DNA from: Flavobacteriaceae bacterium PS02337
Lineage (GTDB): Bacteria > Bacteroidota > Bacteroidia > Flavobacteriales > Flavobacteriaceae
Assembly (NCBI GenBank): GCA_029959285.1
Contig: JASCOE010000006.1
Coordinates: forward strand, 62,001 to 126,000
Direction: 5' to 3'
DNA length: 64,000 nt
A model generated the notes under the pieces. That model searched no databases, was not told the DNA's origin, and saw nothing but the letters and a program-made list of their open reading frames with translations. Positions 1 through 64,000 of this stretch are shown one piece after another. Positions within the stretch are counted from its first letter, which is position 1; the number at the start of each line of letters is the position of its first letter. A program made the position numbers and the translations under genes.

Positions 1-479
1 TGACAAAAGAGGTTGAGTTTCAAGAATTAGAAATTCAATTGGCTGAAAAGCAAATCAAAGAAATGAAAGCTTCTATCGAGCACAAAAAAGAAGTTATTTC
101 TAATTTAAAAGAAAAACTTGACGCTAAAAGCTCTCATTTAAAACATAAAAAATCTGAATTAGATGCTATTATGGCTGAAACTCAGAAAGAAGAAACTTTC
201 TTAACTGAAAAGTCTGCTGAATTTTCTGCTCAAATCGAAGACAGATTATTGGCTGCTTACAACAGAATCAGAAGCAGTGTTCGTAACGGATTAGCTGTAG
301 TTTCTATTGAAAGAGGAGCTTCTGCTGGATCTTTCTTTACAATTCCACCTCAAACTCAGGTTGAAATTGCTTCAAGAAAGAAAATCATCACTGATGAGCA
401 TTCAGGAAGAATTTTAGTTGACACTCAATTAGCTGAAGAAGAAAAAGAAAAAATGGAACAATTGTTCTCAAAATTCTAA
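1..479 (+). CDS. C4-type zinc-ribbon family protein (DUF164-like), 5' end cut off, zinc cysteines lost
   Basis: The frame is open from the first base, so the gene begins outside the window; only the C-terminal ~158 residues are visible. The first ~80 are a charged coiled coil rich in K and E. The tail (RGASAGSFFTIPPQTQVEI ... RKKIITDEHSGRILVD) has the shape of the C-terminal ribbon of the DUF164 / C4-type zinc-ribbon family, where paired CxxC motifs normally flank the conserved IPPQ and HxGRILV blocks. Here those positions are S, D and S and no cysteine remains, so zinc binding by the usual site is not expected. Family members are cytoplasmic and probably act on nucleic acid or ribosomes, but the function is not settled. 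A strong terminator follows 4 bases after the stop. Family call fairly sure, function unknown. Confidence 0.75.
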   Translation, partial: TKEVEFQELEIQLAEKQIKEMKASIEHKKEVISNLKEKLDAKSSHLKHKKSELDAIMAETQKEETFLTEKSAEFSAQIEDRLLAAYNRIRSSVRNGLAVVSIERGASAGSFFTIPPQTQVEIASRKKIITDEHSGRILVDTQLAEEEKEKMEQLFSKF

Positions 480-483
480 TAAG

Positions 484-512
484 AATCCCGATTTAATCGG
501 GATTTTTTTTTG
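484..512 (+). terminator. Rho-independent terminator of the zinc-ribbon gene
   Basis: A 9-bp perfect stem (AATCCCGAT / ATCGGGATT) with a 3-base loop is followed by a run of nine T. It sits just after the stop codon at 479. Confidence 0.9.
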
Positions 513-523
513 CATTTATTTTT

Positions 524-612
524 TGCCACGAATAGCACAAATTTTCACTAATTATTTTTAGCCTATAATAATGTGAATAAAAAATTCGTGCTAATTTGTG
601 TAATTCGTGGCA
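524..612. repeat. Intergenic palindromic repeat, GCCACGAATT family
   Basis: Imperfect inverted repeat with ~30-base arms (524-553 and 583-612). Both ends carry TGCCACGAAT and inside it CACAAATT; the spacer is AT-rich. Related GCCAC-led elements occur in other gaps of this window (9496-9627, 49330-49398, half at 54142). It lies upstream of the hydrolase gene and has no coding capacity. Confidence 0.7.
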
Positions 613-648
613 GACCTTTTTTACCTTTACTAAAATAAAATTTAAGTT

Positions 649-1506
649 TTGAAAATTAAAAAAGGAATTCGTTTCATCACATTAAAATCTGTTGGATCAT
701 ATATCAACTTTTTAAGTTATGTTCGTCCGCAGAAAGCGATGGAACTTTCATATGCACTTTTTAGTCAGCCCAGAATTGGGAGATTACAAAAAGAAACACT
801 TCCAAAGGTTTTAAAAAATACAGAAACAGAAACATTTCATCATAACGATCATCATTTTCAAACGTATATCTGGAAAGGAAATGAAACTAAAATTCTATTA
901 GTTCACGGTTGGGAAAGCAATGCTTCTCGTTGGAAAAAAACTTTACCACATCTTCAGAAATCTGGAAGTACGATAATTGCCATAGATGCGCCTGCACACG
1001 GACAAAGCAGCGGAAAAGAATTTAATGTTCCGCTTTATGCAGAATTCATTAATAAAGCAGTCGAGAAATATCAACCAACCATTATTATCGGACATTCTAT
1101 TGGAGGCGCTGCTTGTGTGTATCATCAATATTTATTTCCGAATACGAGCATTAATAAAATGGTTATTCTTGGTGCGCCTTCAGATTTGAAGACTTTGATC
1201 GATAATTATATTTCGATGTTGAGTTTGAATAGAAAAATGCTTCCGCTTTTAGAAAACAAATTCATCAATCGTTTCAACTTTAAACTCGAGGATTTTTCAG
1301 GTCAAAAATTTGCATCACAATTTAATATTCCAGGATTGATCGCTCACGATACTTCAGATAAAATTGTGGCTTTCGCCGAAGGGCAAAAAATAGCGAGCAA
1401 TTGGAAAAATAGCCAATTTATAGAAACAAGCGGTTTAGGCCACGGAATGCACGATGACGAATTGTATAATAAAGTGATTGAGTTTTTGTTTGAAGGCACA
1501 AAGTAA
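649..1506 (+). CDS. Alpha/beta hydrolase
   Basis: Cytoplasmic serine hydrolase of the alpha/beta fold, 285 residues, no signal peptide. Visible landmarks: LLVHGWESNASRW (oxyanion region), the nucleophile elbow GHSIGG with Ser150, a likely acid Asp237 in DTSDKIV and the catalytic His265 in GLGHGMHDD. The DAPAHGQSSG block is typical of the esterase/lipase-like branch. Substrate cannot be read from sequence. The start is a TTG at 649 preceded by an A/T-rich leader; no better ATG lies near, so the N-terminus is slightly uncertain. The next gene is 73 bases downstream on the same strand. Confidence 0.85.
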   Translation: MKIKKGIRFITLKSVGSYINFLSYVRPQKAMELSYALFSQPRIGRLQKETLPKVLKNTETETFHHNDHHFQTYIWKGNETKILLVHGWESNASRWKKTLPHLQKSGSTIIAIDAPAHGQSSGKEFNVPLYAEFINKAVEKYQPTIIIGHSIGGAACVYHQYLFPNTSINKMVILGAPSDLKTLIDNYISMLSLNRKMLPLLENKFINRFNFKLEDFSGQKFASQFNIPGLIAHDTSDKIVAFAEGQKIASNWKNSQFIETSGLGHGMHDDELYNKVIEFLFEGTK

Positions 1507-1579
1507 CAAAGGACAAAGGTTCAAAGGTTTTCTGCTTCAACTCATAACTTATAATTCATAACTCATAATTCTCAAAAAA

Positions 1580-1924
1580 ATGATAGCTGTAATTTTTGAA
1601 GTCATTCCAAACCAAGGAAAAAAAGAAGAATATTTAGATATTGCGGCGAATCTAAAACCGGAATTAAGTCATATAGATGGATTTATTTCTATAGAAAGAT
1701 TTCAAAGTTTGGCAGATCCTGGAAAAATTCTGTCTTTATCTTTTTGGAGAGATGAAGAAAGCATTCAACAATGGCGAAATCTAGAAATGCATCGCTCTGC
1801 ACAGTCAAAAGGCAGAAATGAAGTTTTTAAAGATTATCATTTAAGAATCGCAACGGTTGTTCGCGATTACGGAATGTTTGAAAGAAATGAAACTCCAGAG
1901 GATAGTACTGAATTTCATAAGTAA
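1580..1924 (+). CDS. Antibiotic biosynthesis monooxygenase (ABM) domain protein
   Basis: Small 114-residue single-domain protein of the dimeric alpha/beta-barrel ABM fold. It begins MIAVIFEVIPNQGKKEEYLD and contains the hallmark ...HIDGFISIERFQS...GKILSLSFWRDEESIQQWRN...H block. ABM proteins range from cofactorless quinone-forming monooxygenases to heme-degrading enzymes; the paired residues of IsdG-type heme oxygenases are not evident, so only the family is called. Same strand as the hydrolase but separated by 73 bases, so co-transcription is possible, not certain. Confidence 0.85.
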   Translation: MIAVIFEVIPNQGKKEEYLDIAANLKPELSHIDGFISIERFQSLADPGKILSLSFWRDEESIQQWRNLEMHRSAQSKGRNEVFKDYHLRIATVVRDYGMFERNETPEDSTEFHK

Positions 1925-1969
1925 GTTACAGATATTCAAATGTTTTCTTTTGGTAGTATATGCCCAGTT

Positions 1970-2074
1970 TTGTCATTCCGAGAAACGAGGAATCTCCACA
2001 AGTAGCTCCGCATAGAAAAGCGGATAAACTTTGTCGAGTTACTTGCGGAGATTCCTCGTTTCTCGGAATGACAA
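1970..2074. repeat. Long dispersed hairpin element, copy 1
   Basis: Two 33-base arms (1970-2002 and 2042-2074) are complementary with one mismatch; they open with TTGTCATTCCGAG and close with CTCGGAATGACAA. A second copy of the family is at 50458-50561. The two copies differ at paired positions in ways that keep the stem intact. No ORF inside. Could act as RNA structure between the ABM gene and rluF, or be a nonautonomous palindromic repeat. Confidence 0.85.
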
Positions 2075-2124
2075 GATTGCGGGAAGTCTAAAATCTAAAA
2101 TTCTAAGAAGTCTAAACTTTTGCC

Positions 2125-2132
2125 TATTTTTG
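2125..2132 (+). promoter_or_regulatory. -7 box of the rluF promoter
   Basis: TATTTTTG matches the Bacteroidota TAnnTTTG box. It ends 4 bases before the rluF ATG at 2137, so transcription would begin at or next to the start codon. The -33 element is not clear. Confidence 0.55.
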
Positions 2133-2136
2133 CAGT

Positions 2137-2994
2137 ATGGAAGAAAATTTAAAACGTCTTAATAAATTTATTGGAGAAACAGGATATTGTTCTCGTCGTG
2201 AAGCCGATAAACTTATTGAAGAAGGACGCGTAACAATTAATGGCGCTGTACCAGAAATGGGAACTAAAGTTTCGCCAAATGATGAAGTGCGAATTGACGG
2301 AAAATTAATTGTTGAAAAAAACGAAAAACCAATTTATCTAGCATTCAATAAACCCGTTGGAATTGAGTGTACGACGAATTTAGAAGTTCAAAATAACATT
2401 GTAGATTATATTAATTATCCAAAACGTATTTTCCCAATCGGAAGATTAGATAAAGCCAGTGAAGGATTAATTTTCATGACAAATGATGGTGATATCGTAA
2501 ATAAGATTTTACGCGCTAGAAACAACCACGAAAAAGAATATACGGTTACAGTTGACAGACCAATTACTGATCGATTTATTCAGAGAATGGGAAATGGAGT
2601 TCCGATTTTGGATACCGTTACTAAAAAATGTAAAGTCGAACAAATCAGCAAATACACTTTCAAAATCATTTTGACGCAAGGTTTAAACCGTCAGATTAGA
2701 AGAATGTCCGAATATTTGGGTTACGAAGTTACTGCACTAAAACGTATCCGAATTATTAATATTTCTTTGGATGTTCCTGTTGGAAGATATCGTGATTTAA
2801 CCGATGATGAAATTAAAGAATTGAATCAGTTAATTGAGCCTTCGAGTAAAACTGAAGAAGCAAGTTTTCCAAAAGTCGAAAGCTCAAATTCAAATCAAAA
2901 CCAAAATTCGAATCAAAATCAAAGTTCGAGTCGAAGAACGCCGTTTATTTCTAAACACGATCCTCGATTTAAAAAAAGAGGAGATAATAAATAA
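2137..2994 (+). CDS. rluF: 23S rRNA pseudouridine(2604) synthase RluF
   Basis: RluF isomerises a uridine in helix 74 region of 23S rRNA to pseudouridine. The 285-residue protein has an N-terminal S4 RNA-binding domain ([19 protein letters not shown], residues ~6-65) and a RsuA-family synthase domain with catalytic Asp105 in GRLDKASEG. The motifs [31 protein letters not shown] and [16 protein letters not shown] follow the E. coli RluF pattern closely, which favours RluF over RluB or RluE. The last ~45 residues are a low-complexity N/Q/S tail ending in basic residues (FKKRGDNK). The ATG is only a few bases after the promoter box. A terminator follows directly. Confidence 0.9.
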
Positions 2995-2997
2995 AAA

Positions 2998-3030
2998 AAT
3001 CCCATTCAATAAATGAATGGGATTTCTTTT
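2998..3030. terminator. Bidirectional terminator between rluF and the DUF4173 gene
   Basis: 11-bp stem AATCCCATTCA / TGAATGGGATT with a 5-base loop, T-rich on the plus side and A-rich on the other. It lies between two convergent genes, so it can serve both. Confidence 0.85.
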
Positions 3031-3035
3031 TTGAG

Positions 3036-4427
3036 TTATTTATATTCTTTATTTAAAAATTCATAGTAAAGCGCTTTAGACAAAAAACTTGAATTCTGAT
3101 AAAATGAAATCAATTCTTCTCTTCTAATTTCTGTATTTTTCCCATCCAAATTATGCTGCAAGAAATATTCTCGTCGCGTATCATCATTAAAATTTAAACT
3201 GCTTAAGAAAACTGGTTCCACTCCTTTGTTTACAGAAATATTATAATTGGTAATTAAACTTCCCCAGTTTATATAACTGCATAAAAGTATTGTTGCATAA
3301 AAATACCAAATCATTTGATTGAATAAAAATGCGTTGGTTTTCTGTTTAGTAATTTTCTGAAATGAAACTATCAATCCAATAATGGCTAAAATCAAAAAGG
3401 CATAAACTCCTAGTCTTTTATAAGTTAATCCATAAAAAGAAACGTATTCTGTGTTTTTAATTATGGCACTAACAATTAAAACTACATTTAACACAAGCCA
3501 AACTTTAGCCAGTTTTTTTAGAGAAGAAGCTTTTTCATCAAAATTGAAACCTCCTTTAAAATAAAACATAATCACACCGACTGCCATCAAGATAGAAAAG
3601 ATAACAGCATTTACTCTTTCGTGTGTATCTGAACTTAGATTTGTTTTTTCTACAACTTCAAAGAATTGCTCATAGTTGTAAGTTCCAATAAAAACTAAGA
3701 GCATAATATTCAATAAAAACAAGGTAATCTGACCACTTTTTCTTTCGAAATCAAGATCTAGAAACGAAAAGGTGCTTTGGTTTTTTATTTCAGAAACATT
3801 TGTAAAATCATTATTCAATTTTGAATTGTATTCATAACAAACATCTGGGATCCAATAATTCCAGAAACTAAACGAGATGTAAAATCCTAAAATACACATC
3901 GCTATTAATTGAGGCAGATTGATATCTAATGTATAATCTGTGAATAATGATGAGAAATGATCGCTTCCGAAAGAGTAAACAATGAAAAATAATCCTAAAA
4001 ATATCACTGGAATAACAACAAAAGCCACAAGTTTTTTAGCAAAATCATTATGTATTTTTCGTTCTGGAAGCCATTGTTTGAAAATAAATATTCGTCCTAT
4101 AGACGTAATTCCGTTTAAGAATATTAAAGGAAAAACTTGTATTGTTTTGAGTTCTCCATCTTGTGTTTTGAATTGAAGAAAAAGAATTGATAAAGCTAAT
4201 GCAAAGAAAGATGCTGCGTCTCCGTACCAAGCAAAAGCAAAACAAGACAAAATAGACGTCATTACCAAAACTAAATGTGATCGGTCTACAAATTTCTCCT
4301 GAAAGAAGTAACTAATTAATAGCGTTAAGATTACGCCAAAAATAGAAATATTGATTCCAACAGATTCGTTGTAAAAAAGCAGTATAAAAACTGCTGTACA
4401 AGCTAAAATAATTTGATGTTTTTTCAT
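3036..4427 (-). CDS. DUF4173 domain multi-pass membrane protein
   Basis: Integral inner-membrane protein with roughly 10-12 hydrophobic segments over ~463 residues. The C-terminal half carries the DUF4173 pattern (SFYGLTYKRLGVYAFLILAIIGL, then NYNISVNKG and a terminal soluble segment). Function unknown. The preferred start is the ATG at 4427 (MKKHQIILACTAV); an upstream TTG at 4460 would place the start inside the operator palindrome at 4447-4463 and is rejected. The gene lies just downstream of a winged-helix regulator and shares that regulator's operator, so it is probably part of its regulon. Confidence 0.8.
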   Translation of the reverse strand: MKKHQIILACTAVFILLFYNESVGINISIFGVILTLLISYFFQEKFVDRSHLVLVMTSILSCFAFAWYGDAASFFALALSILFLQFKTQDGELKTIQVFPLIFLNGITSIGRIFIFKQWLPERKIHNDFAKKLVAFVVIPVIFLGLFFIVYSFGSDHFSSLFTDYTLDINLPQLIAMCILGFYISFSFWNYWIPDVCYEYNSKLNNDFTNVSEIKNQSTFSFLDLDFERKSGQITLFLLNIMLLVFIGTYNYEQFFEVVEKTNLSSDTHERVNAVIFSILMAVGVIMFYFKGGFNFDEKASSLKKLAKVWLVLNVVLIVSAIIKNTEYVSFYGLTYKRLGVYAFLILAIIGLIVSFQKITKQKTNAFLFNQMIWYFYATILLCSYINWGSLITNYNISVNKGVEPVFLSSLNFNDDTRREYFLQHNLDGKNTEIRREELISFYQNSSFLSKALYYEFLNKEYK

Positions 4428-4441
4428 GATTGATAAATTTA

Positions 4442-4463
4442 AAAGTACTTTGTAATTCAAAGT
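4442..4463 (-). promoter_or_regulatory. Palindromic operator in front of the DUF4173 gene
   Basis: ACTTTG-N5-CAAAGT (4447-4463) joined to a further half-site so that AAAGTACTTT (4442-4451) is itself palindromic. The same three-half-site arrangement is found at 5402-5423 before the regulator operon. Position is ~15-35 bases upstream of the ATG at 4427. Confidence 0.65.
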
Positions 4464-4487
4464 TTTTGGGTAAAAAAATAGTGTTAT

Positions 4488-4778
4488 TTAAGATTTCATT
4501 AATTTTTCAAGGTACGATAAGTGTTCTTTAAAAGCCGCACGTCCTAAATCGGTTACCTGATAAGAGGTTTTTGGCTTTTTGCCTACGAATTCTTTTTTTA
4601 CTTCAATGTATGCAGCTTTTTCGAGCGCAGAAGAATGACTTGCTAAATTACCATCGGTGATATTTAAAAGCGTTTTCATCTCGGTAAAATCTACCCAGTC
4701 GTTAACCATCAGAATAGACATAATACCTAATCTGACACGGCTTTCAAAATCTTTATTTAATTTATCAATAATTCCCAT
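4488..4778 (-). CDS. Winged-helix transcriptional regulator (HTH_34 / MarR-ArsR-like)
   Basis: 96-residue one-domain DNA-binding protein. It opens with FESRVRLGIMSILMVND, then the helix-turn-helix FTEMKTLLNITDGNLASHSSALEKAAYIEV, followed by the beta wing KKEFVGKKPKTSYQVTDLGRAAF. This order is typical of the HTH_34 family that acts as a dimeric repressor. It has no cysteine pair or other obvious sensor. Four bases separate it from the upstream membrane-protein gene, so the two are co-transcribed. A palindromic operator precedes the operon and the next gene, suggesting autoregulation plus control of the DUF4173 gene. The ligand is unknown. Confidence 0.85.
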   Translation of the reverse strand: MGIIDKLNKDFESRVRLGIMSILMVNDWVDFTEMKTLLNITDGNLASHSSALEKAAYIEVKKEFVGKKPKTSYQVTDLGRAAFKEHLSYLEKLMKS

Positions 4779-4782
4779 TGGG

Positions 4783-5397
4783 TTATTTGTATTTTTTGAA
4801 CATCACTAATCCGTATACGATATGTAGGATTCCGAATCCTAAGATCCAAAACAATAAGCCATATCCAATATAAAAAAGCGAAATACATCCTAAAATTAGT
4901 TCAGAAAAGCCTAAATATTTAATATCTGAAAAAGTATATTTTTCTGCATTTATAACAGCTAATCCGTAAAATATTAATGTTGATGGCGCTACTAAACCAA
5001 AATATCCATGATAAATTAACGCTAAGCAAAATACACCGCCAGCTAAAAGTGGAACTGCTAGATTAAACAGCATTTTCTTTGTTGCAGAAGTCCAGATTGG
5101 TAAATTGTATTTTTTACTTTTTCTTATTGTAAAAAAGATTCCGAATGCAAATGCAAAAACTAAAATTGCAATACCAATCCAAAATAATTCTGAAACCAGA
5201 TTTGTAGTATACAATCTATGTTCATCATTTAGATAATCCATTCCGTTAGCTTTAAATAATTGGTAGACGTATATTCCTCCAATTAAAGCTGAAAGTCCAG
5301 CGAAGACTCCCGAAAGTCCGCTTAATGATATAAATCTTGAAGAACGCTCCATCATGGAACGAATGTGTGCTAAATCTTCTTGGTGCTTTTGATTCAT
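4783..5397 (-). CDS. Uncharacterised membrane protein, first gene of regulator operon
   Basis: 204 residues with about six hydrophobic segments: ~22-45, ~70-90, ~108-128, ~130-150 and two more after residue 155; the N-terminus (MNQKHQEDLAHIRSMMERSSRFIS) is a short amphipathic cytoplasmic helix. I recognise no named domain. It is the first gene of a two-gene operon with the winged-helix regulator 4 bases downstream and carries the palindromic operator in its leader. The arrangement suggests the regulator controls membrane protein levels, but the biochemical role cannot be inferred. Confidence 0.75.
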   Translation of the reverse strand: MNQKHQEDLAHIRSMMERSSRFISLSGLSGVFAGLSALIGGIYVYQLFKANGMDYLNDEHRLYTTNLVSELFWIGIAILVFAFAFGIFFTIRKSKKYNLPIWTSATKKMLFNLAVPLLAGGVFCLALIYHGYFGLVAPSTLIFYGLAVINAEKYTFSDIKYLGFSELILGCISLFYIGYGLLFWILGFGILHIVYGLVMFKKYK

Positions 5398-5401
5398 AAT
5401 T

Positions 5402-5423
5402 AAAGTACTTTGCGTTACAAAGT
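5402..5423 (-). promoter_or_regulatory. Palindromic operator in front of the membrane protein-regulator operon
   Basis: ACTTTG-N5-CAAAGT at 5407-5423, preceded on the plus strand by a half-site so AAAGTACTTT (5402-5411) is palindromic too. It is the same architecture as 4442-4463, only 5-26 bases upstream of the ATG at 5397. On the minus strand the palindrome overlaps where a promoter or the 5' leader should be. Confidence 0.65.
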
Positions 5424-5469
5424 TATTATTTATTTTGAATTGACAAATAAAAAAGTGTAATTTTTTTTA

Positions 5470-5508
5470 TAGAGACCTAACAGGTTTTGAAAACCTGTTA
5501 GGTCTCTA
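5470..5508. repeat. Perfect palindrome, AGAGACCTAACAGGTTTT family
   Basis: 19-base arms (5470-5488 and 5490-5508) around a single central G; perfectly complementary. T-run upstream on the plus strand. Sequence type occurs as dispersed intergenic palindrome in Flavobacterium; it could also terminate transcription on the minus strand. Confidence 0.8.
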
Positions 5509-5521
5509 CGTACAGTTGCGT

Positions 5522-5625
5522 GAGGGATAGAAGCTGGCTACCGAAGTAGCGCGGATAGCCCGACCATTTTTGCGAAAAGGCGCGCATATTTACAAAGATT
5601 GGAGCGCCTTTTCGCAAAAATGGTC
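5522..5625. repeat. Structured intergenic repeat with a 22-bp stem
   Basis: Begins with GAGGGATAGAAG and GCGGATAGCCCG, a boxed leader, then two perfect 22-base arms (5562-5583 and 5604-5625, starting GACCATTTTTGCG) around a 20-base loop. GC content is clearly above the surrounding sequence. No ORF; this is a REP-like element. Confidence 0.75.
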
Positions 5626-5643
5626 ACGCCCAAAATATAAAAC

Positions 5644-5678
5644 AAAAAAAGCCCATTCTTAACGAACAGGCTTTTATT
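5644..5678 (-). terminator. Terminator of corA
   Basis: AAAAGCC ... GGCTTTT stem with partly paired inner TTC/GAA, A-run at 5644-5650 giving a U-tract on the minus-strand transcript. It sits 16 bases past the corA stop. Confidence 0.7.
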
Positions 5679-5693
5679 TTTTTGACTTTTATT

Positions 5694-6620
5694 TTAGAAC
5701 CATCTTCTACGTTTGAATAAAAATACACCGAAAACGGACAGAATTACAGAAACGAGCAATAGAATCCAGATTCCGTATTTGCTTTCTTCTAAGCCGTTTG
5801 GCACGTTCATTCCGTACAAACTGGCGATTAAGGTTGGAATCATTAATATGATGGAAATTGAAGTCATTTGCTTCATGATGTTGTTCATATTATTTGAAAT
5901 TACCGAAGCGTAAGCATCCATCATTCCCGTTAAGATGTTGTTGTAAATATTGGCTGTATCCTGCGCCTGATTTAATTCGATTTCGACATCTTCTAGTAAT
6001 TCTGGATCGTAATTGGCTTTGTGCGCTTTTAGATTTTTAATTCTTTGAAATAAGACATCATTTGCTTTTAGAGATGTGATGAAGAATACGAAACATTTTT
6101 CGATTTGAAGCAAGGCTTGCAATTCTTCATTTTTGATCGATTTCTCTAAATTATCTTCCGCCTGTTTTATTTTGTGATTAATTTGTTTCAGATATTTTAA
6201 ATACCAAACGCTTGATGACAAAAGTAATCTGAGCACTAAATTGAAATTATCTTCGATTTCGATGTTTTTGCGTTGCGAATATGACACAAAATCGGCTATG
6301 ATTTCTGTTTTATAAAAACTGATTGTAACACAGATATCATCTTTAAAAATGATTCCGAGCGGAACGGTATGAAAAGGAATTTTGATATCGCCACTTTTAA
6401 TGGGAATGCGCATAATAATCAAAGTCCAACCGTCTTCGATTTCGATACGAGGTCTTTCATCGATATCTTCGATATCATTGTAAAAAGCTTCGGGAATCTG
6501 AAGTTCTTCTAATAAATAATTTTTATCTGTTTCTGATGGAGATTCGATGTGAATCCAGCAATTTGAAGTCCATTTTGAGATTTCAACTAATCCGTTGTTG
6601 TTTGTGTAAAAGGCTTTCAT
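5694..6620 (-). CDS. corA: CorA-family magnesium/cobalt transporter
   Basis: CorA forms a pentameric inner-membrane channel for Mg2+ and Co2+. The 308-residue protein has a long soluble N-terminal funnel (residues 1-~240, with extended acidic helices) and two C-terminal membrane helices. The signature YGMNVP lies between the end of the first helix and the periplasmic loop, and the C-terminus is the basic FKRRRWF typical of the family. Length is normal. It has its own promoter ~110 bases upstream and a terminator directly downstream, so it is monocistronic. A role for the ~100-base leader in Mg2+ sensing is possible but not shown. Confidence 0.92.
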   Translation of the reverse strand: MKAFYTNNNGLVEISKWTSNCWIHIESPSETDKNYLLEELQIPEAFYNDIEDIDERPRIEIEDGWTLIIMRIPIKSGDIKIPFHTVPLGIIFKDDICVTISFYKTEIIADFVSYSQRKNIEIEDNFNLVLRLLLSSSVWYLKYLKQINHKIKQAEDNLEKSIKNEELQALLQIEKCFVFFITSLKANDVLFQRIKNLKAHKANYDPELLEDVEIELNQAQDTANIYNNILTGMMDAYASVISNNMNNIMKQMTSISIILMIPTLIASLYGMNVPNGLEESKYGIWILLLVSVILSVFGVFLFKRRRWF

Positions 6621-6728
6621 TTCAAAATAACGTGTTTTATCGCAGCATTTTGAAATTCAGAATGCTACTTTTAATTTAATACTAACGAATAATAATCGTC
6701 CATTTGGAGAAGTGTTTTTTAAGTGGTG

Positions 6729-6758
6729 CAAAAGTATCCTTTATTTTTAAGAACCAAA
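6729..6758 (-). promoter_or_regulatory. corA promoter
   Basis: On the minus strand TTTG (6758-6755), 18-base spacer, TACTTTTG (6736-6729): a good match to TTTG-N19-TAnnTTTG. The predicted 5' UTR is ~100 bases, long for this window. Confidence 0.65.
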
Positions 6759-6907
6759 AGTTTAAAGTATTAATAATATATTAAAATGGTTTTTAAACAC
6801 ATAGAGACATAGATATTGTAACTGTAGAAAAGGCGTTTCACTTTATTTAAATAAACATAGCCAGAATCAACTATATTGGAGAAATTTGTTTAGTCTTGTA
6901 TACAACA

Positions 6908-6931
6908 AAGCCTGCTCGATTAAGCAGGCTT
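6908..6931 (-). terminator. folD terminator hairpin
   Basis: 9-bp stem AAGCCTGCT / AGCAGGCTT with a 6-base loop, 21 bases after the folD stop; the following U-tract is short and interrupted. Confidence 0.65.
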
Positions 6932-6952
6932 GGTTTATATATTTTCGCAGAT

Positions 6953-7840
6953 TTATTGATTTCTTGCGCTTCTCATTTTTCTTGCTAAAAGTGTATTTTT
7001 TAATAACATCGCAATTGTCATTGGTCCTACTCCACCTGGAACTGGCGTAATGAAAGATGCTTTTTTACTTACACCGTCAAAATCAACGTCTCCTTTAATT
7101 ACGTATCCTTTTGGGTTTGAAGCATCGTCTACACGAGTAATTCCAACGTCGATAATAACAACTCCGTCTTTTACCATATCTCCTTTTAGAAATTCTGGAA
7201 CTCCTAAAGCTGTAATAATAATATCGGCATTTTTAGTAAATTCTTCTAAATTTTTAGTACGGCTGTGCGTCAAGGTTACTGTCGAATCTCCAGGATTTCC
7301 TTTACGGCTCATTAAAATACTCATTGGGCGCCCTACAATATGGCTTCTTCCAATTACTACGGTATGTTTCCCTGCAGTTTCTACTTTATAACGCTCTAAC
7401 AATTGCATGATTCCGAATGGTGTCGCTGGAATAAATGTTTCCATTTCTAATGCCATTCTTCCAAAGTTTGTTGGGTGAAATCCGTCAACATCTTTTTCTG
7501 GATCAATAGCTAAAAGAATTTTTTCTTCGTCGATATGTTTTGGCAAAGGCAACTGAACGATATATCCATCTAGGTTATCATCTTCGTTTAGCTCTTTAAT
7601 TTTTGCAAGAAGTTCTTCTTCAGTAATTGTATCTGGTAAAGCAACTAAAGTAGAATCGAAGCCAATTTCTTGACATGATTTTACTTTACTTCCTACGTAA
7701 GTTAAACTTGCTCCATTATTTCCAACTAAAACTGCTGCTAAATGAGGCACTTTTCCTCCAGCATCTTTTATAGCTTGAACTTCGGCTGCGATTTCGTTTT
7801 TAATGTCGTTAGATGTTTTTTTACCGTCTAGTAGTTGCAT
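6953..7840 (-). CDS. folD: Bifunctional methylenetetrahydrofolate dehydrogenase / methenyltetrahydrofolate cyclohydrolase
   Basis: FolD interconverts 5,10-methylene-, 5,10-methenyl- and 10-formyl-THF, supplying one-carbon units for purines and formyl-Met. Landmarks: YVGSKVKSC with the catalytic lysine, [30 protein letters not shown], the NADP loop [14 protein letters not shown] and the C-terminal [14 protein letters not shown]. With the ATG at 7840 ([10 protein letters not shown]) the protein is 295 residues, matching the family. A longer frame to 7876 adds 12 residues unlike any FolD and runs into a repeat, so it is rejected. It follows ffh on the same strand, with a hairpin between. Confidence 0.95.
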
Positions 7841-7922
7841 TGTTTTTGTTTCAGGTTTAAAGTTTTTTTGTTTCAAGTTTCAGGTTTGACGTTGAAACTA
7901 AATTCATATTTATTTTATCGAA

Positions 7923-7973
7923 AAAAGTTTCAAGTTTAGTTTCATAACTTGAAACTTTAAACTTGAAACTTTT
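7923..7973 (-). terminator. Hairpin between ffh and folD (repeat-derived)
   Basis: Perfect 16-base arms (7923-7938 / 7958-7973) built from GTTTCAAGTTT units; on the minus strand it is followed by six U. GTTTCAAGTTT/AAACTTGAAAC units also fill 7863-7900, so this is a Flavobacterium-type repeat that could terminate ffh transcription. Confidence 0.55.
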
Positions 7974-7980
7974 AATTTTA

Positions 7981-9345
7981 TTATTTTGGCATTCCGCCTG
8001 GCATACCACCCGGCATTCCTTTCATACCTCCCATCATTTTCATCAGGTTTTTTCCGCCCGGACCTTGCATCATCTTCATCATTTTGCTCATTTGGTCGAA
8101 TTGCTTCATTAACTGATTTACTTGCTCGACTTTAGTTCCTGAACCTTTTGCGATTCTGGCTTTTCTTTTTACGTCGATAATGGCCGGTTTGCTTCTTTCT
8201 CCTGGAGTCATCGAGTGAATGATTGCTTCGATATGTTTAAAAGCATCATCTTCGATTTCTACATCTTTCATGGCTTTTGATGCACCTGGTATCATTCCAA
8301 CCAAGTCCTTCATATTACCCATTTTTTTCACTTGTTGAATTTGCGTTAAGAAGTCATCAAAACCAAATTCGTTTTTAGCGATTTTCTTTTGAAGTTTTCT
8401 TGCTTCTTCTTCATCAAATTGCTCTTGAGCTCTTTCAACAAGAGACACAACGTCTCCCATTCCTAAGATACGCTCTGCCATACGTTCTGGATAGAAAACA
8501 TCAATTGCTTCCATTTTTTCTCCAGTACCAACAAATTTGATTGGTTTGTTTACAATCGATTTGATTGAAAGCGCCGCTCCACCACGAGTATCACCATCTA
8601 ATTTCGTTAAGATAACTCCATCAAAATTCAAGATATCGTTGAAAGCTTTTGCTGTATTTACAGCATCTTGTCCTGTCATAGAGTCTACAACGAACAATGT
8701 TTCTTGTGGTTGAATTGCTTTATGAACACGTGCAATTTCATCCATCATTTCCTGATCTACTGCTAAACGTCCTGCTGTATCGACGATAACAACATTAAAT
8801 CCGTTTGCTTTTGCATGTTTAATTGCGTTTTGAGCAATTTCTACAGGATTTTTATTTTCTGGTTCTGAATAAACCTCAACACCTATTTGATCTCCCACAA
8901 CATGCAACTGATTGATCGCCGCTGGACGGTAGATATCACAGGCTACAAGAAGTGGTTTTTTATTTTTCTTAGTTTTTAGAAAATTAGCTAATTTTCCTGA
9001 GAAAGTCGTTTTACCAGAACCTTGAAGTCCTGACATCAAAATAACAGTTGGATTTCCTGATAAGTTAATACCAGCAACATCTCCACCCATTAATTCTGTC
9101 AACTCATCTTTTACCAGTTTTACTAATAATTGTCCTGGCTGTAAGGTTGTCAATACGTCCTGACCAATTGCTTTGTCTTTTACTCTTGCGGTAAAATCTT
9201 TCGCAATTTTAAAGTTAACATCGGCATCAAGTAAGGCACGACGAACTTCTTTTAAGGTATCGGCAACGTTTACTTCTGTAATTTTACCGTGTCCTTTTAA
9301 TATATGGAACGCTTTATCTAACTTATCACTTAAATTATCAAACAT
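7981..9345 (-). CDS. ffh: Signal recognition particle protein Ffh
   Basis: GTPase subunit of SRP, which with 4.5S RNA binds signal sequences on ribosomes and docks with FtsY. N-terminal four-helix N domain (MFDNLSDKLDKAFHILKG), G domain with GLQGSGKTT (P loop), DTAGRL, TKLDGDTRGG, and the M domain with GMIPGASK and the RNA-binding PGERSKPAIIDVKRKARIAKGSG. The methionine-rich tail ends in GGMPGGMPGGMPK. 454 residues, full length. The 4.5S RNA gene is not in the window. Confidence 0.97.
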   Translation of the reverse strand: MFDNLSDKLDKAFHILKGHGKITEVNVADTLKEVRRALLDADVNFKIAKDFTARVKDKAIGQDVLTTLQPGQLLVKLVKDELTELMGGDVAGINLSGNPTVILMSGLQGSGKTTFSGKLANFLKTKKNKKPLLVACDIYRPAAINQLHVVGDQIGVEVYSEPENKNPVEIAQNAIKHAKANGFNVVIVDTAGRLAVDQEMMDEIARVHKAIQPQETLFVVDSMTGQDAVNTAKAFNDILNFDGVILTKLDGDTRGGAALSIKSIVNKPIKFVGTGEKMEAIDVFYPERMAERILGMGDVVSLVERAQEQFDEEEARKLQKKIAKNEFGFDDFLTQIQQVKKMGNMKDLVGMIPGASKAMKDVEIEDDAFKHIEAIIHSMTPGERSKPAIIDVKRKARIAKGSGTKVEQVNQLMKQFDQMSKMMKMMQGPGGKNLMKMMGGMKGMPGGMPGGMPK

Positions 9346-9367
9346 ATTATTTTCTTTATTTGAAGTG

Positions 9368-9398
9368 CAAAGATAATCTAATTAGATATTTCAGGCAA
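9368..9398 (-). promoter_or_regulatory. ffh promoter
   Basis: Minus strand TTG (9398-9396), 20-base spacer, TATCTTTG (9375-9368); predicted leader about 20 bases to the ATG at 9345. Confidence 0.6.
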
Positions 9399-9418
9399 TT
9401 TTTATTTGTGTGGTTTTA

Positions 9419-9627
9419 ACCGCAAAGTTCGCAATCCCGATAGCCATCGGGATACGCAAAGAACGCTATGTTTTTTTTCTCGTAAGATCGCAAAGTTTTT
9501 TCACGCAGATTTAAAAAGATTTTAGCAGATTCATACAGATTATTATTTAAAAATAAAATCTGCTAAAATCTGCTAAAATCTGCAAAATCTGCGTGAAAAA
9601 AATCATTTTAATCTTTTAATCTGTGGC
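9419..9627. repeat. Repeat island upstream of ffh
   Basis: Fills most of the 350-base gap 9346-9695. Three nested parts: (a) CGCAAAG units interrupted by a small hairpin ATCCCGAT-N4-ATCGGGAT (9434-9453); (b) an inverted repeat TTTTTTCACGCAGATTT (9496-9512) / AAATCTGCGTGAAAAA (9585-9600) enclosing tandem AAAATCTGCTA units; (c) a half element TTTTAATCTGTGGCA (to 9627). No ORF. Confidence 0.7.
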
Positions 9628-9695
9628 AAAAAGAAAAAAGACGCAAGAAGAAAAACCTCTGCGCCTTTGTAACTTTGTCTCTTTGAACCTTTATT

Positions 9696-11378
9696 TTAGA
9701 ATTGAAAGTAAATGAAAGGTTGCGAACCCGCCACAGCTGTTGCATAAACAATCCAGTAAACAAATCCCAAAATTATTGCTTTTACTAAAATTGGTGTTTT
9801 ATCAAAAATAGATTTCATTCCTATTGTGAAACTTTCTGGTAAGAAATGCCAAATGTAACCGAATAACATTAATCCAAATACATTTTTGTAACCTAGAATA
9901 ATTGTTTTCCAAAGTTCTGGTTCGAAAGTTAATTGTCCGATATTATTAATTACTTGCAAAGCTGTTTCAAAATCTCTTGCGCGGAAGAAAATCCAACAGA
10001 AAACTACAAAATGGAAAGTAATTACGATAGAGAAAAATCTCCACAAGAAATTCGGACTTTTATCTTTTTTAGAAGGAAAGAATTCCATAAAAATTTTATG
10101 AACCGCTAAAGCTAATCCGTGTAAAGCTCCCCAAACAATAAACTGCGCTCCCGCTCCGTGCCATAAACCGCCTAAAAGCATTGTAGTAAACAAATTGAAG
10201 TTGGTTACTAAGGTTTGTTTTATTTTGCTTGAAAGTAAAAATGACAAACAGAAAACAAAAATACTGCTTCCAGCAATAATAAGCGGAATTATACTTTCGT
10301 TAAAACTAGAAATTCCCCAAAGCAATAATCCGAAGAAAAATAAACTCGGAAATAAATATCCTGCAAAAGATCCACTACGGTTTCCTCCAATAGAAATATA
10401 TAAAAAGTCTTTTAACCAAGTTGAAAGTGAAATATGCCATCTTCTCCAGAAATCGGTAATCGAAGTTGATTTGTATGGCGTTCTAAAGTTTTCTGGCAAT
10501 TTAAATCCGAGTAATAATGCAATACCAATTGCCATATCTGAATACCCAGAGAAATCGCAATAAATCTGAATGGCATATCCGTACGATGCCATTAAATTTT
10601 CGAATGAAGTATAACTCAACGGCGTATCAAAAACTCGGTCTACAAAGTTTACCGAAATATAATTTGAGATTACTGTTTTCTTTATTAAACCTCCAATAAT
10701 TAAAAACAAAGCATTGTTTACATCTTGTCTCGTAAGGTTTAATTTTTGATAAATCTGAGGCAGAAAATCTTTCGCACGCACAATTGGCCCAGCAACTAAC
10801 TGCGGGAAAAACGAAACGAAAAATAAATATTCGATATAATTTTTGGTTGGTTTGATTTCTTTTCGATAAATCTCAATAATATAACTCATTGACTGGAAAG
10901 TGTAGAACGAAATTCCAACCGGAAGAAAAACATTATGAAGTGCAAAATTACCATGAAACATATCATTGTAAGTGAAAATCAAAAAGTTCATGTATTTGAA
11001 ATAACCCAAAAGCGCTAAATTCAAAATAACACTAATTACCAAATACAATTTCTTGACATTATCACGGCTTTCTCTGTAAATAATCTGGCTTAAACCATAA
11101 TCTACAACTGACGAAAGCAGTAATAACAGAAAATAAATTCCGCTCGATTTATAGTAAAAGAATAGTGAGAAGAGAATAACATACGTCAATCTCAAATAAA
11201 ATGTTTTGCGTAAAAAACCATACACAAAATAGAAAACCAAAAATAGGCCTAAGAATAAACCGGTATTAAATAAAAGTTTTTCGTCTTCATTATAAACGAA
11301 CCAACTTTTAACTTGTTCTATTGTAATTGCACCAAAATTTTGAATGAACCAATTATTAATGCTATCTATTGTTGTCAA
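9696..11378 (-). CDS. MBOAT-family O-acyltransferase (AlgI-like)
   Basis: Membrane-bound O-acyltransferase with ~11-13 membrane helices over 560 residues. The family core is clear: FPQLVAGPIVRAKDFLPQI, DFWRRWHISLSTWLKDFLYISIGG and GGLWHGAGAQFIVWG, the last with the invariant histidine. AlgI/PatA-type proteins carry acyl groups across the inner membrane to a periplasmic partner that acylates a polysaccharide. It is the last of three genes after two SGNH proteins, the classic partner type. Start is a TTG at 11378, one base after the upstream stop; the family start is usually close to this. The acylated polymer is unknown. Confidence 0.9.
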   Translation of the reverse strand: MTTIDSINNWFIQNFGAITIEQVKSWFVYNEDEKLLFNTGLFLGLFLVFYFVYGFLRKTFYLRLTYVILFSLFFYYKSSGIYFLLLLLSSVVDYGLSQIIYRESRDNVKKLYLVISVILNLALLGYFKYMNFLIFTYNDMFHGNFALHNVFLPVGISFYTFQSMSYIIEIYRKEIKPTKNYIEYLFFVSFFPQLVAGPIVRAKDFLPQIYQKLNLTRQDVNNALFLIIGGLIKKTVISNYISVNFVDRVFDTPLSYTSFENLMASYGYAIQIYCDFSGYSDMAIGIALLLGFKLPENFRTPYKSTSITDFWRRWHISLSTWLKDFLYISIGGNRSGSFAGYLFPSLFFFGLLLWGISSFNESIIPLIIAGSSIFVFCLSFLLSSKIKQTLVTNFNLFTTMLLGGLWHGAGAQFIVWGALHGLALAVHKIFMEFFPSKKDKSPNFLWRFFSIVITFHFVVFCWIFFRARDFETALQVINNIGQLTFEPELWKTIILGYKNVFGLMLFGYIWHFLPESFTIGMKSIFDKTPILVKAIILGFVYWIVYATAVAGSQPFIYFQF

Positions 11379-11379
11379 C

Positions 11380-12801
11380 TTAATTCTTTAATTTAAAATT
11401 ATCGTATGCTTTTAAAAACGCCTGTGTAAACAAATTTCCTTGTTTCTCGTATCCCTTTTTTGAATAATGAACCCAATCTGGTCCAATTAATCCTTGTACT
11501 TTTAGTTGTTTGATTCCGCTCATTCCACCAAATTCATCGTACAAATCCCAAACGGAAAAACCGTCTTTTTGAGCTATATCGATAATTTGTCGTGTGTAAT
11601 CATCAATATAAGTGTTTGGTTTTCTTCTCAATAATGATGGCGGCGGTGTCATTACAATTATCGGTGCATCTATTTTTTGTGCTTTTATATTTGCAATAAA
11701 CTCGCGTAATTCTTTAATATAATTACTAGAATCCAGATGATCGTAACTTTCATTTGTTCCTAATGAAAAAACTAATAAGTCAGGATGCAAGGCTTTCAAT
11801 TGTTCAAAAAATAACGGATATTTATTATAATCTGAAAATTTAGCTCCATTTACGCCAATTCCGCTGTAAAGAATTCCGGGAGTATCTTTTTCTAAAACAA
11901 TTCCATTTAACTCGTAATCTTTTGCTTCTTTATTTGGAACTAGAAAAATTCGGCTTAAAGCATTATCTGAATTATAATAATGAGAATAAGAGTCAGATTC
12001 TATCGATAAAGGCACAAATTCAGACATTGAAACTGTTTTTGCTCTCGTTTCATTTGTTGCAATTTTTAAAGTTCTTCCCGCGCGAATATTATTTCCTTTT
12101 AAGCGATTGTCTCTTTTAATTTCTGCAACCGAAACATTGTATTTGTCTGCAATGCTTCCTAAAACTTCACCTTTTTTAATTTTATGTGTAATGATTTTTC
12201 GCTCTGTTGTTTGAATCGAATTTATTTTGGATGAAACAGCCAAGTCAAACATATTCTGATTCTGTGGCGTAATAATTTTTATGGTATTGAATTTATACGC
12301 TGGGTCTTTAACATTCATTTCTACTACAAATCCGCCAGAATCTCTCCAAAGTCCAATTCCACATAAACCAACAGGACAGCTTTTTACTGGGTGAATATTT
12401 CTATAACTTTCCCAAGTACGATTAGATTTAAAACGCTCGTTGTACGATCCGTTTGTTTTTGCCAATTGATACGGAAAAACTAAACCGCGTCCAGCATTTC
12501 CAAACTTTTGCTGCAGATTTTTTCTGATTTCATTGGTCATCAAATCTCCTTGAATATGAGAATCTCCAATATGCACGATATTGATTTTTTGATTCTTCTG
12601 ATTTTCATTTTTTTCTAATTTCTTAAAAAAGTCATGCAACACTTTCGTATTATAAATTTGACCATCAGAAGGCGCTTCAATCGCTGCGGTATCCACTTTT
12701 TGAATCATACTTTTAGGTATTGGATATATATCTGTTTTTGGAGGTTTTTCATTTGTTGCAAAAAAAAGACAACAAAAGAATACTATTAGTTTATTCATCA
12801 T
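11380..12801 (-). CDS. SGNH/GDSL hydrolase-fold protein with internal LysM domain
   Basis: 473-residue exported protein. N-terminal signal sequence (MNKLIVFFCCLFFA). SGNH blocks: VHIGDSHIQGD (block I, nucleophile Ser), SLGTNESYD (block III/Asn) and DWVHYSKKGYE (DxxH). Between blocks I and III sits a LysM repeat (HKIKKGEVLGSIADKYNVSVAEIKRDNRLKG...IRAGRTLKI, residues ~205-250), which binds GlcNAc-containing glycan such as peptidoglycan. It could be an O-acetyltransferase or an acetylesterase. ATGA overlap with the upstream gene and 1 base before the MBOAT gene mark an operon. Confidence 0.85.
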   Translation of the reverse strand: MMNKLIVFFCCLFFATNEKPPKTDIYPIPKSMIQKVDTAAIEAPSDGQIYNTKVLHDFFKKLEKNENQKNQKINIVHIGDSHIQGDLMTNEIRKNLQQKFGNAGRGLVFPYQLAKTNGSYNERFKSNRTWESYRNIHPVKSCPVGLCGIGLWRDSGGFVVEMNVKDPAYKFNTIKIITPQNQNMFDLAVSSKINSIQTTERKIITHKIKKGEVLGSIADKYNVSVAEIKRDNRLKGNNIRAGRTLKIATNETRAKTVSMSEFVPLSIESDSYSHYYNSDNALSRIFLVPNKEAKDYELNGIVLEKDTPGILYSGIGVNGAKFSDYNKYPLFFEQLKALHPDLLVFSLGTNESYDHLDSSNYIKELREFIANIKAQKIDAPIIVMTPPPSLLRRKPNTYIDDYTRQIIDIAQKDGFSVWDLYDEFGGMSGIKQLKVQGLIGPDWVHYSKKGYEKQGNLFTQAFLKAYDNFKLKN

Positions 12802-14276
12802 AAGCTGTCTTGTGTTATTGAGACGGAATCGGATTTGGCTCTTTTTACTGGTTTTGGCTTAGTCCCTTCGGCATCTCTTTTTTCTCGTAGCACTTTATAT
12901 TCTTCGTACCCTTTATTTAATTGCCCGTACAATAAATTTCCAATAGCTTTTGCTCCACGCTGATTAAAGTGCGTGTAATCTTTATTGGCTTTTGCTGGAG
13001 CTTCATCAACCCATTTTATCATCGAGCCGTCGCCGCCCATTAAGGTATATAAATTTACAAATCCTGCCTGAGTTTCTAACGCATAATGTTTTTGTGCTTT
13101 CATTAAAGGAACAACTGCAGAATCGGTTTTCATTTCCATATCATATTTAGTCGATTTATCTGCTGTAGAAACAATTAAAATCGAAACTCCTGGAAAAGAT
13201 TCTTTAATTTTATTTACCGTTTTTGTCATTCCTTTTTCATACCAAGAATAATTTTTGGTTCCATAATTTAAAACATTTGTTCCGTAATGAAGAATAATCA
13301 AATCGTATTTTAGATTGTTATTAAACGCTCTCATTACGTCGGCATTAAACATTGAAATAGGAAGTCCTGAATTTCCTCTTTGAGAGAAATTATCAACGTG
13401 AACTCCGATTCCGTTATCAAAATTAAATCCGTAAATCGGAATAGAATCTGCTTGAACGAAATTAGCTTTGAATGCTTTTAAATTTCCAGAAGAAACTCTC
13501 AGTGTATTCACTAAGTTATTTGGCGAAAGGCTTTTTCTAATAGTATCTTTTCCTATAATAAAATTCACTTTTCCTGTTTTAGAGGCGCGACCGTAAAATA
13601 AAGTGGCATTATCTAAAGAAGTAGAATATTTGCTAAGTCCAGCTTCGTACTGAACCCAAGTCGAATTTGATTTATCATTCGCAAAAAACACGTGTCCGTT
13701 AACTCCAAACGGACTTGTTGGTCTTTTTACATTTAAATACGATTGTGTTTTCCAGTTTTTAGAATAAGTAGATTTTACAGAACCTCTTGATGCTGCAGAT
13801 TCTGAAGTAATAGAAACAAATCCAACTCCATTTCCTCCAAAACGTTCTTGATAATTATTACGAACGTCTTGAACGATTAAATCTCCATCGGTCATAGAAT
13901 CTCCGTAATAGGCAATTCTAACTTTGTTTTGCGGATTTCTTTCTAACTGATACAATTTTTCATAGAAAGAAATCAGGTATTGATATCCTTTATAATTTTC
14001 GAATGTTTCTGCTGGAAATTCGATTCCTTCTGTTTGATCAAAAACAATTTTCTGATTGTTTAATTCTCTTTCACTTTCGGCAATACTATCGTCGTCTAAA
14101 GAAAGAGAATCTTTAGCCACAGACTCTAAAAGCAAACTATCAATTAATATGTTTTTAGAATCTAATTTACTGTCTGAAAATATCTTGTCTGGAAGGATTT
14201 GTTTGAACCCAATAAAAGCAACCAGCGCTAACGCAACGATTGAAAAAGACTGAAAAAAATAAGATTTTGTATTCAC
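12798..14276 (-). CDS. SGNH/GDSL hydrolase-fold protein, membrane anchored
   Basis: First gene of the MBOAT operon, 492 residues. One N-terminal membrane anchor (FSIVALALVAFIGF), then an acidic linker and a periplasmic SGNH domain with AYYGDSMTDGDLIVQD (Ser block), ILHYGTNVLNYG and YTHFNQRGAKAI (His block). It looks like a paralogue of the neighbouring LysM-containing protein. Likely the periplasmic enzyme that takes or removes the acyl group handled by the MBOAT protein. C-terminus is basic and low complexity (KPKPVKRAK). Overlaps the next gene by 4 bases. Confidence 0.83.
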   Translation of the reverse strand: MNTKSYFFQSFSIVALALVAFIGFKQILPDKIFSDSKLDSKNILIDSLLLESVAKDSLSLDDDSIAESERELNNQKIVFDQTEGIEFPAETFENYKGYQYLISFYEKLYQLERNPQNKVRIAYYGDSMTDGDLIVQDVRNNYQERFGGNGVGFVSITSESAASRGSVKSTYSKNWKTQSYLNVKRPTSPFGVNGHVFFANDKSNSTWVQYEAGLSKYSTSLDNATLFYGRASKTGKVNFIIGKDTIRKSLSPNNLVNTLRVSSGNLKAFKANFVQADSIPIYGFNFDNGIGVHVDNFSQRGNSGLPISMFNADVMRAFNNNLKYDLIILHYGTNVLNYGTKNYSWYEKGMTKTVNKIKESFPGVSILIVSTADKSTKYDMEMKTDSAVVPLMKAQKHYALETQAGFVNLYTLMGGDGSMIKWVDEAPAKANKDYTHFNQRGAKAIGNLLYGQLNKGYEEYKVLREKRDAEGTKPKPVKRAKSDSVSITQDSL

Positions 14277-14360
14277 TTAATTATTATAAAAGTATATAAG
14301 GTCTGCATTCAAAAATTAAACCAATTAAATAATTGTTAACTTATTGCAGAAAAATTTGTG

Positions 14361-14393
14361 CAAAGATAGAATAACATTTTGTTTCTAATTCAA
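14361..14393 (-). promoter_or_regulatory. Promoter of the SGNH-SGNH-MBOAT operon
   Basis: Minus strand TTG (14393-14391), 22-base spacer, TATCTTTG (14368-14361), about 85 bases upstream of the ATG at 14276. Confidence 0.5.
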
Positions 14394-14411
14394 TTTAGTA
14401 AGAAAGTAGAA

Positions 14412-14443
14412 CAAAAAAAAGAGGTTAGATAAATCTAACCTCT
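14412..14443 (-). terminator. Terminator of the heme-uptake operon
   Basis: Perfect 10-bp stem AGAGGTTAGA / TCTAACCTCT with a 4-base loop; the minus-strand transcript continues into eight U. It lies ~110 bases past the HmuY stop. Confidence 0.85.
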
Positions 14444-14552
14444 AAATCAAAAAAAATAAAAAAAACAAAGCTAATGATTAACTAAATTTTAATGCATTGC
14501 ATTATATATTAGAATGAATAATCTTTATATTTTTTAGATTTTCATTTTAAAA

Positions 14553-15974
14553 TTATTTTAAGATAGCAGATTCTAGAGTAACATGCCCTCTAATTCCTGC
14601 TTCATTTGACATTGCTAAGAATTTAACTTTATAATAGTTTCCAGCAGCATCTTTAACTACATAAAAACGATCTGTTCTGATACTTGGCAATGTGCTTGGT
14701 CCTCCACCATTTCTCCAGTTTGCACCAATTATTCTTTGGTCTGTTGCAGAAGGTGTAAAGTTTGCTTCAACAACTTTTGCTTTTGTGAAACCAGCATAAG
14801 TTACATCTGCAGTAACCAAAACTTGGTACACTTGAGTGCCACCTTTCATATTAGAAACAATGAAATCAGAATATCCGTAAGTTACTTCGCTACCTGTATT
14901 TAAGTAGTTTGTGAAAACTGTGAAATTTAAATCCCATTTCGCTTTTTGTGGTTCAACTGAAACTGTATTACCAGAAGTCAAGCTAAAGAATGTAAAGTTG
15001 TAAGCTGCTTCTTTTGTAATTGTTTTTTCTGTAAAAGTTGTAGAAGCTAAATCAGCATATTGAATTTTATATCCTGTTCCGTTTCTTAAAATTCTAACTT
15101 TTTTCCATCCTCTTGAATCACCATCAACAATAACAGATCCTGCAGTTGGTACTGCAGTACCAACTGCAAATCCCATATTTACTAAATATACTTTATTATC
15201 TGCATCTGTTGCAGAAACTTCTGCGATTGCAGTTCCTATTCCTGCTCCAGCACCAGCTAAGATACCAGTTGGATTATCTACATATCCATTAGAAGATGCA
15301 GTTGTACCTGCTCCAACAGATACATCAGCATTAATAGTTTGAGTTAAAGTAATGTCTGATGTTTCTAATTTCTTAACAGCCATTTTTAGAGATCCATTAA
15401 TTACCACTCTAAAATCTGTACCAGTTGAAAATCCGAAATCCCAAGCTCCTCTATTTACAGCTACAGATGTTCCTGAACTTAAATCTAAGTAAACTTGATT
15501 TGGTTGATTTGGTCCACCAACATCAGCACTCAAAATACCACCAGTATAAGCTGTTTCATTAAAGTTAACTTGTACCGTTTTGTTTTCACCTAAAATAGCA
15601 TTGATCGTGTTGCTTGAAATTGTAAAAACAACATTTTTCACTTGTCCTTCAACAGCTTCTTTTAGTTTCTTAAAAGTAAAACTTACAGAAGAAACATTTT
15701 TTTCAAAAGGAACAACAATAGTTTTTGCAGCAGCAGCAGGTACTGTAGCATAATCAGTTCCTTCTGCCACAGCATTTTCTGTGTAAGTAACTGTTAAAGA
15801 TCCTGCCGATGAAGTTGGTGCTGCGAAATTAATCACAACAGGAGTTTCAGTCGCAGTTAAGTTTAATGAAGTTGTCGCAAAAGCAACTCCATTTACTTCA
15901 GCCGCATTGTTATCATCGCTTGAGCAAGAGGCTAATGATAAAACGAAAAGTGATAAAAATAATAGTTTTTTCAT
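14553..15974 (-). CDS. hmuY: HmuY-family heme-binding lipoprotein
   Basis: Outer-membrane lipoprotein: signal peptide with lipobox LASC (Cys17) and an acidic export-type SSDDN stretch after it. Residues ~25-140 look like a beta-sandwich (Calx-beta-like, ATPVVINFAAPTSS...). The HmuY domain occupies the rest (NQVYLDLSSG...RGAWDFGFSTGTDFRVV...WDLNFTVFTNY...IRTDRFYVVKDAAGNYYKVKFLAM). HmuY proteins capture heme from host hemoproteins and pass it to a TonB receptor, which is exactly the next gene upstream, 18 bases away. At 473 residues it is about twice the length of the P. gingivalis protein because of the N-terminal addition and an enlarged core. Confidence 0.88.
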   Translation of the reverse strand: MKKLLFLSLFVLSLASCSSDDNNAAEVNGVAFATTSLNLTATETPVVINFAAPTSSAGSLTVTYTENAVAEGTDYATVPAAAAKTIVVPFEKNVSSVSFTFKKLKEAVEGQVKNVVFTISSNTINAILGENKTVQVNFNETAYTGGILSADVGGPNQPNQVYLDLSSGTSVAVNRGAWDFGFSTGTDFRVVINGSLKMAVKKLETSDITLTQTINADVSVGAGTTASSNGYVDNPTGILAGAGAGIGTAIAEVSATDADNKVYLVNMGFAVGTAVPTAGSVIVDGDSRGWKKVRILRNGTGYKIQYADLASTTFTEKTITKEAAYNFTFFSLTSGNTVSVEPQKAKWDLNFTVFTNYLNTGSEVTYGYSDFIVSNMKGGTQVYQVLVTADVTYAGFTKAKVVEANFTPSATDQRIIGANWRNGGGPSTLPSIRTDRFYVVKDAAGNYYKVKFLAMSNEAGIRGHVTLESAILK

Positions 15975-15992
15975 TTGTATTCTAGTTTATAT

Positions 15993-18107
15993 TTAAAGAT
16001 TAAGATTATATGAAAGTTTAATAAAATAAGAGCGCCCATAAGCAAGCAAAACATTAGAATCTCCCGCGTGTCCCGCAGATTGATTCGTGTTGGTTTGCCT
16101 AACATTTGTTACATTACAAATGTTTCTTGCTCCTACCGTAACATCTAGATGATTTTTGAAGAAAGATTTTCTAATACTTGCATCAAGCCAATGACTTGGA
16201 TCAATGTCAGAAATAACATATTCTGAAGCTCCTTCAATAAATTGCTGTGATTTTCCGTTGTATTTATAGTATGCAGATAATACAGTTCCCCATTTCTGAA
16301 TTAAGTAAGAAACACTGCTGTTGATGTTAAATGAATAAAGAAATTTATCATCTGATGCAAATACTTGATTTTCTATCTTTCTAGAAACCCCAACTACCGC
16401 CGCACCAACATTAAATGTCAAATCTCTATATCTAAATTGATTCATTGTAGAAAAATTCCACATTTTATATTTACTGATATTGATATATTGATATTCTGGA
16501 TTTCCTGTATCTGGATTATATCGCACTAAGGCCATATCAATTCTGTCATTAACATCTAAGTAGCTTCCAGAAAATGTATTAGCAACTTGTAAACGTGAAC
16601 CAATAGTAGTTGACTTTTTTAAACTAGCCTCAAAAGATGTACTAGTTTCTGGAATTAGATTTTCATTTCCGGTAAAAAAATGTCCGTCAAAAATCAATTT
16701 TGAGTATAATTCTTCAAAAGTTGGTGTTCTAAATGATGAACCATAAGAACCTCTAAGTTCGATTCCGCCATCAAATAAATATCTTAAATTAAGCGAAGAA
16801 GCGTATTGATCTTTAAATTTAGATTGAGCAGAAAATCGCAATCCTGGTCGTATTGAAAATCTATCGGTTGCCATAATTTCTGCTGAAGCGAAGAAATCAT
16901 AGTTTTCAAGTGTTTTACGAATTGGAACAAAAATATTATTTGCTTCCTGAACTAAAGAATATCCTTGATTGTTTACAAACTCATATCCTATTTGAAGATC
17001 GTATTTTTTGTTTGTAAAAAAGTTACTTAAAGTTCCTGTAGAATAAAGAACTTCCATTGACTGATCTTTTACAGTAACATTATCTCCTTCACTTTTTCTC
17101 TGAAAATAATATTTAAAATCTTCAACATTTCGCTCTTGTTTTTGATGCGAAAGAGAAACATTATAATTTAATCTGGTAAAAAGTTTTCCAGTTGCATTTA
17201 AATTATGAAAATATCTGTTACTCAAATATCTTTTGTCATTCGAATAGGTATAAGATCCTAAGACTGGGTTAAATGCAGATTGAACCGTTGCATTGTAATA
17301 ATCAATATCTTCATCTAAATATTCAAATTTGTAGAAAATTTTAAAAGAACCTTTATTATATGCAATTAAAGCGTTTCCATTTAGTTGCTCTTTTGGAAGC
17401 CATCTATAACCTCTGGTTTGATCATTAACATCATAATCTTTCCCATTTTTATCATCTAAAAATCCTTGAAAATCATTTCGATTTGCACCTATACTAACAA
17501 ACCAATTGTCATTGATGGTATGAGCCGCTCTTAACGATTGTATATGACGTCCTTCATCAAAAAGTGCATATTCGTCTTTTACTGTTTCTTCTTGTACAGT
17601 AGCCGTAATATTCCATTTATGAGTCGAAGATTTTTTTGTAATGATATTAAGAACTCCACTTACAGCGTTAGCTCCGTATACTACACCCATAGAACCTTCA
17701 ACAATTTCGATTCGCTCTACATCGTCTAGATTAATTTGTGATAAATCTGTATTGTTACCTAAACCAGCTTCGTTTACCAAAGGAATATTATCAACTAATA
17801 TTTTAAAATATTGAGCATCTAATCCAAATAAAGATACAGTAGAACGTCCGCTTGTACCACTTGGTCTCACAGTTATATTTAAATACTGATTTAACACATC
17901 TGATAAATTATTTGCCGCTAGATTTTTAATATCCTTGCTTGAAATTACTCTAACATTAAAAACCGATTTCTTTATGGACTGCGGTTCAAATTGTCCAGTA
18001 ACTACAACCTCAGATAATTTTTCTTGCGAATTAATAGTGTCTTTTTGCTGTGCAAAAGCATTAACACAAAAAAGAAATCCAGCAAAAAGGGTAAATTTTA
18101 TTTTCAT
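15993..18107 (-). CDS. TonB-dependent outer-membrane receptor, HmuR-like (heme)
   Basis: 704-residue receptor with signal peptide (ending AFAQQ), TonB-box region SEVVVTGQFEPQS, plug domain (VRPSGTSGRSTVSLFGLDAQYFKILVDNIPL ... GSMGVVYGANAVSGVLNIITKK, split here by dots) and a 22-strand barrel ending in ARSYFIKLSYNLNL style aromatic C-terminus (GRSYFIKLSYNLNL). No N-terminal carboxypeptidase-like domain. Pairing with HmuY implies transport of heme; it begins the operon and has a -7 box at 18136-18143. Substrate inferred from neighbour, not from the receptor itself. Confidence 0.88.
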   Translation of the reverse strand: MKIKFTLFAGFLFCVNAFAQQKDTINSQEKLSEVVVTGQFEPQSIKKSVFNVRVISSKDIKNLAANNLSDVLNQYLNITVRPSGTSGRSTVSLFGLDAQYFKILVDNIPLVNEAGLGNNTDLSQINLDDVERIEIVEGSMGVVYGANAVSGVLNIITKKSSTHKWNITATVQEETVKDEYALFDEGRHIQSLRAAHTINDNWFVSIGANRNDFQGFLDDKNGKDYDVNDQTRGYRWLPKEQLNGNALIAYNKGSFKIFYKFEYLDEDIDYYNATVQSAFNPVLGSYTYSNDKRYLSNRYFHNLNATGKLFTRLNYNVSLSHQKQERNVEDFKYYFQRKSEGDNVTVKDQSMEVLYSTGTLSNFFTNKKYDLQIGYEFVNNQGYSLVQEANNIFVPIRKTLENYDFFASAEIMATDRFSIRPGLRFSAQSKFKDQYASSLNLRYLFDGGIELRGSYGSSFRTPTFEELYSKLIFDGHFFTGNENLIPETSTSFEASLKKSTTIGSRLQVANTFSGSYLDVNDRIDMALVRYNPDTGNPEYQYINISKYKMWNFSTMNQFRYRDLTFNVGAAVVGVSRKIENQVFASDDKFLYSFNINSSVSYLIQKWGTVLSAYYKYNGKSQQFIEGASEYVISDIDPSHWLDASIRKSFFKNHLDVTVGARNICNVTNVRQTNTNQSAGHAGDSNVLLAYGRSYFIKLSYNLNL

Positions 18108-18135
18108 TATTTTAATTCAGTCTTAATAATCGTTA

Positions 18136-18183
18136 CAAATATATAACTATTTTTAATTGTTCTAAATAAAATTTATATATTTG
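18136..18183. promoter_or_regulatory. Divergent promoters between TonB/HmuY operon and DUF6607 gene
   Basis: Two TATATTTG boxes point away from each other: minus strand 18143-18136 for the receptor and plus strand 18176-18183 for the DUF6607 gene (with TTG at 18157-18159 as a possible -33). The boxes are 32 bases apart, so one regulator could act on both; no known Fur-box match was seen. Confidence 0.6.
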
Positions 18184-18212
18184 CGAAAAATTTAAAAACA
18201 AAACAATAAGTT

Positions 18213-19115
18213 ATGATTTCAAAAAGCCTTTTTTTGTCAGCCGCTTTGGCTTTAACATGCAGTCTTGGTTTTAGTCAGGACAAGAAACAACAAGACATTA
18301 AGTCAATCAAATCTATGTGTGGTTGTTACGAAGTGAAATTTAATTTCACAGAAACTTTTTCATATCCAAAAGATTCACTTACATACAAACCATCTGAAAC
18401 AAAACATGAGTCTGCTTTAGAATGGGTAGAATTATTAGAAGACACTCCAAACAAAATCGTAATGCAGCACTTATTAATCGTAAGTGACGATATGATTATC
18501 AAACACTGGAGACAAGATTGGTTGTACGAAAACACAGACTTATATTCGTTTGACAAAGGAAATTCTTGGAAATACAAAAAATTAGACAAAAAAGCGGTTA
18601 AAGGTCAATGGACTCAAAAAGTATATCAAGTAGATGATAGTCCGAGATATGAAGGATCTTCGACTTGGGTTCACGTTGACGGAAAAGATTACTGGGCAAA
18701 CGTTGCTGATGCGCCACTTCCAAGAAGAGAGCAAACAAAACGTAACGATTATAATGTTTTAAAAAGAAGAAATATTCACGAAATCACTCCTACAGGATGG
18801 AATCATGAGCAAGACAACGACAAATTAGTTCGTGACGATGCTGGAAAAGATGTTTTGTTAGCACAAGAAAAAGGATTTGACGTTTACACTAAAGTTCCAG
18901 ATGTAAAATGTATTGCAGCTCAAAAATGGTGGGTAGCAAACAATGCTCTTTGGAAAAATGTTCGTGACAAATGGCAAACTCTTTTTGACAGACATAAAGA
19001 TTTAAACCTAGAAGCTAAAGTTGATAGAAAAGCGCTTTACTCTCTATTATTTGATTTGAAACCAGATACTGCAAAAGCAGAAACAGATAAAATCATTGAC
19101 AAATTTGTCAAGTAA
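18213..19115 (+). CDS. DUF6607 family exported protein
   Basis: 300 residues, signal peptide MISKSLFLSAALALTCSLGFSQ, then a periplasmic domain opening KSMCGCYEVKFNFTETFSYP and containing WRQDWLYE, GQWTQKVYQVDDSPRYEGSSTWVHVDG and APLPRREQTKRNDYNVLKR, the DUF6607 pattern. Function is unknown. It is divergently transcribed from the heme receptor with promoters 32 bases apart, which suggests participation in heme or iron use; the CGC pair near the mature N-terminus is a candidate ligand or disulfide. A terminator follows. Confidence 0.8.
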   Translation: MISKSLFLSAALALTCSLGFSQDKKQQDIKSIKSMCGCYEVKFNFTETFSYPKDSLTYKPSETKHESALEWVELLEDTPNKIVMQHLLIVSDDMIIKHWRQDWLYENTDLYSFDKGNSWKYKKLDKKAVKGQWTQKVYQVDDSPRYEGSSTWVHVDGKDYWANVADAPLPRREQTKRNDYNVLKRRNIHEITPTGWNHEQDNDKLVRDDAGKDVLLAQEKGFDVYTKVPDVKCIAAQKWWVANNALWKNVRDKWQTLFDRHKDLNLEAKVDRKALYSLLFDLKPDTAKAETDKIIDKFVK

Positions 19116-19135
19116 TTAGAATTAATTGTTAATTA

Positions 19136-19172
19136 AAAAGCCGGAAGTTTTTTGAGACTTCCGGCTTTTTTT
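19136..19172. terminator. Bidirectional terminator between DUF6607 and SusD genes
   Basis: 13-bp stem AAAAGCCGGAAGT / ACTTCCGGCTTTT with seven T on the plus side; lies between convergent genes. Confidence 0.92.
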
Positions 19173-19187
19173 GTGGTTTCAATTTTA

Positions 19188-20627
19188 TTATAATGGGTTT
19201 TGAATAATCAATGGGTTTGCATCAATTTCTGCCTGTGGAATTTGAAAAATAAATTTATTATCTCCTATTGGAATATTAAATTTACCAAACGCAGGATGGT
19301 TAGATCCCGCATAATCTCTTGTAAGAGCTACACCTAAACGCTTCATATCAAACCAAGCATAACCTTCACCCCATAATTCAATTCGTTTTTGAAGGATGAT
19401 TTCATTTATTAATGCACTTCCTGTATTTGTTGACAGTACATATGAAGGATCTTTGGTGATTGTTATATCATACAAAGCTTTTTTAGCTAACGCTTCATTT
19501 CCTGATCTTGCATAAGCTTCCGCTTCAATATAATACATTGATGCCGCTCTTAAATAAATATAATCTCCTGCATCAATTGTTGGATCTATAAATTTTAAAT
19601 TAGCATAAGCTGGTAATGATGGATATGTAGAATTTCCTGTTGGAGATACAAATGCATTCTTTCTATAATCTGTATCAGAAATTAAATTATATAAGTTTTT
19701 GTCGATGTTTTTGTAAATCCCTAAACCTCCAGCATATCCTGATTCATTAGTATTGTCAAAATGAGCGAAGAAACTTGCCACAAATGTGCTTTGCGCAGAT
19801 GTTATTGAAGCGCCCCACATTGTATCTTTATTACTAACGTCATAAAAACCTTGCATCCATTCGTTCTCAGTTAACAATGGATATTTTTGTCTTGCAGCAT
19901 TAGCTAAAACAGCCGCCTCAGAATATTTCCCCATTTCTAGATAAACATCTGCTAAAAATGCTTGAGCGACGGATTGATCAACTGCATTATTATTTTTTCG
20001 CTTACATCCTTGAAGTAATTCAACCGATTCATTCAAATCAGCTTGAATTTGTGTATAAACTTCAGTTACTGTAGACCTTGCTTTACCTTCAAAAGTAACT
20101 TCTGTATAAAGAGGAACACATAATTTATTTTCATTTCCAATATAAGTTGGTCCATACATACGTGCCAACATAAAATAAAAGTAGCCTCTTAAAGCTAATG
20201 CTTGCCCTCTAATTGCTTTTAACTTATCATCTGTAACTCCTTCTGGTATTCCCGCCAATACAATATTTGTAGTTTTAATTTGCGGATAATATGTACTCCA
20301 TGCCAGCCGTGACCTAGTATTAGTTTGCTGTCTTGCTTGATAATTGTAAAAATTACTATACCAGCTTGATTTTGTCATAAGCATGTCATTACTCATTAAA
20401 TCTGTGGCAGCCAAAATAGATTTGTGTCCATAATCTTCATGATTATTTATAGACAATCCATAAGATCTTAAAGCAGAATAAATTCCATTTATAATTGCTT
20501 CATTTGCTTCTGCTGAAGAAGCTAATTGTTCATCATTAATAGTCGATTCTGGTGTTGTATCAAGAAATTCACTTTCGCAACTTGTAAAAATCAATAACGA
20601 CAATGATAATATTATTATTTTTTTCAT
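19188..20627 (-). CDS. SusD/RagB family nutrient-binding lipoprotein
   Basis: Outer-membrane surface lipoprotein that forms a lid on its SusC partner. Lipobox FTSC (Cys17), then FLDTTPESTINDEQL, typical of the SusD N-terminus. TPR-like helices follow, with ALALRGYFYFMLARMYGPTYI and VAQAFLADVYLEMGKYSEAAVLANA; the C-terminal segment ends RIELWGEGYAWFDMKRLG...PAFGKFNIPIGDNKFIFQIPQAEIDANP. 479 residues, full. Four bases separate it from the upstream susC-like gene. No glycoside hydrolase, protease or regulator sits beside the pair, so the substrate is open. Confidence 0.93.
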   Translation of the reverse strand: MKKIIILSLSLLIFTSCESEFLDTTPESTINDEQLASSAEANEAIINGIYSALRSYGLSINNHEDYGHKSILAATDLMSNDMLMTKSSWYSNFYNYQARQQTNTRSRLAWSTYYPQIKTTNIVLAGIPEGVTDDKLKAIRGQALALRGYFYFMLARMYGPTYIGNENKLCVPLYTEVTFEGKARSTVTEVYTQIQADLNESVELLQGCKRKNNNAVDQSVAQAFLADVYLEMGKYSEAAVLANAARQKYPLLTENEWMQGFYDVSNKDTMWGASITSAQSTFVASFFAHFDNTNESGYAGGLGIYKNIDKNLYNLISDTDYRKNAFVSPTGNSTYPSLPAYANLKFIDPTIDAGDYIYLRAASMYYIEAEAYARSGNEALAKKALYDITITKDPSYVLSTNTGSALINEIILQKRIELWGEGYAWFDMKRLGVALTRDYAGSNHPAFGKFNIPIGDNKFIFQIPQAEIDANPLIIQNPL

Positions 20628-20631
20628 GTTT

Positions 20632-23600
20632 TTAAAAATTTACAGTTAATCCAAACGACATAGATTTCATTACACCATATACATTCAGAGATTGTCCATT
20701 ATTGGTTCTCGCGCCTAAATTGTTCAATCTAGGATCCATACCTTTTCTTTCTGACCACAAAGCTAAATTTGAACCCATCAAACTAAATTTTGCAGATTGA
20801 ATTCCAAGATCTAAAAGCTGTTTATTTTTAAAATCATATGATAATGCAACATCTTGCAAACTGATATAATTAGATTTTATTAAAAAATAATCTGATGCTG
20901 ACATTTGAAGTGTAGAAACATGATCAATTCTCGGAATATCAGAATTTGGATTATCAACCGACCACGCTTTATTTACATCTTTATGATAGTTTTGTCCAAT
21001 ATTATCTGAGCCTGAATACATCGATGTTTGATATAGTCCATCATACATATATCCTCCAAACTGGTATGCAAAACTACCTTGTAATGTGACATTTTTATAT
21101 CTTACCATAGTTCCAAATCCTCCATAAACATCAGGATTTGCGTCTTTTTTACTTAAGTATTGTGTGGCATTTCCATAAACATTTGTAGTGACTTTACCGA
21201 TTACATTTCCAGAAGCATCTTTTTGATTCATGTACCATAAAGCATCTCCATTTGTTTTATCGACACCAGCAAATTCTCTTAAATAATACGAATATGCAGG
21301 AGCTCCAACTTCGAATCTGAAAACACCATTTGTAAATGGACTTGGTAATGCAGTGACTTTGTTTTTATAATGTGTTGCATTCGCCCAAATATTGAAATCT
21401 ATTTTATCAGATTTTAATATATCAAGACCTAAGTTAATTTCTATTCCTTTATTGGACATATCTCCAATATTCTCTGTAATAAATGAAACTCCAGTGGAAG
21501 GTGAGTTAGGTCGGTTATAAATCAAATCGCTTACATTTCTTTCAAAATATTCAGCTTCAATATTTAATCTATTAAATAATTGAATATCAAATCCAATATT
21601 TAAGTTTTTAGATTTTTCCCATTTAATATCTTTGTTACCTTGATAAACCGTTAAAATACTTGCATTTCCATCTGCATCTGGTACAATTTCGTATTGAGTC
21701 TGATATGCATAATAATTTCTTGAAGACCCAAAATAAGAGCGATGACTTATTTGTGAAGTTGAAGGATAATAGATATTATCGTTTCCTTGTTCTCCATAAC
21801 TTCCTTTTATTCTCAAATCTGTAATCCATTTCGATTTAGGAAAGAATGATTCCTTCGTGACAGACCATGCGCCTCCAAATCCATAGAAATTACCCCATCT
21901 ATTCTCAGGAGAAAATACAGAAGAACCATCTCTTCTGAAACTACCATTTACGAAGTACTTATTTTTGTAGTTGTAATTAAATTTCGAAAAATATCCTTCA
22001 ACTTTATACAAATCATTATATCCATCTAAATAACTGTATACTGTTGCATTACTTAGAACTTCTAAATCAGGGATCACAATATTATTTTTTTGTCCAGCTA
22101 ACATTTTTGATGTAAAATCTGAAGACTCATGACCAATTAAAATATCTAAACTATGATTTCCAAATGTTTTTTTCCAAGACAATAATTGCTGATTTGTTAT
22201 TGTATAATCAGTCTTTGTAGCAGTTCCTATTCTACCATTAACTCCCATTGCATCTCCACCAAGTCCTGTCGCAGTATTTAGATAATAACCTGATAATAAA
22301 TCATAACCTAAGTTATATCTAAAATTAAAATCTTTTAGGAAGTCTACAGAAACATAACCTCGAGCTCCAAATTTATTTTCTTCATTTAAATTTGTATTCA
22401 ATAAAGTAGTCGCATAAGGATTAAGATTAGAGCCATAAGGTCTATCACCAGACTTATTAAATTCATAAGCTTTTGTTCCATCAGCATTCATAATAATATT
22501 TCCATTATTATCTCTTTGCCAGATTGTATAAATAGGCGCTATATTTCTCGACCAATAAAATAAATTACTATAAGTATTAGATGAAACTTGTGATATTGGT
22601 GCATTTTGATTTGAATTTGCATAATTTAAATTTGCTCCAACTTTAACTTTACTATTTATTGTATAATCTAAATTTGCTCTAACAGTTGCACGTTTAAAAT
22701 TAGAACTAATAGTATATCCATTATCAGAAAGATACCCAACAGATAAATAAGTATTAAGTTTCTCAGTACTTCCTGAAAGACTTAAATAATGCTCGCTTCT
22801 TAACGCATCTCTAAACAAATTTTTAGCCCAGTTATCATGGTATAATAATCTAGCATTTGAATTAAGTTCACCAGTAATAGAATTTATTACTTGATTGTCT
22901 GGAACATTATAATTATTGTAACCTAAAGAATAAGTATCTCCATTTATCAAATTTTGAGCTGCTGTTGCTGATGCATTAGCAGGTGTCTGACCTTGATAAA
23001 TTAATCCATTTCTAACTCTATTATAAATGGCTTTATAATATTCTCCTGGATCAGTAATCATATCGTATTCAGGAACTGCTCTTGAATTAACTCCTATTTT
23101 AGTTTCATAAGTTACATTCAACTGTCCTTTTTTTCCTTTTTTAGTTGTAATAATAATTACCCCATTAGCACCTCTACTTCCGTAAAGTGCATTCGATGAT
23201 GCATCTTTTAAGAAACTTATGGATTCAATATCCTGAGAAGCTATTGCGTTTATATCTCCATTATATGGTATTCCATCAACTACATATAAAGGCTCGTTAG
23301 ATGATGAAATAGACCCAATACCTCTAAATCGTACTTGAGGCTTATCTCCAGGTTGTCCAGAGTTGGCAGCAATTTGAACACCAGCAACTTTTCCACTTAG
23401 AGATTGAACAGCATTAGAAGCTTGAGCATTCTCTAATTGTTTTGAATCAATTTTTGTAACTGCACCTGTGATTTCTCCTTTCTTTTGTGTTCCATAAGCC
23501 ACCTGAATTACAACTTCCTGTAATTCTTCACCACCTTCTTGCATTTTTACATTCACAGTAGACGCATTCCCAACTGTAATGGCTTGGTCTTTCATTCCCA

Positions 23601-23823
23601 TGTAAGAAAACACTAAAACATCTCCCGTTTTTGCTTTAATCTTATACTTTCCATCAAAATCGGTTTGAACTCCATTACTTGTTCCTTTGACTACAACATT
23701 TGCACCTGGAATTGGTCCGTTTCCATCTGATACAATTCCAGAAATTGTTTTTTCCTGTGCAAAAAATAGTTGAACAGTAAACAAGAATACAAGAATTGCA
23801 AACCCTTTAATTTTCTTTTTCAT
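20632..23823 (-). CDS. SusC/RagA family TonB-linked outer-membrane transporter
   Basis: 1063 residues. Signal peptide ending FFAQ; N-terminal CarboxypepD_reg-like domain (KTISGIVSDGNGPIPGANV...DFDGKYKIKAKTGDVLVFSYMG); TonB box region EEVVIQVAYGT; plug with LEN...SSNEPLYVVDGIPYNGD and ALYGSRGANGVIIITTKKGKKG, the SusC signature; barrel to the C-terminus ...YGVMKSMSFGLTVNF. With SusD it would import an oligosaccharide or peptide using TonB energy. Upstream region shows no anti-sigma or sigma gene, so hybrid regulators are elsewhere or absent. Confidence 0.95.
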   Translation of the reverse strand: MKKKIKGFAILVFLFTVQLFFAQEKTISGIVSDGNGPIPGANVVVKGTSNGVQTDFDGKYKIKAKTGDVLVFSYMGMKDQAITVGNASTVNVKMQEGGEELQEVVIQVAYGTQKKGEITGAVTKIDSKQLENAQASNAVQSLSGKVAGVQIAANSGQPGDKPQVRFRGIGSISSSNEPLYVVDGIPYNGDINAIASQDIESISFLKDASSNALYGSRGANGVIIITTKKGKKGQLNVTYETKIGVNSRAVPEYDMITDPGEYYKAIYNRVRNGLIYQGQTPANASATAAQNLINGDTYSLGYNNYNVPDNQVINSITGELNSNARLLYHDNWAKNLFRDALRSEHYLSLSGSTEKLNTYLSVGYLSDNGYTISSNFKRATVRANLDYTINSKVKVGANLNYANSNQNAPISQVSSNTYSNLFYWSRNIAPIYTIWQRDNNGNIIMNADGTKAYEFNKSGDRPYGSNLNPYATTLLNTNLNEENKFGARGYVSVDFLKDFNFRYNLGYDLLSGYYLNTATGLGGDAMGVNGRIGTATKTDYTITNQQLLSWKKTFGNHSLDILIGHESSDFTSKMLAGQKNNIVIPDLEVLSNATVYSYLDGYNDLYKVEGYFSKFNYNYKNKYFVNGSFRRDGSSVFSPENRWGNFYGFGGAWSVTKESFFPKSKWITDLRIKGSYGEQGNDNIYYPSTSQISHRSYFGSSRNYYAYQTQYEIVPDADGNASILTVYQGNKDIKWEKSKNLNIGFDIQLFNRLNIEAEYFERNVSDLIYNRPNSPSTGVSFITENIGDMSNKGIEINLGLDILKSDKIDFNIWANATHYKNKVTALPSPFTNGVFRFEVGAPAYSYYLREFAGVDKTNGDALWYMNQKDASGNVIGKVTTNVYGNATQYLSKKDANPDVYGGFGTMVRYKNVTLQGSFAYQFGGYMYDGLYQTSMYSGSDNIGQNYHKDVNKAWSVDNPNSDIPRIDHVSTLQMSASDYFLIKSNYISLQDVALSYDFKNKQLLDLGIQSAKFSLMGSNLALWSERKGMDPRLNNLGARTNNGQSLNVYGVMKSMSFGLTVNF

Positions 23824-24192
23824 TTATAGCTTTTTTAATTAAGGGGCGCAACTTAGAAAATTAATTTAATTTTAACAAGATTTTAAATACATTTAACATT
23901 AATAAATATAATACAAAACTTATAAATAGTTATTAAAATAAAAAAACCGCCTACAAAATAGACGGTCAATTTATCCTCATCATTTTCACTAAAAGCTTAC
24001 TAATTCAAAATAGTTAAAAATGAATATTTGGAGATATGTTTAAAAGTATTTAGTAGTATTTAAAAGGTTCATTAATTTGAAGCAAAATTACGAGTGAATT
24101 CAATAGTTAAAAGGTCATTCAGGTCAAAAAAACAATAAAAAAAGCCAATAGTTCGAAAACTATTGGCTTTTAATTTCTTTTTATTTTAATTC
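23824..24192. other. 369-base gap between SusC gene and argS
   Basis: AT-rich. Contains the susC leader/promoter (no convincing TAnnTTTG box), a weak AAACCG...CGGTC stem near 23943-23968 and the argS terminator at 24138-24173. No ORF or repeat family recognised. Confidence 0.6.
24138..24173 (-). terminator. argS terminator
   Basis: 14-bp stem AAAAGCCAATAGTT / AACTATTGGCTTTT with a 4-base loop (24140-24171), A-run before it providing the U-tract on the minus strand. Confidence 0.85.
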
Positions 24193-25971
24193 TTACATTC
24201 TCTCTGGAACTTCAATTCCTAATAATTGAAATGCTGAATTTATTACCTCAGCAACTTTTTGAGAAAGCTGTACTCTGAAAATCTTTTTTGTTAAATCTAC
24301 TTCTCCTAAAATATGAACAGACTGATAAAATGAATTATATTCTTTCACCAAATCGTAAGTATAATTTGCAATCAAAGCTGGACTATGATTCTGAGCTGCA
24401 TTTTGAATTATCTCTGGGAAAAGTTCGATTTGTTTTACCAATTCTTTTTCTTTCTCGTGCAATTCCTCTATTTGAATTTCAGCAGTAAAATCAAAATCGG
24501 CTTTACGGATTATTGATTGAATTCTCGCGTATGTGTATTGAATAAAAGGTCCTGTATTTCCTGCAAAATCTACAGATTCTGCTGGATTAAACAAAATACG
24601 TTTTTTAGGATCTACTTTTAAAATGTAATATTTTAAAGCTCCAAGACCAATTGTTTTATACAGTTTTGCTTTTTCTTCATCTGAATAATAATCAAGCTTA
24701 CCTAAATCTTCTGAGATTTGTTTTGCTGTATCGGTCATATCTTGCATCAAATCATCTGCATCTACAACAGTTCCTTCACGGCTTTTCATTTTTCCAGAAG
24801 GTAAATCAACCATTCCGTATGATAAATGATATAAACTTGAAGCCCAATCAAAACCTAATTTTTTTAAGATTAAGAATAAAACTTTAAAGTGATAATCTTG
24901 TTCATTTCCAACTGTATAAACCATTCCTCCAACATCTGGCATATCTTTTACACGCTGAATTGCTGTTCCAATATCTTGTGTCATGTAAACTGCGGTTCCA
25001 TCAGAACGTAATACAATTTTACGGTCTAAACCTTCGTCCGTCAAATCAATCCAAACCGAACCGTCTGGATCTTTTTCAAAAACACCTTTATCTAAACCTA
25101 CTTGAACAACATCTTTTCCTAATAAATAAGTATTGCTTTCGTAGTAATATTTATCAAAATTAACTCCAAGATTGGTGTAAGTTGTTGCAAAACCTTCATA
25201 AACCCATTCGTTCATTTTTTTCCAAAGCTCAATTACTTTTTCATCGCCAGCTTCCCATTTCTTAAGCATATCTTGCGCTTCAATAATAATTGGAGCTTGT
25301 TTTTTGGCTTCTTCTTCAGTTTTTCCAGTTTCGATTAAACCGTTAATTTCAGTTTTATACGCTTTATCAAACTCTACATAATACTTTCCAACCAATTTAT
25401 CGCCTTTTAAACCAGAGGTTTCAGGAGTTTCTCCGTTTCCGAATTTTTCCCAAGCCAACATCGATTTACAGATATGAATTCCACGATCATTGATAATTTG
25501 CGTTTTATACACTTTTTTACCCGAAGCTTTTAGAATTTCAGCAACAGAATATCCTAACAAATTGTTACGAACGTGACCTAAATGCAACGGTTTATTTGTA
25601 TTTGGCGAAGAATATTCTACCATTACAGCTTTTTCATCTGGATTTGGAGTTACATATCCAAACTTCTTATTTTCTCTAATTCCGTTAAAGAAATTCACAT
25701 AATAACTATCTGAAATTACAATATTCAAGAAACCTGAAACCACATTAAAGCGAGCAACTTCAGAAACATTTTCTACTAAATAATTTCCAATTTTATTTCC
25801 TAATTCAGCCGGATTACTTTTAATTACTTTCAACAGCGGAAAAATTACCATCGTAATATCTCCTTCAAACTCCTTTCTGGTAGTCTGAAACTCGATTTTA
25901 TCAACAGTAACATCAAATAATGCTTGTATTGCTTTTTGTATAGAAGGTGTAAGAATTTGTGGTAATGACAT
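24193..25971 (-). CDS. argS: Arginyl-tRNA synthetase
   Basis: Class I synthetase charging tRNA-Arg. 592 residues: N-terminal Add-1 domain (to ~110), HIGH motif as HLGH in SSPNTNKPLHLGHVRNNLLG, class Ia catalytic core with MVEYSSPN and the KMSKS-like loop as GKMKSREGTVVDADDL, then a C-terminal DALR anticodon-binding domain ending in LLGIEVPERM. Length and order are normal. Monocistronic, with a TATCTTTG box at 25993-26000 just upstream and a terminator downstream. Confidence 0.97.
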   Translation of the reverse strand: MSLPQILTPSIQKAIQALFDVTVDKIEFQTTRKEFEGDITMVIFPLLKVIKSNPAELGNKIGNYLVENVSEVARFNVVSGFLNIVISDSYYVNFFNGIRENKKFGYVTPNPDEKAVMVEYSSPNTNKPLHLGHVRNNLLGYSVAEILKASGKKVYKTQIINDRGIHICKSMLAWEKFGNGETPETSGLKGDKLVGKYYVEFDKAYKTEINGLIETGKTEEEAKKQAPIIIEAQDMLKKWEAGDEKVIELWKKMNEWVYEGFATTYTNLGVNFDKYYYESNTYLLGKDVVQVGLDKGVFEKDPDGSVWIDLTDEGLDRKIVLRSDGTAVYMTQDIGTAIQRVKDMPDVGGMVYTVGNEQDYHFKVLFLILKKLGFDWASSLYHLSYGMVDLPSGKMKSREGTVVDADDLMQDMTDTAKQISEDLGKLDYYSDEEKAKLYKTIGLGALKYYILKVDPKKRILFNPAESVDFAGNTGPFIQYTYARIQSIIRKADFDFTAEIQIEELHEKEKELVKQIELFPEIIQNAAQNHSPALIANYTYDLVKEYNSFYQSVHILGEVDLTKKIFRVQLSQKVAEVINSAFQLLGIEVPERM

Positions 25972-26298
25972 GTAAACTTATTTTAAAGTGAGCAAAGATA
26001 CTGCTTATTCATCAATTAGAGAAAATCAAAAACATATAAAATTCAAGAAAAGAATTTGAATTTGGTAAAAATGGTTCTTTTTCAATTGTTAAAATTATCA
26101 AAAAACTAAAACCTTAATCTCTTACAGAACAAGGCATCCGAAAATTTCGAAACATTTTTTCACAATTTGTTGTAACATATTAAACACAAAAGAGTCTTAA
26201 TAGAGACTTCAAATTCATTTATGGAGTTAAAAAAGAAAAAACAAAACAGTAACTAACACAATCATCATCAATCAAATCAAAATAATCAGTAAAAAATC
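25972..26298. other. 327-base divergent gap between argS and a TonB receptor
   Basis: Minus strand: argS -7 box TATCTTTG at 26000-25993. Plus strand: AT-rich receptor leader with a short AGTCT...AGACT stem near 26194-26209 and a long A-rich segment before the ATG; no clear promoter box for the receptor and no repeat. Confidence 0.55.
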
Positions 26299-28710
26299 AT
26301 GAAATTAAAAATCTTTCTGTTTGCATTATTGGGGGTAATCGCAACAGCACAAGCCCAGAATACAGGAAATGTTTCTGGGAAAATTACAGAGAAGTCAAAT
26401 GGTGCGCCAATTTCGTATGCAACTATTTCTCTTAAAGAAAATGGAAAAGTAGTATCTGGCGTTAACACAGATGACAACGGAGAATTTTCATTTAAAAACA
26501 TTGCTTTAAAAAGTTACACAATCGAAATTCAATACATTGGGTTTAGAAAATTTATCGGTTCTGTTCTTTTGAGCGAAAACAAAAAATCTGCCACTGTAAA
26601 TGTTTCTCTTGAAGAAGAAGCAACTCAGCTTAAAGGTGTAAATATTGTTGCAGAACGTTCTACAATTGAACAAAAGATTGACAGAAAAGTGGTTAACGTT
26701 GGAAAAGATTTGACAACAGCGGGAGCTTCGGCATCTGATATTATGAATAATATTCCTTCTGTCAATGTGGATCAGGACGGAAAACTTTCGCTTCGCGGAA
26801 ACGATAATGTTCGTGTATTAATTGACGGGCGTCCGTCTAACATTGATCCAGCGCAGTTGCTGAAACAAATTCCTTCAACTTCAATCAAAAAAATTGAATT
26901 GATTACAAATCCAAGTGCAAAATACAATCCGGAAGGAATGTCTGGAATTATCAATATTATTATGCATAAAAATGCTAATACTGGTTTTAACGGAAGTTAC
27001 AGCGGTGGAATTACTTTTGGAAAAACGGCAAAATACAATCAGTCTTTAGATTTAAATTATAAAACAGGTAAAGTAAATTTCTTCGGAAACGTTGGGCAAA
27101 ACTTCGGAAAGTATCAAAACGATGGTTTAATCAGAAGATTTGACGAAGATATTACGCAAAAAATCTTTGTTTTGAATGACAATGATTCTTATTTGTACAA
27201 AATTGGAATGGATTATTTAATTGATGATCACAATACTTTATCTATCTATACCAATCAAAATAAGTCGACAGGAAAAGGATTGGTAAACACAAACATTGAT
27301 TATAATAATGGTGATCCTGACTTTTTGAATGTATTTCAGACATCGAGATATTGGGGACCAGAAACAACGGGAACTTACAATTTAGCTTATAAACACATTT
27401 TCAAAAAAGAAGGTCACACTCTAGATTTTGAAGGAAACTATAGTGATACTAAAGAAGATCAAAATGCAAGTTTTGATACGAAATCTACTGCTCCAGATAA
27501 TACTTCTAATAATGTAATTTATAACGATCTTATTAAAGCTGACCGAAAATTAAGTACGTTTAATATCGATTACGTAAATCCGTTAAACGAAAAAACAACT
27601 CTTGAAGCAGGAGCCGAAGCAAGAATTACGAGAACCGGAAATGATTATTTAACTGGAAATCCTTTAGCTACAAATCCATCATCAAATTATACTTATGATA
27701 CAGATATTTATTCTGCCTATGTAACATTTGGACAGAAATACAAAAAATTCAGTTATCAAGTTGGTGCACGTTTTGAAAGTTATAAAGTTCAAGCAAATTT
27801 AAATTATGGTCAAACTAAATTTGATGATGATTACATTACGCTATATCCATCTGCTTATTTCACTTACAATTTGAGCGAGAAAAATACGCTTCAATTTAGC
27901 TACAGCCGTCGTGTTGACCGACCAAGTTTAGAACAAACGAAACCAATTCGTGAGTTTTCTACTCCATTATTAACTTCACTTGGAAATCCTGAATTAAGAC
28001 CTCAGTTTACTAATTCTGTAGAAGTGAATTATACAAAAACGTTAGAAAAAGGAAGTTTTACAGCAGGAGTTTTTGTTAGAAGTATTAATGACCAAATTAG
28101 TAGAATGTTGTTTCCAGATGATACCGATCCAAGTGGAAACAGACAAATTCTAACTTATACCAATTATGACCACAATACTTCATACGGTTTTGAAGCTTCA
28201 TTCAATTATAAAATTACTAAATGGTGGGACATTTCTCCATCTATAGATTTCTCAAGTATTAATCAGCAAGGAGTTGTGTTTTTATATGATGCTGCAACCG
28301 ATAAAAGTAATCCTTTAGAAAGAAAAGTTACTGTTGCTGCATTTAATGGTCGTATGAATTCAAACTTTAAAGCAAACAAACGTTTAAGCTTTTTATTATT
28401 CGGATTTTACAGAGGCGGTGTTGACGGACTTCAAAATAATAGTCACGAAATGTACAAAATGGACATTGGTTCACGCTATACTTTGTTAGACAACAAAATG
28501 AACATCAGTGTACGTTTTAATGACGTTTTCAATACTATGAAATATGCTTTTGACAGCATGTATCCTTATCCTGTTACAGGACAATTTAAATGGGAAAGCC
28601 AAACGGTTTATGTAGGTTTAACATACAACTTTGGAGGTGCTAAAATTAAAAACCTACAACGTAAGCAAAGAGAAGACAATACTAATAAAGGTGGAGGCGG
28701 AATGTTTTAA
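26299..28710 (+). CDS. TonB-dependent receptor, outer-membrane beta-barrel OMP_b-brl_3 family
   Basis: 803 residues, signal peptide ending ATAQAQ. N-terminal carboxypeptidase-regulatory-like domain (GNVSGKITEKSNGAPISYATISLKE, split), then a plug (NNIPSVNVDQDGKLSLRGNDNVRVLIDGRP and KYNPEGMSGIINIIMHKN) and a barrel with the DRPSLEQTKP / LRPQFTNSVEVNYTKTLEKGSF pattern of this family. The C-terminus is rich in G and N (NKGGGGMF), unlike the aromatic end of most receptors. OMP_b-brl_3 proteins often act without SusD partner; substrate unknown. A terminator follows. Confidence 0.9.
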   Translation: MKLKIFLFALLGVIATAQAQNTGNVSGKITEKSNGAPISYATISLKENGKVVSGVNTDDNGEFSFKNIALKSYTIEIQYIGFRKFIGSVLLSENKKSATVNVSLEEEATQLKGVNIVAERSTIEQKIDRKVVNVGKDLTTAGASASDIMNNIPSVNVDQDGKLSLRGNDNVRVLIDGRPSNIDPAQLLKQIPSTSIKKIELITNPSAKYNPEGMSGIINIIMHKNANTGFNGSYSGGITFGKTAKYNQSLDLNYKTGKVNFFGNVGQNFGKYQNDGLIRRFDEDITQKIFVLNDNDSYLYKIGMDYLIDDHNTLSIYTNQNKSTGKGLVNTNIDYNNGDPDFLNVFQTSRYWGPETTGTYNLAYKHIFKKEGHTLDFEGNYSDTKEDQNASFDTKSTAPDNTSNNVIYNDLIKADRKLSTFNIDYVNPLNEKTTLEAGAEARITRTGNDYLTGNPLATNPSSNYTYDTDIYSAYVTFGQKYKKFSYQVGARFESYKVQANLNYGQTKFDDDYITLYPSAYFTYNLSEKNTLQFSYSRRVDRPSLEQTKPIREFSTPLLTSLGNPELRPQFTNSVEVNYTKTLEKGSFTAGVFVRSINDQISRMLFPDDTDPSGNRQILTYTNYDHNTSYGFEASFNYKITKWWDISPSIDFSSINQQGVVFLYDAATDKSNPLERKVTVAAFNGRMNSNFKANKRLSFLLFGFYRGGVDGLQNNSHEMYKMDIGSRYTLLDNKMNISVRFNDVFNTMKYAFDSMYPYPVTGQFKWESQTVYVGLTYNFGGAKIKNLQRKQREDNTNKGGGGMF

Positions 28711-28760
28711 TTCTCTTCCTTGAAAGAATTTTTAATATTTTAGAATAATTTTTTGTAGAG

Positions 28761-28797
28761 AAAAGTCTGGAGGATGCCACCTCCAGACTTTTTTTAT
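28761..28797 (+). terminator. Terminator of the OMP_b-brl_3 receptor gene
   Basis: 11-bp perfect stem AAGTCTGGAGG / CCTCCAGACTT, 6-base loop, seven T. Also between convergent genes, so it can serve cutC. Confidence 0.9.
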
Positions 28798-28809
28798 TTT
28801 TATAGCAGT

Positions 28810-29481
28810 TTATAAAAAATTACGCAATTCTTTTATTTCTTCTGGATTTGCAGTTTCTGAATTATCTGTAATTGCTGATGAATGATAAAATGTAAGATCT
28901 AATTTTTCATGAAGCAATTTTATATTCGAAGATCTTAAACCGCCGCCTGGCATAATTTCTATTCGATCGCCAGCTAGTTCTTGAAGTCTTTCTAAAGCAA
29001 GAATTCCTTCTTCAACATTTACACCTTGTCCAGAAGTTAAAATAGTTTTGAAACCACATTCAATTACAGTTTCCAATGATTTTTCTGGATTTTTAACTAC
29101 ATCAAAAGCACGGTGAAAAGTACAAGAAAGCGGATGCGCTAAATGCACTAATTCTTTATTTTGTTTTTTATTTACTTTTCCATTTTCCTTCAAGATTCCA
29201 AAAACAAAACCATCAACTCCTAGTTTTTTAAACTGTTTAATATCTTGCTTCATTTCTGTAAGCTCTTCATCAGAATAAACAAAATCGCCGCCGCGAGGTC
29301 TTATGATAACATGCATTTTAATGTTTAAACTTTCGCGGACTTTTAGCACCAAAATAGAATTTGGCGTAGTTCCTCCCAATTTCATGTTCTCGCATAATTC
29401 AATTCTGTCTGCACCATTTACTTGTGCAATTAAGGCCGATTCATAATTGAAGCAAGCTATTTCTAGTTGATTTTTTTTCAT
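28810..29481 (-). CDS. cutC: CutC-family protein (TIM barrel)
   Basis: 223 residues, full length for the family. CutC is a TIM-barrel protein first linked to copper tolerance; its true enzymatic role is debated. Motifs: ADRIELCENMKLGGTTPN at the start, IIRPRGGDFVYSDEE, HRAFD, LTSGQG and MPGGGLRSSNI. Cytoplasmic. Between it and the next gene lies a degenerate palindromic repeat cluster. Confidence 0.9.
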   Translation of the reverse strand: MKKNQLEIACFNYESALIAQVNGADRIELCENMKLGGTTPNSILVLKVRESLNIKMHVIIRPRGGDFVYSDEELTEMKQDIKQFKKLGVDGFVFGILKENGKVNKKQNKELVHLAHPLSCTFHRAFDVVKNPEKSLETVIECGFKTILTSGQGVNVEEGILALERLQELAGDRIEIMPGGGLRSSNIKLLHEKLDLTFYHSSAITDNSETANPEEIKELRNFL

Positions 29482-29550
29482 TAGTATTTTATTAAAACGA
29501 CTTCGACTCTCCTTAGCCTTACAAACTTCTAAACAATTATGTTCAATCTT

Positions 29551-29619
29551 TGTCTCCCTGAGCGGAGTCGAAGGGCGCTCCTATTGGAACGTGGGCTTCG
29601 ACTCCGCTAAGCCTGACAA
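29551..29619. repeat. Palindromic element copy A, left of GIY-YIG gene
   Basis: 69 bases. Arms CTGAGCGGAGTCGAAG (29558-29573) and CTTCGACTCCGCTAAG (29596-29611) around a loop with ATTGGAACGTGGG. Ends TGTCTC and CTGACAA. Copy B at 30061-30129 is in the same orientation and 61 of 69 bases are identical. Degenerate related halves flank it at ~29498-29524 and ~29630-29652. Confidence 0.88.
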
Positions 29620-29662
29620 GTAATAGGTGTTCTCCTGAACAAAATCGAAGGCTAATTTACTA

Positions 29663-29986
29663 CTAAACGTTCTTTTTATAAAAATTTTTATGAGTTGTTT
29701 TATTTAAACATTCTGATAATTTTAGTAAATCTTCCCATTTGTCCTTTATTATAGCTTCTTTCTTTTTTCTACTCCACCCTTTCACTTGTTTTTCAAAAGC
29801 AATAGCTTGATTTACATCGTTAAACTCTGTACAAAACACCAACTCTAAAGGCCTTTTATTATAAGTATAACTCTCTTTATTCAAACCATAATTATGTTCA
29901 TTCATTCTTCTATCTATATTATTTGTCATTCCTGTGTAATAACTTCCATCTGAACATTTCAAAATATATACATAATATCGCTTCAT
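29663..29986 (-). CDS. Small GIY-YIG nuclease-domain protein (UPF0213/YhbQ-like)
   Basis: 107 residues, one GIY-YIG domain. Core strands YVYILKCSDGSYYTG carry the GIY and YIG equivalents (Tyr5-Val-Tyr7 and Tyr17-Thr-Gly19), followed by the conserved NIDRRMNEHN helix (Arg26/27, His31) and the metal-binding glutamate in AIAFEKQVKGW (Glu64). A basic KGWSRKKKEAIIKDKWEDLLKL tail completes the family; ~16 further residues extend beyond. Such proteins cut or nick DNA, but many family members have no defined role. It stands alone on the minus strand, bracketed at ~45 and ~75 bases by palindromic copies A and B. Confidence 0.88.
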   Translation of the reverse strand: MKRYYVYILKCSDGSYYTGMTNNIDRRMNEHNYGLNKESYTYNKRPLELVFCTEFNDVNQAIAFEKQVKGWSRKKKEAIIKDKWEDLLKLSECLNKTTHKNFYKKNV

Positions 29987-30060
29987 TAATCTTTAATTTA
30001 TTTAAATTATTTTTTTTATAAATGTAAGAAAAAACTGCATGTTTGTTTATTCTCATTTTA

Positions 30061-30129
30061 TGTCTTCCTGAGCGAAGTCGAAGGGCGTCACAATTGGAAC
30101 GTGGGCTTCGACTTCGCTCAGCCTGACAA
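30061..30129. repeat. Palindromic element copy B, right of GIY-YIG gene
   Basis: Perfect 16-base arms CTGAGCGAAGTCGAAG (30068-30083) and CTTCGACTTCGCTCAG (30106-30121). Same loop core ATTGGAACGTGGG as copy A. Differs from A at eight positions, including one compensatory pair in the stem (G-C to A-T). Confidence 0.88.
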
Positions 30130-30174
30130 AACGCTGAAAACAGCTTTCAACTCCTCAGCTTAACAAACAGATAT

Positions 30175-30206
30175 AAAAAAACCTGCTCCAAAATGAAGCA
30201 GGTTTT
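30175..30206 (-). terminator. fabH terminator
   Basis: 10-bp stem AAAACCTGCT / AGCAGGTTTT, 9-base loop; A-run on the plus strand gives U on the minus-strand transcript. 27 bases after the fabH stop. Confidence 0.8.
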
Positions 30207-30233
30207 AAAAAAATATAATGTAAGATGATTATT

Positions 30234-31241
30234 TTACCATTTGATAATAGCACTTGCCCAAGTAAATCCACTTCCGAAAGCTGCTAAAACTACAGTATCT
30301 CCAGATTTGATTTTTCCTTGTTCCCAAGCTTCTGTCAAAGCAATCGGAATAGATGCTGCCGTTGTGTTTCCGTATTTCTGAATATTGTTATGAACTTGAT
30401 CGTCTGTCAGTTTGAATTTATTTTGAATGAATTGTGAAATTCTCAAATTCGCCTGATGCGGAATCAACATATCAATATCTGAAACTTGAAGACCGTTTGC
30501 TTCTAATCCTTCATTGATAACTTCTGCAAAACGAACAACAGCATTTTTAAATACAAATTGTCCATTCATGTAAGGATAATAACTTTCGTCATTTGGGTCA
30601 TTATCTGCAATAATATCTGTTACCCAACGAGCTCCCATTCCTGGTGCTTGCAAAGCTAACTCTTCAGCATGTTCTCCTTCAGAATGTAAATGCGTAGAAA
30701 GAATTCCTTTTGTTATATCTTCTTCACGGCTCAAAACTGCTGCACCTGCTCCATCTCCAAAAATTACCGAAACTCCACGTCCACGTGTTGTCATGTCTAA
30801 TCCTGTAGAATGAACTTCTGAACCAATTACTAAAATGTTTTTATACATTCCAGTCTTAATATATTGATCTGCCACAGAAATTGCGTACACAAATCCTGAA
30901 CATTGATTTCTAACATCTAAAGCACCAACAGTTCTTAGACCTAAATCTCTCTGAACCAAAACTCCTGGTCCTGGAAAATAATAATCTGGACTTAATGTAG
31001 CAAAAACTACAAAATCAATATCTTCTTTGGCAACGCCAGAACGCTCAATTGCAATTTTAGCTGCTTTTACTCCCATTGAAGTCGTAGTGTCTTCTCCACG
31101 AATAATGTGTCTTCGCTCCTGAATTCCAGTTCTTTCCTGAATCCATTCGTCATTGGTATCCATTATCTTAGACAAATCATCGTTAGTCACCACATTAGAA
31201 GGAACATAATATCCTAAACCAGCTATTTTTGAATGATACAT
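30234..31241 (-). CDS. fabH: Beta-ketoacyl-ACP synthase III
   Basis: FabH condenses acetyl- or branched acyl-CoA with malonyl-ACP to start fatty acid synthesis. 335 residues, thiolase fold. Catalytic triad is complete: Cys114 in RNQCSGFVYA, His262 in PHQANLRI, Asn292 in YGNTTAAS. FGDGAGAAVL and AFGSGFTWASAIIKW are typical. It stands apart from other fab genes here and has its own terminator. In Bacteroidota several fabH copies are common; this copy could serve a secondary acyl pathway. Confidence 0.93.
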   Translation of the reverse strand: MYHSKIAGLGYYVPSNVVTNDDLSKIMDTNDEWIQERTGIQERRHIIRGEDTTTSMGVKAAKIAIERSGVAKEDIDFVVFATLSPDYYFPGPGVLVQRDLGLRTVGALDVRNQCSGFVYAISVADQYIKTGMYKNILVIGSEVHSTGLDMTTRGRGVSVIFGDGAGAAVLSREEDITKGILSTHLHSEGEHAEELALQAPGMGARWVTDIIADNDPNDESYYPYMNGQFVFKNAVVRFAEVINEGLEANGLQVSDIDMLIPHQANLRISQFIQNKFKLTDDQVHNNIQKYGNTTAASIPIALTEAWEQGKIKSGDTVVLAAFGSGFTWASAIIKW

Positions 31242-31273
31242 ATGTATTGTTATTTGTTTGAAAATTTAGAATG

Positions 31274-31281
31274 CAAATTTA
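31274..31281 (-). promoter_or_regulatory. fabH -7 box
   Basis: TAAATTTG on the minus strand, 33 bases upstream of the ATG at 31241; a TTTG lies further upstream but at an unusually long spacing. Confidence 0.45.
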
Positions 31282-31503
31282 CGTATACTTTAAAATATAA
31301 GAGTACAAATTACTCTTTTTTTCGTTATTAGCAATTTCATATACCTTAATTATAAGACTATTTAAAAACAATTCCTTCTCAAAAGAACAGCTTTATGTTA
31401 CAAAAACTGAAAAAAATTAAAAATCAGATATAAAATGTAACAAGATGAAAGTATCTTAGTCAAACATTTTGAATCCCATTTATAAACCACTAAAATTCAA
31501 ATT

Positions 31504-33915
31504 ATGAAATTAAAGGTTACGCTGTTCTTATTTTTAAACATAAGTTTTGCCTCTTTTGCACAAGAGAATCTGACTTATCAAAAACCTTCAAAATCTATTT
31601 TAGATTTAGCCGATTATCAGAGAGCTCCTTCAGTATCAATGGATACTAAAAAGGAAAATATGCTTTTGACTTATAGAAATACATATAAAACACTTGACGA
31701 TTTAAATCAGGATGAAGTTCGTTTGGCTGGTTTAAGAATTAATCCAGTTACTAATATTTCGAGTACTGTAACTTATGTGACGAATCTTAAGTTAAGAAAA
31801 ATTAGCGGTAAAGATGAAATTCAGGTAAAAGGTCTGCCTGATAATCCGAAAATAGCCAATATTCTTTGGTCTCCAAATGATAAAAAAATCCTTTTTTCAC
31901 ACACAACAAATTCTGGTGTAGAACTTTGGGTTTTAGATGTAGCATCGGCACAAGCTATAAAACTTACCAATGCAACCGTAAATGCCAATCTTGGAAATCC
32001 GTTTAGTTGGTTTTCAGATAATGAAACCATTTTAGTCAAAATGTTGCCAAAAAATAGGCCAGCACTTTTAGATTCTAAAAAAGATTTGCCGACAGGTCCA
32101 ATTATTTCGAATACTTCTGGAGAAAAATCGCAAAACAGAACGTATCCAGATATGTTGAAAAACAAAAATGATGAAGCCAATTTTGAAAACAGCATTACAT
32201 CTGAATTGTATAAAGTAAAATTAAACGGAGAAACTGTTTTATTTAAAGAAGCTGCCATGTTTGCTGGAGAAAGAATTTCTCCAGACGGCAACTATATTAT
32301 GCTTACCACCATTCAGAAACCATTTTCATATGTTGTTCCTTTAAATAGATTTCCGTCTACAACTATTGTTTACGATATCAGAGGAAAAGAAATTAAAACC
32401 GTTAACGAAGTTCCGTTAAACGAAATTATGCCAAAAGGATTTATGGCGGTTCGAAAAGGAAAAAGAGAAATGTCTTGGAGAAATGACAAACCTGCAACAT
32501 TAGCTTATGTTGTAGCTTTAGACGAAGGAGATCCTGCAAAAAAAGTTGATTTTAGAGATGAAGTTTTTCTTTGGGATGCGCCTTTTGACAAAAATCCTTC
32601 TTCATTGGCAAAAACACCACAACGTTTCAACGATATAACTTGGGGAGATGACAATACAGCAGTTCTTGCTGACGAATGGTACGACACTAGAAATACCAAA
32701 ACCTATTTGATAAACCCTTCAAATCCAAGTCAGCAACCAAAATTAATTACAGACAGAAATTCTCAAGATGTTTATTCTGATCCCGGAGTTTTTGAAACTA
32801 GAAAAAACACATTCAACAAATATGTTTTGGCTATCGAAAAAAATAATCTTTACAGAATTGGAGACGGTTACACTAAAGAAGGACAATTTCCTTTTGTTGA
32901 TGAATTTAATTTGGAAACTTTAAAATCGAAACGAATTTATACTTCTCCTTATAAAGACAAAAAAGAATCGATAATAGAAATTGAAGATTTCAAATCTGGT
33001 AAAGTTTTAGTTCAGATTCAATCAAAAACAGAGTATCCGAATTATTATTTTAGAAATATAAAGAAACAGAATAGCTTAACTGCGATAACTGATTTTAAAA
33101 ATCCGTTTGAAAGCATTAAAAATGTAAGTAAAGAAGTTATCAAATACAAACGTAAAGACGGATTGGAACTTTCTGGAACATTATATCTTCCTGCTGGTTA
33201 TGATAAAGTAAAAAAAGAGAAACTTCCGTTATTAATTTGGGCATATCCAGCAGAATATAAAGACAGAAATAGCGCTTCGCAATCGACTCAAAATTCAAAC
33301 GAATTTACATTTCCTTATTACGGATCGTTTGTTTACTGGGTTACAAAAGGATATGTAGTTTTAGATGATGCTGCTTTTCCAATTATTGGTGAAGGAACTA
33401 CAGAACCAAACGACAACTTTATTTCGCAGTTAGTTGATAATGCGGCAGCGGCTATTGATGCAGTTGATGCTTTAGGATATATTAATCGCAAAAAAGTGGC
33501 TGTCGGCGGACACTCATACGGAGCATTTATGACAGCAAATTTATTAACGCATTCTAATCTTTTTGCGTGCGGAATTGCAAGAAGCGGCGCTTACAACAGA
33601 ACTTTAACTCCATTCGGATTCCAATCTGAACAAAGAAATTATTGGGAAGCTCCAGAAGTTTACAATGCAATGTCGCCTTTTATGAATGCAGAAAAAATGA
33701 AAACTCCAATTTTATTAGTTCACGGAGAAGCAGATAACAATCCTGGAACTTTTACTTTGCAGACAGAAAGATATTTTCAAGCTTTAAAAGGTTTAGGTGC
33801 ACCAGCGAGAATGGTTATTCTGCCAAAAGAATCACACAGTTATGTGGCGAAAGAAAACATTCTTCACCTACTTTGGGAGCAAGATCAATTTTTAGAAAAA
33901 TATTTGAAAAATTAA
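31504..33915 (+). CDS. Prolyl oligopeptidase-family (S9) serine peptidase, exported
   Basis: 803 residues with a signal peptide (ending SFA). N-terminal beta-propeller (residues ~30-520) shielding the site, C-terminal alpha/beta-hydrolase peptidase domain from ~545. Triad visible: Ser671 in GGHSYGAF, Asp744 in HGEADNNPG, His778 in KESHSY. Domain order and the GxSYGG variant place it in S9, probably near the glutamyl/dipeptidyl branch, but the exact cleavage preference is not determined. Periplasmic or outer-membrane. No peptidase neighbour; terminator follows directly. Confidence 0.9.
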   Translation: MKLKVTLFLFLNISFASFAQENLTYQKPSKSILDLADYQRAPSVSMDTKKENMLLTYRNTYKTLDDLNQDEVRLAGLRINPVTNISSTVTYVTNLKLRKISGKDEIQVKGLPDNPKIANILWSPNDKKILFSHTTNSGVELWVLDVASAQAIKLTNATVNANLGNPFSWFSDNETILVKMLPKNRPALLDSKKDLPTGPIISNTSGEKSQNRTYPDMLKNKNDEANFENSITSELYKVKLNGETVLFKEAAMFAGERISPDGNYIMLTTIQKPFSYVVPLNRFPSTTIVYDIRGKEIKTVNEVPLNEIMPKGFMAVRKGKREMSWRNDKPATLAYVVALDEGDPAKKVDFRDEVFLWDAPFDKNPSSLAKTPQRFNDITWGDDNTAVLADEWYDTRNTKTYLINPSNPSQQPKLITDRNSQDVYSDPGVFETRKNTFNKYVLAIEKNNLYRIGDGYTKEGQFPFVDEFNLETLKSKRIYTSPYKDKKESIIEIEDFKSGKVLVQIQSKTEYPNYYFRNIKKQNSLTAITDFKNPFESIKNVSKEVIKYKRKDGLELSGTLYLPAGYDKVKKEKLPLLIWAYPAEYKDRNSASQSTQNSNEFTFPYYGSFVYWVTKGYVVLDDAAFPIIGEGTTEPNDNFISQLVDNAAAAIDAVDALGYINRKKVAVGGHSYGAFMTANLLTHSNLFACGIARSGAYNRTLTPFGFQSEQRNYWEAPEVYNAMSPFMNAEKMKTPILLVHGEADNNPGTFTLQTERYFQALKGLGAPARMVILPKESHSYVAKENILHLLWEQDQFLEKYLKN

Positions 33916-33933
33916 TTTTCATCCATTCTTAAA

Positions 33934-33980
33934 AAAGAAACCCGAGAGATTTTGGAAATCAATCGGGTTTCTTTTTTTTT
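33934..33980 (+). terminator. Terminator of the S9 peptidase gene
   Basis: Stem AAAGAAACCCGA / TCGGGTTTCTTT with ~18-base loop and a long T-run at 33972-33980. Confidence 0.85.
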
Positions 33981-34005
33981 AAATATATTTTCTATTGAAT
34001 AGAAT

Positions 34006-34182
34006 CATTCCGTAGGAATGTTTCGTTGGTAGAATTAAATTTGGATTAGAGTTATTACACGTTCCGTAGGAACGTTTGATTATATCAAAGATTTTGTTTC
34101 TACCAAATCAGGTGTCCCAACAGGACACAAAATGCGGAATAATACTTTTTTTTTCTACCGACGAGATATTCCTACGGAATAT
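34006..34182. repeat. Island of four short palindromes with TTGGTAGAA / TTCTACCAA links
   Basis: CATTCC-GTA-GGAATG (34006-34020), ACGTTCC-GTA-GGAACGT (34059-34075), GTGTCC-N5-GGACAC (34112-34128) and ATATTCC-TAC-GGAATAT (34166-34182). TTGGTAGAA (34025-34033) and TTCTACC copies (about 34097-34105 and 34153-34160) link them in opposite orientations. No ORF. Dispersed GTAGGAA-type repeat, likely derived from several insertions or one larger structure. Confidence 0.8.
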
Positions 34183-34206
34183 TTTTATACCCGATAGGCT
34201 TTGTCT

Positions 34207-35157
34207 TTATAAATAATTTAATGCTAGAAATACTTCTTGCTCAAGCGGTAAATCGATTTCACTTTCAAAGAAAATTAATTGTCTTTTATGAACAGTTTCA
34301 ATTAAAAAATGACTTCCTCTAAAATACGTTCTTCTAATTTTCACCATCAATCTTGATTCTGAAACCATTTTAAATTGATGCGGATAAACTAATGTTTTAT
34401 GTGTTTCATCTTCATAAGATAATAATAAATGCGTCGCCACTTCATTAACCTCACCAAAAAGAGAAGCCACATATTTGATTTGCGGATCTTCATAAATCTT
34501 AGTCGGATTGTCTTTTTTAAGCACTTCGCCGTGACGCATTACAATTGCTTCGTCTGCAAAAGACAAAGCATCTGTACTATCGTGTGTTGCAATAATACAA
34601 GTAATTCCTTTTTGTTTTAGGTAACGAAATAAATTTCGGCGTAAAGCATTTTTTCTAAAAGCATCAATCTGACTGAAAGGTTCGTCTAGCAAAATAACTT
34701 CTGGTTCTAAAGCTAATACTCTAACCAATGCTACACGCTGTTGCTGTCCTCCACTTAAAAATTTTGTTTTTACATTAGAAAATTGTTCCATTTCGACCAT
34801 TTCTAATAATTCCTGAACACGAAGTTTTTTCATGTTCGCGAAACCATTCGAAAGAAATTTTCCAACATTTTCTGCAACCGTTTCATATGGAGATAAATCA
34901 AAATCTTGTGCCAGATATTTCATATACGGCATTCCCGGAATCAAATTAAATTTTGGTCCGAGAATTGGTTTATCACCATAAAAAATTTTTCCTTCATCTA
35001 AATCGTATAAACCATAAATGAGTTTGAGCAGCGTACTTTTTCCGCAGCCACTTTCTCCAATAATGGCAATATTTTCACCTTTATTAATGGTAAAAGAAAC
35101 GTTTTTTATAACTGGTGTATCAGTGTATGAAAAAGATATATTTTGAATGTCAAGCAT
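34207..35157 (-). CDS. Lone ABC-transporter ATP-binding protein
   Basis: 316-residue ATPase: Walker A GESGCGKST, signature LSGGQQQRVALVR, Walker B EVILLDEPFSQID, H-loop IIATHDS. The QQQR form and the ~80-residue C-terminal extension (TOBE/regulatory type, TLVYPHQFKMVSESRLMVKIRRTYFRGS) place it near Fbp/Pot-type importers. No permease or binding protein is next to it, so its partner lies elsewhere or it acts alone. A 36-bp-spaced hairpin ends the transcript downstream. Family sure; substrate unknown. Confidence 0.85.
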   Translation of the reverse strand: MLDIQNISFSYTDTPVIKNVSFTINKGENIAIIGESGCGKSTLLKLIYGLYDLDEGKIFYGDKPILGPKFNLIPGMPYMKYLAQDFDLSPYETVAENVGKFLSNGFANMKKLRVQELLEMVEMEQFSNVKTKFLSGGQQQRVALVRVLALEPEVILLDEPFSQIDAFRKNALRRNLFRYLKQKGITCIIATHDSTDALSFADEAIVMRHGEVLKKDNPTKIYEDPQIKYVASLFGEVNEVATHLLLSYEDETHKTLVYPHQFKMVSESRLMVKIRRTYFRGSHFLIETVHKRQLIFFESEIDLPLEQEVFLALNYL

Positions 35158-35205
35158 GAGTTGTAATATGAGAGGTCAAATTTACAATGTTTAATTTCTA
35201 AAGTC

Positions 35206-35242
35206 AAAAAAAAGCTGCTTCAATTATGAAACAGCTTTTTTT
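35206..35242 (-). terminator. Terminator of the OmpA operon
   Basis: 11-bp stem AAAAAAAGCTG / CAGCTTTTTTT with partial inner TTC/GAA pairing; about 20 bases after the OmpA stop. Confidence 0.85.
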
Positions 35243-35263
35243 ATATTTTATTTTGTTTTGAAA

Positions 35264-35959
35264 TTATTTTCCAGCTTCCGCTTTAGCGTCATTTACCATT
35301 TTGTCATTTGCTGTAATTGAGAATTCAACACGACGGTTTTGCGCTCTACCTTCTGGCGTATCATTTGTTGCAATTGGATCTGCAATTCCTAAACCTGAAG
35401 TTTTGAAACGGCTAGATTTTAATCCTTTAGCAACTAAATAAGCTTGCACAGAAGCAGCTCTTTGTCCAGAAAGCGTTAAATTATATTCTGGTTTTCCTGT
35501 GCTGTCAGTATATCCAAAAATCTGAATATCTGTATCTCCGTATTCATTAAATACAGGAACCAATTTATCTAAATTTGCTTTTGCTTGAGCAGTTAAAGTA
35601 GATTTATTAGTATCAAAACGAACTGAATTTTCATTTAAAGTCAAGTGAATTCCTTCTCCAACTCTTTCTACAGAAGCGCCTGGTAAAGCCTGATCGATTT
35701 CACGAGCTTGCTTATCCATTTTGTTTCCGATTAAAGCTCCAGTTCCACCACCTACAGCAGCTCCGATTGCAGCTCCTAAAGCAGCGTTTCCGCCTTTTCC
35801 TAAATTATTTCCTAAAACAGCTCCAATAACACCACCAGCAACTGCACCAATTCCGGCACCTTTTTGTGTATTATTTGCATTTTTAACTGAATCACAACTA
35901 GTAAAAAAACTAGCTATAACCATTAAACTACTTAAACCTAAAACAGTTATCTTTTTCAT
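35264..35959 (-). CDS. OmpA-family lipoprotein with glycine-zipper domain
   Basis: 231 residues, lipobox FFTSC (Cys22). A Gly/Ala-rich glycine zipper (GAGIGAVAGGVIGAVLGNNLGKG...GTGALIGNKMD) is followed by an OmpA C-terminal peptidoglycan-binding domain (FDTNKSTLTAQAKANLDKLV...YTDSTGKPEYNLTLSGQRAASVQAYL...GLGIADPIATNDTPEGRAQNRRVEFSI, shown in parts). It tethers the outer membrane to the cell wall. Co-transcribed after the lipocalin gene, 18 bases apart. Confidence 0.9.
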   Translation of the reverse strand: MKKITVLGLSSLMVIASFFTSCDSVKNANNTQKGAGIGAVAGGVIGAVLGNNLGKGGNAALGAAIGAAVGGGTGALIGNKMDKQAREIDQALPGASVERVGEGIHLTLNENSVRFDTNKSTLTAQAKANLDKLVPVFNEYGDTDIQIFGYTDSTGKPEYNLTLSGQRAASVQAYLVAKGLKSSRFKTSGLGIADPIATNDTPEGRAQNRRVEFSITANDKMVNDAKAEAGK

Positions 35960-35977
35960 ATTCTTATCTCTTTAAAA

Positions 35978-36481
35978 TTAATTGGCTCTTTGAAATTGGT
36001 AAGTCACGTCTTTAATCTGACCTCCAACATTAATGTTATCGACTAACTGAAATGAAGTCTCAGTAACACCTGCAACTTTAAGTAAATAACCATCTCTTAC
36101 CTTTTTAGCTTTTTCTCCAGCATCAAGAATTTTAAGAACAAACATACCTTGATTGTTAATGCTCCATACAATTGGTGAAGAAAAACCAGTACAACTTGGC
36201 GCTGTTAAAGCCATTGTTCCTTTATTATTGTTTGAAATAAAACTCCAAGTACTTCCGATAAAACATTTTGAATCTGCAAGATCAAATGAATTTACTTTGA
36301 TATACTCCGAACCCGGGTAAGATACATTGGTAAGAACCCAATTTCCTTTTAAAGCTACTTGAGTTTTTTTGTCAAGTTTTGTAGAAAGTGTAGTTGCTTC
36401 TGACGAAGCTGCTGTTGACGAAGCTGATTTACACGCAAAAAACATCGTGGCAATCAGACAAATAAAAAATATTTTCTTCAT
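35978..36481 (-). CDS. Lipocalin-like lipoprotein
   Basis: 167 residues, lipobox FFACK (Cys17), then a beta-barrel domain of the bacterial lipocalin-like type: LKGNWVLTNVSYPGSEYIKVNSF, CFIGSTWSFISNNNKG, SPIVWSINNQGMFVLKIL, and VTYQFQRAN at the end. Two cysteines in the barrel may form a disulfide. First gene of an operon with the OmpA-like lipoprotein; together they are a common outer-membrane pair in Flavobacterium. A TATATTTG box lies 53 bases upstream. Role in envelope integrity is inferred. Confidence 0.8.
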   Translation of the reverse strand: MKKIFFICLIATMFFACKSASSTAASSEATTLSTKLDKKTQVALKGNWVLTNVSYPGSEYIKVNSFDLADSKCFIGSTWSFISNNNKGTMALTAPSCTGFSSPIVWSINNQGMFVLKILDAGEKAKKVRDGYLLKVAGVTETSFQLVDNINVGGQIKDVTYQFQRAN

Positions 36482-36533
36482 TTTGCTTATTTTTTTTAAG
36501 TTAATACTTACGCATTTAACAATTATTATACCA

Positions 36534-36541
36534 CAAATATA
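36534..36541 (-). promoter_or_regulatory. -7 box of the lipocalin-OmpA operon
   Basis: TATATTTG on the minus strand, 53 bases before the ATG at 36481; divergent from htpG. The -33 element is not clear. Confidence 0.5.
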
Positions 36542-36688
36542 CGATTCGAAAAGATAAGTTTCGTTTTAGAATCTGATTATTTTCTTTCAAAATTAACATT
36601 TCCGCCATTTTGTCACCCAAAAAACAATTGGTATTCTATTTGAACAAATGAAAGTCATCACATTAAATAAATAAAAAAAATAAAAAAT

Positions 36689-38572
36689 ATGGCAACAGGT
36701 AAAATTAATGTTTCAGTAGAAAACATTTTTCCCTTAATTAAAAAGTTCTTATACAGCGACCACGAAATTTTCTTGCGCGAGCTTGTTTCTAATGGTACTG
36801 ATGCTACTTTAAAATTAAAACATCTTATTAGTATCGGCGAAGCTAAAGTAGAATATGGAAATCCGATTATCGAAATTAAAGTAGATAAAGAGGCTAAAAA
36901 AATCCATATTATCGACCAAGGTTTAGGAATGACTGCTGATGAAGTTGAAAAATACATCAATCAGGTTGCTTTTTCTGGAGCTGAGGAATTTTTGGACAAA
37001 TACAAAGATTCTGCTAAAGATTCTGGTATTATCGGACACTTTGGTCTAGGTTTCTATTCTGCTTTTATGGTAGCTGAGAAAGTTGAAATCATTACAAAAT
37101 CATACAAAGACGAACCAGCTGCGCATTGGACATGCGATGGAAGTCCTGAATTTACTTTAGAACCAGCTGACAAAACTTCACGCGGAACTGAAATCATTCT
37201 TCACGTTGCAGAAGATTCTTTAGAATTTTTAGACGATTCTAAAATTAGCGGTTTATTGAATAAGTATAATAAATTTATGCCTATTCCAATTAAATTCGGA
37301 ACTAGAACAGAAACACTTCCTACACCAGAAGATGCTCCAGAAGATTTCGTTAATGAAACTTTTGAAGTTGATAATATCATCAACAATCCAAATCCAGCTT
37401 GGACAAAACAGCCTTCTGAATTATCTGATGAAGATTATAAAAACTTCTACAGAGAATTGTATCCAATGCAATTTGAAGAGCCTTTGTTCAACATTCACTT
37501 AAATGTAGATTATCCGTTTAACTTAACTGGTATTTTGTATTTCCCAAAATTGGGTAATGATATGCAAATCCAGAAAGACAAAATTCAATTGTACCAAAAC
37601 CAAGTTTACGTTACAGATAACGTTGAAGGAATTGTACCTGAATTCTTGACAATGTTAAAAGGTGTTATCGATTCTCCAGATATTCCGCTAAACGTTTCAC
37701 GTTCTGGTTTACAAGCCGATGGTGCAGTTAAGAAAATTTCAAACTACATTACTCGTAAAGTAGCAGATAAATTAAAAGCATTATTCAACGAAAACCGTGC
37801 TGATTTTGAAGCAAAATGGAACGACATTAAAATCGTTTTAGAATACGGAATGCTTTCTGAAGATAAATTTTACGAAAAAGCTGGTGCTTTTGTTTTATAC
37901 CCAACTGTAGACGATACATATTTCACTTTAGAAGAATTAAAAGAAAAACTAAAAGAAAACCAAACTGATAAAGATGGAAAATTAGTAGTTCTTTATGCTG
38001 GAAACAAAGATGCACAGCACTCTTATATTGAAGCAGCAAAAGGTAAAGGTTACGAAGTTTTACTTTTAGATTCTCCAATTATTTCGCATTTAATTCAGAA
38101 AATTGAAAATGATAATGCAGGAGTAACTTTTGTACGTGTTGATTCTGATCATATTGATAACTTAATCAAAAAAGACGAAAACACGATTTCTAAATTATCT
38201 GATGAAGAGAAAGAAACTTTAAAAACTTCTTTAGAAGCTTATATTCCAAAAGCATACAGTGTTCAGTTAGAAGCTATGGATTCGCAAGCAGCTCCATTTA
38301 TTATTACGCAGCCAGAATTTATGCGTAGAATGAAAGAAATGAGCCAAACTGGCGGCGGCGGAATGTTCGGAATGGGTAATATGCCAGAAATGTACAATTT
38401 GGTTGTAAATACTAATTCTGATTTGGCTTCAAGTATTTTAAATACTGAAGACAAAACGCATCAAGAACATTTGGTAAAACAAGCTTTAGATTTAGCTAAA
38501 TTATCGCAAAACCTTTTAAAAGGTGAAGCATTAACAGCTTTCGTAAAAAGAAGTTTTGAAATGATTAAATAA
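36689..38572 (+). CDS. htpG: Chaperone HtpG (bacterial Hsp90)
   Basis: 627-residue ATP-dependent chaperone. GHKL ATPase motifs: ELVSNGTDATLKLK, DQGLGMT, GHFGLGFYSAFMV, TSRGTEI. Middle and C-terminal domains follow (NVSRSGLQADGAVKK, GGGGMFGMGNMPEM near the end). Cytoplasmic, helps refold and stabilise clients. The 5' leader is an A-rich stretch (no Shine-Dalgarno), normal for this phylum. Divergent from the lipocalin-OmpA operon with a 207-base gap; terminated at 38595-38629. Confidence 0.96.
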   Translation: MATGKINVSVENIFPLIKKFLYSDHEIFLRELVSNGTDATLKLKHLISIGEAKVEYGNPIIEIKVDKEAKKIHIIDQGLGMTADEVEKYINQVAFSGAEEFLDKYKDSAKDSGIIGHFGLGFYSAFMVAEKVEIITKSYKDEPAAHWTCDGSPEFTLEPADKTSRGTEIILHVAEDSLEFLDDSKISGLLNKYNKFMPIPIKFGTRTETLPTPEDAPEDFVNETFEVDNIINNPNPAWTKQPSELSDEDYKNFYRELYPMQFEEPLFNIHLNVDYPFNLTGILYFPKLGNDMQIQKDKIQLYQNQVYVTDNVEGIVPEFLTMLKGVIDSPDIPLNVSRSGLQADGAVKKISNYITRKVADKLKALFNENRADFEAKWNDIKIVLEYGMLSEDKFYEKAGAFVLYPTVDDTYFTLEELKEKLKENQTDKDGKLVVLYAGNKDAQHSYIEAAKGKGYEVLLLDSPIISHLIQKIENDNAGVTFVRVDSDHIDNLIKKDENTISKLSDEEKETLKTSLEAYIPKAYSVQLEAMDSQAAPFIITQPEFMRRMKEMSQTGGGGMFGMGNMPEMYNLVVNTNSDLASSILNTEDKTHQEHLVKQALDLAKLSQNLLKGEALTAFVKRSFEMIK

Positions 38573-38594
38573 TCATTCTAAAATAAAAATTCTG

Positions 38595-38629
38595 AAAATC
38601 CTGCAAATTAAGTTTTGCGGGATTTTTTT
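38595..38629 (+). terminator. htpG terminator
   Basis: 12-bp stem AAATCCTGCAAA / TTTGCGGGATTT with one G-T pair, short loop and seven T. Confidence 0.85.
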
Positions 38630-38737
38630 GTTCTTAAAAGTACCCTTAAAAAAAGGGTTATCCTCCCCTTTCATTCAAAAAACCATTTCTATAATTTTGA
38701 CAATCAACAAATTAAGCAAATCTAAATTCTAGAAATC

Positions 38738-40003
38738 ATGGATAAAAGAAAATTCACAGAAAACGGTACTGTTCTAGCAATTATTAAAGATTTAAAAGAT
38801 CAGATTAAAGACAAAAAATTCTCCGATATCACAGATAAATATAATTACCAATATGTTGATCTCGTTCAGGAAGGCGGCGGCGTACTCGGAATTGCTTTAA
38901 TCGGATATGTTTATGTTTTAGAAAAAATGGGAATTCGTTTTTTAAGTTTGGCAGGAACATCTGCAGGAAGCATTAATACGATGCTAATGGCAGCTGCAGG
39001 AACTTGCGATGTAGAAAAGTCCGAATGGATTCTCGATTGTTTATGCAATAAAAATTTATACGATTTTGTTGACGGCGATCACGATGCGCGAGAATTTATT
39101 GATGCTTTATTGAGCGATGCTGGAAATTTAAAATTGATTATTAAAGGAACTCAGGTTATTGATAATTTTAAAGATGATTTAGGATTAAATCCTGGAACCA
39201 ATTTCCATCAATGGATGAGCAATTTACTTTCTCAAAAAGGAATAAAAAATTATGCTGATTTAAAAGCTTTAAGAGAAAAAGGAGTTTCTGATGACAATAA
39301 ATTATTCCGAATAAACAGAGTAAATCTCGGTGACAAAGAAGAATACAAAAGAATGGATCATTGGAGTGAAATGGCGATAATTGCCGCCGACATAACAACC
39401 GAAAGCAAAATTATTTTCCCAAAAATGATGGATTTATTTTACTCGAATCCGAATGTGCAAAACCCGGCCGATTTTGTTCGAGCATCAATGTCGATTCCGT
39501 TGTTTTTTTCTCCTTTTAAAATTAAAAATATACCTGGAGGAGTAGACGCTTGGAACAAATGGAACGAAGCAACTTGCTTACGAACTTCTGTTCCGTCTGA
39601 AGTAATGTTTATGGATGGAGGAATTATTTCTAATTTTCCAATTGATATTTTTCATGAGAATTTAAATGTTCCCGCTTCTCCAACTTTCGGAATTAAATTA
39701 GGTTATGACAAAAATGAAATCAATAAAAATGAAAAATTTCCTAGTTTATTAAGTTCTATGTTTGATACAGCAAGATATGGTTACGATTCTGAATTTCTTA
39801 GAAAGAATCCAGATTTCAAAAACCTAATCGGATATATCGATACAGGAACTCATAATTGGCTCAATTTTAATCTTACCGAAGACGCCAAAATCGATCTTTT
39901 TATTCGCGGAGCTCAAAATGCATCCGACTTTTTAAATCGCTTTAATTGGGAAGAATATAAAAAGATTAGAAAGGCAAAAAGTGATTATTACAAATCCGTT
40001 TAG
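38738..40003 (+). CDS. Patatin-like phospholipase
   Basis: 421 residues. Patatin motifs: oxyanion hole [12 protein letters not shown] (residues ~46-57), nucleophile elbow GTSAGSIN (Ser in the GxSxG), and catalytic Asp in [10 protein letters not shown]. Patatins are acyl hydrolases of phospholipids or other lipids. No signal peptide, so it acts in the cytoplasm or is exported by an unseen route; no CBASS or phage partner is next to it, so a housekeeping lipid role is likelier than defence. Ends with a terminator at 40068. Confidence 0.88.
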
Positions 40004-40067
40004 TTGATTTGTCAAAAGACTATTTCAAAATTTTCGAATATACTTTTTCGATCAAAAATTCGTTATA

Positions 40068-40101
40068 ATATCCTGTAATTAACCATTACAGGATATTTTT
40101 A
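40068..40101 (+). terminator. Terminator of the patatin gene
   Basis: 12-bp stem ATATCCTGTAAT / ATTACAGGATAT with a 5-base loop and five T. Confidence 0.85.
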
Positions 40102-40163
40102 TTGTAATAGATTTTTTTATTACTTTTGATTGCCTTATTAATCTAACTCAAAACAAATACCAC

Positions 40164-40994
40164 ATGAAAAAAACTGCCATTCTACTTACAACTATTTGCG
40201 CTTCAGCACTTCTTTGGGTTTCTTGCTCAAGTAATGACGATAGTGGCAATACACCAACAATTGACTTTACTAATCTTGCAGTTTCACAAGCTATTGATGC
40301 TTCAACTGCAATGGATGTCAACACAGGCCTTTTGGTTACTGCAAACTCTTCCACTGCAAAAACTGCTGAAACACAGCCAGGAATTTGCGCTGCAATTACG
40401 GTTACAACACCAGAAGGAGCATCTTATCCTAAAGTTTTTTTATTAGATTTTGGAACAGCAGGTTGCAAAGACGATAATTTAACTAGAAAAGGAAAACTTA
40501 AAATCACGCTTACAGGACCAATATACACAACTGGAAGCATAATGAGTATCGAAAGAATCGATTATTACATCAATAACCTTAAACTAGAAGGAACAATTGA
40601 ATACAAAAACACTACAACTGTAGCGACAGTGCCACAATGGACTAGAAAAGTAACTAACGGAAAATTAACCGATTTACAAGGTGGTGTTTACACAAATTCT
40701 GGATCTTACACTACAAGACAAACTGCTGGCGTAGATACTCCATCTGTATTAGCTGACAATGTTTACGATATTATAGACGGCTCACATACCGTTACTGCTC
40801 CAGGTGGAACCACTATTACTTTGACAGTACTTGAAGCGTTAACAAAGAAATATTCTTGCACGTTTATTTCTAAAGGACGATTAAAAATTCAAGGTGGAAT
40901 TATAAATGGTATTATAGATTATGGAAACAATGAATGTGATGCTATTTACATCTACACTCATGAAGACGGTAAATCTTATAGCTTCTCAATGTAA
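40164..40994 (+). CDS. Uncharacterised lipoprotein
   Basis: 276 residues, signal peptide with lipobox WVSC (Cys20ish) followed by SSNDD, typical export signature for outer-membrane lipoproteins. The mature part is beta-rich (PKVFLLDFGTAGCKDDNLTRKGKLKITLTGPIYT, EYKNTTTVATVPQWTRKV) with several cysteines that may pair. I recognise no named domain; similar proteins are conserved in Flavobacterium as hypotheticals. A terminator follows. Role open. Confidence 0.7.
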   Translation: MKKTAILLTTICASALLWVSCSSNDDSGNTPTIDFTNLAVSQAIDASTAMDVNTGLLVTANSSTAKTAETQPGICAAITVTTPEGASYPKVFLLDFGTAGCKDDNLTRKGKLKITLTGPIYTTGSIMSIERIDYYINNLKLEGTIEYKNTTTVATVPQWTRKVTNGKLTDLQGGVYTNSGSYTTRQTAGVDTPSVLADNVYDIIDGSHTVTAPGGTTITLTVLEALTKKYSCTFISKGRLKIQGGIINGIIDYGNNECDAIYIYTHEDGKSYSFSM

Positions 40995-41015
40995 AAGCTT
41001 TTCTTGCATTACTTT

Positions 41016-41053
41016 AAATCCCAATTTAGAAATAGATTGGGATTTATTTTTTT
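41016..41053 (+). terminator. Terminator of the uncharacterised lipoprotein gene
   Basis: 10-bp stem AAATCCCAAT / ATTGGGATTT, 10-base loop, long T-rich tail. Confidence 0.85.
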
Positions 41054-41125
41054 TATAAAAATAAAACTTCTGGCTCATTACATTTAAACTATTTTCTTTA
41101 TTTTGCACCAAAATCTCAAAAACCA

Positions 41126-41854
41126 ATGAAAAAAACATTAATTGCTTTTGTTACTCTTGCACTAGTTGCATCATGCAGCAAAAAAGAATCTACTGACGGC
41201 TTACACCTTACAGGAAACATAAAAGGATTAAAAAACGGAACTTTATATATCCAAAGAATTGTTGATACATCGCTTGTTGCTATCGATAGTATTAAAATTG
41301 ACGGAAACGCTTCTTTTGAAAGAGATATTAAACTAGAATCTCCTGAAATGCTGTATTTATTTTTAGATCGCGGTGTAACGAATTCTTTAGATAACAATAT
41401 TTTATTTTTTGCAGAACCTGGAAATATTAACATTGACACTAATTTAGACAACTTTATTGCTGGTGCCAAAATTACAGGATCAAAAAACCAAGAATTATAC
41501 GAAGAATACCAAAAAATAAACTCTCGTTTTACAGATGAAAATCTATCAATGGTTGAACCTCGTTTTAAAGCAATCAAAAGACAAGATCAAAAAGCGTTAG
41601 ATAGTTTAACTAAAAGAGCAGAATCTAATATCAAAAGAAAATATTTGTATGCTACAAACTTTGCTTTAAACAACAAAGATCACGAAGTAGCGCCTTATAT
41701 TGCTTTAGCTGAAATTTACGATATCAACATCAAATTTCTTGATACAATTCAGAAATCAATGACACCAAAAGTGGCTAAATCTCTTTATGGAAAGAAGCTG
41801 ACAAAATACGTTATTGATTTAAAAAAACAACAACAAACTCCAGTATCGGAATAG
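41126..41854 (+). CDS. DUF4369 lipoprotein lacking a thioredoxin domain
   Basis: 242 residues. Lipobox VASC (Cys17). The DUF4369 beta domain spans ~25-135 (LTGNIKGLKNGTLYIQRIVDTSLVAIDSIKI...FFAEPGNINIDTNLDNF) and is followed only by a helical, charged segment (to ~242) rather than the CxxC thioredoxin fold usually fused to it in TlpA-like Bacteroidota proteins. The protein has no second cysteine pair, so redox activity is unlikely. Likely outer-membrane or periplasmic. Terminator follows. Confidence 0.8.
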   Translation: MKKTLIAFVTLALVASCSKKESTDGLHLTGNIKGLKNGTLYIQRIVDTSLVAIDSIKIDGNASFERDIKLESPEMLYLFLDRGVTNSLDNNILFFAEPGNINIDTNLDNFIAGAKITGSKNQELYEEYQKINSRFTDENLSMVEPRFKAIKRQDQKALDSLTKRAESNIKRKYLYATNFALNNKDHEVAPYIALAEIYDINIKFLDTIQKSMTPKVAKSLYGKKLTKYVIDLKKQQQTPVSE

Positions 41855-41873
41855 TTGACAAATTAATACCAAC

Positions 41874-41905
41874 AAAAAAGCCCTGAAAATTCAGGGCTTT
41901 TTTTA
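41874..41905. terminator. Bidirectional terminator between DUF4369 and DUF5362 genes
   Basis: 10-bp stem AAGCCCTGAA / TTCAGGGCTT extended by A/T, tight 2-base loop, T-run on the plus side. Between convergent genes. Confidence 0.88.
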
Positions 41906-41924
41906 TTTATATATCTTGAATGTC

Positions 41925-42383
41925 TTATCTTCCCATTAAACCTGCTAGTATAGCAAAAACAAAGAAAAGAGCATAGAATCCTAATAATATAACCATCAAA
42001 ATTCCAATGAATTTATAGTGCGATTTTAGATATCCTAATGAGTTTGTTAATGATTCTGAATCATTATCTCTAAATGCTTTTTTTGCATTAGAACTAAACT
42101 TGAATAAATAGTATACTGGAAAGAAATAAAGCGCTGCCATTAATAAATAAACAAAAGTCATTGCTGCTCCAAACGAAGCGCCATAAGCTCCCATTCCCGG
42201 CATTGTGCTTCCGATAGTAGAAAAAATTGCCCCTGCAAAAATGGCAATTAAAACTAAAAATCCAAGTCCAATAAATCCTAATATAGACAAGAAATAAGCC
42301 CATTTAGCTGTTTCTTTTAAAAAGTCTTTTGCAGCACTGTCTAAGTGCAATTCAAATTTTTCAAATTCTGATTTTTCTTCCAT
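41925..42383 (-). CDS. DUF5362-like small membrane protein
   Basis: 152 residues, acidic N-terminus (EEKSEFEKFELHLDSAAKDFLKETAKW) then four hydrophobic segments (~28-52, ~70-95 and two after residue 115). A short cytoplasmic loop FSSNAKKAFRDNDSESLTNSLGYLKSHYK separates them. Length and layout match the DUF5362 family of Bacteroidota; function unknown. Terminated by the shared hairpin downstream; monocistronic. Confidence 0.7.
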   Translation of the reverse strand: MEEKSEFEKFELHLDSAAKDFLKETAKWAYFLSILGFIGLGFLVLIAIFAGAIFSTIGSTMPGMGAYGASFGAAMTFVYLLMAALYFFPVYYLFKFSSNAKKAFRDNDSESLTNSLGYLKSHYKFIGILMVILLGFYALFFVFAILAGLMGR

Positions 42384-42520
42384 CAGTTTTAAGGTTTTAG
42401 GTTATCTAACAAACATAGGAAAAATATTTCTAAAAAAACATTAATTTATTTTTAATAAAATGTGCTAAACGCCAAGGTGAAATCTGAACATTAAAATCTA
42501 AAATTTAAATTTTAGGCATA

Positions 42521-42550
42521 AAAAAACCACCACATTTCTGTGATGGTTTT
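42521..42550 (-). terminator. Terminator of tRNA-Thr copy 1
   Basis: AAAACCA-C-CACA / TGTGATGGTTTT stem with one mismatch, directly downstream of the tRNA 3' end on the minus strand. Confidence 0.7.
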
Positions 42551-42552
42551 TG

Positions 42553-42626
42553 AGCCGATAGAGGGACTCGAACCCACGACCTGCTGATTACAAATCAGCT
42601 GCTCTAGCCAGCTGAGCTACATCGGC
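42553..42626 (-). tRNA. tRNA-Thr (UGU), copy 1
   Basis: Clover-leaf on the minus strand: acceptor GCCGATG / TATCGGC, D-arm AGCTCAGCTGGCTAGAGC, anticodon loop TTTGTAA giving anticodon TGT, T-arm with GGTTCGAGTCC. 74 bases; the CCA is not encoded. Reads ACA. Confidence 0.97.
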
Positions 42627-42639
42627 GTTATTTCGGGTG

Positions 42640-42670
42640 CAAATATAAAATTGTTTTTTGATATTACAAA
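42640..42670 (-). promoter_or_regulatory. tRNA-Thr copy 1 promoter
   Basis: Minus strand TTTG (42670-42667), 19-base spacer, TATATTTG (42647-42640): exact consensus. The box ends 13 bases before the tRNA 5' end. Confidence 0.85.
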
Positions 42671-42694
42671 ATAAATCTGCCTCTCATTTTAAGC

Positions 42695-42724
42695 AAAAAA
42701 ACCATCACATTTCTGTGATGGTTT
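42695..42724 (-). terminator. Terminator of tRNA-Thr copy 2
   Basis: Perfect 11-bp stem AAACCATCACA / TGTGATGGTTT, 4-base loop; duplicated with the tRNA. Confidence 0.75.
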
Positions 42725-42730
42725 CCGTTG

Positions 42731-42804
42731 AGCCGATAGAGGGACTCGAACCCACGACCTGCTGATTACAAATCAGCTGCTCTAGCCAGCTGAGCTACAT
42801 CGGC
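42731..42804 (-). tRNA. tRNA-Thr (UGU), copy 2
   Basis: Identical to copy 1 across all 74 bases; 178 bases upstream in transcription. The duplicated unit includes promoter and terminator, each slightly diverged outside the tRNA body. Confidence 0.97.
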
Positions 42805-42817
42805 GTCATTACGGGTG

Positions 42818-42848
42818 CAAATATAAAGCGGTTTTTCGTTTTCCCAAA
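42818..42848 (-). promoter_or_regulatory. tRNA-Thr copy 2 promoter
   Basis: Minus strand TTTG (42848-42845), 19-base spacer, TATATTTG (42825-42818): same exact consensus and spacing as copy 1. Confidence 0.85.
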
Positions 42849-42880
42849 ATAAATTTGCACTTTTTTACACTTTTTTTTGC

Positions 42881-43147
42881 TTATAAAGCGTTGATTTTTT
42901 CAATCAATTGATTAGCAGTTTGTTCTAATTCAACATTGATTTGTTTGAAGTGCGCTTTTTTATTTTCAACGTTCTTTGCGTTAACTTTTGTGATCAAAGT
43001 ATCGAATGCAGCAATAGCTTCATCGATCAAAGCATTCGTTTCTGGAGTTGGATTTCCTGTTGTTGACATCTCAAACAAGTAAACTGCTTCAATGATATCT
43101 CCTAATACGAAGTTGATGTCTTTCTTTAAATTCTTAACGTTTGCCAT
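42881..43147 (-). CDS. Small conserved helical protein of unknown function
   Basis: 88 residues from the ATG at 43147 (MANVKNLKKDINFVLGDIIEA). Highly charged, all-helical, no cysteine or signal peptide: a soluble cytoplasmic protein with alternating acidic and basic helices (EAVYLFEMSTTGNPTPETNALID, VNAKNVENKKAHFKQINVEL). No domain recognised; it occurs in Flavobacteriia as a conserved hypothetical. A longer reading to 43177 is rejected because the TACTTTTG promoter box (43182-43175) overlaps it. Upstream lies manA on the same strand, 57 bases before. Confidence 0.75.
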   Translation of the reverse strand: MANVKNLKKDINFVLGDIIEAVYLFEMSTTGNPTPETNALIDEAIAAFDTLITKVNAKNVENKKAHFKQINVELEQTANQLIEKINAL

Positions 43148-43174
43148 TTTTATTATAATTTTAATTTGCGTCTG

Positions 43175-43182
43175 CAAAAGTA
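43175..43182 (-). promoter_or_regulatory. -7 box of the 88-residue protein gene
   Basis: TACTTTTG on the minus strand, 28 bases before the ATG at 43147; used to reject the longer reading. Confidence 0.5.
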
Positions 43183-43204
43183 CATATATTCTTTATATTT
43201 AATG

Positions 43205-44173
43205 CTATGAAATGTAAATTTCTAAAATTGAAGCTTTTCCACTCAAATTAAATGCATTTATCGCAGCTGGAACTAAAACCGTATCGCCTTTTTTATACGA
43301 CTGTTTAAATCCATCATATTCGATTTCAAAGTCACCTTCAATACACATATATACTGTAAATGTTTCTCCGTTTTTAGCAACTTCTAATTTATTTTCTAAA
43401 GGAAGAAAATTAGTTGTGAAATAAGGACAATCTACAACTGTGTTTGAAGTATTTACTTTTGATTCGTATTTCTTTTGCGTATCTACTTTATTATAGTTAA
43501 TTGCATCTAAAGCAAGATCTACGTGCAATTCTCTTTTATTTCCTTGTGCATCTACACGATCAAAATCGTATAATCTATAGGTAATATCAGATGTTTGCTG
43601 AATTTCAGCAACAACCAATCCAGCGCCAATTGCGTGAACTGTTCCTGTTTCTAAAAAGAAAACATCGCCCGGCTTCGCTTTTACATCATCTAAGATTGAA
43701 ACTAAAGTATTGTCATGCAAATGCTTTAAATATTCTTCTTTATTAGAATCTTCTTTAAAACCAACAATAATTCTTGCGTCTGCATCTGCTTGAGTTACGT
43801 ACCACATTTCTGTTTTTCCGAATGAATTGTGACGCTCTTTTGCTAATTTGTCGTTTGGATGAACTTGAATTGAAAGATCTTCTCTTGCATCAAGATATTT
43901 AAAAAGTAATGGAAATTGTTTTCCGAAACGCTCGTAAACTTTAGTTCCTAAAATTGCATCTGGTGTTTCGTTAATCAAATTCGTTAAAGATTTTCCTTTA
44001 AGATCTCCATTCGCAACCACACTTACATCTCCTTCTACGGTAGATAATTCCCAGCTTTCACCAGTAATTTTTGAAACGATTGGTTTGTTTAGAATTGTTT
44101 TTAGTTTTTCTCCGCCCCAGATTCTTTCTTTCAAAATCGGTTCAAATTGCAAAGGGTATAAATTTTGGCTCAT
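43205..44173 (-). CDS. manA: Mannose-6-phosphate isomerase, class I
   Basis: Interconverts fructose-6-P and mannose-6-P, feeding GDP-mannose for glycans. 322 residues, short Gram-positive-like type. Zinc-site motifs: QVHPND (103-108), GKTEMWYV (Glu122) and FLETGTVHAIGAG. The C-terminal beta domain ends FDLSGKASILEIYIS type (NAFNLSGKASILEIYIS). Start MSQNLYPLQFEPIL. Last but one of a leftward run idi, queD, bcp, manA; gaps of 3-42 bases suggest linked transcription. Confidence 0.92.
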   Translation of the reverse strand: MSQNLYPLQFEPILKERIWGGEKLKTILNKPIVSKITGESWELSTVEGDVSVVANGDLKGKSLTNLINETPDAILGTKVYERFGKQFPLLFKYLDAREDLSIQVHPNDKLAKERHNSFGKTEMWYVTQADADARIIVGFKEDSNKEEYLKHLHDNTLVSILDDVKAKPGDVFFLETGTVHAIGAGLVVAEIQQTSDITYRLYDFDRVDAQGNKRELHVDLALDAINYNKVDTQKKYESKVNTSNTVVDCPYFTTNFLPLENKLEVAKNGETFTVYMCIEGDFEIEYDGFKQSYKKGDTVLVPAAINAFNLSGKASILEIYIS

Positions 44174-44214
44174 GTTTTTAGGCTAATATTTGGTTTAATT
44201 AATTGTGTTTAAAT

Positions 44215-44673
44215 TTATAATACTAATTCTTTAACGGTTTCTAGCGCTTTCGGAATATGTTTTGCAGCATTTACGCTATCAAAAATCGAAATTACCAAAC
44301 CATTTTTATCTATAATATAAGTTACGCGTCCCGGAAGTAATCCGAATAAATTATTTCGAACTCCAAAAAGCTTTCTTAATCTTTTATCTTGATCTGAAAG
44401 CAAAATAAAAGGCAATTGATGTTTAGCTGCAAATTTATGATGCGATTTTACACTATCACTGCTAATTCCGATTACCTCAGCTCCTAAATCTTTAAAATCT
44501 TCGTATTGATCCCGAAAACTGCAAGCTTCGGTTGTACAGCCAGGCGTATTATCTTTTGGATAAAAATAAATCACCAATGGTTTTCTTCCTAAAACACTTT
44601 GACTTTCAAAAAGTTCTCCATGATTGTCTTTCGCAGTAAAATTCGGAACTATATCTCCTATTTTTAATGACAT
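44215..44673 (-). CDS. bcp: Thioredoxin-dependent thiol peroxidase (Bcp/PrxQ)
   Basis: Peroxiredoxin that reduces H2O2 and organic hydroperoxides using thioredoxin. 152 residues. Peroxidatic Cys46 in NTPGCTTEAC and resolving Cys51 five residues on, the atypical two-cysteine PrxQ layout. FYPKDNTPGCT and PFILLSDQDKRL are family blocks. Cytoplasmic. Three bases separate it from the queD gene. Confidence 0.94.
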   Translation of the reverse strand: MSLKIGDIVPNFTAKDNHGELFESQSVLGRKPLVIYFYPKDNTPGCTTEACSFRDQYEDFKDLGAEVIGISSDSVKSHHKFAAKHQLPFILLSDQDKRLRKLFGVRNNLFGLLPGRVTYIIDKNGLVISIFDSVNAAKHIPKALETVKELVL

Positions 44674-44676
44674 TTT

Positions 44677-45087
44677 TTATTCTCCTTTATAAGTTACAAA
44701 ATTGCGTTCCGTTTCGTTCAGCACAACTTCCAAATCAAAGTCGGCATGAATTCGTTGTCTAATTTTATTCCATATCACAACAGCAATATTTTCTGCCGTT
44801 GGATTTAAATCTGCAAATTCTGGAACATCCAGATTCAGATTTTTGTGATCAAACGGAATCTCTACTTCTTCTCGTATAATATCCGCTAATACTTTCACAT
44901 CTAAAACAAAACCAGTTTCGGGGTCAATTTTTCCTGTAACACTCACTGTTAAACCATAATTATGACCGTGAAAGTTAGGATTATTGCATTTTCCAAAAAC
45001 AGCATCGTTTTTTTCAAATGACCAATCCTTTCGATGTAGTCGATGTGCAGCATTAAAATGTGCTTTTCTTGATATGGTTACTCTCAT
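44677..45087 (-). CDS. queD: 6-carboxytetrahydropterin synthase family (QueD)
   Basis: 136 residues. QueD makes 6-carboxytetrahydropterin for queuosine and related deazapurines. Zinc histidines His15 (NAAHRL), His40 and His42 (FHGHNY), catalytic Cys34 in FGKCNNPNFHGHNYGL. FVLDVKVLADII, PFDHKNLNLD and PTAENIAVVIWN complete the fold. No queC/queE neighbour, so queuosine is inferred; a pyruvoyl-tetrahydropterin role is less likely given the Cys34 context. Short gap to bcp (3 bases). Confidence 0.88.
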   Translation of the reverse strand: MRVTISRKAHFNAAHRLHRKDWSFEKNDAVFGKCNNPNFHGHNYGLTVSVTGKIDPETGFVLDVKVLADIIREEVEIPFDHKNLNLDVPEFADLNPTAENIAVVIWNKIRQRIHADFDLEVVLNETERNFVTYKGE

Positions 45088-45110
45088 TCTAGGTTTTTGG
45101 TTGGTCTGGA

Positions 45111-45638
45111 TTAAAGCTTATGATCTTCTAAATAATGATAAAATTCATCAAAAATAATTTTAAACCAAACGGTATAAATTTCGGGCTGTTTCTGAATATC
45201 TGTTTTTACATCTTCAATTTTCATCCATTTCCAAGCTTCAACTTCTTCTGTGTTGATGTTTGGGTTTTCATTATAATATCCAATCATAACATGATCTAAC
45301 TCATGTTCCGTTAATCCGTTATCAAAAGGCGCTTTATATATAAAATGAAACAACTCTTTCAATTCGGTTTTAAATCCCATTTCTTCAAACAATCTTCTGC
45401 TTCCCGCTTCAATGTTCGTTTCACCTTCGCGTTGGTGGCTGCAGCAAGTATTCGTCCAAAGTAAAGGCGAATGATATTTTTGATGCGCTCGCTGTTGCAA
45501 CATGATCTCATTTTGCTGATTCAAAACAAAAACAGAAAATGCACGGTGCAAAAGCGCTTTTTCATGTGCTTCTAATTTTGGCATTAAACCAATCTGCTCA
45601 TCATTTTCGTTTACTAATATTACGTTTTCTTCTGTCAT
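45111..45638 (-). CDS. idi: Isopentenyl-diphosphate delta-isomerase, type 1
   Basis: Idi interconverts IPP and DMAPP for isoprenoids (carotenoids, quinones). From the ATG at 45638 (MTEENVILVNENDEQIG) it is 175 residues, the standard length; the 25-residue hydrophobic upstream extension to 45713 crosses a promoter box and is rejected. Nudix-type core: WTNTCCSHQREGETN with the catalytic Cys, then EAGSRRLFEEMGF metal ligands. 23 bases before queD. Confidence 0.93.
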   Translation of the reverse strand: MTEENVILVNENDEQIGLMPKLEAHEKALLHRAFSVFVLNQQNEIMLQQRAHQKYHSPLLWTNTCCSHQREGETNIEAGSRRLFEEMGFKTELKELFHFIYKAPFDNGLTEHELDHVMIGYYNENPNINTEEVEAWKWMKIEDVKTDIQKQPEIYTVWFKIIFDEFYHYLEDHKL

Positions 45639-45655
45639 AAGTATTCTTAAGCAAA

Positions 45656-45663
45656 CAAAAATA
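45656..45663 (-). promoter_or_regulatory. idi -7 box
   Basis: TATTTTTG on the minus strand 18 bases before the idi ATG. It also fixes the start codon choice. The gap 45639-45968 holds this box, AT-rich sequence and the msrB promoter; no ORF. Confidence 0.5.
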
Positions 45664-45894
45664 CGAAAAAAGAAATGGCTTAAAAATCCTATTTGCAATT
45701 GCAAAAAATTCAAGCTTTAACTCATTTTCTATTTTTCTGATTTACAACACAATAATTTCATTTAAAAATTAAAAGCTGTTAAAATTAAGACATAAAAACT
45801 AGATTGTGTTCTTTTACGTAACTAATAAAAAGTTAAAACACACTTAAAAAAATCTCAATTATTTTAAAGTCCGTATTTCGAGGGTTAATCTCGT

Positions 45895-45909
45895 TGTATC
45901 TTTGATACA
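45895..45909 (+). promoter_or_regulatory. msrB-msrA promoter with overlapping palindrome
   Basis: TATCTTTG (45897-45904) matches the -7 consensus. It lies inside TGTATC-TTT-GATACA (45895-45909), a 6-base inverted repeat, so a regulator could bind the promoter itself. ~60 bases before the msrB ATG. Confidence 0.5.
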
Positions 45910-45968
45910 CAAATTAAAAAAGCCCTTAAATAACACTGATTTAATACCTTAAACTTTACTATTTGTTT

Positions 45969-46523
45969 ATGAAATCGAAAACTCAAATTATTAGCCTTTG
46001 CTTTTTGTTACCGCTTTTTATTTTACAGGCTTGCGGGCAAAACAACAAAAAAGATGCAAAACCAACTTCTATGGAAAAAAATGTAATTAATAAATCTGGA
46101 AATCCTTATTATTCTAATACCGACACTACAAAATTGAATGTAAGTAATGCCGAATGGAAAAAAGTTTTACCAGCAGATGTTTACGCAGTTATGCGTGAGG
46201 CTGATACCGAAAGACCTTTTACAGGAAAATACTGGAACACAGACGAAAAAGGAACTTATTATTGTGCTTCTTGCGGAAACAAGCTTTTTAGATCTACTGC
46301 CAAATTCTCAAGCACTTGCGGATGGCCAAGTTTCTTTGAACAAGACAACAAAAAAAGCATTGTTTTTAAAGAAGATAATTCAATTGGAATGGAAAGAACT
46401 GAAACGCTTTGCGGACGTTGCGGCGGACATTTAGGACATATTTTTGACGATGGTCCTGAACCAACCGGAAAACGTTACTGCATGAATTCGATTGCGCTTG
46501 ATTTTATTCCTGACTCTAAATAA
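45969..46523 (+). CDS. msrB: Peptide-methionine (R)-S-oxide reductase, lipoprotein form
   Basis: Reduces the R epimer of methionine sulfoxide in proteins. 184 residues from the ATG at 45969; a lipobox LQAC (Cys22) makes it an envelope lipoprotein, unlike cytoplasmic MsrB. Zinc pairs Cys99-x2-Cys102 and Cys148-x2-Cys151, catalytic Cys171 in GKRYCMNSIALDF, likely resolving Cys117 in SSTCGWPSF. msrA follows after 10 bases. Exported methionine repair for surface proteins under oxidative stress is the likely role. An electron donor (MsrQP-like or thioredoxin-like) is not adjacent. Confidence 0.93.
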   Translation: MKSKTQIISLCFLLPLFILQACGQNNKKDAKPTSMEKNVINKSGNPYYSNTDTTKLNVSNAEWKKVLPADVYAVMREADTERPFTGKYWNTDEKGTYYCASCGNKLFRSTAKFSSTCGWPSFFEQDNKKSIVFKEDNSIGMERTETLCGRCGGHLGHIFDDGPEPTGKRYCMNSIALDFIPDSK

Positions 46524-46533
46524 TTCAAAACAA

Positions 46534-47142
46534 ATGAAAAATATATTTTTAATGTGCATTTTAGCGGTTTCGCTGAATGGTTTTTCACAAAATAAAAAAG
46601 CTTCAAATCTAGAAACGATTACGCTGGGCGGAGGCTGTTACTGGTGCGTTGAAGCAGTTTACGAAAATCTAGATGGCGTAAAATCTGTAGTTTCTGGATT
46701 TTCTGGCGGAAATGTTGCCAACCCAACTTATGAAGAAGTTTGCACTGGAGAAACGGGTCACGCCGAAGTTGTTCAAATTACGTATGACAAAACTGTGACA
46801 GACATTAACGAAATCTTCAAAGTATTTTTCACCGTTCACGATCCGACAACTTTAAACCGTCAAGGCGCTGATGTTGGAACGCAATATCGTTCTGTAATTT
46901 TTTATAAAAATGCCGAACAAAAGAAAGCTGCAGAAAGCATTATAGCTGAATTGAACAAAGCAAAAGTCTACAAAAGCCCGATTGTAACTAAAGTTGAACC
47001 TTTAAAAGCTTTTTACAAAGCCGAAGACTATCATCAAAATTACTACGCGAATAATAAAAGTCAGCCGTATTGTAAAATGGTGATTCAGCCTAAATTAGAG
47101 AAATTCGAAAAGGTTTTTAAAGATAAATTGAAGAAGAGATAA
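46534..47142 (+). CDS. msrA: Peptide-methionine (S)-S-oxide reductase, exported
   Basis: Reduces the S epimer. 202 residues from the ATG at 46534; the frame extends upstream but overlaps msrB without a sensible signal. Signal peptide MKNIFLMCILAVSLNGFSQ with no lipobox, so it is probably periplasmic. Catalytic Cys35 in GGGCYWCVEAVY, then VVSGFSGG and HAEVVQITYD, FFTVHDPTTLNRQGADVGTQYRS (in parts). Resolving cysteine near the end (QPYCKMVIQPK). Operon with msrB. Confidence 0.94.
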   Translation: MKNIFLMCILAVSLNGFSQNKKASNLETITLGGGCYWCVEAVYENLDGVKSVVSGFSGGNVANPTYEEVCTGETGHAEVVQITYDKTVTDINEIFKVFFTVHDPTTLNRQGADVGTQYRSVIFYKNAEQKKAAESIIAELNKAKVYKSPIVTKVEPLKAFYKAEDYHQNYYANNKSQPYCKMVIQPKLEKFEKVFKDKLKKR

Positions 47143-47162
47143 ATTTCAAAAGCATCCAAATA

Positions 47163-47195
47163 AACTTTGTCAAAGTTTGAAACTTTGACAAAGTT
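47163..47195. repeat. Self-complementary palindrome built from AACTTTG/CAAAGTT
   Basis: Perfect 16-base arms around one central G; each arm is itself a palindrome AACTTTG-T/A-CAAAGTT. Lies in the convergent gap after msrA. Confidence 0.75.
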
Positions 47196-47207
47196 GAAAA
47201 CTTAAAA

Positions 47208-47645
47208 TTATTGTTTCGCTACTTTCTTAAATCGCATCATCGGAACATCGCCTTGAATTAAATTTAGTTTTCCATCTTTATCAATAGTATAACTTGTAAT
47301 TAATTTAATTTGTTTTAAAAACTGCTGTTCTCCGCCGCCTTCACAAAACATCATTGTTGTCGGTCCCGCTTCTCCAAAAGTTAACGATTTTCCATTTAAT
47401 GTATACGGCGCACTATAACCGTTACATCCGTTATTTCCGTAAACTCTTGTTTCTTTTTTATCGAAAGTTAACTGAGGTTTTTTATTCGGATATAATCCTT
47501 CAAAAGCAATTCTCGGTCCCGAAATATATTCTAGTTCCCAAGTTGTATCGTACAAATTACCTGCACTATTGGTGTCTTTTGATGCCATACAAGAAGTTAA
47601 TAATAGAGTTAAAAATGAAACGATTGCAAATGTGTATTTTTTCAT
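47208..47645 (-). CDS. META-domain lipoprotein (HslJ-like)
   Basis: 145 residues, lipobox LTSC (Cys19). One META domain: DTTWELEYISG, FDKKETRVYGNNGCNGYSAPY and LTFGEAGPTTMMFC, with the conserved NGCNG and two cysteines that may pair. HslJ-like proteins respond to novobiocin and heat in E. coli; here an outer-membrane role is likely but unproven. Monocistronic, converging on msrA. Confidence 0.88.
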   Translation of the reverse strand: MKKYTFAIVSFLTLLLTSCMASKDTNSAGNLYDTTWELEYISGPRIAFEGLYPNKKPQLTFDKKETRVYGNNGCNGYSAPYTLNGKSLTFGEAGPTTMMFCEGGGEQQFLKQIKLITSYTIDKDGKLNLIQGDVPMMRFKKVAKQ

Positions 47646-47906
47646 AAAAATGTACTTTAAGATTACTTATAATTTGTTTTTTGAAGATTAAAATTATTCT
47701 TAAACATTCACTTCTCAATATCCGTGCCCAGTTGAAGATCAATTAAAATTTAAATTACGCAATAAATCTTAATTTTCTGATCTCTAAGTTACATCATTTT
47801 ATTTAAATCATTACCAATCAAATATTTAAATTCCAAAATATCTTTCTATTTTTTTGTAATTTGCATCGATTAAAAAACCCAAAATCATCAACAAAAAACC
47901 CAAAAA

Positions 47907-49316
47907 ATGAAGCAATTTCTCTTATTGTTTGTCTTTGCATTTAGTTTTTCAACCATTCAATCGCAAGAAAATCTCCCTACAGATTATCTTTCAAAAGAAT
48001 TTCATCAAGAAAGACGCGAAGCTTTTAGAAATCTAATGCCCGCCAATTCTGTTGCAGTTGTTTTTTCGTATCCCGAAAGAGTGTTTTCAAAAGACATCAA
48101 TTACAATTATCATCAAAATCCTGATATGTATTATTTGACGGGTTATAAAGAACCTGATGCTGTTTTATTGCTTTTTAAAGAAAATCAAACAACAGGAAAT
48201 GATACTTATAATGAAATCCTTTTTGTGAGAGAAAGAAACGCCGCGCAAGAAACTTGGACAGGAAGACGTTTGGGTGTTGAAGGCGCAAAATCTAAATTGG
48301 GTTTTAAAACGGCATACAACGGAAAAGATTTTAATGCTTTTGCAATCGACTTTAAAAAATTCAGTCAGATTATTTACGATAAAATTCCAACCGATGTTCG
48401 CAACAATAAAAGTGGTTTTGATTTGGCTGGTTTAATCGAAACATTCAAATCTAAAGCTTCAATTACAACTGAAAACGAAACTGTTTATCAACTTTTTGAC
48501 AAAATCACGAGTTCATTAAGAGAAATTAAAACCGCGGAAGAGTTAGAATTAATGCGTAAAACAGTAAAACTTTCCTGCGTTGCACACAATGAAGTTATGA
48601 AAGCGGTTGGTCCAGATATGAGTGAAAATGAAGCTGACGGAATTCACAGATATATTCACAAACATTACGGTGCAGAAGACGAAGGTTATCCTCTAATTGT
48701 TGGCGCGGGTGCAAACGGCTGTATTTTACATTATGGAGATAACAATGCCACCAAAATGGACAATCAATTGCTATTGATGGATGTTGGTTCTGAATACCAC
48801 GGTTATTCTGCCGATGTAACAAGAACAATTCCAGCAAACGGAAAATTCAGTCCAGAACAGAAAGCTATTTATGAATTGGTTTACGAAGCTCAAGAGGAAG
48901 TTTTTAAAATCTGCAAAGAAGGAACTCCGTTTCAGGATTTGAACAAAAAAGCTAGAGAAGTAATTACAGCAGGTTTAATCAAACTTGGAATTATTACCGA
49001 TCCAAAAGATGTGAGAATCTATTATCCGCACAGTTGTTCGCACTTTCTAGGTTTAGATGTTCATGATAAAGGAAATTACATGAGCACTCTAAAAGAAAAC
49101 ATGATTTTTACTGTTGAACCTGGAATTTATATTCCGGCAAATAGCAAATGTGATAAAAAATGGTGGAATATTGGCGTTCGTATCGAAGATGATATTTTAA
49201 TTACAAAAGGTTCTTATGAAAATCTTTCAGCAGAATCTCCAAGAAAATGGCAAGAAATTGAAGCTTTGGCAAAACAGAAAAGTACTTTTAACGAAATGAA
49301 GTTTCCTAAGATTTAA
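47907..49316 (+). CDS. pepP: X-Pro aminopeptidase (M24B), exported
   Basis: 469 residues with signal peptide (ending IQSQ). Aminopeptidase P: releases N-terminal residues before proline. N-terminal domain (to ~200), then the pita-bread M24 domain with metal ligands Asp in LLMDVGSEYHGYSADVTRT (two Asp), His in YYPHSCSHFLGLDVHD, Glu in FTVEPGIYIP, Glu in GVRIEDDIL. Being exported it would act on extracellular peptides, fitting the nutrient-scavenging style of this region. Gene name is by family; confidence in family is high. Confidence 0.92.
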   Translation: MKQFLLLFVFAFSFSTIQSQENLPTDYLSKEFHQERREAFRNLMPANSVAVVFSYPERVFSKDINYNYHQNPDMYYLTGYKEPDAVLLLFKENQTTGNDTYNEILFVRERNAAQETWTGRRLGVEGAKSKLGFKTAYNGKDFNAFAIDFKKFSQIIYDKIPTDVRNNKSGFDLAGLIETFKSKASITTENETVYQLFDKITSSLREIKTAEELELMRKTVKLSCVAHNEVMKAVGPDMSENEADGIHRYIHKHYGAEDEGYPLIVGAGANGCILHYGDNNATKMDNQLLLMDVGSEYHGYSADVTRTIPANGKFSPEQKAIYELVYEAQEEVFKICKEGTPFQDLNKKAREVITAGLIKLGIITDPKDVRIYYPHSCSHFLGLDVHDKGNYMSTLKENMIFTVEPGIYIPANSKCDKKWWNIGVRIEDDILITKGSYENLSAESPRKWQEIEALAKQKSTFNEMKFPKI

Positions 49317-49329
49317 TTTTATTTTTTTT

Positions 49330-49398
49330 GCCACAGATTAAAAGGATTAAAAGGATTTTTCTAAAAAATAATCTGTGAAAATCCATTTAATCTGTGGC
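49330..49398. repeat. Palindromic repeat, GCCACAGATT family
   Basis: Arms GCCACAGATTAAA (49330-49342) and TTTAATCTGTGGC (49386-49398), perfectly complementary; AT-rich spacer with AAAGGATT units. Related to 524-612, 9496-9627 and the half copy at ~54142. Confidence 0.75.
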
Positions 49399-49456
49399 TA
49401 AAAAATCATTTCAAAAACTAATTTTCACGTACTTTGTATTCTTAAATTAGTTTAAA

Positions 49457-50416
49457 ATGAAAGCACTTACCTTCTCTACTTTTGGAGATTCAGATGTTTT
49501 AGAATATATCGAAATTCCGAATTCGCAATTAAAAAACGATGAAATTTTAGTCGAAATGAAAGCAATCGGATTAAACTTTGCCGATGTTTACAGACGAAAA
49601 GGAAATTATCATTTAAAAGGAAATCCGCCTTTTATTGTAGGTTACGAAGGCGCCGGAATTGTTGTCGATGCCAATAATCACCCCGAATATAAAGTTGGCG
49701 ATCGCGTGGCTTTTGCCGATGTTCCTTTTGCTAATGCAGAATTGGTTGCCGTAAATACAAACCACGTTTTACCTTTACCTGATGCCATTTCTTTTGAAAC
49801 TGCCGCTTCTGTTCTCTTGCAAGGCTTAACAGCACATTATTTAGCAACCGATAGCCATAAAACTCAAAAAAACGAAACGGTTTTAATTCACGCTGTTGCT
49901 GGCGGAGTCGGACAAATTCTTACTCAAATTAGTAAACTTTTGAGCGCAACTGTTATTGGTTTAACCTCATCTTCAGACAAGGCCAAAGTCGCAATTGAAC
50001 AAGGTGTCGATCATGTTTTTTTATATAATGAAGATTGGAAATCTGAAATTTTTAAAGTAATTCCAAAAGGTGTTGATGTTGTTTACGATAGTATCGGAAG
50101 CACTTTGACAGATAGTTTTGAAGTTACCAAAGAATGCGGTCAAGTGGTTTTCTTCGGAATGGCGGGTGGCGATCCAGAACCTGTAAATCCGAGAATGTTA
50201 ATGGATACTTCAAAAACCTTAACTGGCGGAGATTTGTGGAGTTATTTAAATTCTAAAGAAGAAAGAATTAAAAGAGCCGATCAATTGTTTCATTGGATTA
50301 TTGATGGAAAAATCAAACTTTCTAAACCAACTTCTTTCAAATTATCTGAAGGAAAATTGGCGCACGATTTTCTAGAAAGCCGAAAAAGTACTGGGAAAAT
50401 TATTTTGATTCCGTAA
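49457..50416 (+). CDS. NADPH:quinone oxidoreductase-type zinc-free alcohol dehydrogenase family protein
   Basis: 319 residues, medium-chain dehydrogenase/reductase. MKALTFSTFGDSDVLEYIEIP start, GLNFADVYRRKGNYHLKG...PFIVGYEGAGIVV and the NADPH loop AVAGGVGQILTQIS. The catalytic zinc ligands of true alcohol dehydrogenases (Cys/His/Glu set) are missing, and structural zinc cysteines too, as in quinone oxidoreductases. Reduces quinones or enals with NADPH; cytoplasmic. Standalone. The exact substrate is unknown. Confidence 0.9.
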   Translation: MKALTFSTFGDSDVLEYIEIPNSQLKNDEILVEMKAIGLNFADVYRRKGNYHLKGNPPFIVGYEGAGIVVDANNHPEYKVGDRVAFADVPFANAELVAVNTNHVLPLPDAISFETAASVLLQGLTAHYLATDSHKTQKNETVLIHAVAGGVGQILTQISKLLSATVIGLTSSSDKAKVAIEQGVDHVFLYNEDWKSEIFKVIPKGVDVVYDSIGSTLTDSFEVTKECGQVVFFGMAGGDPEPVNPRMLMDTSKTLTGGDLWSYLNSKEERIKRADQLFHWIIDGKIKLSKPTSFKLSEGKLAHDFLESRKSTGKIILIP

Positions 50417-50457
50417 ATATTTAGTATTCAGTCTCAGTCTCAGTTTTCACCATAATA

Positions 50458-50561
50458 TTGTCATCCTGAGGAACGAAGGATCTTCACTAGTAGCTCTGCA
50501 AAGATTGTCAATTTTTGTAACGGAGTTTCTTGTGGAGATCCTTCGTTCCTCAGGATGACAA
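50458..50561. repeat. Long dispersed hairpin element, copy 2
   Basis: 30-base arms (50458-50487 and 50532-50561), starting TTGTCATCCTGAGG and ending CCTCAGGATGACAA, one G-T pair. Same family as 1970-2074; the loop also shares AGTAGCTC. Five substitutions between the copies are compensated on the opposite arm. Confidence 0.87.
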
Positions 50562-50601
50562 CAATGCTAAAAAAACTACAACACAACCGTAATGCTATAC
50601 T

Positions 50602-51687
50602 TTACAGCTGATTAACTTCAATCTTCGTCAATTCAGACAATTCTAAAATTCTTTCAACTTCATCTTTATTGGCAACAAAAAATAAATAGCTGTCACCAAA
50701 AGTTTCATATGTTAATAATTCTAAATTTGATTTTTCTAATTCAGATTGAATGTATGGAAACAACTCATGACTATAGGTTTCTTCGGGATAATCGAAAGTA
50801 AAATCTTCGCCAATTAAATTAGAAATAAAGTATTCTGCATCTTCGGGATCAAATTTCCAATCGCTGTTCCAAGCATCAATACTTTCAAAAAAAGCAAAAT
50901 GATCTTCGAAAATGTCATCGTATTCTTTTGCTTCTTTTTTATAGTTTTTAAAAAGTTTTTTGGATTCTTTTTTGAGTTCTTTTTCTTCAATATTACCTCT
51001 GGAAACTAGTTTTATAAACTCTTCAAAATCGGCTTCTGTTGCTTCTTCATTTGCCAATAAATTTTTAGCAGAAGGAAGTTCAACACTTTCTGGAATTTCA
51101 ATATTTAAATACTGACAAATTCCCTGCAACACCAACTTAAAATCTCTAATTCCGATTTCTTCACTTTCATTCTTTGGATTATTTACATCTAGAACTTCAC
51201 TTTCCAATAATCCTTTTGTATAATCAAAGAAATGTTTTCCTGAATATAATATTCTAAAATCGTTTGTTTCTAAACTATTTGTAGAGCAAAAAAAGATTAC
51301 GAAATTTTTAATGGAACGTTTAAAGAACTTTTTTTCTTCTGAAGTCGGCTCCGAATAAAATTGAATATGTATAAAATCATATTCTAAACCTTCTTGAATC
51401 ATTTCTTCAGTAAGAGTTCCGATATTCATTTTTTTATAAAGCTCATTTAAAACTTCATAAGAATCATTAAAACCAGCTTTTTTTATTTCGGCATTTCCTT
51501 CTTCATGATCCAATGAACCGGGAAAATAAAATAAATTTACAATAACATTTTCCTGAATTCCTTTTACTTTAAATCCAAGACTCGATTGTTCATTATACAA
51601 ATACGAGTAAATTGGATTTATAATATCAAATGAAATTATAGATTTCGGGTCGTTATTTCTATTAAATAAATTAGAGAAAAAGTTCAT
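50602..51687 (-). CDS. Uncharacterised acidic protein, partner of SUKH-type gene
   Basis: 361 residues, no signal peptide, strongly acidic. N-terminal half is mixed alpha/beta; the C-terminal ~110 residues (WNSDWKFDPEDAEYFISNL...SHELFPYIQSELEKSNLELLTYETFGDSYLFFV) end in a motif similar to DUF6630-like or other immunity-type domains, but I cannot name it with certainty. It follows the SUKH-like gene by 22 bases, so both are one operon. Could be a second immunity protein. No toxin is next to it. Function unassigned. Confidence 0.65.
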   Translation of the reverse strand: MNFFSNLFNRNNDPKSIISFDIINPIYSYLYNEQSSLGFKVKGIQENVIVNLFYFPGSLDHEEGNAEIKKAGFNDSYEVLNELYKKMNIGTLTEEMIQEGLEYDFIHIQFYSEPTSEEKKFFKRSIKNFVIFFCSTNSLETNDFRILYSGKHFFDYTKGLLESEVLDVNNPKNESEEIGIRDFKLVLQGICQYLNIEIPESVELPSAKNLLANEEATEADFEEFIKLVSRGNIEEKELKKESKKLFKNYKKEAKEYDDIFEDHFAFFESIDAWNSDWKFDPEDAEYFISNLIGEDFTFDYPEETYSHELFPYIQSELEKSNLELLTYETFGDSYLFFVANKDEVERILELSELTKIEVNQL

Positions 51688-51709
51688 AGAAAATATTTTG
51701 TATTAAAAA

Positions 51710-52411
51710 TTAATCGTTAGAATATTTAAAACTTTGATTCATTTTAACGAAAGGAATTACCTCATTCACAATCGATTCTAATTCAAAATCGGTTAATAAT
51801 CCTCTCGCCGATTCAACTATTTTTGGAGAAACATGAATTTCATAATCGATAATATCACGTTTTAAAATTTCTTCAAGAATAGCATTTTGTTTTTCGGTTA
51901 GATATTTTTTGTGCGATTTAAAAACTGCTTCAAGATCATTTCTAAATTCTTCATCGCTTAAGTCATTGTAAATGTCTTGTTTTGACATATCAATTAATAA
52001 AACTTTGAAAATAAAATCCTGTAGATTTTTTGCCAGATAATTCACTTCATTCATGTCGTGCCAAACAAAGACAATTGGCACATCGCCATTATTTTTTTCG
52101 TTTAAGAAAAAACAATAATGATCGCCGCCGCCGCTTTTGGCAAACGGAATAAATTTAAATTCCGGATTTATATTGCGATAATCTTCTGGATCTTGAAGTT
52201 CTTCGATTTCTTCGGCAACAGATTTTAAATTCAGCGATTCAAAATCGTAAGAATGTAAAAGTAAAGGCGGATTGTCTTTTAAAGTAGGATAAACTTCTGT
52301 ATACCAATTCGGACCGTATTCTCCGACATCAAGCATGCCGTCGGCGTCTAATTGTTTGTATAAAAGTGGAAATTCAAATCCGTATTTTGTTTCGATTTTT
52401 TGTATGGTCAT
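51710..52411 (-). CDS. SMI1/KNR4 (SUKH) family protein
   Basis: 233 residues. SUKH fold: N-terminal IQKIETKYGFEFPLLYKQLDADGMLDVGEYGPNW, central VAEEIEELQDPEDYRNINPEFKFIPFAKSGGGDHYCFFLNEKNNGDVPIVFVWHD, split here, then a helical C-terminal extension (~residues 140-233). SUKH proteins are the commonest immunity proteins of polymorphic toxins and contact-dependent systems, and some are general. The toxin gene is not in the window. Operon with the acidic protein downstream. Confidence 0.82.
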   Translation of the reverse strand: MTIQKIETKYGFEFPLLYKQLDADGMLDVGEYGPNWYTEVYPTLKDNPPLLLHSYDFESLNLKSVAEEIEELQDPEDYRNINPEFKFIPFAKSGGGDHYCFFLNEKNNGDVPIVFVWHDMNEVNYLAKNLQDFIFKVLLIDMSKQDIYNDLSDEEFRNDLEAVFKSHKKYLTEKQNAILEEILKRDIIDYEIHVSPKIVESARGLLTDFELESIVNEVIPFVKMNQSFKYSND

Positions 52412-52487
52412 CTTTGGGGGAATATTCTATTAAAATCAGAATACTAAGATAACAATCTTTTTACTACATGAAAAATCTCGAGGTCAA

Positions 52488-54047
52488 TTATTTCAATGCT
52501 TCCGCAATCATCAAGGCGCATTTTTCACCATCAATCGCCGCAGAAATGATTCCGCCTGCGTAACCAGCACCTTCTCCACACGGATACAATCCTTTTATTT
52601 GCAAATGCTCGTAAGTTATAGGATCTCTTGGAATTCTTACTGGCGATGAAGTTCTGCTTTCTGGCGCATGCAAAATCGCTTCATTCGTTAAATAACCGCG
52701 CATTGATTTTCCGAAGTCCTGAAAACCTTGACGCATAATCTGAGTTAGAAAACCCGGAAAAACTTGTCCTAATTCAACTGAAGTTGTTCCTGGAACATAA
52801 GATGTTTTCGGAATATCTGATGAAACTTTACTTTGCGTAAAATCGATCATTCTTTGTGCCGGAGCTTTTTGAGTTTGTCCAGCTAAATACCACGCTTTTT
52901 GCTCAATACTTTTTTGAAATTCCATTCCAGCCAAAGCACCAAATTTTGCAAAAGGTTTAAAATCTTCTAATTTTAATTCTACAACAATTCCAGAATTCGC
53001 AGTCGATTGATCTCGTTTTGATGGCGACCAACCGTTTGTAACCACTTCGCCTGGACTTGTTGCACAAGGCGCAATTACACCGCCCGGACACATACAGAAC
53101 GAATACATTCCGCGCCCGTTTACTTGTTTTACAATTGAATATGGAGCTGGCGGCAAATGCTCTCCGCGATAATCACAACTGTATTGAATGCTATCTATAA
53201 GTTCTTGAGAATGCTCTGCACGAACTCCTAAAGCAAAAGGTTTTGCTTCTATTAAAATTTTCTTTTTGTCTAATAATTCAAAAATATCACGCGCAGAATG
53301 TCCTGTTGCCAAGATCAATTTATTGGCATGAATTTTATCTCCGTTTTGCGTTATGACTCCTTCTACTTCATTATTCTTTACCAAAATATCGCTTACACGA
53401 GTTTCAAACAAGACCTGACCGCCAAATTCTATGATTTTTTCGCGAATGTCTTCGATAATTTTAGGCAATTTATTCGTCCCAATATGCGGATGTGCTTCTA
53501 CCAAAATGTCTTCTGAAGCTCCAAAAGCCACTAAAAGTTCTAAAATTCTGGTAACGTCGCCACGTTTTTTAGAACGCGTGTAGAGTTTTCCATCAGAATA
53601 CGTTCCTGCTCCTCCTTCACCAAAACAATAATTTGAATCTTCGTTTACAATGTGTTCACGATTTATAGCTTTTAAATCACGTCTACGACCGCGAACGTCT
53701 TTTCCTCTTTCAAGTACAATTGGTTTTAAACCTAATTCTATTAACTGCAAAGCTGCAAAAAGTCCGGCCGGACCAGCGCCAACTACAATAACTTCTTGTG
53801 CTTTTGAAACGTCTTTATATATAGGAAGTTCAATTTTCGTTTCCTGAAACGGTTCACCTTTTAAATAAATAAGAACTTTCAAGTTTATTTTAATCGCTTT
53901 TTGACGTGCATCAATAGAGCGTTTTAAAATCGAAACATGCTGAATTTCTTGAGCAGAAACTTTAATTTGCTTAGATAAATGATCTTTTAGCAAGGATTCA
54001 TTTGCAGCAATTTCTGGTGTTACTTGAAGTAAAAGTTCTTTAGGCAT
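52488..54047 (-). CDS. FAD-dependent oxidoreductase, COG2509 family
   Basis: 519 residues from the ATG at 54047 (MPKELLLQVTP). N-terminal ~85 residue beta domain, then a Rossmann FAD loop VVGAGPAGLFAALQL, FGEGGAGTYSDGKLYTRS, CMCPGGVIAPCATSPGEVVTNG (cysteine-rich stretch) and a C-terminal GAGYAGGIISAAIDGEKCA that closes the FAD site. The family is uncharacterised; members are soluble. The 44-residue N-terminal extension of the open frame (to 54179) includes a promoter box and is rejected. -7 box TACTTTTG at 54103-54096. Confidence 0.88.
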   Translation of the reverse strand: MPKELLLQVTPEIAANESLLKDHLSKQIKVSAQEIQHVSILKRSIDARQKAIKINLKVLIYLKGEPFQETKIELPIYKDVSKAQEVIVVGAGPAGLFAALQLIELGLKPIVLERGKDVRGRRRDLKAINREHIVNEDSNYCFGEGGAGTYSDGKLYTRSKKRGDVTRILELLVAFGASEDILVEAHPHIGTNKLPKIIEDIREKIIEFGGQVLFETRVSDILVKNNEVEGVITQNGDKIHANKLILATGHSARDIFELLDKKKILIEAKPFALGVRAEHSQELIDSIQYSCDYRGEHLPPAPYSIVKQVNGRGMYSFCMCPGGVIAPCATSPGEVVTNGWSPSKRDQSTANSGIVVELKLEDFKPFAKFGALAGMEFQKSIEQKAWYLAGQTQKAPAQRMIDFTQSKVSSDIPKTSYVPGTTSVELGQVFPGFLTQIMRQGFQDFGKSMRGYLTNEAILHAPESRTSSPVRIPRDPITYEHLQIKGLYPCGEGAGYAGGIISAAIDGEKCALMIAEALK

Positions 54048-54095
54048 TTTTTTTGTGTTTATTCTATTAGCTTTTCTTTCTATGAAAAGAAGATG

Positions 54096-54103
54096 CAAAA
54101 GTA
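54096..54103 (-). promoter_or_regulatory. -7 box of the COG2509 flavoprotein gene
   Basis: TACTTTTG on the minus strand, 49 bases before the ATG at 54047; supports the shorter start. Confidence 0.5.
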
Positions 54104-54141
54104 CTATTTTGAAATGAGATTTTATATTTACTATTTGTTTT

Positions 54142-54207
54142 AGCCACAGATTATTTGGATTAAAAAGATTTCTTTTCATAGTTTTAGACGCACTGCAGTG
54201 CGCCTCT
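54142..54207. repeat. Half GCCACAGATT element and CGCACTGCAGTGCG palindrome
   Basis: AGCCACAGATTATTTGGATT (from ~54141) is one arm only of the GCCACAGATT family. AGACGCACTGCAGTGCGCCT (54186-54205) is a near-perfect palindrome with one mismatched pair. The 252-base gap 54048-54299 otherwise holds two promoter boxes. Confidence 0.6.
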
Positions 54208-54262
54208 ACAGAAAAAACCTTAGAACCTCAGTATCTCAGAACCTTTTATTAAATAGACTTTG

Positions 54263-54270
54263 TACCTTTG
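54263..54270 (+). promoter_or_regulatory. -7 box of the 78-residue protein gene
   Basis: TACCTTTG, 30 bases before the ATG at 54300. No matching TTTG at 19 bases. Confidence 0.45.
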
Positions 54271-54299
54271 CAACTCTGAACCTTTGCACCTTAAAAAAA

Positions 54300-54536
54300 A
54301 TGTCTAGAAAAATAAAACTGATTTGGGATTTCCGTGGCCCAGCTTCTGCAAAAACTGCAGAACATCACGAAATTCATTTGAAAGAATATATTGCTATTGA
54401 AAAATTACCTTTAAATATTACAGGTTTTTCAATTGTAAACGATATGCATGCAACCGCTTTTATGGTAGTTACCGATGAAAATATGATTCAGGTAAGAGAT
54501 GCTTTGAAACCGCATCGCGGGGAACTCTACGAGTAG
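54300..54536 (+). CDS. Small conserved protein of unknown function (78 aa)
   Basis: MSRKIKLIWDFRGPASAKTAEHHEIHL at the start, and ITGFSIVNDMHATAFMVVTDENMIQVRDALKPHRGELYE at the end (given in parts): a beta-alpha-beta fold with conserved DFRGP, HH, and HATAF motifs. Resembles conserved hypotheticals of Bacteroidota; no domain name. The open frame begins upstream at a TTG (54198) that would cover the promoter and repeat, so the ATG at 54300 is used. Cytoplasmic. Converges on recQ with a 21-bp hairpin between. Confidence 0.75.
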   Translation: MSRKIKLIWDFRGPASAKTAEHHEIHLKEYIAIEKLPLNITGFSIVNDMHATAFMVVTDENMIQVRDALKPHRGELYE

Positions 54537-54553
54537 TTTTCAATTTGCAGTCA

Positions 54554-54629
54554 CAGTTTGCAGTTTTTTACTGAGACTAAATTTAAGTCGCAGTCTCAGT
54601 TTTCAGTTTCAGTAAAAAACTGCAAACTG
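54554..54629. repeat. CAGTTTGCAG palindrome in the convergent gap before recQ
   Basis: Perfect 21-base arms (54554-54574 / 54609-54629), followed by T-rich sequence on the minus side. Belongs to the CAGTCTCAGTTT repeat group seen at 59903-60532; may terminate both genes. Confidence 0.75.
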
Positions 54630-54651
54630 TAAACTGAGACTGTAAACTTTT

Positions 54652-56847
54652 TTAATTCGCTACTTCACTAATAAACTTAATACGCATTAAACGCAATTCA
54701 TCAATATCGTAGTCGCCGTCAAATTCTTTTAAGGCATCTTCTATTTTGTCTGATTCTGATTCCATGAAATAATCGTGAATTTCTTCTTGCTGATCGTCAT
54801 CAAGCATATCATCAATCCAATATTTGATGTTTAATTTGGTTCCAGAATATACAATTTGCTCCATTTCTTTAATTAAAGCATCCATCGTTAAACCTTTCGC
54901 AGAAGCGATATCGTTCAATGAAAGTTTTCTATCAATATTTTGAATGATGTATAACTTATTAGCAGAATTTACTCCTGTAGATTTTACCACCAAATCATCT
55001 GGACGAATAATATCGTTATCTTCAACATAACGGCTGATTAGAGCCACAAAATCGGTTCCGTATTTTTTAGCTTTTCCTTCTCCTACCCCGTGTATATTAT
55101 ACAATTCGGTAATAGAAATTGGATATTTAAGCGCCATATCTTCAAGCGAAGGATCTTGAAAAACTACGAACGGAGGAACGCCAAGTTTTTTAGCCACTTT
55201 TTTACGAAGTTCACGAAGCATTCCAGTTAAGACTTCATCTGCTGTTCCAGAAGATTTTGATGCAGTAACAATTGCTTCATCGTCAGCTTCACTATATTCG
55301 TGATCTTCAGACATCATAAACGAAACTGGATTCTTAATATAATCTAAACCTTCTTGTGTAATTTTTATTACACCATAAGTTTCAATGTCTTTAGATAAAT
55401 ATCCAGTTACTAGAACTTGTCTTAATAATGCCATCCAATATTTTTCGTCGTGGTCTGAACCAGTTCCAAAAAAAGATTGCGTATCTGTTTTATGCGCCTT
55501 TATAACCGCATTGATACGACCAATTAAAGTAAAGACAATTTCTTTTGATTTATAAATATGTTTTGTATCACGAACAATCTCAAGCAATTTAACGACTTGA
55601 TCTTGGGCTTCAATTTTATTTTTCGGATTACGAACATTGTCATCCATATCGGCACCTTCTCCCGTTTCGCTGTCAAATTCTTCACCAAAATAATGCAGCA
55701 AGAATTTTCTACGCGACATTGAGGTTTCGGCGTAAGCCACAACTTCTTGCAAAAGTGCAAAACCAATTTCTTGTTCGGCAACTGGTTTTCCAGACATAAA
55801 TTTCTCCAGCTTTTCTACATCTTTATAAGAGTAATAAGCCAAACAATGTCCTTCTCCACCGTCACGTCCTGCACGACCGGTTTCCTGATAATAACTTTCT
55901 AATGATTTTGGAATATCGTGGTGAATCACAAAACGAACGTCTGGCTTATCAATTCCCATTCCGAAAGCAATTGTTGCCACAACGACATCTACGTCTTCCA
56001 TCAAAAACATATCTTGATGTTTGGCGCGTGTTTTTGCGTCTAAACCTGCGTGATAAGGAACGGCGCTGATTCCGTTTACTTGTAAAACTTCGGCAATAGA
56101 TTCTACTTTTTTACGGCTTAAGCAGTAAATAATTCCAGATTTGCCTTTATGTTGTTTGATAAACCGAATAATATCCGATTCAATATTTTTAGTTTTTGTA
56201 CGAACTTCATAATACAAGTTCGGTCTGTTGAATGATGCTTTAAAAGTATTAGCATCAGACATATCCAAGTTTTTCAGAATATCTTCCTGAACTTTTGGAG
56301 TTGCAGTTGCGGTAAGTCCGATAATTGGAACTTTTCCTAGTTGCTTGATAATATTCCTCAAATTTCTGTATTCGGGTCTAAAATCATGTCCCCATTCCGA
56401 TATACAGTGCGCTTCATCAATAGCAACAAAAGAAATAGGCACACTTTGCAGAAAAGCGACATATTCTTCTTTAGTTAAAGATTCCGGAGCGACATACAAA
56501 AGCTTAGTTAATCCAGAAGTAATATCTTTTTTAACCTGAGCAATTTCTGTTTTGGTAAGAGAGGAATTTAATACATGTGCAATTCCATTTTCAGACGAAA
56601 GACTTCGAATGGCATCAACTTGATTTTTCATCAAAGCAATCAGAGGAGAAACTACAATTGCAGTTCCTTCCTGAATTAAAGCGGGTAATTGGTAACAAAG
56701 AGACTTTCCACCGCCCGTAGGCATAATTACGAAAGTATTTGTTTTACCTAAAATACTCGTAATGACTTGCTCCTGCAAGCCTTTAAATTGGCTAAAGCCG
56801 AAATACTTCTTTAATTCTTTATGTATTTCAATTTCGTTTGAATTCAT
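54652..56847 (-). CDS. recQ: ATP-dependent DNA helicase RecQ
   Basis: 731 residues. Walker A MPTGGGKSLCYQLPA, DEAH in AIDEAHCISEWGHDFRPEY, motif VI QETGRAGRDGGEG. RecQ unwinds 3'-5' in recombination repair. RQC region follows, but the zinc-finger segment (MSRRKFLLHYFGEEFDSETGEGADMDDN) has no cysteines where E. coli RecQ has four, so that zinc site is absent. HRDC domain ~ residues 540-620 (LGVPPFVVFQDPSLEDMA), then an acidic tail to SEVAN. Length typical of Bacteroidota. Divergent from kdsD. Confidence 0.95.
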   Translation of the reverse strand: MNSNEIEIHKELKKYFGFSQFKGLQEQVITSILGKTNTFVIMPTGGGKSLCYQLPALIQEGTAIVVSPLIALMKNQVDAIRSLSSENGIAHVLNSSLTKTEIAQVKKDITSGLTKLLYVAPESLTKEEYVAFLQSVPISFVAIDEAHCISEWGHDFRPEYRNLRNIIKQLGKVPIIGLTATATPKVQEDILKNLDMSDANTFKASFNRPNLYYEVRTKTKNIESDIIRFIKQHKGKSGIIYCLSRKKVESIAEVLQVNGISAVPYHAGLDAKTRAKHQDMFLMEDVDVVVATIAFGMGIDKPDVRFVIHHDIPKSLESYYQETGRAGRDGGEGHCLAYYSYKDVEKLEKFMSGKPVAEQEIGFALLQEVVAYAETSMSRRKFLLHYFGEEFDSETGEGADMDDNVRNPKNKIEAQDQVVKLLEIVRDTKHIYKSKEIVFTLIGRINAVIKAHKTDTQSFFGTGSDHDEKYWMALLRQVLVTGYLSKDIETYGVIKITQEGLDYIKNPVSFMMSEDHEYSEADDEAIVTASKSSGTADEVLTGMLRELRKKVAKKLGVPPFVVFQDPSLEDMALKYPISITELYNIHGVGEGKAKKYGTDFVALISRYVEDNDIIRPDDLVVKSTGVNSANKLYIIQNIDRKLSLNDIASAKGLTMDALIKEMEQIVYSGTKLNIKYWIDDMLDDDQQEEIHDYFMESESDKIEDALKEFDGDYDIDELRLMRIKFISEVAN

Positions 56848-56871
56848 TCTCTATATTAACTGTATTTTGTA

Positions 56872-56879
56872 TAAATTTG
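56872..56879 (+). promoter_or_regulatory. kdsD -7 box
   Basis: TAAATTTG, 55 bases upstream of the TTG start at 56934. It lies in the 86-base recQ-kdsD gap. Confidence 0.5.
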
Positions 56880-56933
56880 CAACACATAAAGATACAACTT
56901 TCTTTTATACATACAAATTTTAAATATTCTGAT

Positions 56934-57899
56934 TTGATCTCAAAAGAAAATATATTGGCAATAGCCAAAAAAACAATACTCTCTGAAAGTGAAGCAATTA
57001 CAAAACTAATTGATTTTCTAGACGAAAATTTCTACGAAGCAGTTCAGCGTATCTATGAATCTAAAGGCCGTTTAATCGTTACCGGAATCGGAAAAAGCGC
57101 CATTATTGCACAAAAAATGGTCGCTACTTTTAACTCCACAGGAACTCCTTCTATGTTTCTACACGCTGCAGAAGCGATTCATGGAGACTTAGGAATGATT
57201 CAAAATGATGATGTTATTATATGCATTTCTAAAAGCGGTAACAGTCCAGAAATTAAAGTTCTGGTTCCGCTATTAAAGCGATTCGGAAATACCTTGATTG
57301 CCATAACAGGAAATGTAACTTCATTTTTGGCAAAAGGCTCAGATTATATTTTAAATACTACGGTTAACGTCGAAGCCTGTCCTATTAACTTAGCGCCAAC
57401 AAACAGCACAACAGCACAACTTGTAATGGGTGATGCTTTGGCAGTTTGTTTAATGGAAATGCGTGATTTTAAACCAGAAGATTTTGCGGTTTATCATCCA
57501 GGCGGCGCATTAGGAAAAAAACTTTTGCTTCGCGTAAAAGACATGATCGAGCATTCATTAAAACCAGCCGTTACTCCAGAAACTTCAATCAAAAAAGCAA
57601 TTTTTGAAATTTCTGAAAAAAGATTGGGCGTAACTGCGGTAATTGAAGACAATAAAATTATCGGAATTATTACAGATGGAGACATCCGACGAATGCTAAA
57701 CGACGTAGATACTATAGCGGACTTAACAGCAAGGGATATTATGTCTAAAAATCCTAAAGTAGTTTCTTCAGAAACTATGGCAGTTGACGCATTAAATATT
57801 TTGGAAGATTTTTCAATCACACAATTGATTGTTGCTGATAATGGAGAATATAAAGGAGTTTTACACTTACATGACATTTTAAAAGAAGGAATCGTATAA
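56934..57899 (+). CDS. kdsD: Arabinose-5-phosphate isomerase, KpsF/GutQ family
   Basis: Converts ribulose-5-P to arabinose-5-P for Kdo synthesis in LPS. 321 residues with a TTG start (MISKENILAIAKKTI); upstream extension to 56838 would overlap recQ's start and is rejected. SIS domain: VTGIGKSAIIAQKMVATFNSTGTPS, CISKSGNSPEIKVL; then two CBS domains (~200-321: RLGVTAVIEDNKIIGIITDGDIRRM, DFSITQLIVADNGEYKGVLHLHDI) for nucleotide sensing. Translationally linked to tatC (TAATG overlap). Confidence 0.92.
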   Translation: MISKENILAIAKKTILSESEAITKLIDFLDENFYEAVQRIYESKGRLIVTGIGKSAIIAQKMVATFNSTGTPSMFLHAAEAIHGDLGMIQNDDVIICISKSGNSPEIKVLVPLLKRFGNTLIAITGNVTSFLAKGSDYILNTTVNVEACPINLAPTNSTTAQLVMGDALAVCLMEMRDFKPEDFAVYHPGGALGKKLLLRVKDMIEHSLKPAVTPETSIKKAIFEISEKRLGVTAVIEDNKIIGIITDGDIRRMLNDVDTIADLTARDIMSKNPKVVSSETMAVDALNILEDFSITQLIVADNGEYKGVLHLHDILKEGIV

Positions 57900-58714
57900 T
57901 GGCAAAGAAAAACCTTGGCGAGATGTCATTTTTGGATCATCTTGAAGAACTTAGATGGTTATTAGTTAGAAGTACAATTGCAATATGCATTATGGCATTT
58001 GTTACTTATTTTGTTAGTGATTATTTATTTGATCAAATTATTTTAGGCCCTATTAGACCAACATTCTTTACGTATGTTTGGTTTTGCGATTTATCGCACC
58101 AATTGGGTTTTGCAGAAAGTATTTGCATCACAGAACTGAATTTTATTATTCAGAATACCGAAATGGAAGGTCAGGTAAATATTTTTGTATGGATGTGTCT
58201 TTTGGCAGGTTTCATACTAAGTTTCCCATATATTTTATTTGAAATTTGGAAATTTATTAGCCCAGCTCTTTATGAGAAAGAAAGAAAAAATGCGAAATTA
58301 TTCATCTTCGTTTCTTCTTTACTTTTCTTTTTAGGAGTATTGTTCGGGTATTTTGTAGTAATTCCGATGTCGGTAAATTTCGTTGCCACTTTCTCTGTGA
58401 GTGATGTTGTAAAAAACCAATTTACACTAGAATCTTATATGGGAATGGTAAAAACAAGTATTCTAGGAAGCGCCATCTTTTTTGAACTGCCAATCGCTAT
58501 TTATTTCTTAACTAAATTAGGATTAGTAACACCTGTTTTTTTAAGAAAGTACTGGAAATATGCCGTAGTGCTAATTTTAATTATTGCCGCAATTGTAACG
58601 CCGCCAGATGTTGTGAGTCAAACCATTGTAGCAATTCCGATGTTAATTATCTACGAAGTTAGTATTCTGATTTCGAAGGTTGTTTATAGAAATAAATTAA
58701 AAGAAAATGTCTGA
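57899..58714 (+). CDS. tatC: Sec-independent protein translocase TatC
   Basis: Receptor component of the Tat export pathway for folded proteins. 271 residues, six membrane helices. Start MAKKNLGEMSFLDHLEELRW is diagnostic; FISPALYEKERKNAKLF follows helix 2; PDVVSQTIVAIPMLIIYE near the end. Stop of kdsD overlaps its ATG by one base (TAATG) and its own end overlaps the next ORF by 8 bases, a compact operon. tatA is not adjacent here. Confidence 0.96.
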   Translation: MAKKNLGEMSFLDHLEELRWLLVRSTIAICIMAFVTYFVSDYLFDQIILGPIRPTFFTYVWFCDLSHQLGFAESICITELNFIIQNTEMEGQVNIFVWMCLLAGFILSFPYILFEIWKFISPALYEKERKNAKLFIFVSSLLFFLGVLFGYFVVIPMSVNFVATFSVSDVVKNQFTLESYMGMVKTSILGSAIFFELPIAIYFLTKLGLVTPVFLRKYWKYAVVLILIIAAIVTPPDVVSQTIVAIPMLIIYEVSILISKVVYRNKLKENV

Positions 58715-59060
58715 TATCATTCAAGAATTTAACGACTATCGTTCTAAAATGAACGAAAAACTATTAGCTGACAATAACAAAATTGTAAAGCGAATTTTCA
58801 ATCTTGACACCAACGCTTACGCGCCTGGAGCTCTAGATGTAAAAACAAAAGAACTTTTAGGTTTAGTTGCATCAGCTGTTTTACGTTGCGATGACTGCGT
58901 AAAATACCATTTAGAAACAAGTCATAAAGAAGGTGTTTCTAAAGAAGAAATGATGGAAGCAATGGGAATTGCAACTCTTGTTGGAGGAACAATCGTAATT
59001 CCGCATTTAAGAAGAGCTTACGAATTCTGGGAAGCTCTTGAAGAAGAAGCTGGAAAATAA
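58707..59060 (+). CDS. Carboxymuconolactone decarboxylase (AhpD-like) family protein
   Basis: 117 residues, one helical CMD domain. CxxC in LRCDDCVKYHLETSHKEG (Cys-x-x-Cys with His) gives AhpD-type peroxidase or disulfide reductase chemistry; EMMEAMGIATLVGGTIVIPHLRRAYEF follows. True gamma-carboxymuconolactone decarboxylases lack the CxxC, so redox function is likelier. Overlaps tatC by 8 bases, so translated from the same mRNA. Confidence 0.9.
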   Translation: MSDIIQEFNDYRSKMNEKLLADNNKIVKRIFNLDTNAYAPGALDVKTKELLGLVASAVLRCDDCVKYHLETSHKEGVSKEEMMEAMGIATLVGGTIVIPHLRRAYEFWEALEEEAGK

Positions 59061-59086
59061 ATAATTGTTAATACGTTTAACTGTTG

Positions 59087-59123
59087 AATCGTTTATTTGT
59101 TAATTTGCAACGAATAAACGATT
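59087..59123. repeat. AACGATTAAAC-type repeat before lptB
   Basis: Arms AATCGTTTATTTGTT / AACGAATAAACGATT (one mismatch), followed by further ATTAAACGATTAAAC direct units to ~59145. Fills the 90-base gap; no ORF. Confidence 0.65.
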
Positions 59124-59150
59124 TATCGATTAAACGATTAAACTTAGAAA

Positions 59151-59891
59151 ATGAAATTAAGAGCCGATAATTTAATCAAAACCTATAAAGGACGTAGTGT
59201 TGTAAAAGGAATTTCTGTTGAAGTAAATCAAGGAGAAATTGTGGGACTTTTGGGTCCAAATGGTGCCGGAAAAACAACTTCTTTTTACATGATTGTGGGA
59301 TTAGTAAAACCAAATCAAGGGAATATTTATCTGGATGATTTGAATATTACTGATTATCCGATGTACAAACGTGCACAGCAAGGAATTGGTTATTTGGCAC
59401 AGGAAGCTTCTGTTTTTAGAAAATTAAGTATTGAAGATAACATTCTTAGCGTTTTACAATTGACAAAACTTTCTAAAGAAGAGCAGATTGCTAAAATGGA
59501 AAGTTTGATTGAAGAATTCAGTTTAGAACATATTCGCACCAACCGAGGCGATTTACTTTCGGGAGGAGAACGTCGTCGTACAGAAATTGCACGCGCATTG
59601 GCAACCGATCCAAAATTTATTTTATTGGATGAGCCATTCGCCGGAGTTGACCCTGTTGCCGTTGAAGATATTCAGAGAATTGTAGCGCAATTAAAAAATA
59701 AAAATATCGGAATCTTAATTACCGATCACAACGTTCAGGAAACTTTGGCCATCACAGATAAAACATATTTAATGTTTGAAGGAGGAATTCTAAAAGCAGG
59801 AATTCCAGAAGAGTTAGTTGAAGACGAAATGGTTCGCCGTGTTTATCTTGGACAGAATTTCGAGCTTCGTAAGAAGAAATTAGAATTTTAA
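59151..59891 (+). CDS. lptB: LPS export ABC transporter ATP-binding protein LptB
   Basis: Drives LPS extraction from the inner membrane through LptFG. 246 residues: Walker A GLLGPNGAGKTTSFYMIVG, Q-loop GYLAQEASVFRKLSIEDNI, signature LSGGERRRTEIARALA, Walker B FILLDEPFAGVDPVAVEDI, H-loop LITDHNVQETL. The Q-loop and FAGVDP box are LptB-specific. LptFG are not in the window. Close to kdsD, another LPS gene. Confidence 0.95.
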   Translation: MKLRADNLIKTYKGRSVVKGISVEVNQGEIVGLLGPNGAGKTTSFYMIVGLVKPNQGNIYLDDLNITDYPMYKRAQQGIGYLAQEASVFRKLSIEDNILSVLQLTKLSKEEQIAKMESLIEEFSLEHIRTNRGDLLSGGERRRTEIARALATDPKFILLDEPFAGVDPVAVEDIQRIVAQLKNKNIGILITDHNVQETLAITDKTYLMFEGGILKAGIPEELVEDEMVRRVYLGQNFELRKKKLEF

Positions 59892-59902
59892 AAAAAGTAT
59901 AC

Positions 59903-59945
59903 AGTCTCAGTTTTCAGTCTCAGTGAAATACTGAAAACTGCGACT
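59903..59945. repeat. CAGTTTTCAGT palindrome after lptB
   Basis: Arms AGTCTCAGTTTTCAGT (59903-59918) / ACTGAAAACTGCGACT (59930-59945), one mismatch. First of three related elements bracketing the two DUF5808 genes. Confidence 0.7.
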
Positions 59946-59959
59946 GAAAACTAAAAAAT

Positions 59960-60181
59960 ATGAATTCAGAAAAACCAACACAGGAAGATTACGACAATTG
60001 GCACAAAGATCCAAATAATTGGCATTTCTTTGGACTTTGTTATTATAATCCGAAAGATAAAAGGTTACTTCTTCCAAAAAGAATTCAATGGATGGGATAT
60101 ACAATAAATTTTGCTAATCCTTATTCTGTTTTACTTTTACTGCCATTTGTAGTGATTGTTATTTTGGTTTTATCCAAATAA
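59960..60181 (+). CDS. DUF5808 membrane-associated protein, copy 1
   Basis: 73 residues: MNSEKPTQEDYDNWHKDPNNWHFFGLCYYNPKDKRLLLPKR, shown here only as its motifs NNWH, YYNPKDKRL and PKR, then INFANP and a hydrophobic C-terminal helix (LLLLPFVVIVILVLSK). DUF5808 domains read xxYYNPxDxR...VPKRxGxGxTxNFxxP. Likely a single-pass membrane protein with a soluble head; role unknown. Tandem paralogue 66 bases downstream; both flanked by the same repeats. Confidence 0.85.
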   Translation: MNSEKPTQEDYDNWHKDPNNWHFFGLCYYNPKDKRLLLPKRIQWMGYTINFANPYSVLLLLPFVVIVILVLSK

Positions 60182-60185
60182 CTTA

Positions 60186-60240
60186 AAAGTATTAAAGTCT
60201 CGCTAAATACTGAAAACCGAGACTGCGACTGAAAACTAAT
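60186..60240. repeat. Degenerate CAGTTTTCAGT element between DUF5808 copies
   Basis: AATACTGAAAACC with GAGACTGCGACTG downstream; the 5' arm is partly lost (AAAGTCTCGC). Related to 59903-59945 and 60479-60532. Confidence 0.6.
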
Positions 60241-60247
60241 TTAAAAT

Positions 60248-60469
60248 ATGAATTCTCAAAAACCTACACAGGAAGATTACAACAATTGGCACAGCGATCC
60301 TAATAATTGGCATTTAGGAATGTTTTATTATAACAAAGAAGACAAAAGAATGTTTGTTCCTAAAAGACTAAAATGGGCTGGATTTACAATTAATTTCGCA
60401 AATTCAAAAGCAGTTTTAATTACAATTGCTTTTCTTTTCTTCATGTACACTTTAACACAACTTAAATAA
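60248..60469 (+). CDS. DUF5808 membrane-associated protein, copy 2
   Basis: 73 residues, paralogue of the gene at 59960. NNWH, YYNKEDKRMFVPKR, GFTINFANS and C-terminal membrane helix LITIAFLFFMYTLTQLK. N-terminal halves are nearly identical at DNA level; the transmembrane halves diverge. This argues for a recent tandem duplication followed by change of the membrane segment. Bracketed by the same repeats as copy 1. Confidence 0.85.
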   Translation: MNSQKPTQEDYNNWHSDPNNWHLGMFYYNKEDKRMFVPKRLKWAGFTINFANSKAVLITIAFLFFMYTLTQLK

Positions 60470-60478
60470 AAAGTGTTT

Positions 60479-60532
60479 AGTCGCAGTCTCAGTTTACAGT
60501 GTTTGTAGATACCGAAAACTGAGACTGCGACT
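60479..60532. repeat. CAGTCTCAGTTT palindrome after DUF5808 copy 2
   Basis: Perfect 17-base arms AGTCGCAGTCTCAGTTT (60479-60495) / AAACTGAGACTGCGACT (60516-60532). Could also terminate the convergent lysozyme gene. Confidence 0.75.
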
Positions 60533-60537
60533 GTAAA

Positions 60538-61392
60538 CTATTCTACGGTAATAAACTGCAACTGCTCAATATCGCCGTTATAAATATTTACATCGACACG
60601 ATGTTTGATTCCTGGCAATGACGCTTTTTCTGTAAACTGCCAAAAAAGCCAATCGTCTTCAATTTTTTCTCTGTAGAAATTATAATTGGCAATCCAGAAT
60701 AAATAATCTCCAAATTCTTCTTTTAAGAAATCAGCATAATATCTTTCTCCAGAATAAATTATCGGACGAACTTGGTAATGTTTTTCGACTTTAGTCAACC
60801 AACGCTTCAAACCTTTTTTCAAACTATCTAAAGACTGATTTTTAGGCAATTTTTCGATATCTAAAACTGGCGGAAGATCTCCTTTTTGCAATTTTACGGT
60901 TTTAATAAAAAGATCCGCTTGTTCTATAGAATTTTCGTTTGGACGATAATAGTGATACGCGCCACGCATGATTTTGTTTTCTTTTGCGCCTTCCCAATTT
61001 TTCTTGAACTGTCTGTCAACACGATCGTTTCCTGCAGTTGCACGAATAAAAACAAATTGAACTGGATATTTTTCGTCTAGAATCTCGACTTCTTCCCAAT
61101 CAACTTTTCCTTGAAATTCAGAAACGTCAATTCCAACCACTTTCCCTTTGTGATTTTCAAGTACGCGAATATTTCTAACATCAGAAAGATGTTTATCTAC
61201 CTCATCTTCATCCAAAACCTTTTCTGATTTAAATCCTAAATAATAGGCTAAACCTTTACGGTAATGATAAACGATTCCGATAAATAAAAGCGAAAAAAGT
61301 ATTATTGCAAGCCCTCGAAAAAGCCTGTTTAGAAAAGATCTTCCAGCAGGTTTCCTTGAATATGTTTTTCGATAAGTTGTTTTTCTTGCCAT
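60538..61392 (-). CDS. Glycoside hydrolase family 25 lysozyme (muramidase), membrane anchored
   Basis: 284 residues. Basic N-terminus and a single membrane anchor (GLAIILFSLLFIGIVYHYR), then GH25 barrel: KVVGIDVSEFQGKVDWEEVE, VQFVFIRATAGND, GAYHYYRPNENSIEQADLFI, LPPVLDIEKLPKNQ (catalytic Asp and Glu), SGERYYADFL. Cleaves between MurNAc and GlcNAc. Being anchored in the membrane it would work on periplasmic peptidoglycan. 9 bases after pssA, probably one operon. Confidence 0.93.
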   Translation of the reverse strand: MARKTTYRKTYSRKPAGRSFLNRLFRGLAIILFSLLFIGIVYHYRKGLAYYLGFKSEKVLDEDEVDKHLSDVRNIRVLENHKGKVVGIDVSEFQGKVDWEEVEILDEKYPVQFVFIRATAGNDRVDRQFKKNWEGAKENKIMRGAYHYYRPNENSIEQADLFIKTVKLQKGDLPPVLDIEKLPKNQSLDSLKKGLKRWLTKVEKHYQVRPIIYSGERYYADFLKEEFGDYLFWIANYNFYREKIEDDWLFWQFTEKASLPGIKHRVDVNIYNGDIEQLQFITVE

Positions 61393-61401
61393 TAAACAGA
61401 A

Positions 61402-62124
61402 TTACTTTTTCAAAAACAAATTATTGATAACAGACAACAATACGTAAAAAACAATAATCAACGGAATTGCAATATATTGAAGTAGAACAACTAGTAATAT
61501 TGAAACAATTAAAAATACAATTTGAAGTGCATTTTCTTTGAAACTTAACTTTTTAACTTTTAAAGAAAACAATGGAATTTCAGCGTTTAATAGATAAGCA
61601 CTGCATAAGGTTATAAATAACAAAATCCATTTATTGGTTAAAATTTCAAGTATTATCAAAGATTCCTGAGAGTAATTTTGCAAAACCAAAGGGAGACTCA
61701 ATATGAATAGAGCATTGGCAGGTGTAGGTAAACCAATAAACGAATCGGTCTGGCGGGTATCGATGTTGAATTTTGCCAATCTATAACATGATCCTAAAGT
61801 AATTATAAAACCTAGATAAGGAAAAAGCTGCATATGCCCTTCATACATAAAAATAGAGCTTTCTTGCATCATTCTATACATAACAAATCCAGGAACTACA
61901 CCGCATGTTACCATATCTGCCAAAGAATCCAATTGCAAGCCCAATGGGCCAGATACTTTGAATAAACGAGCGAAAAAGCCATCAAAAAAATCAAAAAATA
62001 TTCCAAGACATACAAAAATGAATGCCATTTCAAAACTATTTCTGCTTAAAAAAACTATAGCAACGCAGCCACAGAAAAGATTGATTAATGTAATTAGATT
62101 TGGAATGTGCTTTTTGATATTCAT
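61402..62124 (-). CDS. pssA: CDP-diacylglycerol-serine O-phosphatidyltransferase
   Basis: Makes phosphatidylserine for phosphatidylethanolamine. 240 residues, ~8 membrane helices. The CDP-alcohol phosphotransferase signature is complete: DFFDGFFARLFKVSGPLGLQLDSLAD (D-G-x2-A-R-x8-G-x3-D-x3-D). Length and fold match the short Bacteroidota PssA. The GH25 gene follows 9 bases on; a -7 box lies at 62160-62153. Confidence 0.9.
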   Translation of the reverse strand: MNIKKHIPNLITLINLFCGCVAIVFLSRNSFEMAFIFVCLGIFFDFFDGFFARLFKVSGPLGLQLDSLADMVTCGVVPGFVMYRMMQESSIFMYEGHMQLFPYLGFIITLGSCYRLAKFNIDTRQTDSFIGLPTPANALFILSLPLVLQNYSQESLIILEILTNKWILLFITLCSAYLLNAEIPLFSLKVKKLSFKENALQIVFLIVSILLVVLLQYIAIPLIIVFYVLLSVINNLFLKK

Positions 62125-62152
62125 AGCTTGAAATTTTGATTATGGTTGAGAG

Positions 62153-62160
62153 CAAATTTA
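62153..62160 (-). promoter_or_regulatory. -7 box of the pssA-GH25 operon
   Basis: TAAATTTG on the minus strand, 29 bases before the ATG at 62124. TTTG lies 16 bases further upstream, shorter than the consensus spacing. Confidence 0.5.
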
Positions 62161-62267
62161 GTACAATAACTGGTTGCAAAACGAGTTTTTTGAAGAGTTT
62201 TTTATTTCTGGGCTTTACTTTTAGAATATTTAAGCAAAGGAACTTATTAGATGAGTAAAATATTATA

Positions 62268-62275
62268 TTTTTGAT
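62268..62275 (+). promoter_or_regulatory. -7 box of the PorV/PorQ-like gene
   Basis: TATTTTTG, 40 bases before the TTG start at 62315. Confidence 0.45.
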
Positions 62276-62314
62276 AAAAATTAAAACAGGTCTAGATCTG
62301 AAAAAACATATACG

Positions 62315-63382
62315 TTGAAGAAATTTTTAGTGTTTATATTATTTTGGAATTGTACGCTGCAGTATGCTCAAACTGTTCGAAAATATTCGAATGAATTTAT
62401 GAATATTGGAGTTGACGCTGCGGCACTCGGAATGTCAAGCGCTGTCACGGCTTCTACAAATGATGTAAATGCAGGTTATTGGAATCCAGCAGGTTTAACA
62501 CATCTTGAAGATCATCAAATCAGTTTAATGCATGCCAGTTATTTTGCCAATATTGCGCAATACGATTATATTGGTTACGCGAGTCCGATTGATGACAGAA
62601 GCGCTTGGGGAATTTCGATGATTCGTTTTGGTGTTGATGATATTATGGATACCACACAATTAATCGATAGTCAGGGAAATATTGATTACAATAGAATTCG
62701 TCTTTTCTCAACTGCAGATTATGGCTTTACTTTTTCTTATGCGAGAAAACTTCCCGTTGACGGATTTCAATATGGTGTGAATGCAAAAGTAATTCGAAGA
62801 GTTATTGGGAAATTTGCCAATTCTTGGGGATTTGGATTTGACATCGGACTTCAATTCGAAAGAAATAATTGGAAATTTGGGTTAATGCTCCGCGATATTA
62901 CAACAACTTACAATGTTTGGAATATTGACGAAGAAGAATACGCTAAAATTGCCAACGCAATCCCAGGAGAAAATAATACTTTACCAGAAAGCACCGAAAT
63001 TACGTTACCAAAAGCACAATTAGGAGTTTCAAGAAGATTTGATTTTCATAACGATTATAGTCTTGTAACATCTGCAAATCTAAATATGCGCTTTGAACAA
63101 ACAAACGATATTATTTCATCTAAAGTAGTAAGTATAGACCCAGCTCTAGGGTTTGAATTTGGTTATACCGATTTAGTTTTTGTGAGAGCTGGAGCAGGAA
63201 ATTTCCAAAATGTTACGCAATTAGACAATTCTGAAAAAGTAAATTTCCAACCCAACATCGGGCTTGGTTTTAGATATAAAGGAATTCAAATAGATTATGC
63301 TTTGACCGATTTAGGAAACCAAAGTACAGCATTGTATTCTAATATTTTTTCGCTGAAAGTAGATTTAGGCATCTTTAGGTAA
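62315..63382 (+). CDS. PorV/PorQ-family outer-membrane beta-barrel (FadL-like)
   Basis: 355 residues, signal peptide (ending YAQ). Early blocks DAAALGMSSAVTASTNDVNAGYWNPAGL and HASYFANIAQYDYIGYASPID are the PorV/PorQ mark; barrel ends with strand ...FSLKVDLGIFR. PorV and PorQ assist the type IX secretion system, where PorV carries cargo CTDs; other members may be plain FadL-like porins. No T9SS gene is beside it, so PorV itself is not claimed. Start is a TTG, with no nearby ATG. 38 bases before the DUF4105 gene. Confidence 0.8.
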   Translation: MKKFLVFILFWNCTLQYAQTVRKYSNEFMNIGVDAAALGMSSAVTASTNDVNAGYWNPAGLTHLEDHQISLMHASYFANIAQYDYIGYASPIDDRSAWGISMIRFGVDDIMDTTQLIDSQGNIDYNRIRLFSTADYGFTFSYARKLPVDGFQYGVNAKVIRRVIGKFANSWGFGFDIGLQFERNNWKFGLMLRDITTTYNVWNIDEEEYAKIANAIPGENNTLPESTEITLPKAQLGVSRRFDFHNDYSLVTSANLNMRFEQTNDIISSKVVSIDPALGFEFGYTDLVFVRAGAGNFQNVTQLDNSEKVNFQPNIGLGFRYKGIQIDYALTDLGNQSTALYSNIFSLKVDLGIFR

Positions 63383-63420
63383 TTTATAAAACCAAAAAAA
63401 ATCTTTAAAAAAATTAAATC

Positions 63421-64000
63421 ATGAAAACTGTCATGTTCAAAAAAACACTTTTTATTTTATTCTTCTTATTTAGTTTTATTGGTTTTAGTCAAAGTTTACC
63501 TTTAACAAAAGATGCCAAAATAAGCGTTCTTACTTGCGGACTTGGCAACGAAACTTATTCTTATTTTGGACACACAGGAATTAGAGTTTCTGATCCCGGA
63601 AATAATTTTGATGTTGTTTACAATTATGGAACTTTTGATTTTAGAACGCCAAATTTTGTACTAAAATTTGCAAAAGGAGATTTACAATATTTTGCAACTG
63701 TACATTCGTATTCCGATTTTTACAATGAATATACTTATGAGAAAAGAAGCATTTTCGAACAAGAATTATTGATTTCGCAAGATTTAAAACAAAAACTTTT
63801 CGATGAATTAAATGCTGTTTTAGCTTCTGAAAATCGTTATTATACGTATAAATTTATTGATAAAAACTGTACTTCTATGGTTGTCGATGTTATCAATAAA
63901 TCATTAGGACAAAATATAATTGTAAAAAAAGAAGATACAGACAAAACGTATCGATCTATACTCTTTCCTTATTTTGATGGACATTTTTATGATCAATTAG
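63421..64000 (+). CDS. DUF4105 domain protein (Lnb N-terminal periplasmic-like), 3' end cut off
   Basis: Signal peptide MKTVMFKKTLFILFFLFSFIGFSQ, then SVLTCGLGNETYSYFGHTGIRV, YNYGTFDFRTPNFVLKFAKGDLQYFA and YYTYKFIDKNCTSMVVDVINK, the DUF4105 family pattern with its conserved cysteines and SYFGHT motif. 193 residues are visible before the edge. Role unknown; DUF4105 lies in exported, often membrane-anchored, proteins of Bacteroidota. Probable operon with the porin 38 bases upstream. Confidence 0.82.
   Translation, partial: MKTVMFKKTLFILFFLFSFIGFSQSLPLTKDAKISVLTCGLGNETYSYFGHTGIRVSDPGNNFDVVYNYGTFDFRTPNFVLKFAKGDLQYFATVHSYSDFYNEYTYEKRSIFEQELLISQDLKQKLFDELNAVLASENRYYTYKFIDKNCTSMVVDVINKSLGQNIIVKKEDTDKTYRSILFPYFDGHFYDQL

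Follow-up and report, generated by a model that had tools for sequence, protein, structure and literature searches.

Tagged palindromes around a small GIY-YIG nuclease gene in Flavobacteriaceae: a probable REP/RAYT-like partnership on an unrelated, Slx1-like enzyme

Introduction

Why should a lone gene for a small GIY-YIG nuclease lie between two copies of one and the same palindrome? The question is raised by a 64,000-nucleotide stretch of DNA from Flavobacteriaceae bacterium PS02337, hereafter the window. The first-pass annotation of this DNA likened the arrangement to that of REP elements flanking RAYT proteins, and supposed that the enzyme processes the palindrome and spreads it, or once did.

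A related group of repeats is already on record. According to the portions available to us of the paper by Di Nocera, De Gregorio and Rocco (2013), REPs of the CGTC/TGTC-tagged superfamily occur in several phyla, including Alphaproteobacteria and Bacteroidetes, mostly in intergenic regions and as pairs in opposite orientation; they have a stem of 8-9 bp beginning with AT and a loop of 4-5, and apparently "lack a dedicated transposase" (PMC3733652). A specific enzyme partner would address the missing transposase of these repeats.

Results

The locus in the window

The features of the locus are the following.

28810..29481, minus strand: cutC-like gene, one border of a filled-or-empty site
29501..29524, minus strand: single arm, decayed (20/24 to the consensus used), belonging to the A/B cluster
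29551..29619, no strand assigned: palindrome copy A, two inverted REP-like arms with a GTC tag at each outer end
29627..29650, plus strand: single arm, decayed (17/24 to the consensus), adjoining the 3′ end of the nuclease gene and belonging to the A/B cluster
29663..29986, minus strand: standalone small GIY-YIG nuclease gene, 107 aa, UPF0213/Slx1-like fold (Pfam PF01541, E 4e-19)
30061..30129, no strand assigned: palindrome copy B, orientation as copy A
30234..31241, minus strand: fabH-like gene, the opposite border of the site

We take the genes at 28810..29481 and 30234..31241 to be cutC-like and fabH-like, respectively. The geometry initially claimed, two direct copies with a single GIY-YIG gene inside, holds: copies A and B run in the same direction, with 61 of 69 bases identical (alignment within the window), and the GIY-YIG gene is the only listed ORF of at least 60 codons between them. 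Both copies form hairpins on both strands (DNA folding, z -4.7 to -5.9; 0/200 shuffles equally stable). The arm CTGAGCGRAGTCGAAG, with up to two mismatches allowed, has four matches in the 64 kb, all at this locus, vs. 0.02 expected. At the position of the decayed arm 29627..29650, genome G136 (locus L022) has an exact arm. Elsewhere in the window, at 1970-2074 and 50458-50561, there are two inverted dimers of another palindrome family (class E-like, TTGTCATTCCGAG / TTGTCATCCTGAGG).

Anatomy and copies of the arm

In the whole genome that holds the window (G000), the exact arm gave 53 matches vs. 0 for the reversed pattern. An unpaired GTC precedes the hairpin in 52 of the 53 distinct arms. 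The two positions on either side of CTGAGCGRAGTCGAAG covary, the inner pair being complementary in 51/53 arms (shuffled mean 22.5) and the outer pair in 41/53 (shuffled mean 18.6), with 0/5000 shuffles as high for either. An arm by itself is a hairpin of the REP type, tagged with an unpaired GTC; the usual unit of about 69 bp consists of two such arms, inverted. Outside the window, the genome has 20 inverted pairs with their tags outward and 15 single arms, at 32 loci; inverted dimers are thus the majority, though not a large one. The palindromes are mostly intergenic, with only 3 of these 35 copies falling within mechanically called ORFs.

The arms of this class, class A, read GTCA-NN-CTGAGCGAAGTCGAAG-NN, where the stem is imperfect but compensating and does not start with AT. 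Just as the CGTC/TGTC REPs described in the available part of PMC3733652, they are short, mostly intergenic hairpins in which one end carries an unpaired GTC-type tag, and they lie mostly in inverted pairs; the tag is shared both through the GTC of the 52 arms and through the tag words that top the de novo 8-mer lists. They differ from those REPs in their imperfect stems and in the missing AT start.

A second palindrome family, class E (GTCATYYYGANGNANGARRRATC), has 129 matches in the genome vs. 0 when the pattern is reversed. No class E spacer was found with a regular expression. The Rfam search gave six matches, every one under the gathering score.

Copies at several solo sites sit within an outer palindrome GCCACAGATTAAAAGG..., and, since several copies are nested in another palindrome, the moving thing may be the compound. 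Class A elements at L137, L139, L140, L141 and L007 are nested in an outer palindrome of the form GCCACAGATTAAAAGGATT...AATCCTTTTAATCTGTGGC, which is in turn repetitive and has many matches among relatives. The spacer is longer, at about 55 bases, in some class A arm pairs (L005, L136, L138, L149); in the first three it contains AATCTTTGT[AC]GAG, a word found also between the class-E-like arms of L367, and in L149 it contains, in reverse, a word from the spacer of L136. It looks as if arms of one class had been placed in the frame of another. The intergenic site of L154 is occupied by class A pairs in two species, and a third has a class-E-like palindrome there (G000, G077, G088; L358, L367).

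The enzyme

The GIY-YIG nuclease fold ascribed at the outset to the gene product was confirmed. Pfam matches only GIY-YIG (E 4e-19) and the overlapping T5orf172 model, and an NCBIfam search of the protein returned no family. In the AlphaFold model of the 107-residue protein (pLDDT 81, with low confidence in the C-terminal tail), the closest solved folds are the UPF0213 proteins 1zg2 (E 2e-6) and 1ywl (E 2e-4), followed by the branched-DNA nuclease Slx1 of fungi (E 4e-3 and weaker). Tyr7, Tyr17, Gly19, Arg27, His31 and Glu65 are invariant across the 33 aligned sequences; we take the conserved Tyr, Arg and Glu to be the catalytic residues of the GIY-YIG domain. The protein is predicted to be a minimal Slx1-like nuclease, and the fold together with the invariant residues makes the base of a cruciform or hairpin a plausible predicted substrate.

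For ten of the 12 close orthologs (L047 and L050 were left out), the median dN/dS was 0.08, as measured in 37 of 45 pairs, the other eight being saturated. The enzyme is intact and under strong purifying selection. Apparent decay was seen, among the matches listed, as an early stop in the nuclease gene of G052 (L050) and as gene fragments with stops in G060:C20.

In domain and fold, the protein is like the UPF0213/COG2827/YhbQ/Slx1 nucleases, COG2827 being presumably the UPF0213 family to which it belongs. The annotation of E. coli yhbQ reads "DNA damage response nuclease"; [CGT]GTCA words occur within 300 bases of this gene, with no obvious tagged palindrome pair as judged by eye. The part of the open-access literature that was searched ascribes no role in palindrome biology to these nucleases. 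As far as the available text goes, Caulobacter has three small COG2827 genes whose role was left open, and a Caulobacter COG2827 gene is reported to have an SOS box and to be under SOS control (PMC1839093).

These relatives, the SOS-controlled Caulobacter gene and yhbQ with its annotation, fit repair rather than mobility. They favour an alternative in which the nuclease is a caretaker that resolves cruciforms or hairpins without spreading them: palindromes would harm replication in its absence, so that both are retained together. The Slx1-like structure-specific fold and the strong purifying selection suit this alternative as well; the evidence on its other side comes from the genomic comparisons below.

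Palindromes accompany small GIY-YIG genes in Flavobacterium

A protein search found relatives of the enzyme in 122 of 150 sampled Flavobacterium genomes (among the matches listed). The 30 loci listed were examined, and 60 regions, most of about 20 kb, were picked by hand: 40 of palindrome classes A-D, 17 of class E and three multi-domain controls. Each of the 12 close orthologs, counting that of the window, has arms no more than about 550 bases away, on both sides in 11 (up to three mismatches) and on one side only in G091. De novo self-comparison revealed repeats at 17 of 18 more distant loci, many as arrays and many on both sides; by the same comparison only L039 had no flanking repeats. Arrays of arms crowd around the gene. 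Over 41 loci, the skeleton GAGCN{2,3}GTCGA was counted 174 times at distances of up to 600 bases from the gene (49.2 kb in total) and 21 times at distances of more than 2 kb (628 kb in total).

Might this be a coincidence, or a shared intergenic hot spot? As the palindromes are mostly intergenic, any gene flank is enriched in them over coding DNA. Nevertheless, when only intergenic spacers of the 41 regions were compared, the motif was still present in 77/80 GIY-adjacent spacers vs. 19/315 others, a figure obtained with the skeleton plus class D motifs that were read off these same loci; the arm skeleton alone gave 55/80 vs. 10/315. In the 17 class E regions, the class E motif was found in 21/33 GIY-adjacent spacers vs. 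5/161 others. A hot spot does not predict the matching of palindrome class to protein clade either (see below), and we regard this explanation as very improbable. The palindrome is clearly commoner near GIY-YIG genes than elsewhere, as the first-pass annotation had proposed, and its association with small GIY-YIG genes is strongly supported as a general one, wider than first proposed.

The genome of the window provides internal controls in three multi-domain GIY-YIG genes, which we take from their length to be UvrC- or exonuclease-like; a hairpin scan showed no hairpins beside them. In motif counts these genes are a weak control, with the motif in 2/6 adjacent spacers vs. 2/33 others (p 0.1). 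In the same hairpin scan, the three further small GIY-YIG genes of the genome showed hairpins of class E on a single side.

The palindrome class follows the protein clade

We labelled each of 57 loci with the commonest of five palindrome classes (one of 58 was dropped as a 36-residue fragment) and placed the labels on the protein tree. The class changes six times, against a minimum of four and a shuffled mean of 32.4, with 0/200 shuffles as low; the classes were defined after the loci had been inspected, and the shuffles test clustering only. Classes E, D and B each form one side of a starred branch, while A and C, which have similar motifs, are intermixed over some of the tree; L082 is set off by a long branch. 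The class E labels were assigned leniently, at a threshold of 4 mismatches in 15, and label counts of 2 are therefore possibly due to chance, the 21/33 vs. 5/161 given above being the stricter figure.

Paralogues within one genome differ in class: A and E in G000; A, C and D in G066; C and D in G139; C and E in G112; A-like and D in G098. The genome-wide abundance of a single repeat cannot explain this. The results allow us to conclude that the palindrome class follows the protein clade, most branches of the enzyme family having a palindrome of their own. Such class-specific pairing would also be expected from co-evolved recognition by a nuclease that only resolves the palindromes.

Gene and palindromes come and go at one site

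Matches to cutC were found in 72 of 150 genomes; among the 30 loci listed, fabH adjoins cutC in 26 and does not in the other four. The gene is present at 11 of the 26 cutC-fabH loci, together with 3 to 11 arms, and the other 15 have neither; G079 and G114 have a different palindrome in the spacer. In the tree built from the 26 cutC genes, the filled/empty state changes nine times, at least seven of the changes being forced by starred branches, and is scattered like random labels. The count could be inflated by exchange of the cutC region itself. The gene and the palindromes thus come and go jointly at one site.

It had been reasoned beforehand that a gene fixed in one place among unrelated flanks would make the unit coincidental. 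The location is indeed the same in 11 of 12 close relatives, the window included, but there the arms always adjoin the gene, at up to three mismatches on both sides in 10 of the 11 and on one side in G091; the ortholog of G066 lies elsewhere, again among arms.

Filled and empty alleles with at least seven changes would also be produced by a selfish unit of the homing type, which would cut the fabH-cutC spacer and similar sites, be copied there as a whole into the empty allele and leave the dispersed palindromes as by-products. Free-standing homing endonucleases have an extra DNA-binding domain and are inserted into conserved genes. Here neither feature was found: Pfam shows no domain besides GIY-YIG in the 107 residues, and the site is an intergenic spacer. 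Moreover, related genes lie at many sites, yet with the same palindrome class alongside, and gene-free palindromes far outnumber the gene (53 exact arms and one close gene, among the matches listed). GIY-YIG is known as a homing-nuclease domain, according to the part of PMC1564403 available, and we still consider a homing origin improbable.

The solo copies gave a similar picture of turnover. The flanks of seven copies from the genome of the window were sought in six relatives, and six of the sites could be aligned, with none resolved for L137. At L007, the element is present in G000, G015 and G083, and the site is empty in G109, G088 and G077, G057 being uninformative. At L139, it is present in G000, G015, G077 and G109, the site is empty in G088 and G057, and G083 has another palindrome. 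The flanks at the empty sites are diverged. The palindrome copies are dispersed and polymorphic between relatives. The suggestion of mobility gains support from such presence/absence polymorphism at orthologous sites, the cutC-fabH site included. Alignment of filled and empty sites revealed no clean target duplication or uniform insertion junction, the flanks being too divergent, and among all fetched pairs there were 12 candidate empty sites, none clean and several of them repeat arrays (an earlier mining had given one). Compared with L140 of the window's genome, the element at the orthologous site is in reversed orientation in G109, G088 and G015 (L140 set against L351, L361 and L357), as if flipped in place.

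Palindromes do not strictly depend on the gene

Intact paired elements were present in 12/12 genomes with a close ortholog, including G052 with its stop, vs. 14/138 without (Fisher 6e-11). Thirteen of the 14 gene-free carriers have genomes of at least 5 Mb, as do most of the 12 with the gene, and shared ancestry thus accounts for part of the difference. Among the 33 genomes of at least 4.5 Mb (12 with the gene, 21 without), the medians were 7 vs. 1 for intact pairs (p 0.03) and 61.5 vs. 34 for arms (p 0.12), the latter counted with a pattern that takes in class C arms as well but not those of class B. The expectation that genomes lacking the gene have fewer or older copies was therefore borne out only weakly, for intact pairs and not for arms.

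The data do not bear out a strict dependence on the gene. A large genome can be arm-rich even when it has no close gene, and gene-free G079 (22) and G108 (17) have more intact elements than any gene-bearing genome (at most 14). The intact copies in gene-free genomes are the main result against a strict link. Their persistence in 14 such genomes indicates that the gene is unnecessary for it, and another enzyme could act in trans; relic copies in gene-free genomes are also what the repeated change of state at the cutC-fabH site leads one to expect.

The same 14 genomes bear on the idea that the nuclease only resolves the palindromes, which leaves unexplained how these stay intact without a close gene. 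Nor does it explain the joint appearance and loss of gene and arms at one site, or the crowding of arrays around the gene. In spite of the features of the enzyme that favour it, we hold this idea to be rather unlikely.

The association extends beyond the genus

We then scanned public genomes with an alignment of ten proteins and kept the best 80 loci. They are mainly from Bacteroidota, with a few titled Alphaproteobacteria, Reyranella, Verrucomicrobia, Calditrichota, Clostridiales, Leptospiraceae, Syntrophales or Desulfobulbaceae. With no tag assumed and all phyla pooled, the top 8-mer within 500 bases of the gene was ATGACAAA, i.e., TTTGTCAT, near 48/80 loci vs. 4.6 expected, and the median repeat coverage was 0.25 and 0.23 on the two sides vs. 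0.015 far away; 70 of the 80 had a coverage above 0.08 on one side. In the intergenic control, the motif was found in 107/133 GIY-adjacent spacers vs. 50/343 others. A scan for a perfect stem of at least 6 after TGTCA in these 80 loci gave 5 near and 16 far, and several permuted tags were higher near the gene. As the stems are imperfect, this strict scan was judged unsuited and was replaced by the tag-free word counts and the intergenic control.

In the class of Reyranella massiliensis (G153), which we take to be Alphaproteobacteria, relatives were found in 78/190 genomes, and the 30 loci listed carry the same words. De novo counts in 40 regions of this class placed GTCATCCC near 20/40 genes vs. 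2.8 expected and CGTCATCC near 15 vs. 3.7. The word [CT]GTCAT[CT] was in both flanks in 16/40 regions vs. 1/107 far windows, and the intergenic control gave the motif in 39/68 adjacent spacers vs. 23/164 others. The class E matches begin with GTCAT by virtue of the pattern used, and many alphaproteobacterial copies begin likewise. The nearest tags point outward on both sides in 16/39 alphaproteobacterial regions (far 5/142) and 24/76 of the public set (far 2/218), but in only 2/41 Flavobacterium regions. A relative is present in 22/25 alphaproteobacterial genomes with at least ten pattern matches vs. 78/190 overall (p 3e-7, uncorrected for ancestry and genome size).

Finally, the palindromes could be moved in trans by an ordinary transposase, e.g., of the RAYT type, with the GIY-YIG gene as a trapped passenger. 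The persistence of palindromes without a close gene agrees with this, and Di Nocera and co-authors, in the available part of their paper, left open the mobilisation of CGTC repeats by a broad range of transposases (PMC3733652). However, a passenger would not be expected to have a clade-specific palindrome beside successive paralogues of one genome, nor to recur with palindromes in unrelated bacterial classes, which makes this possibility more doubtful still than homing.

Discussion

Taken together, the results suggest that the gene and its palindromes probably form a REP/RAYT-like partnership built on an unrelated, Slx1-like enzyme. From the comparisons above we infer recognition, nicking, the direction of cause and the mode of copying, as follows. 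The GIY-YIG protein would recognise palindromes of its own class when these are extruded as a hairpin or cruciform, and would nick them at or close to the stem base that bears the tag. The nick would start copying or recombination, which may seed the palindrome at new places and may also enlarge the palindrome arrays around the nuclease gene.

The resemblance to REP/REPIN-RAYT systems lies in the tagged hairpins, the inverted pairs, the nuclease gene flanked by them and the dispersed gene-free copies. The early description of the locus as RAYT-like in geometry with a different protein family stands as far as tagged hairpins flanking a nuclease gene are concerned; the tag is GTC and not GTAG. 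Apart from the tag, the REPtron, as characterised in the available part of PMC3733652, has a Y1 HUH tyrosine transposase in place of the GIY-YIG enzyme. The CGTC/TGTC REPs, for which the same portion of that paper reports no transposase, differ from the palindromes studied here in that the latter are associated with a GIY-YIG nuclease.

The same pairing of gene and palindrome in other bacteria means that the enzyme may be the missing mover of a widespread class of repeats. We lean towards the view that nucleases of the UPF0213/COG2827 type are the missing dedicated enzymes of the CGTC/TGTC superfamily, and that they constitute a second, independently evolved, transposase-free REP system in Bacteroidota, Alphaproteobacteria and probably several other phyla, where nuclease lineages have hairpins of their own. 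If true, the partnership would assign a role to proteins of a widespread family, and two unrelated nuclease folds would have converged on one lifestyle. The class-specific nuclease-palindrome pairs suit cleavage assays directly.

Among the papers listed in searches of open-access PubMed Central, none was met that links GIY-YIG to REPs. In the text accessible to term searches, RepRanger 2025 (PMC12306157) contains neither "GIY-YIG" nor "RAYT", the 2018 HuH paper (PMC6006769) lacks "GIY-YIG", and the GIY-YIG phylogenomics paper (PMC1564403) lacks "palindrom"; the available part of PMC9465073, the one listed paper with both terms, has GIY-YIG and "repetitive extragenic palindrom" genes side by side, unlinked. 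A literature search with the arm sequence found no match, and one with six tag words gave no evidently relevant title among the matches listed.

Two minor observations concern the surroundings of the genes. Homologous neighbours (clusters c4, c6, c7, c8, c12) are shared by most genes of class C and by one of class D (L060-L066, L068, L085), as if these genes occupied a favoured genomic island. In G047, G134, G139 and G074, paired GIY-YIG copies lie 0.66-0.97 kb apart (among the matches listed; L033 also gave a self-match in the self-comparison), which suggests amplification of the gene-plus-palindrome unit.
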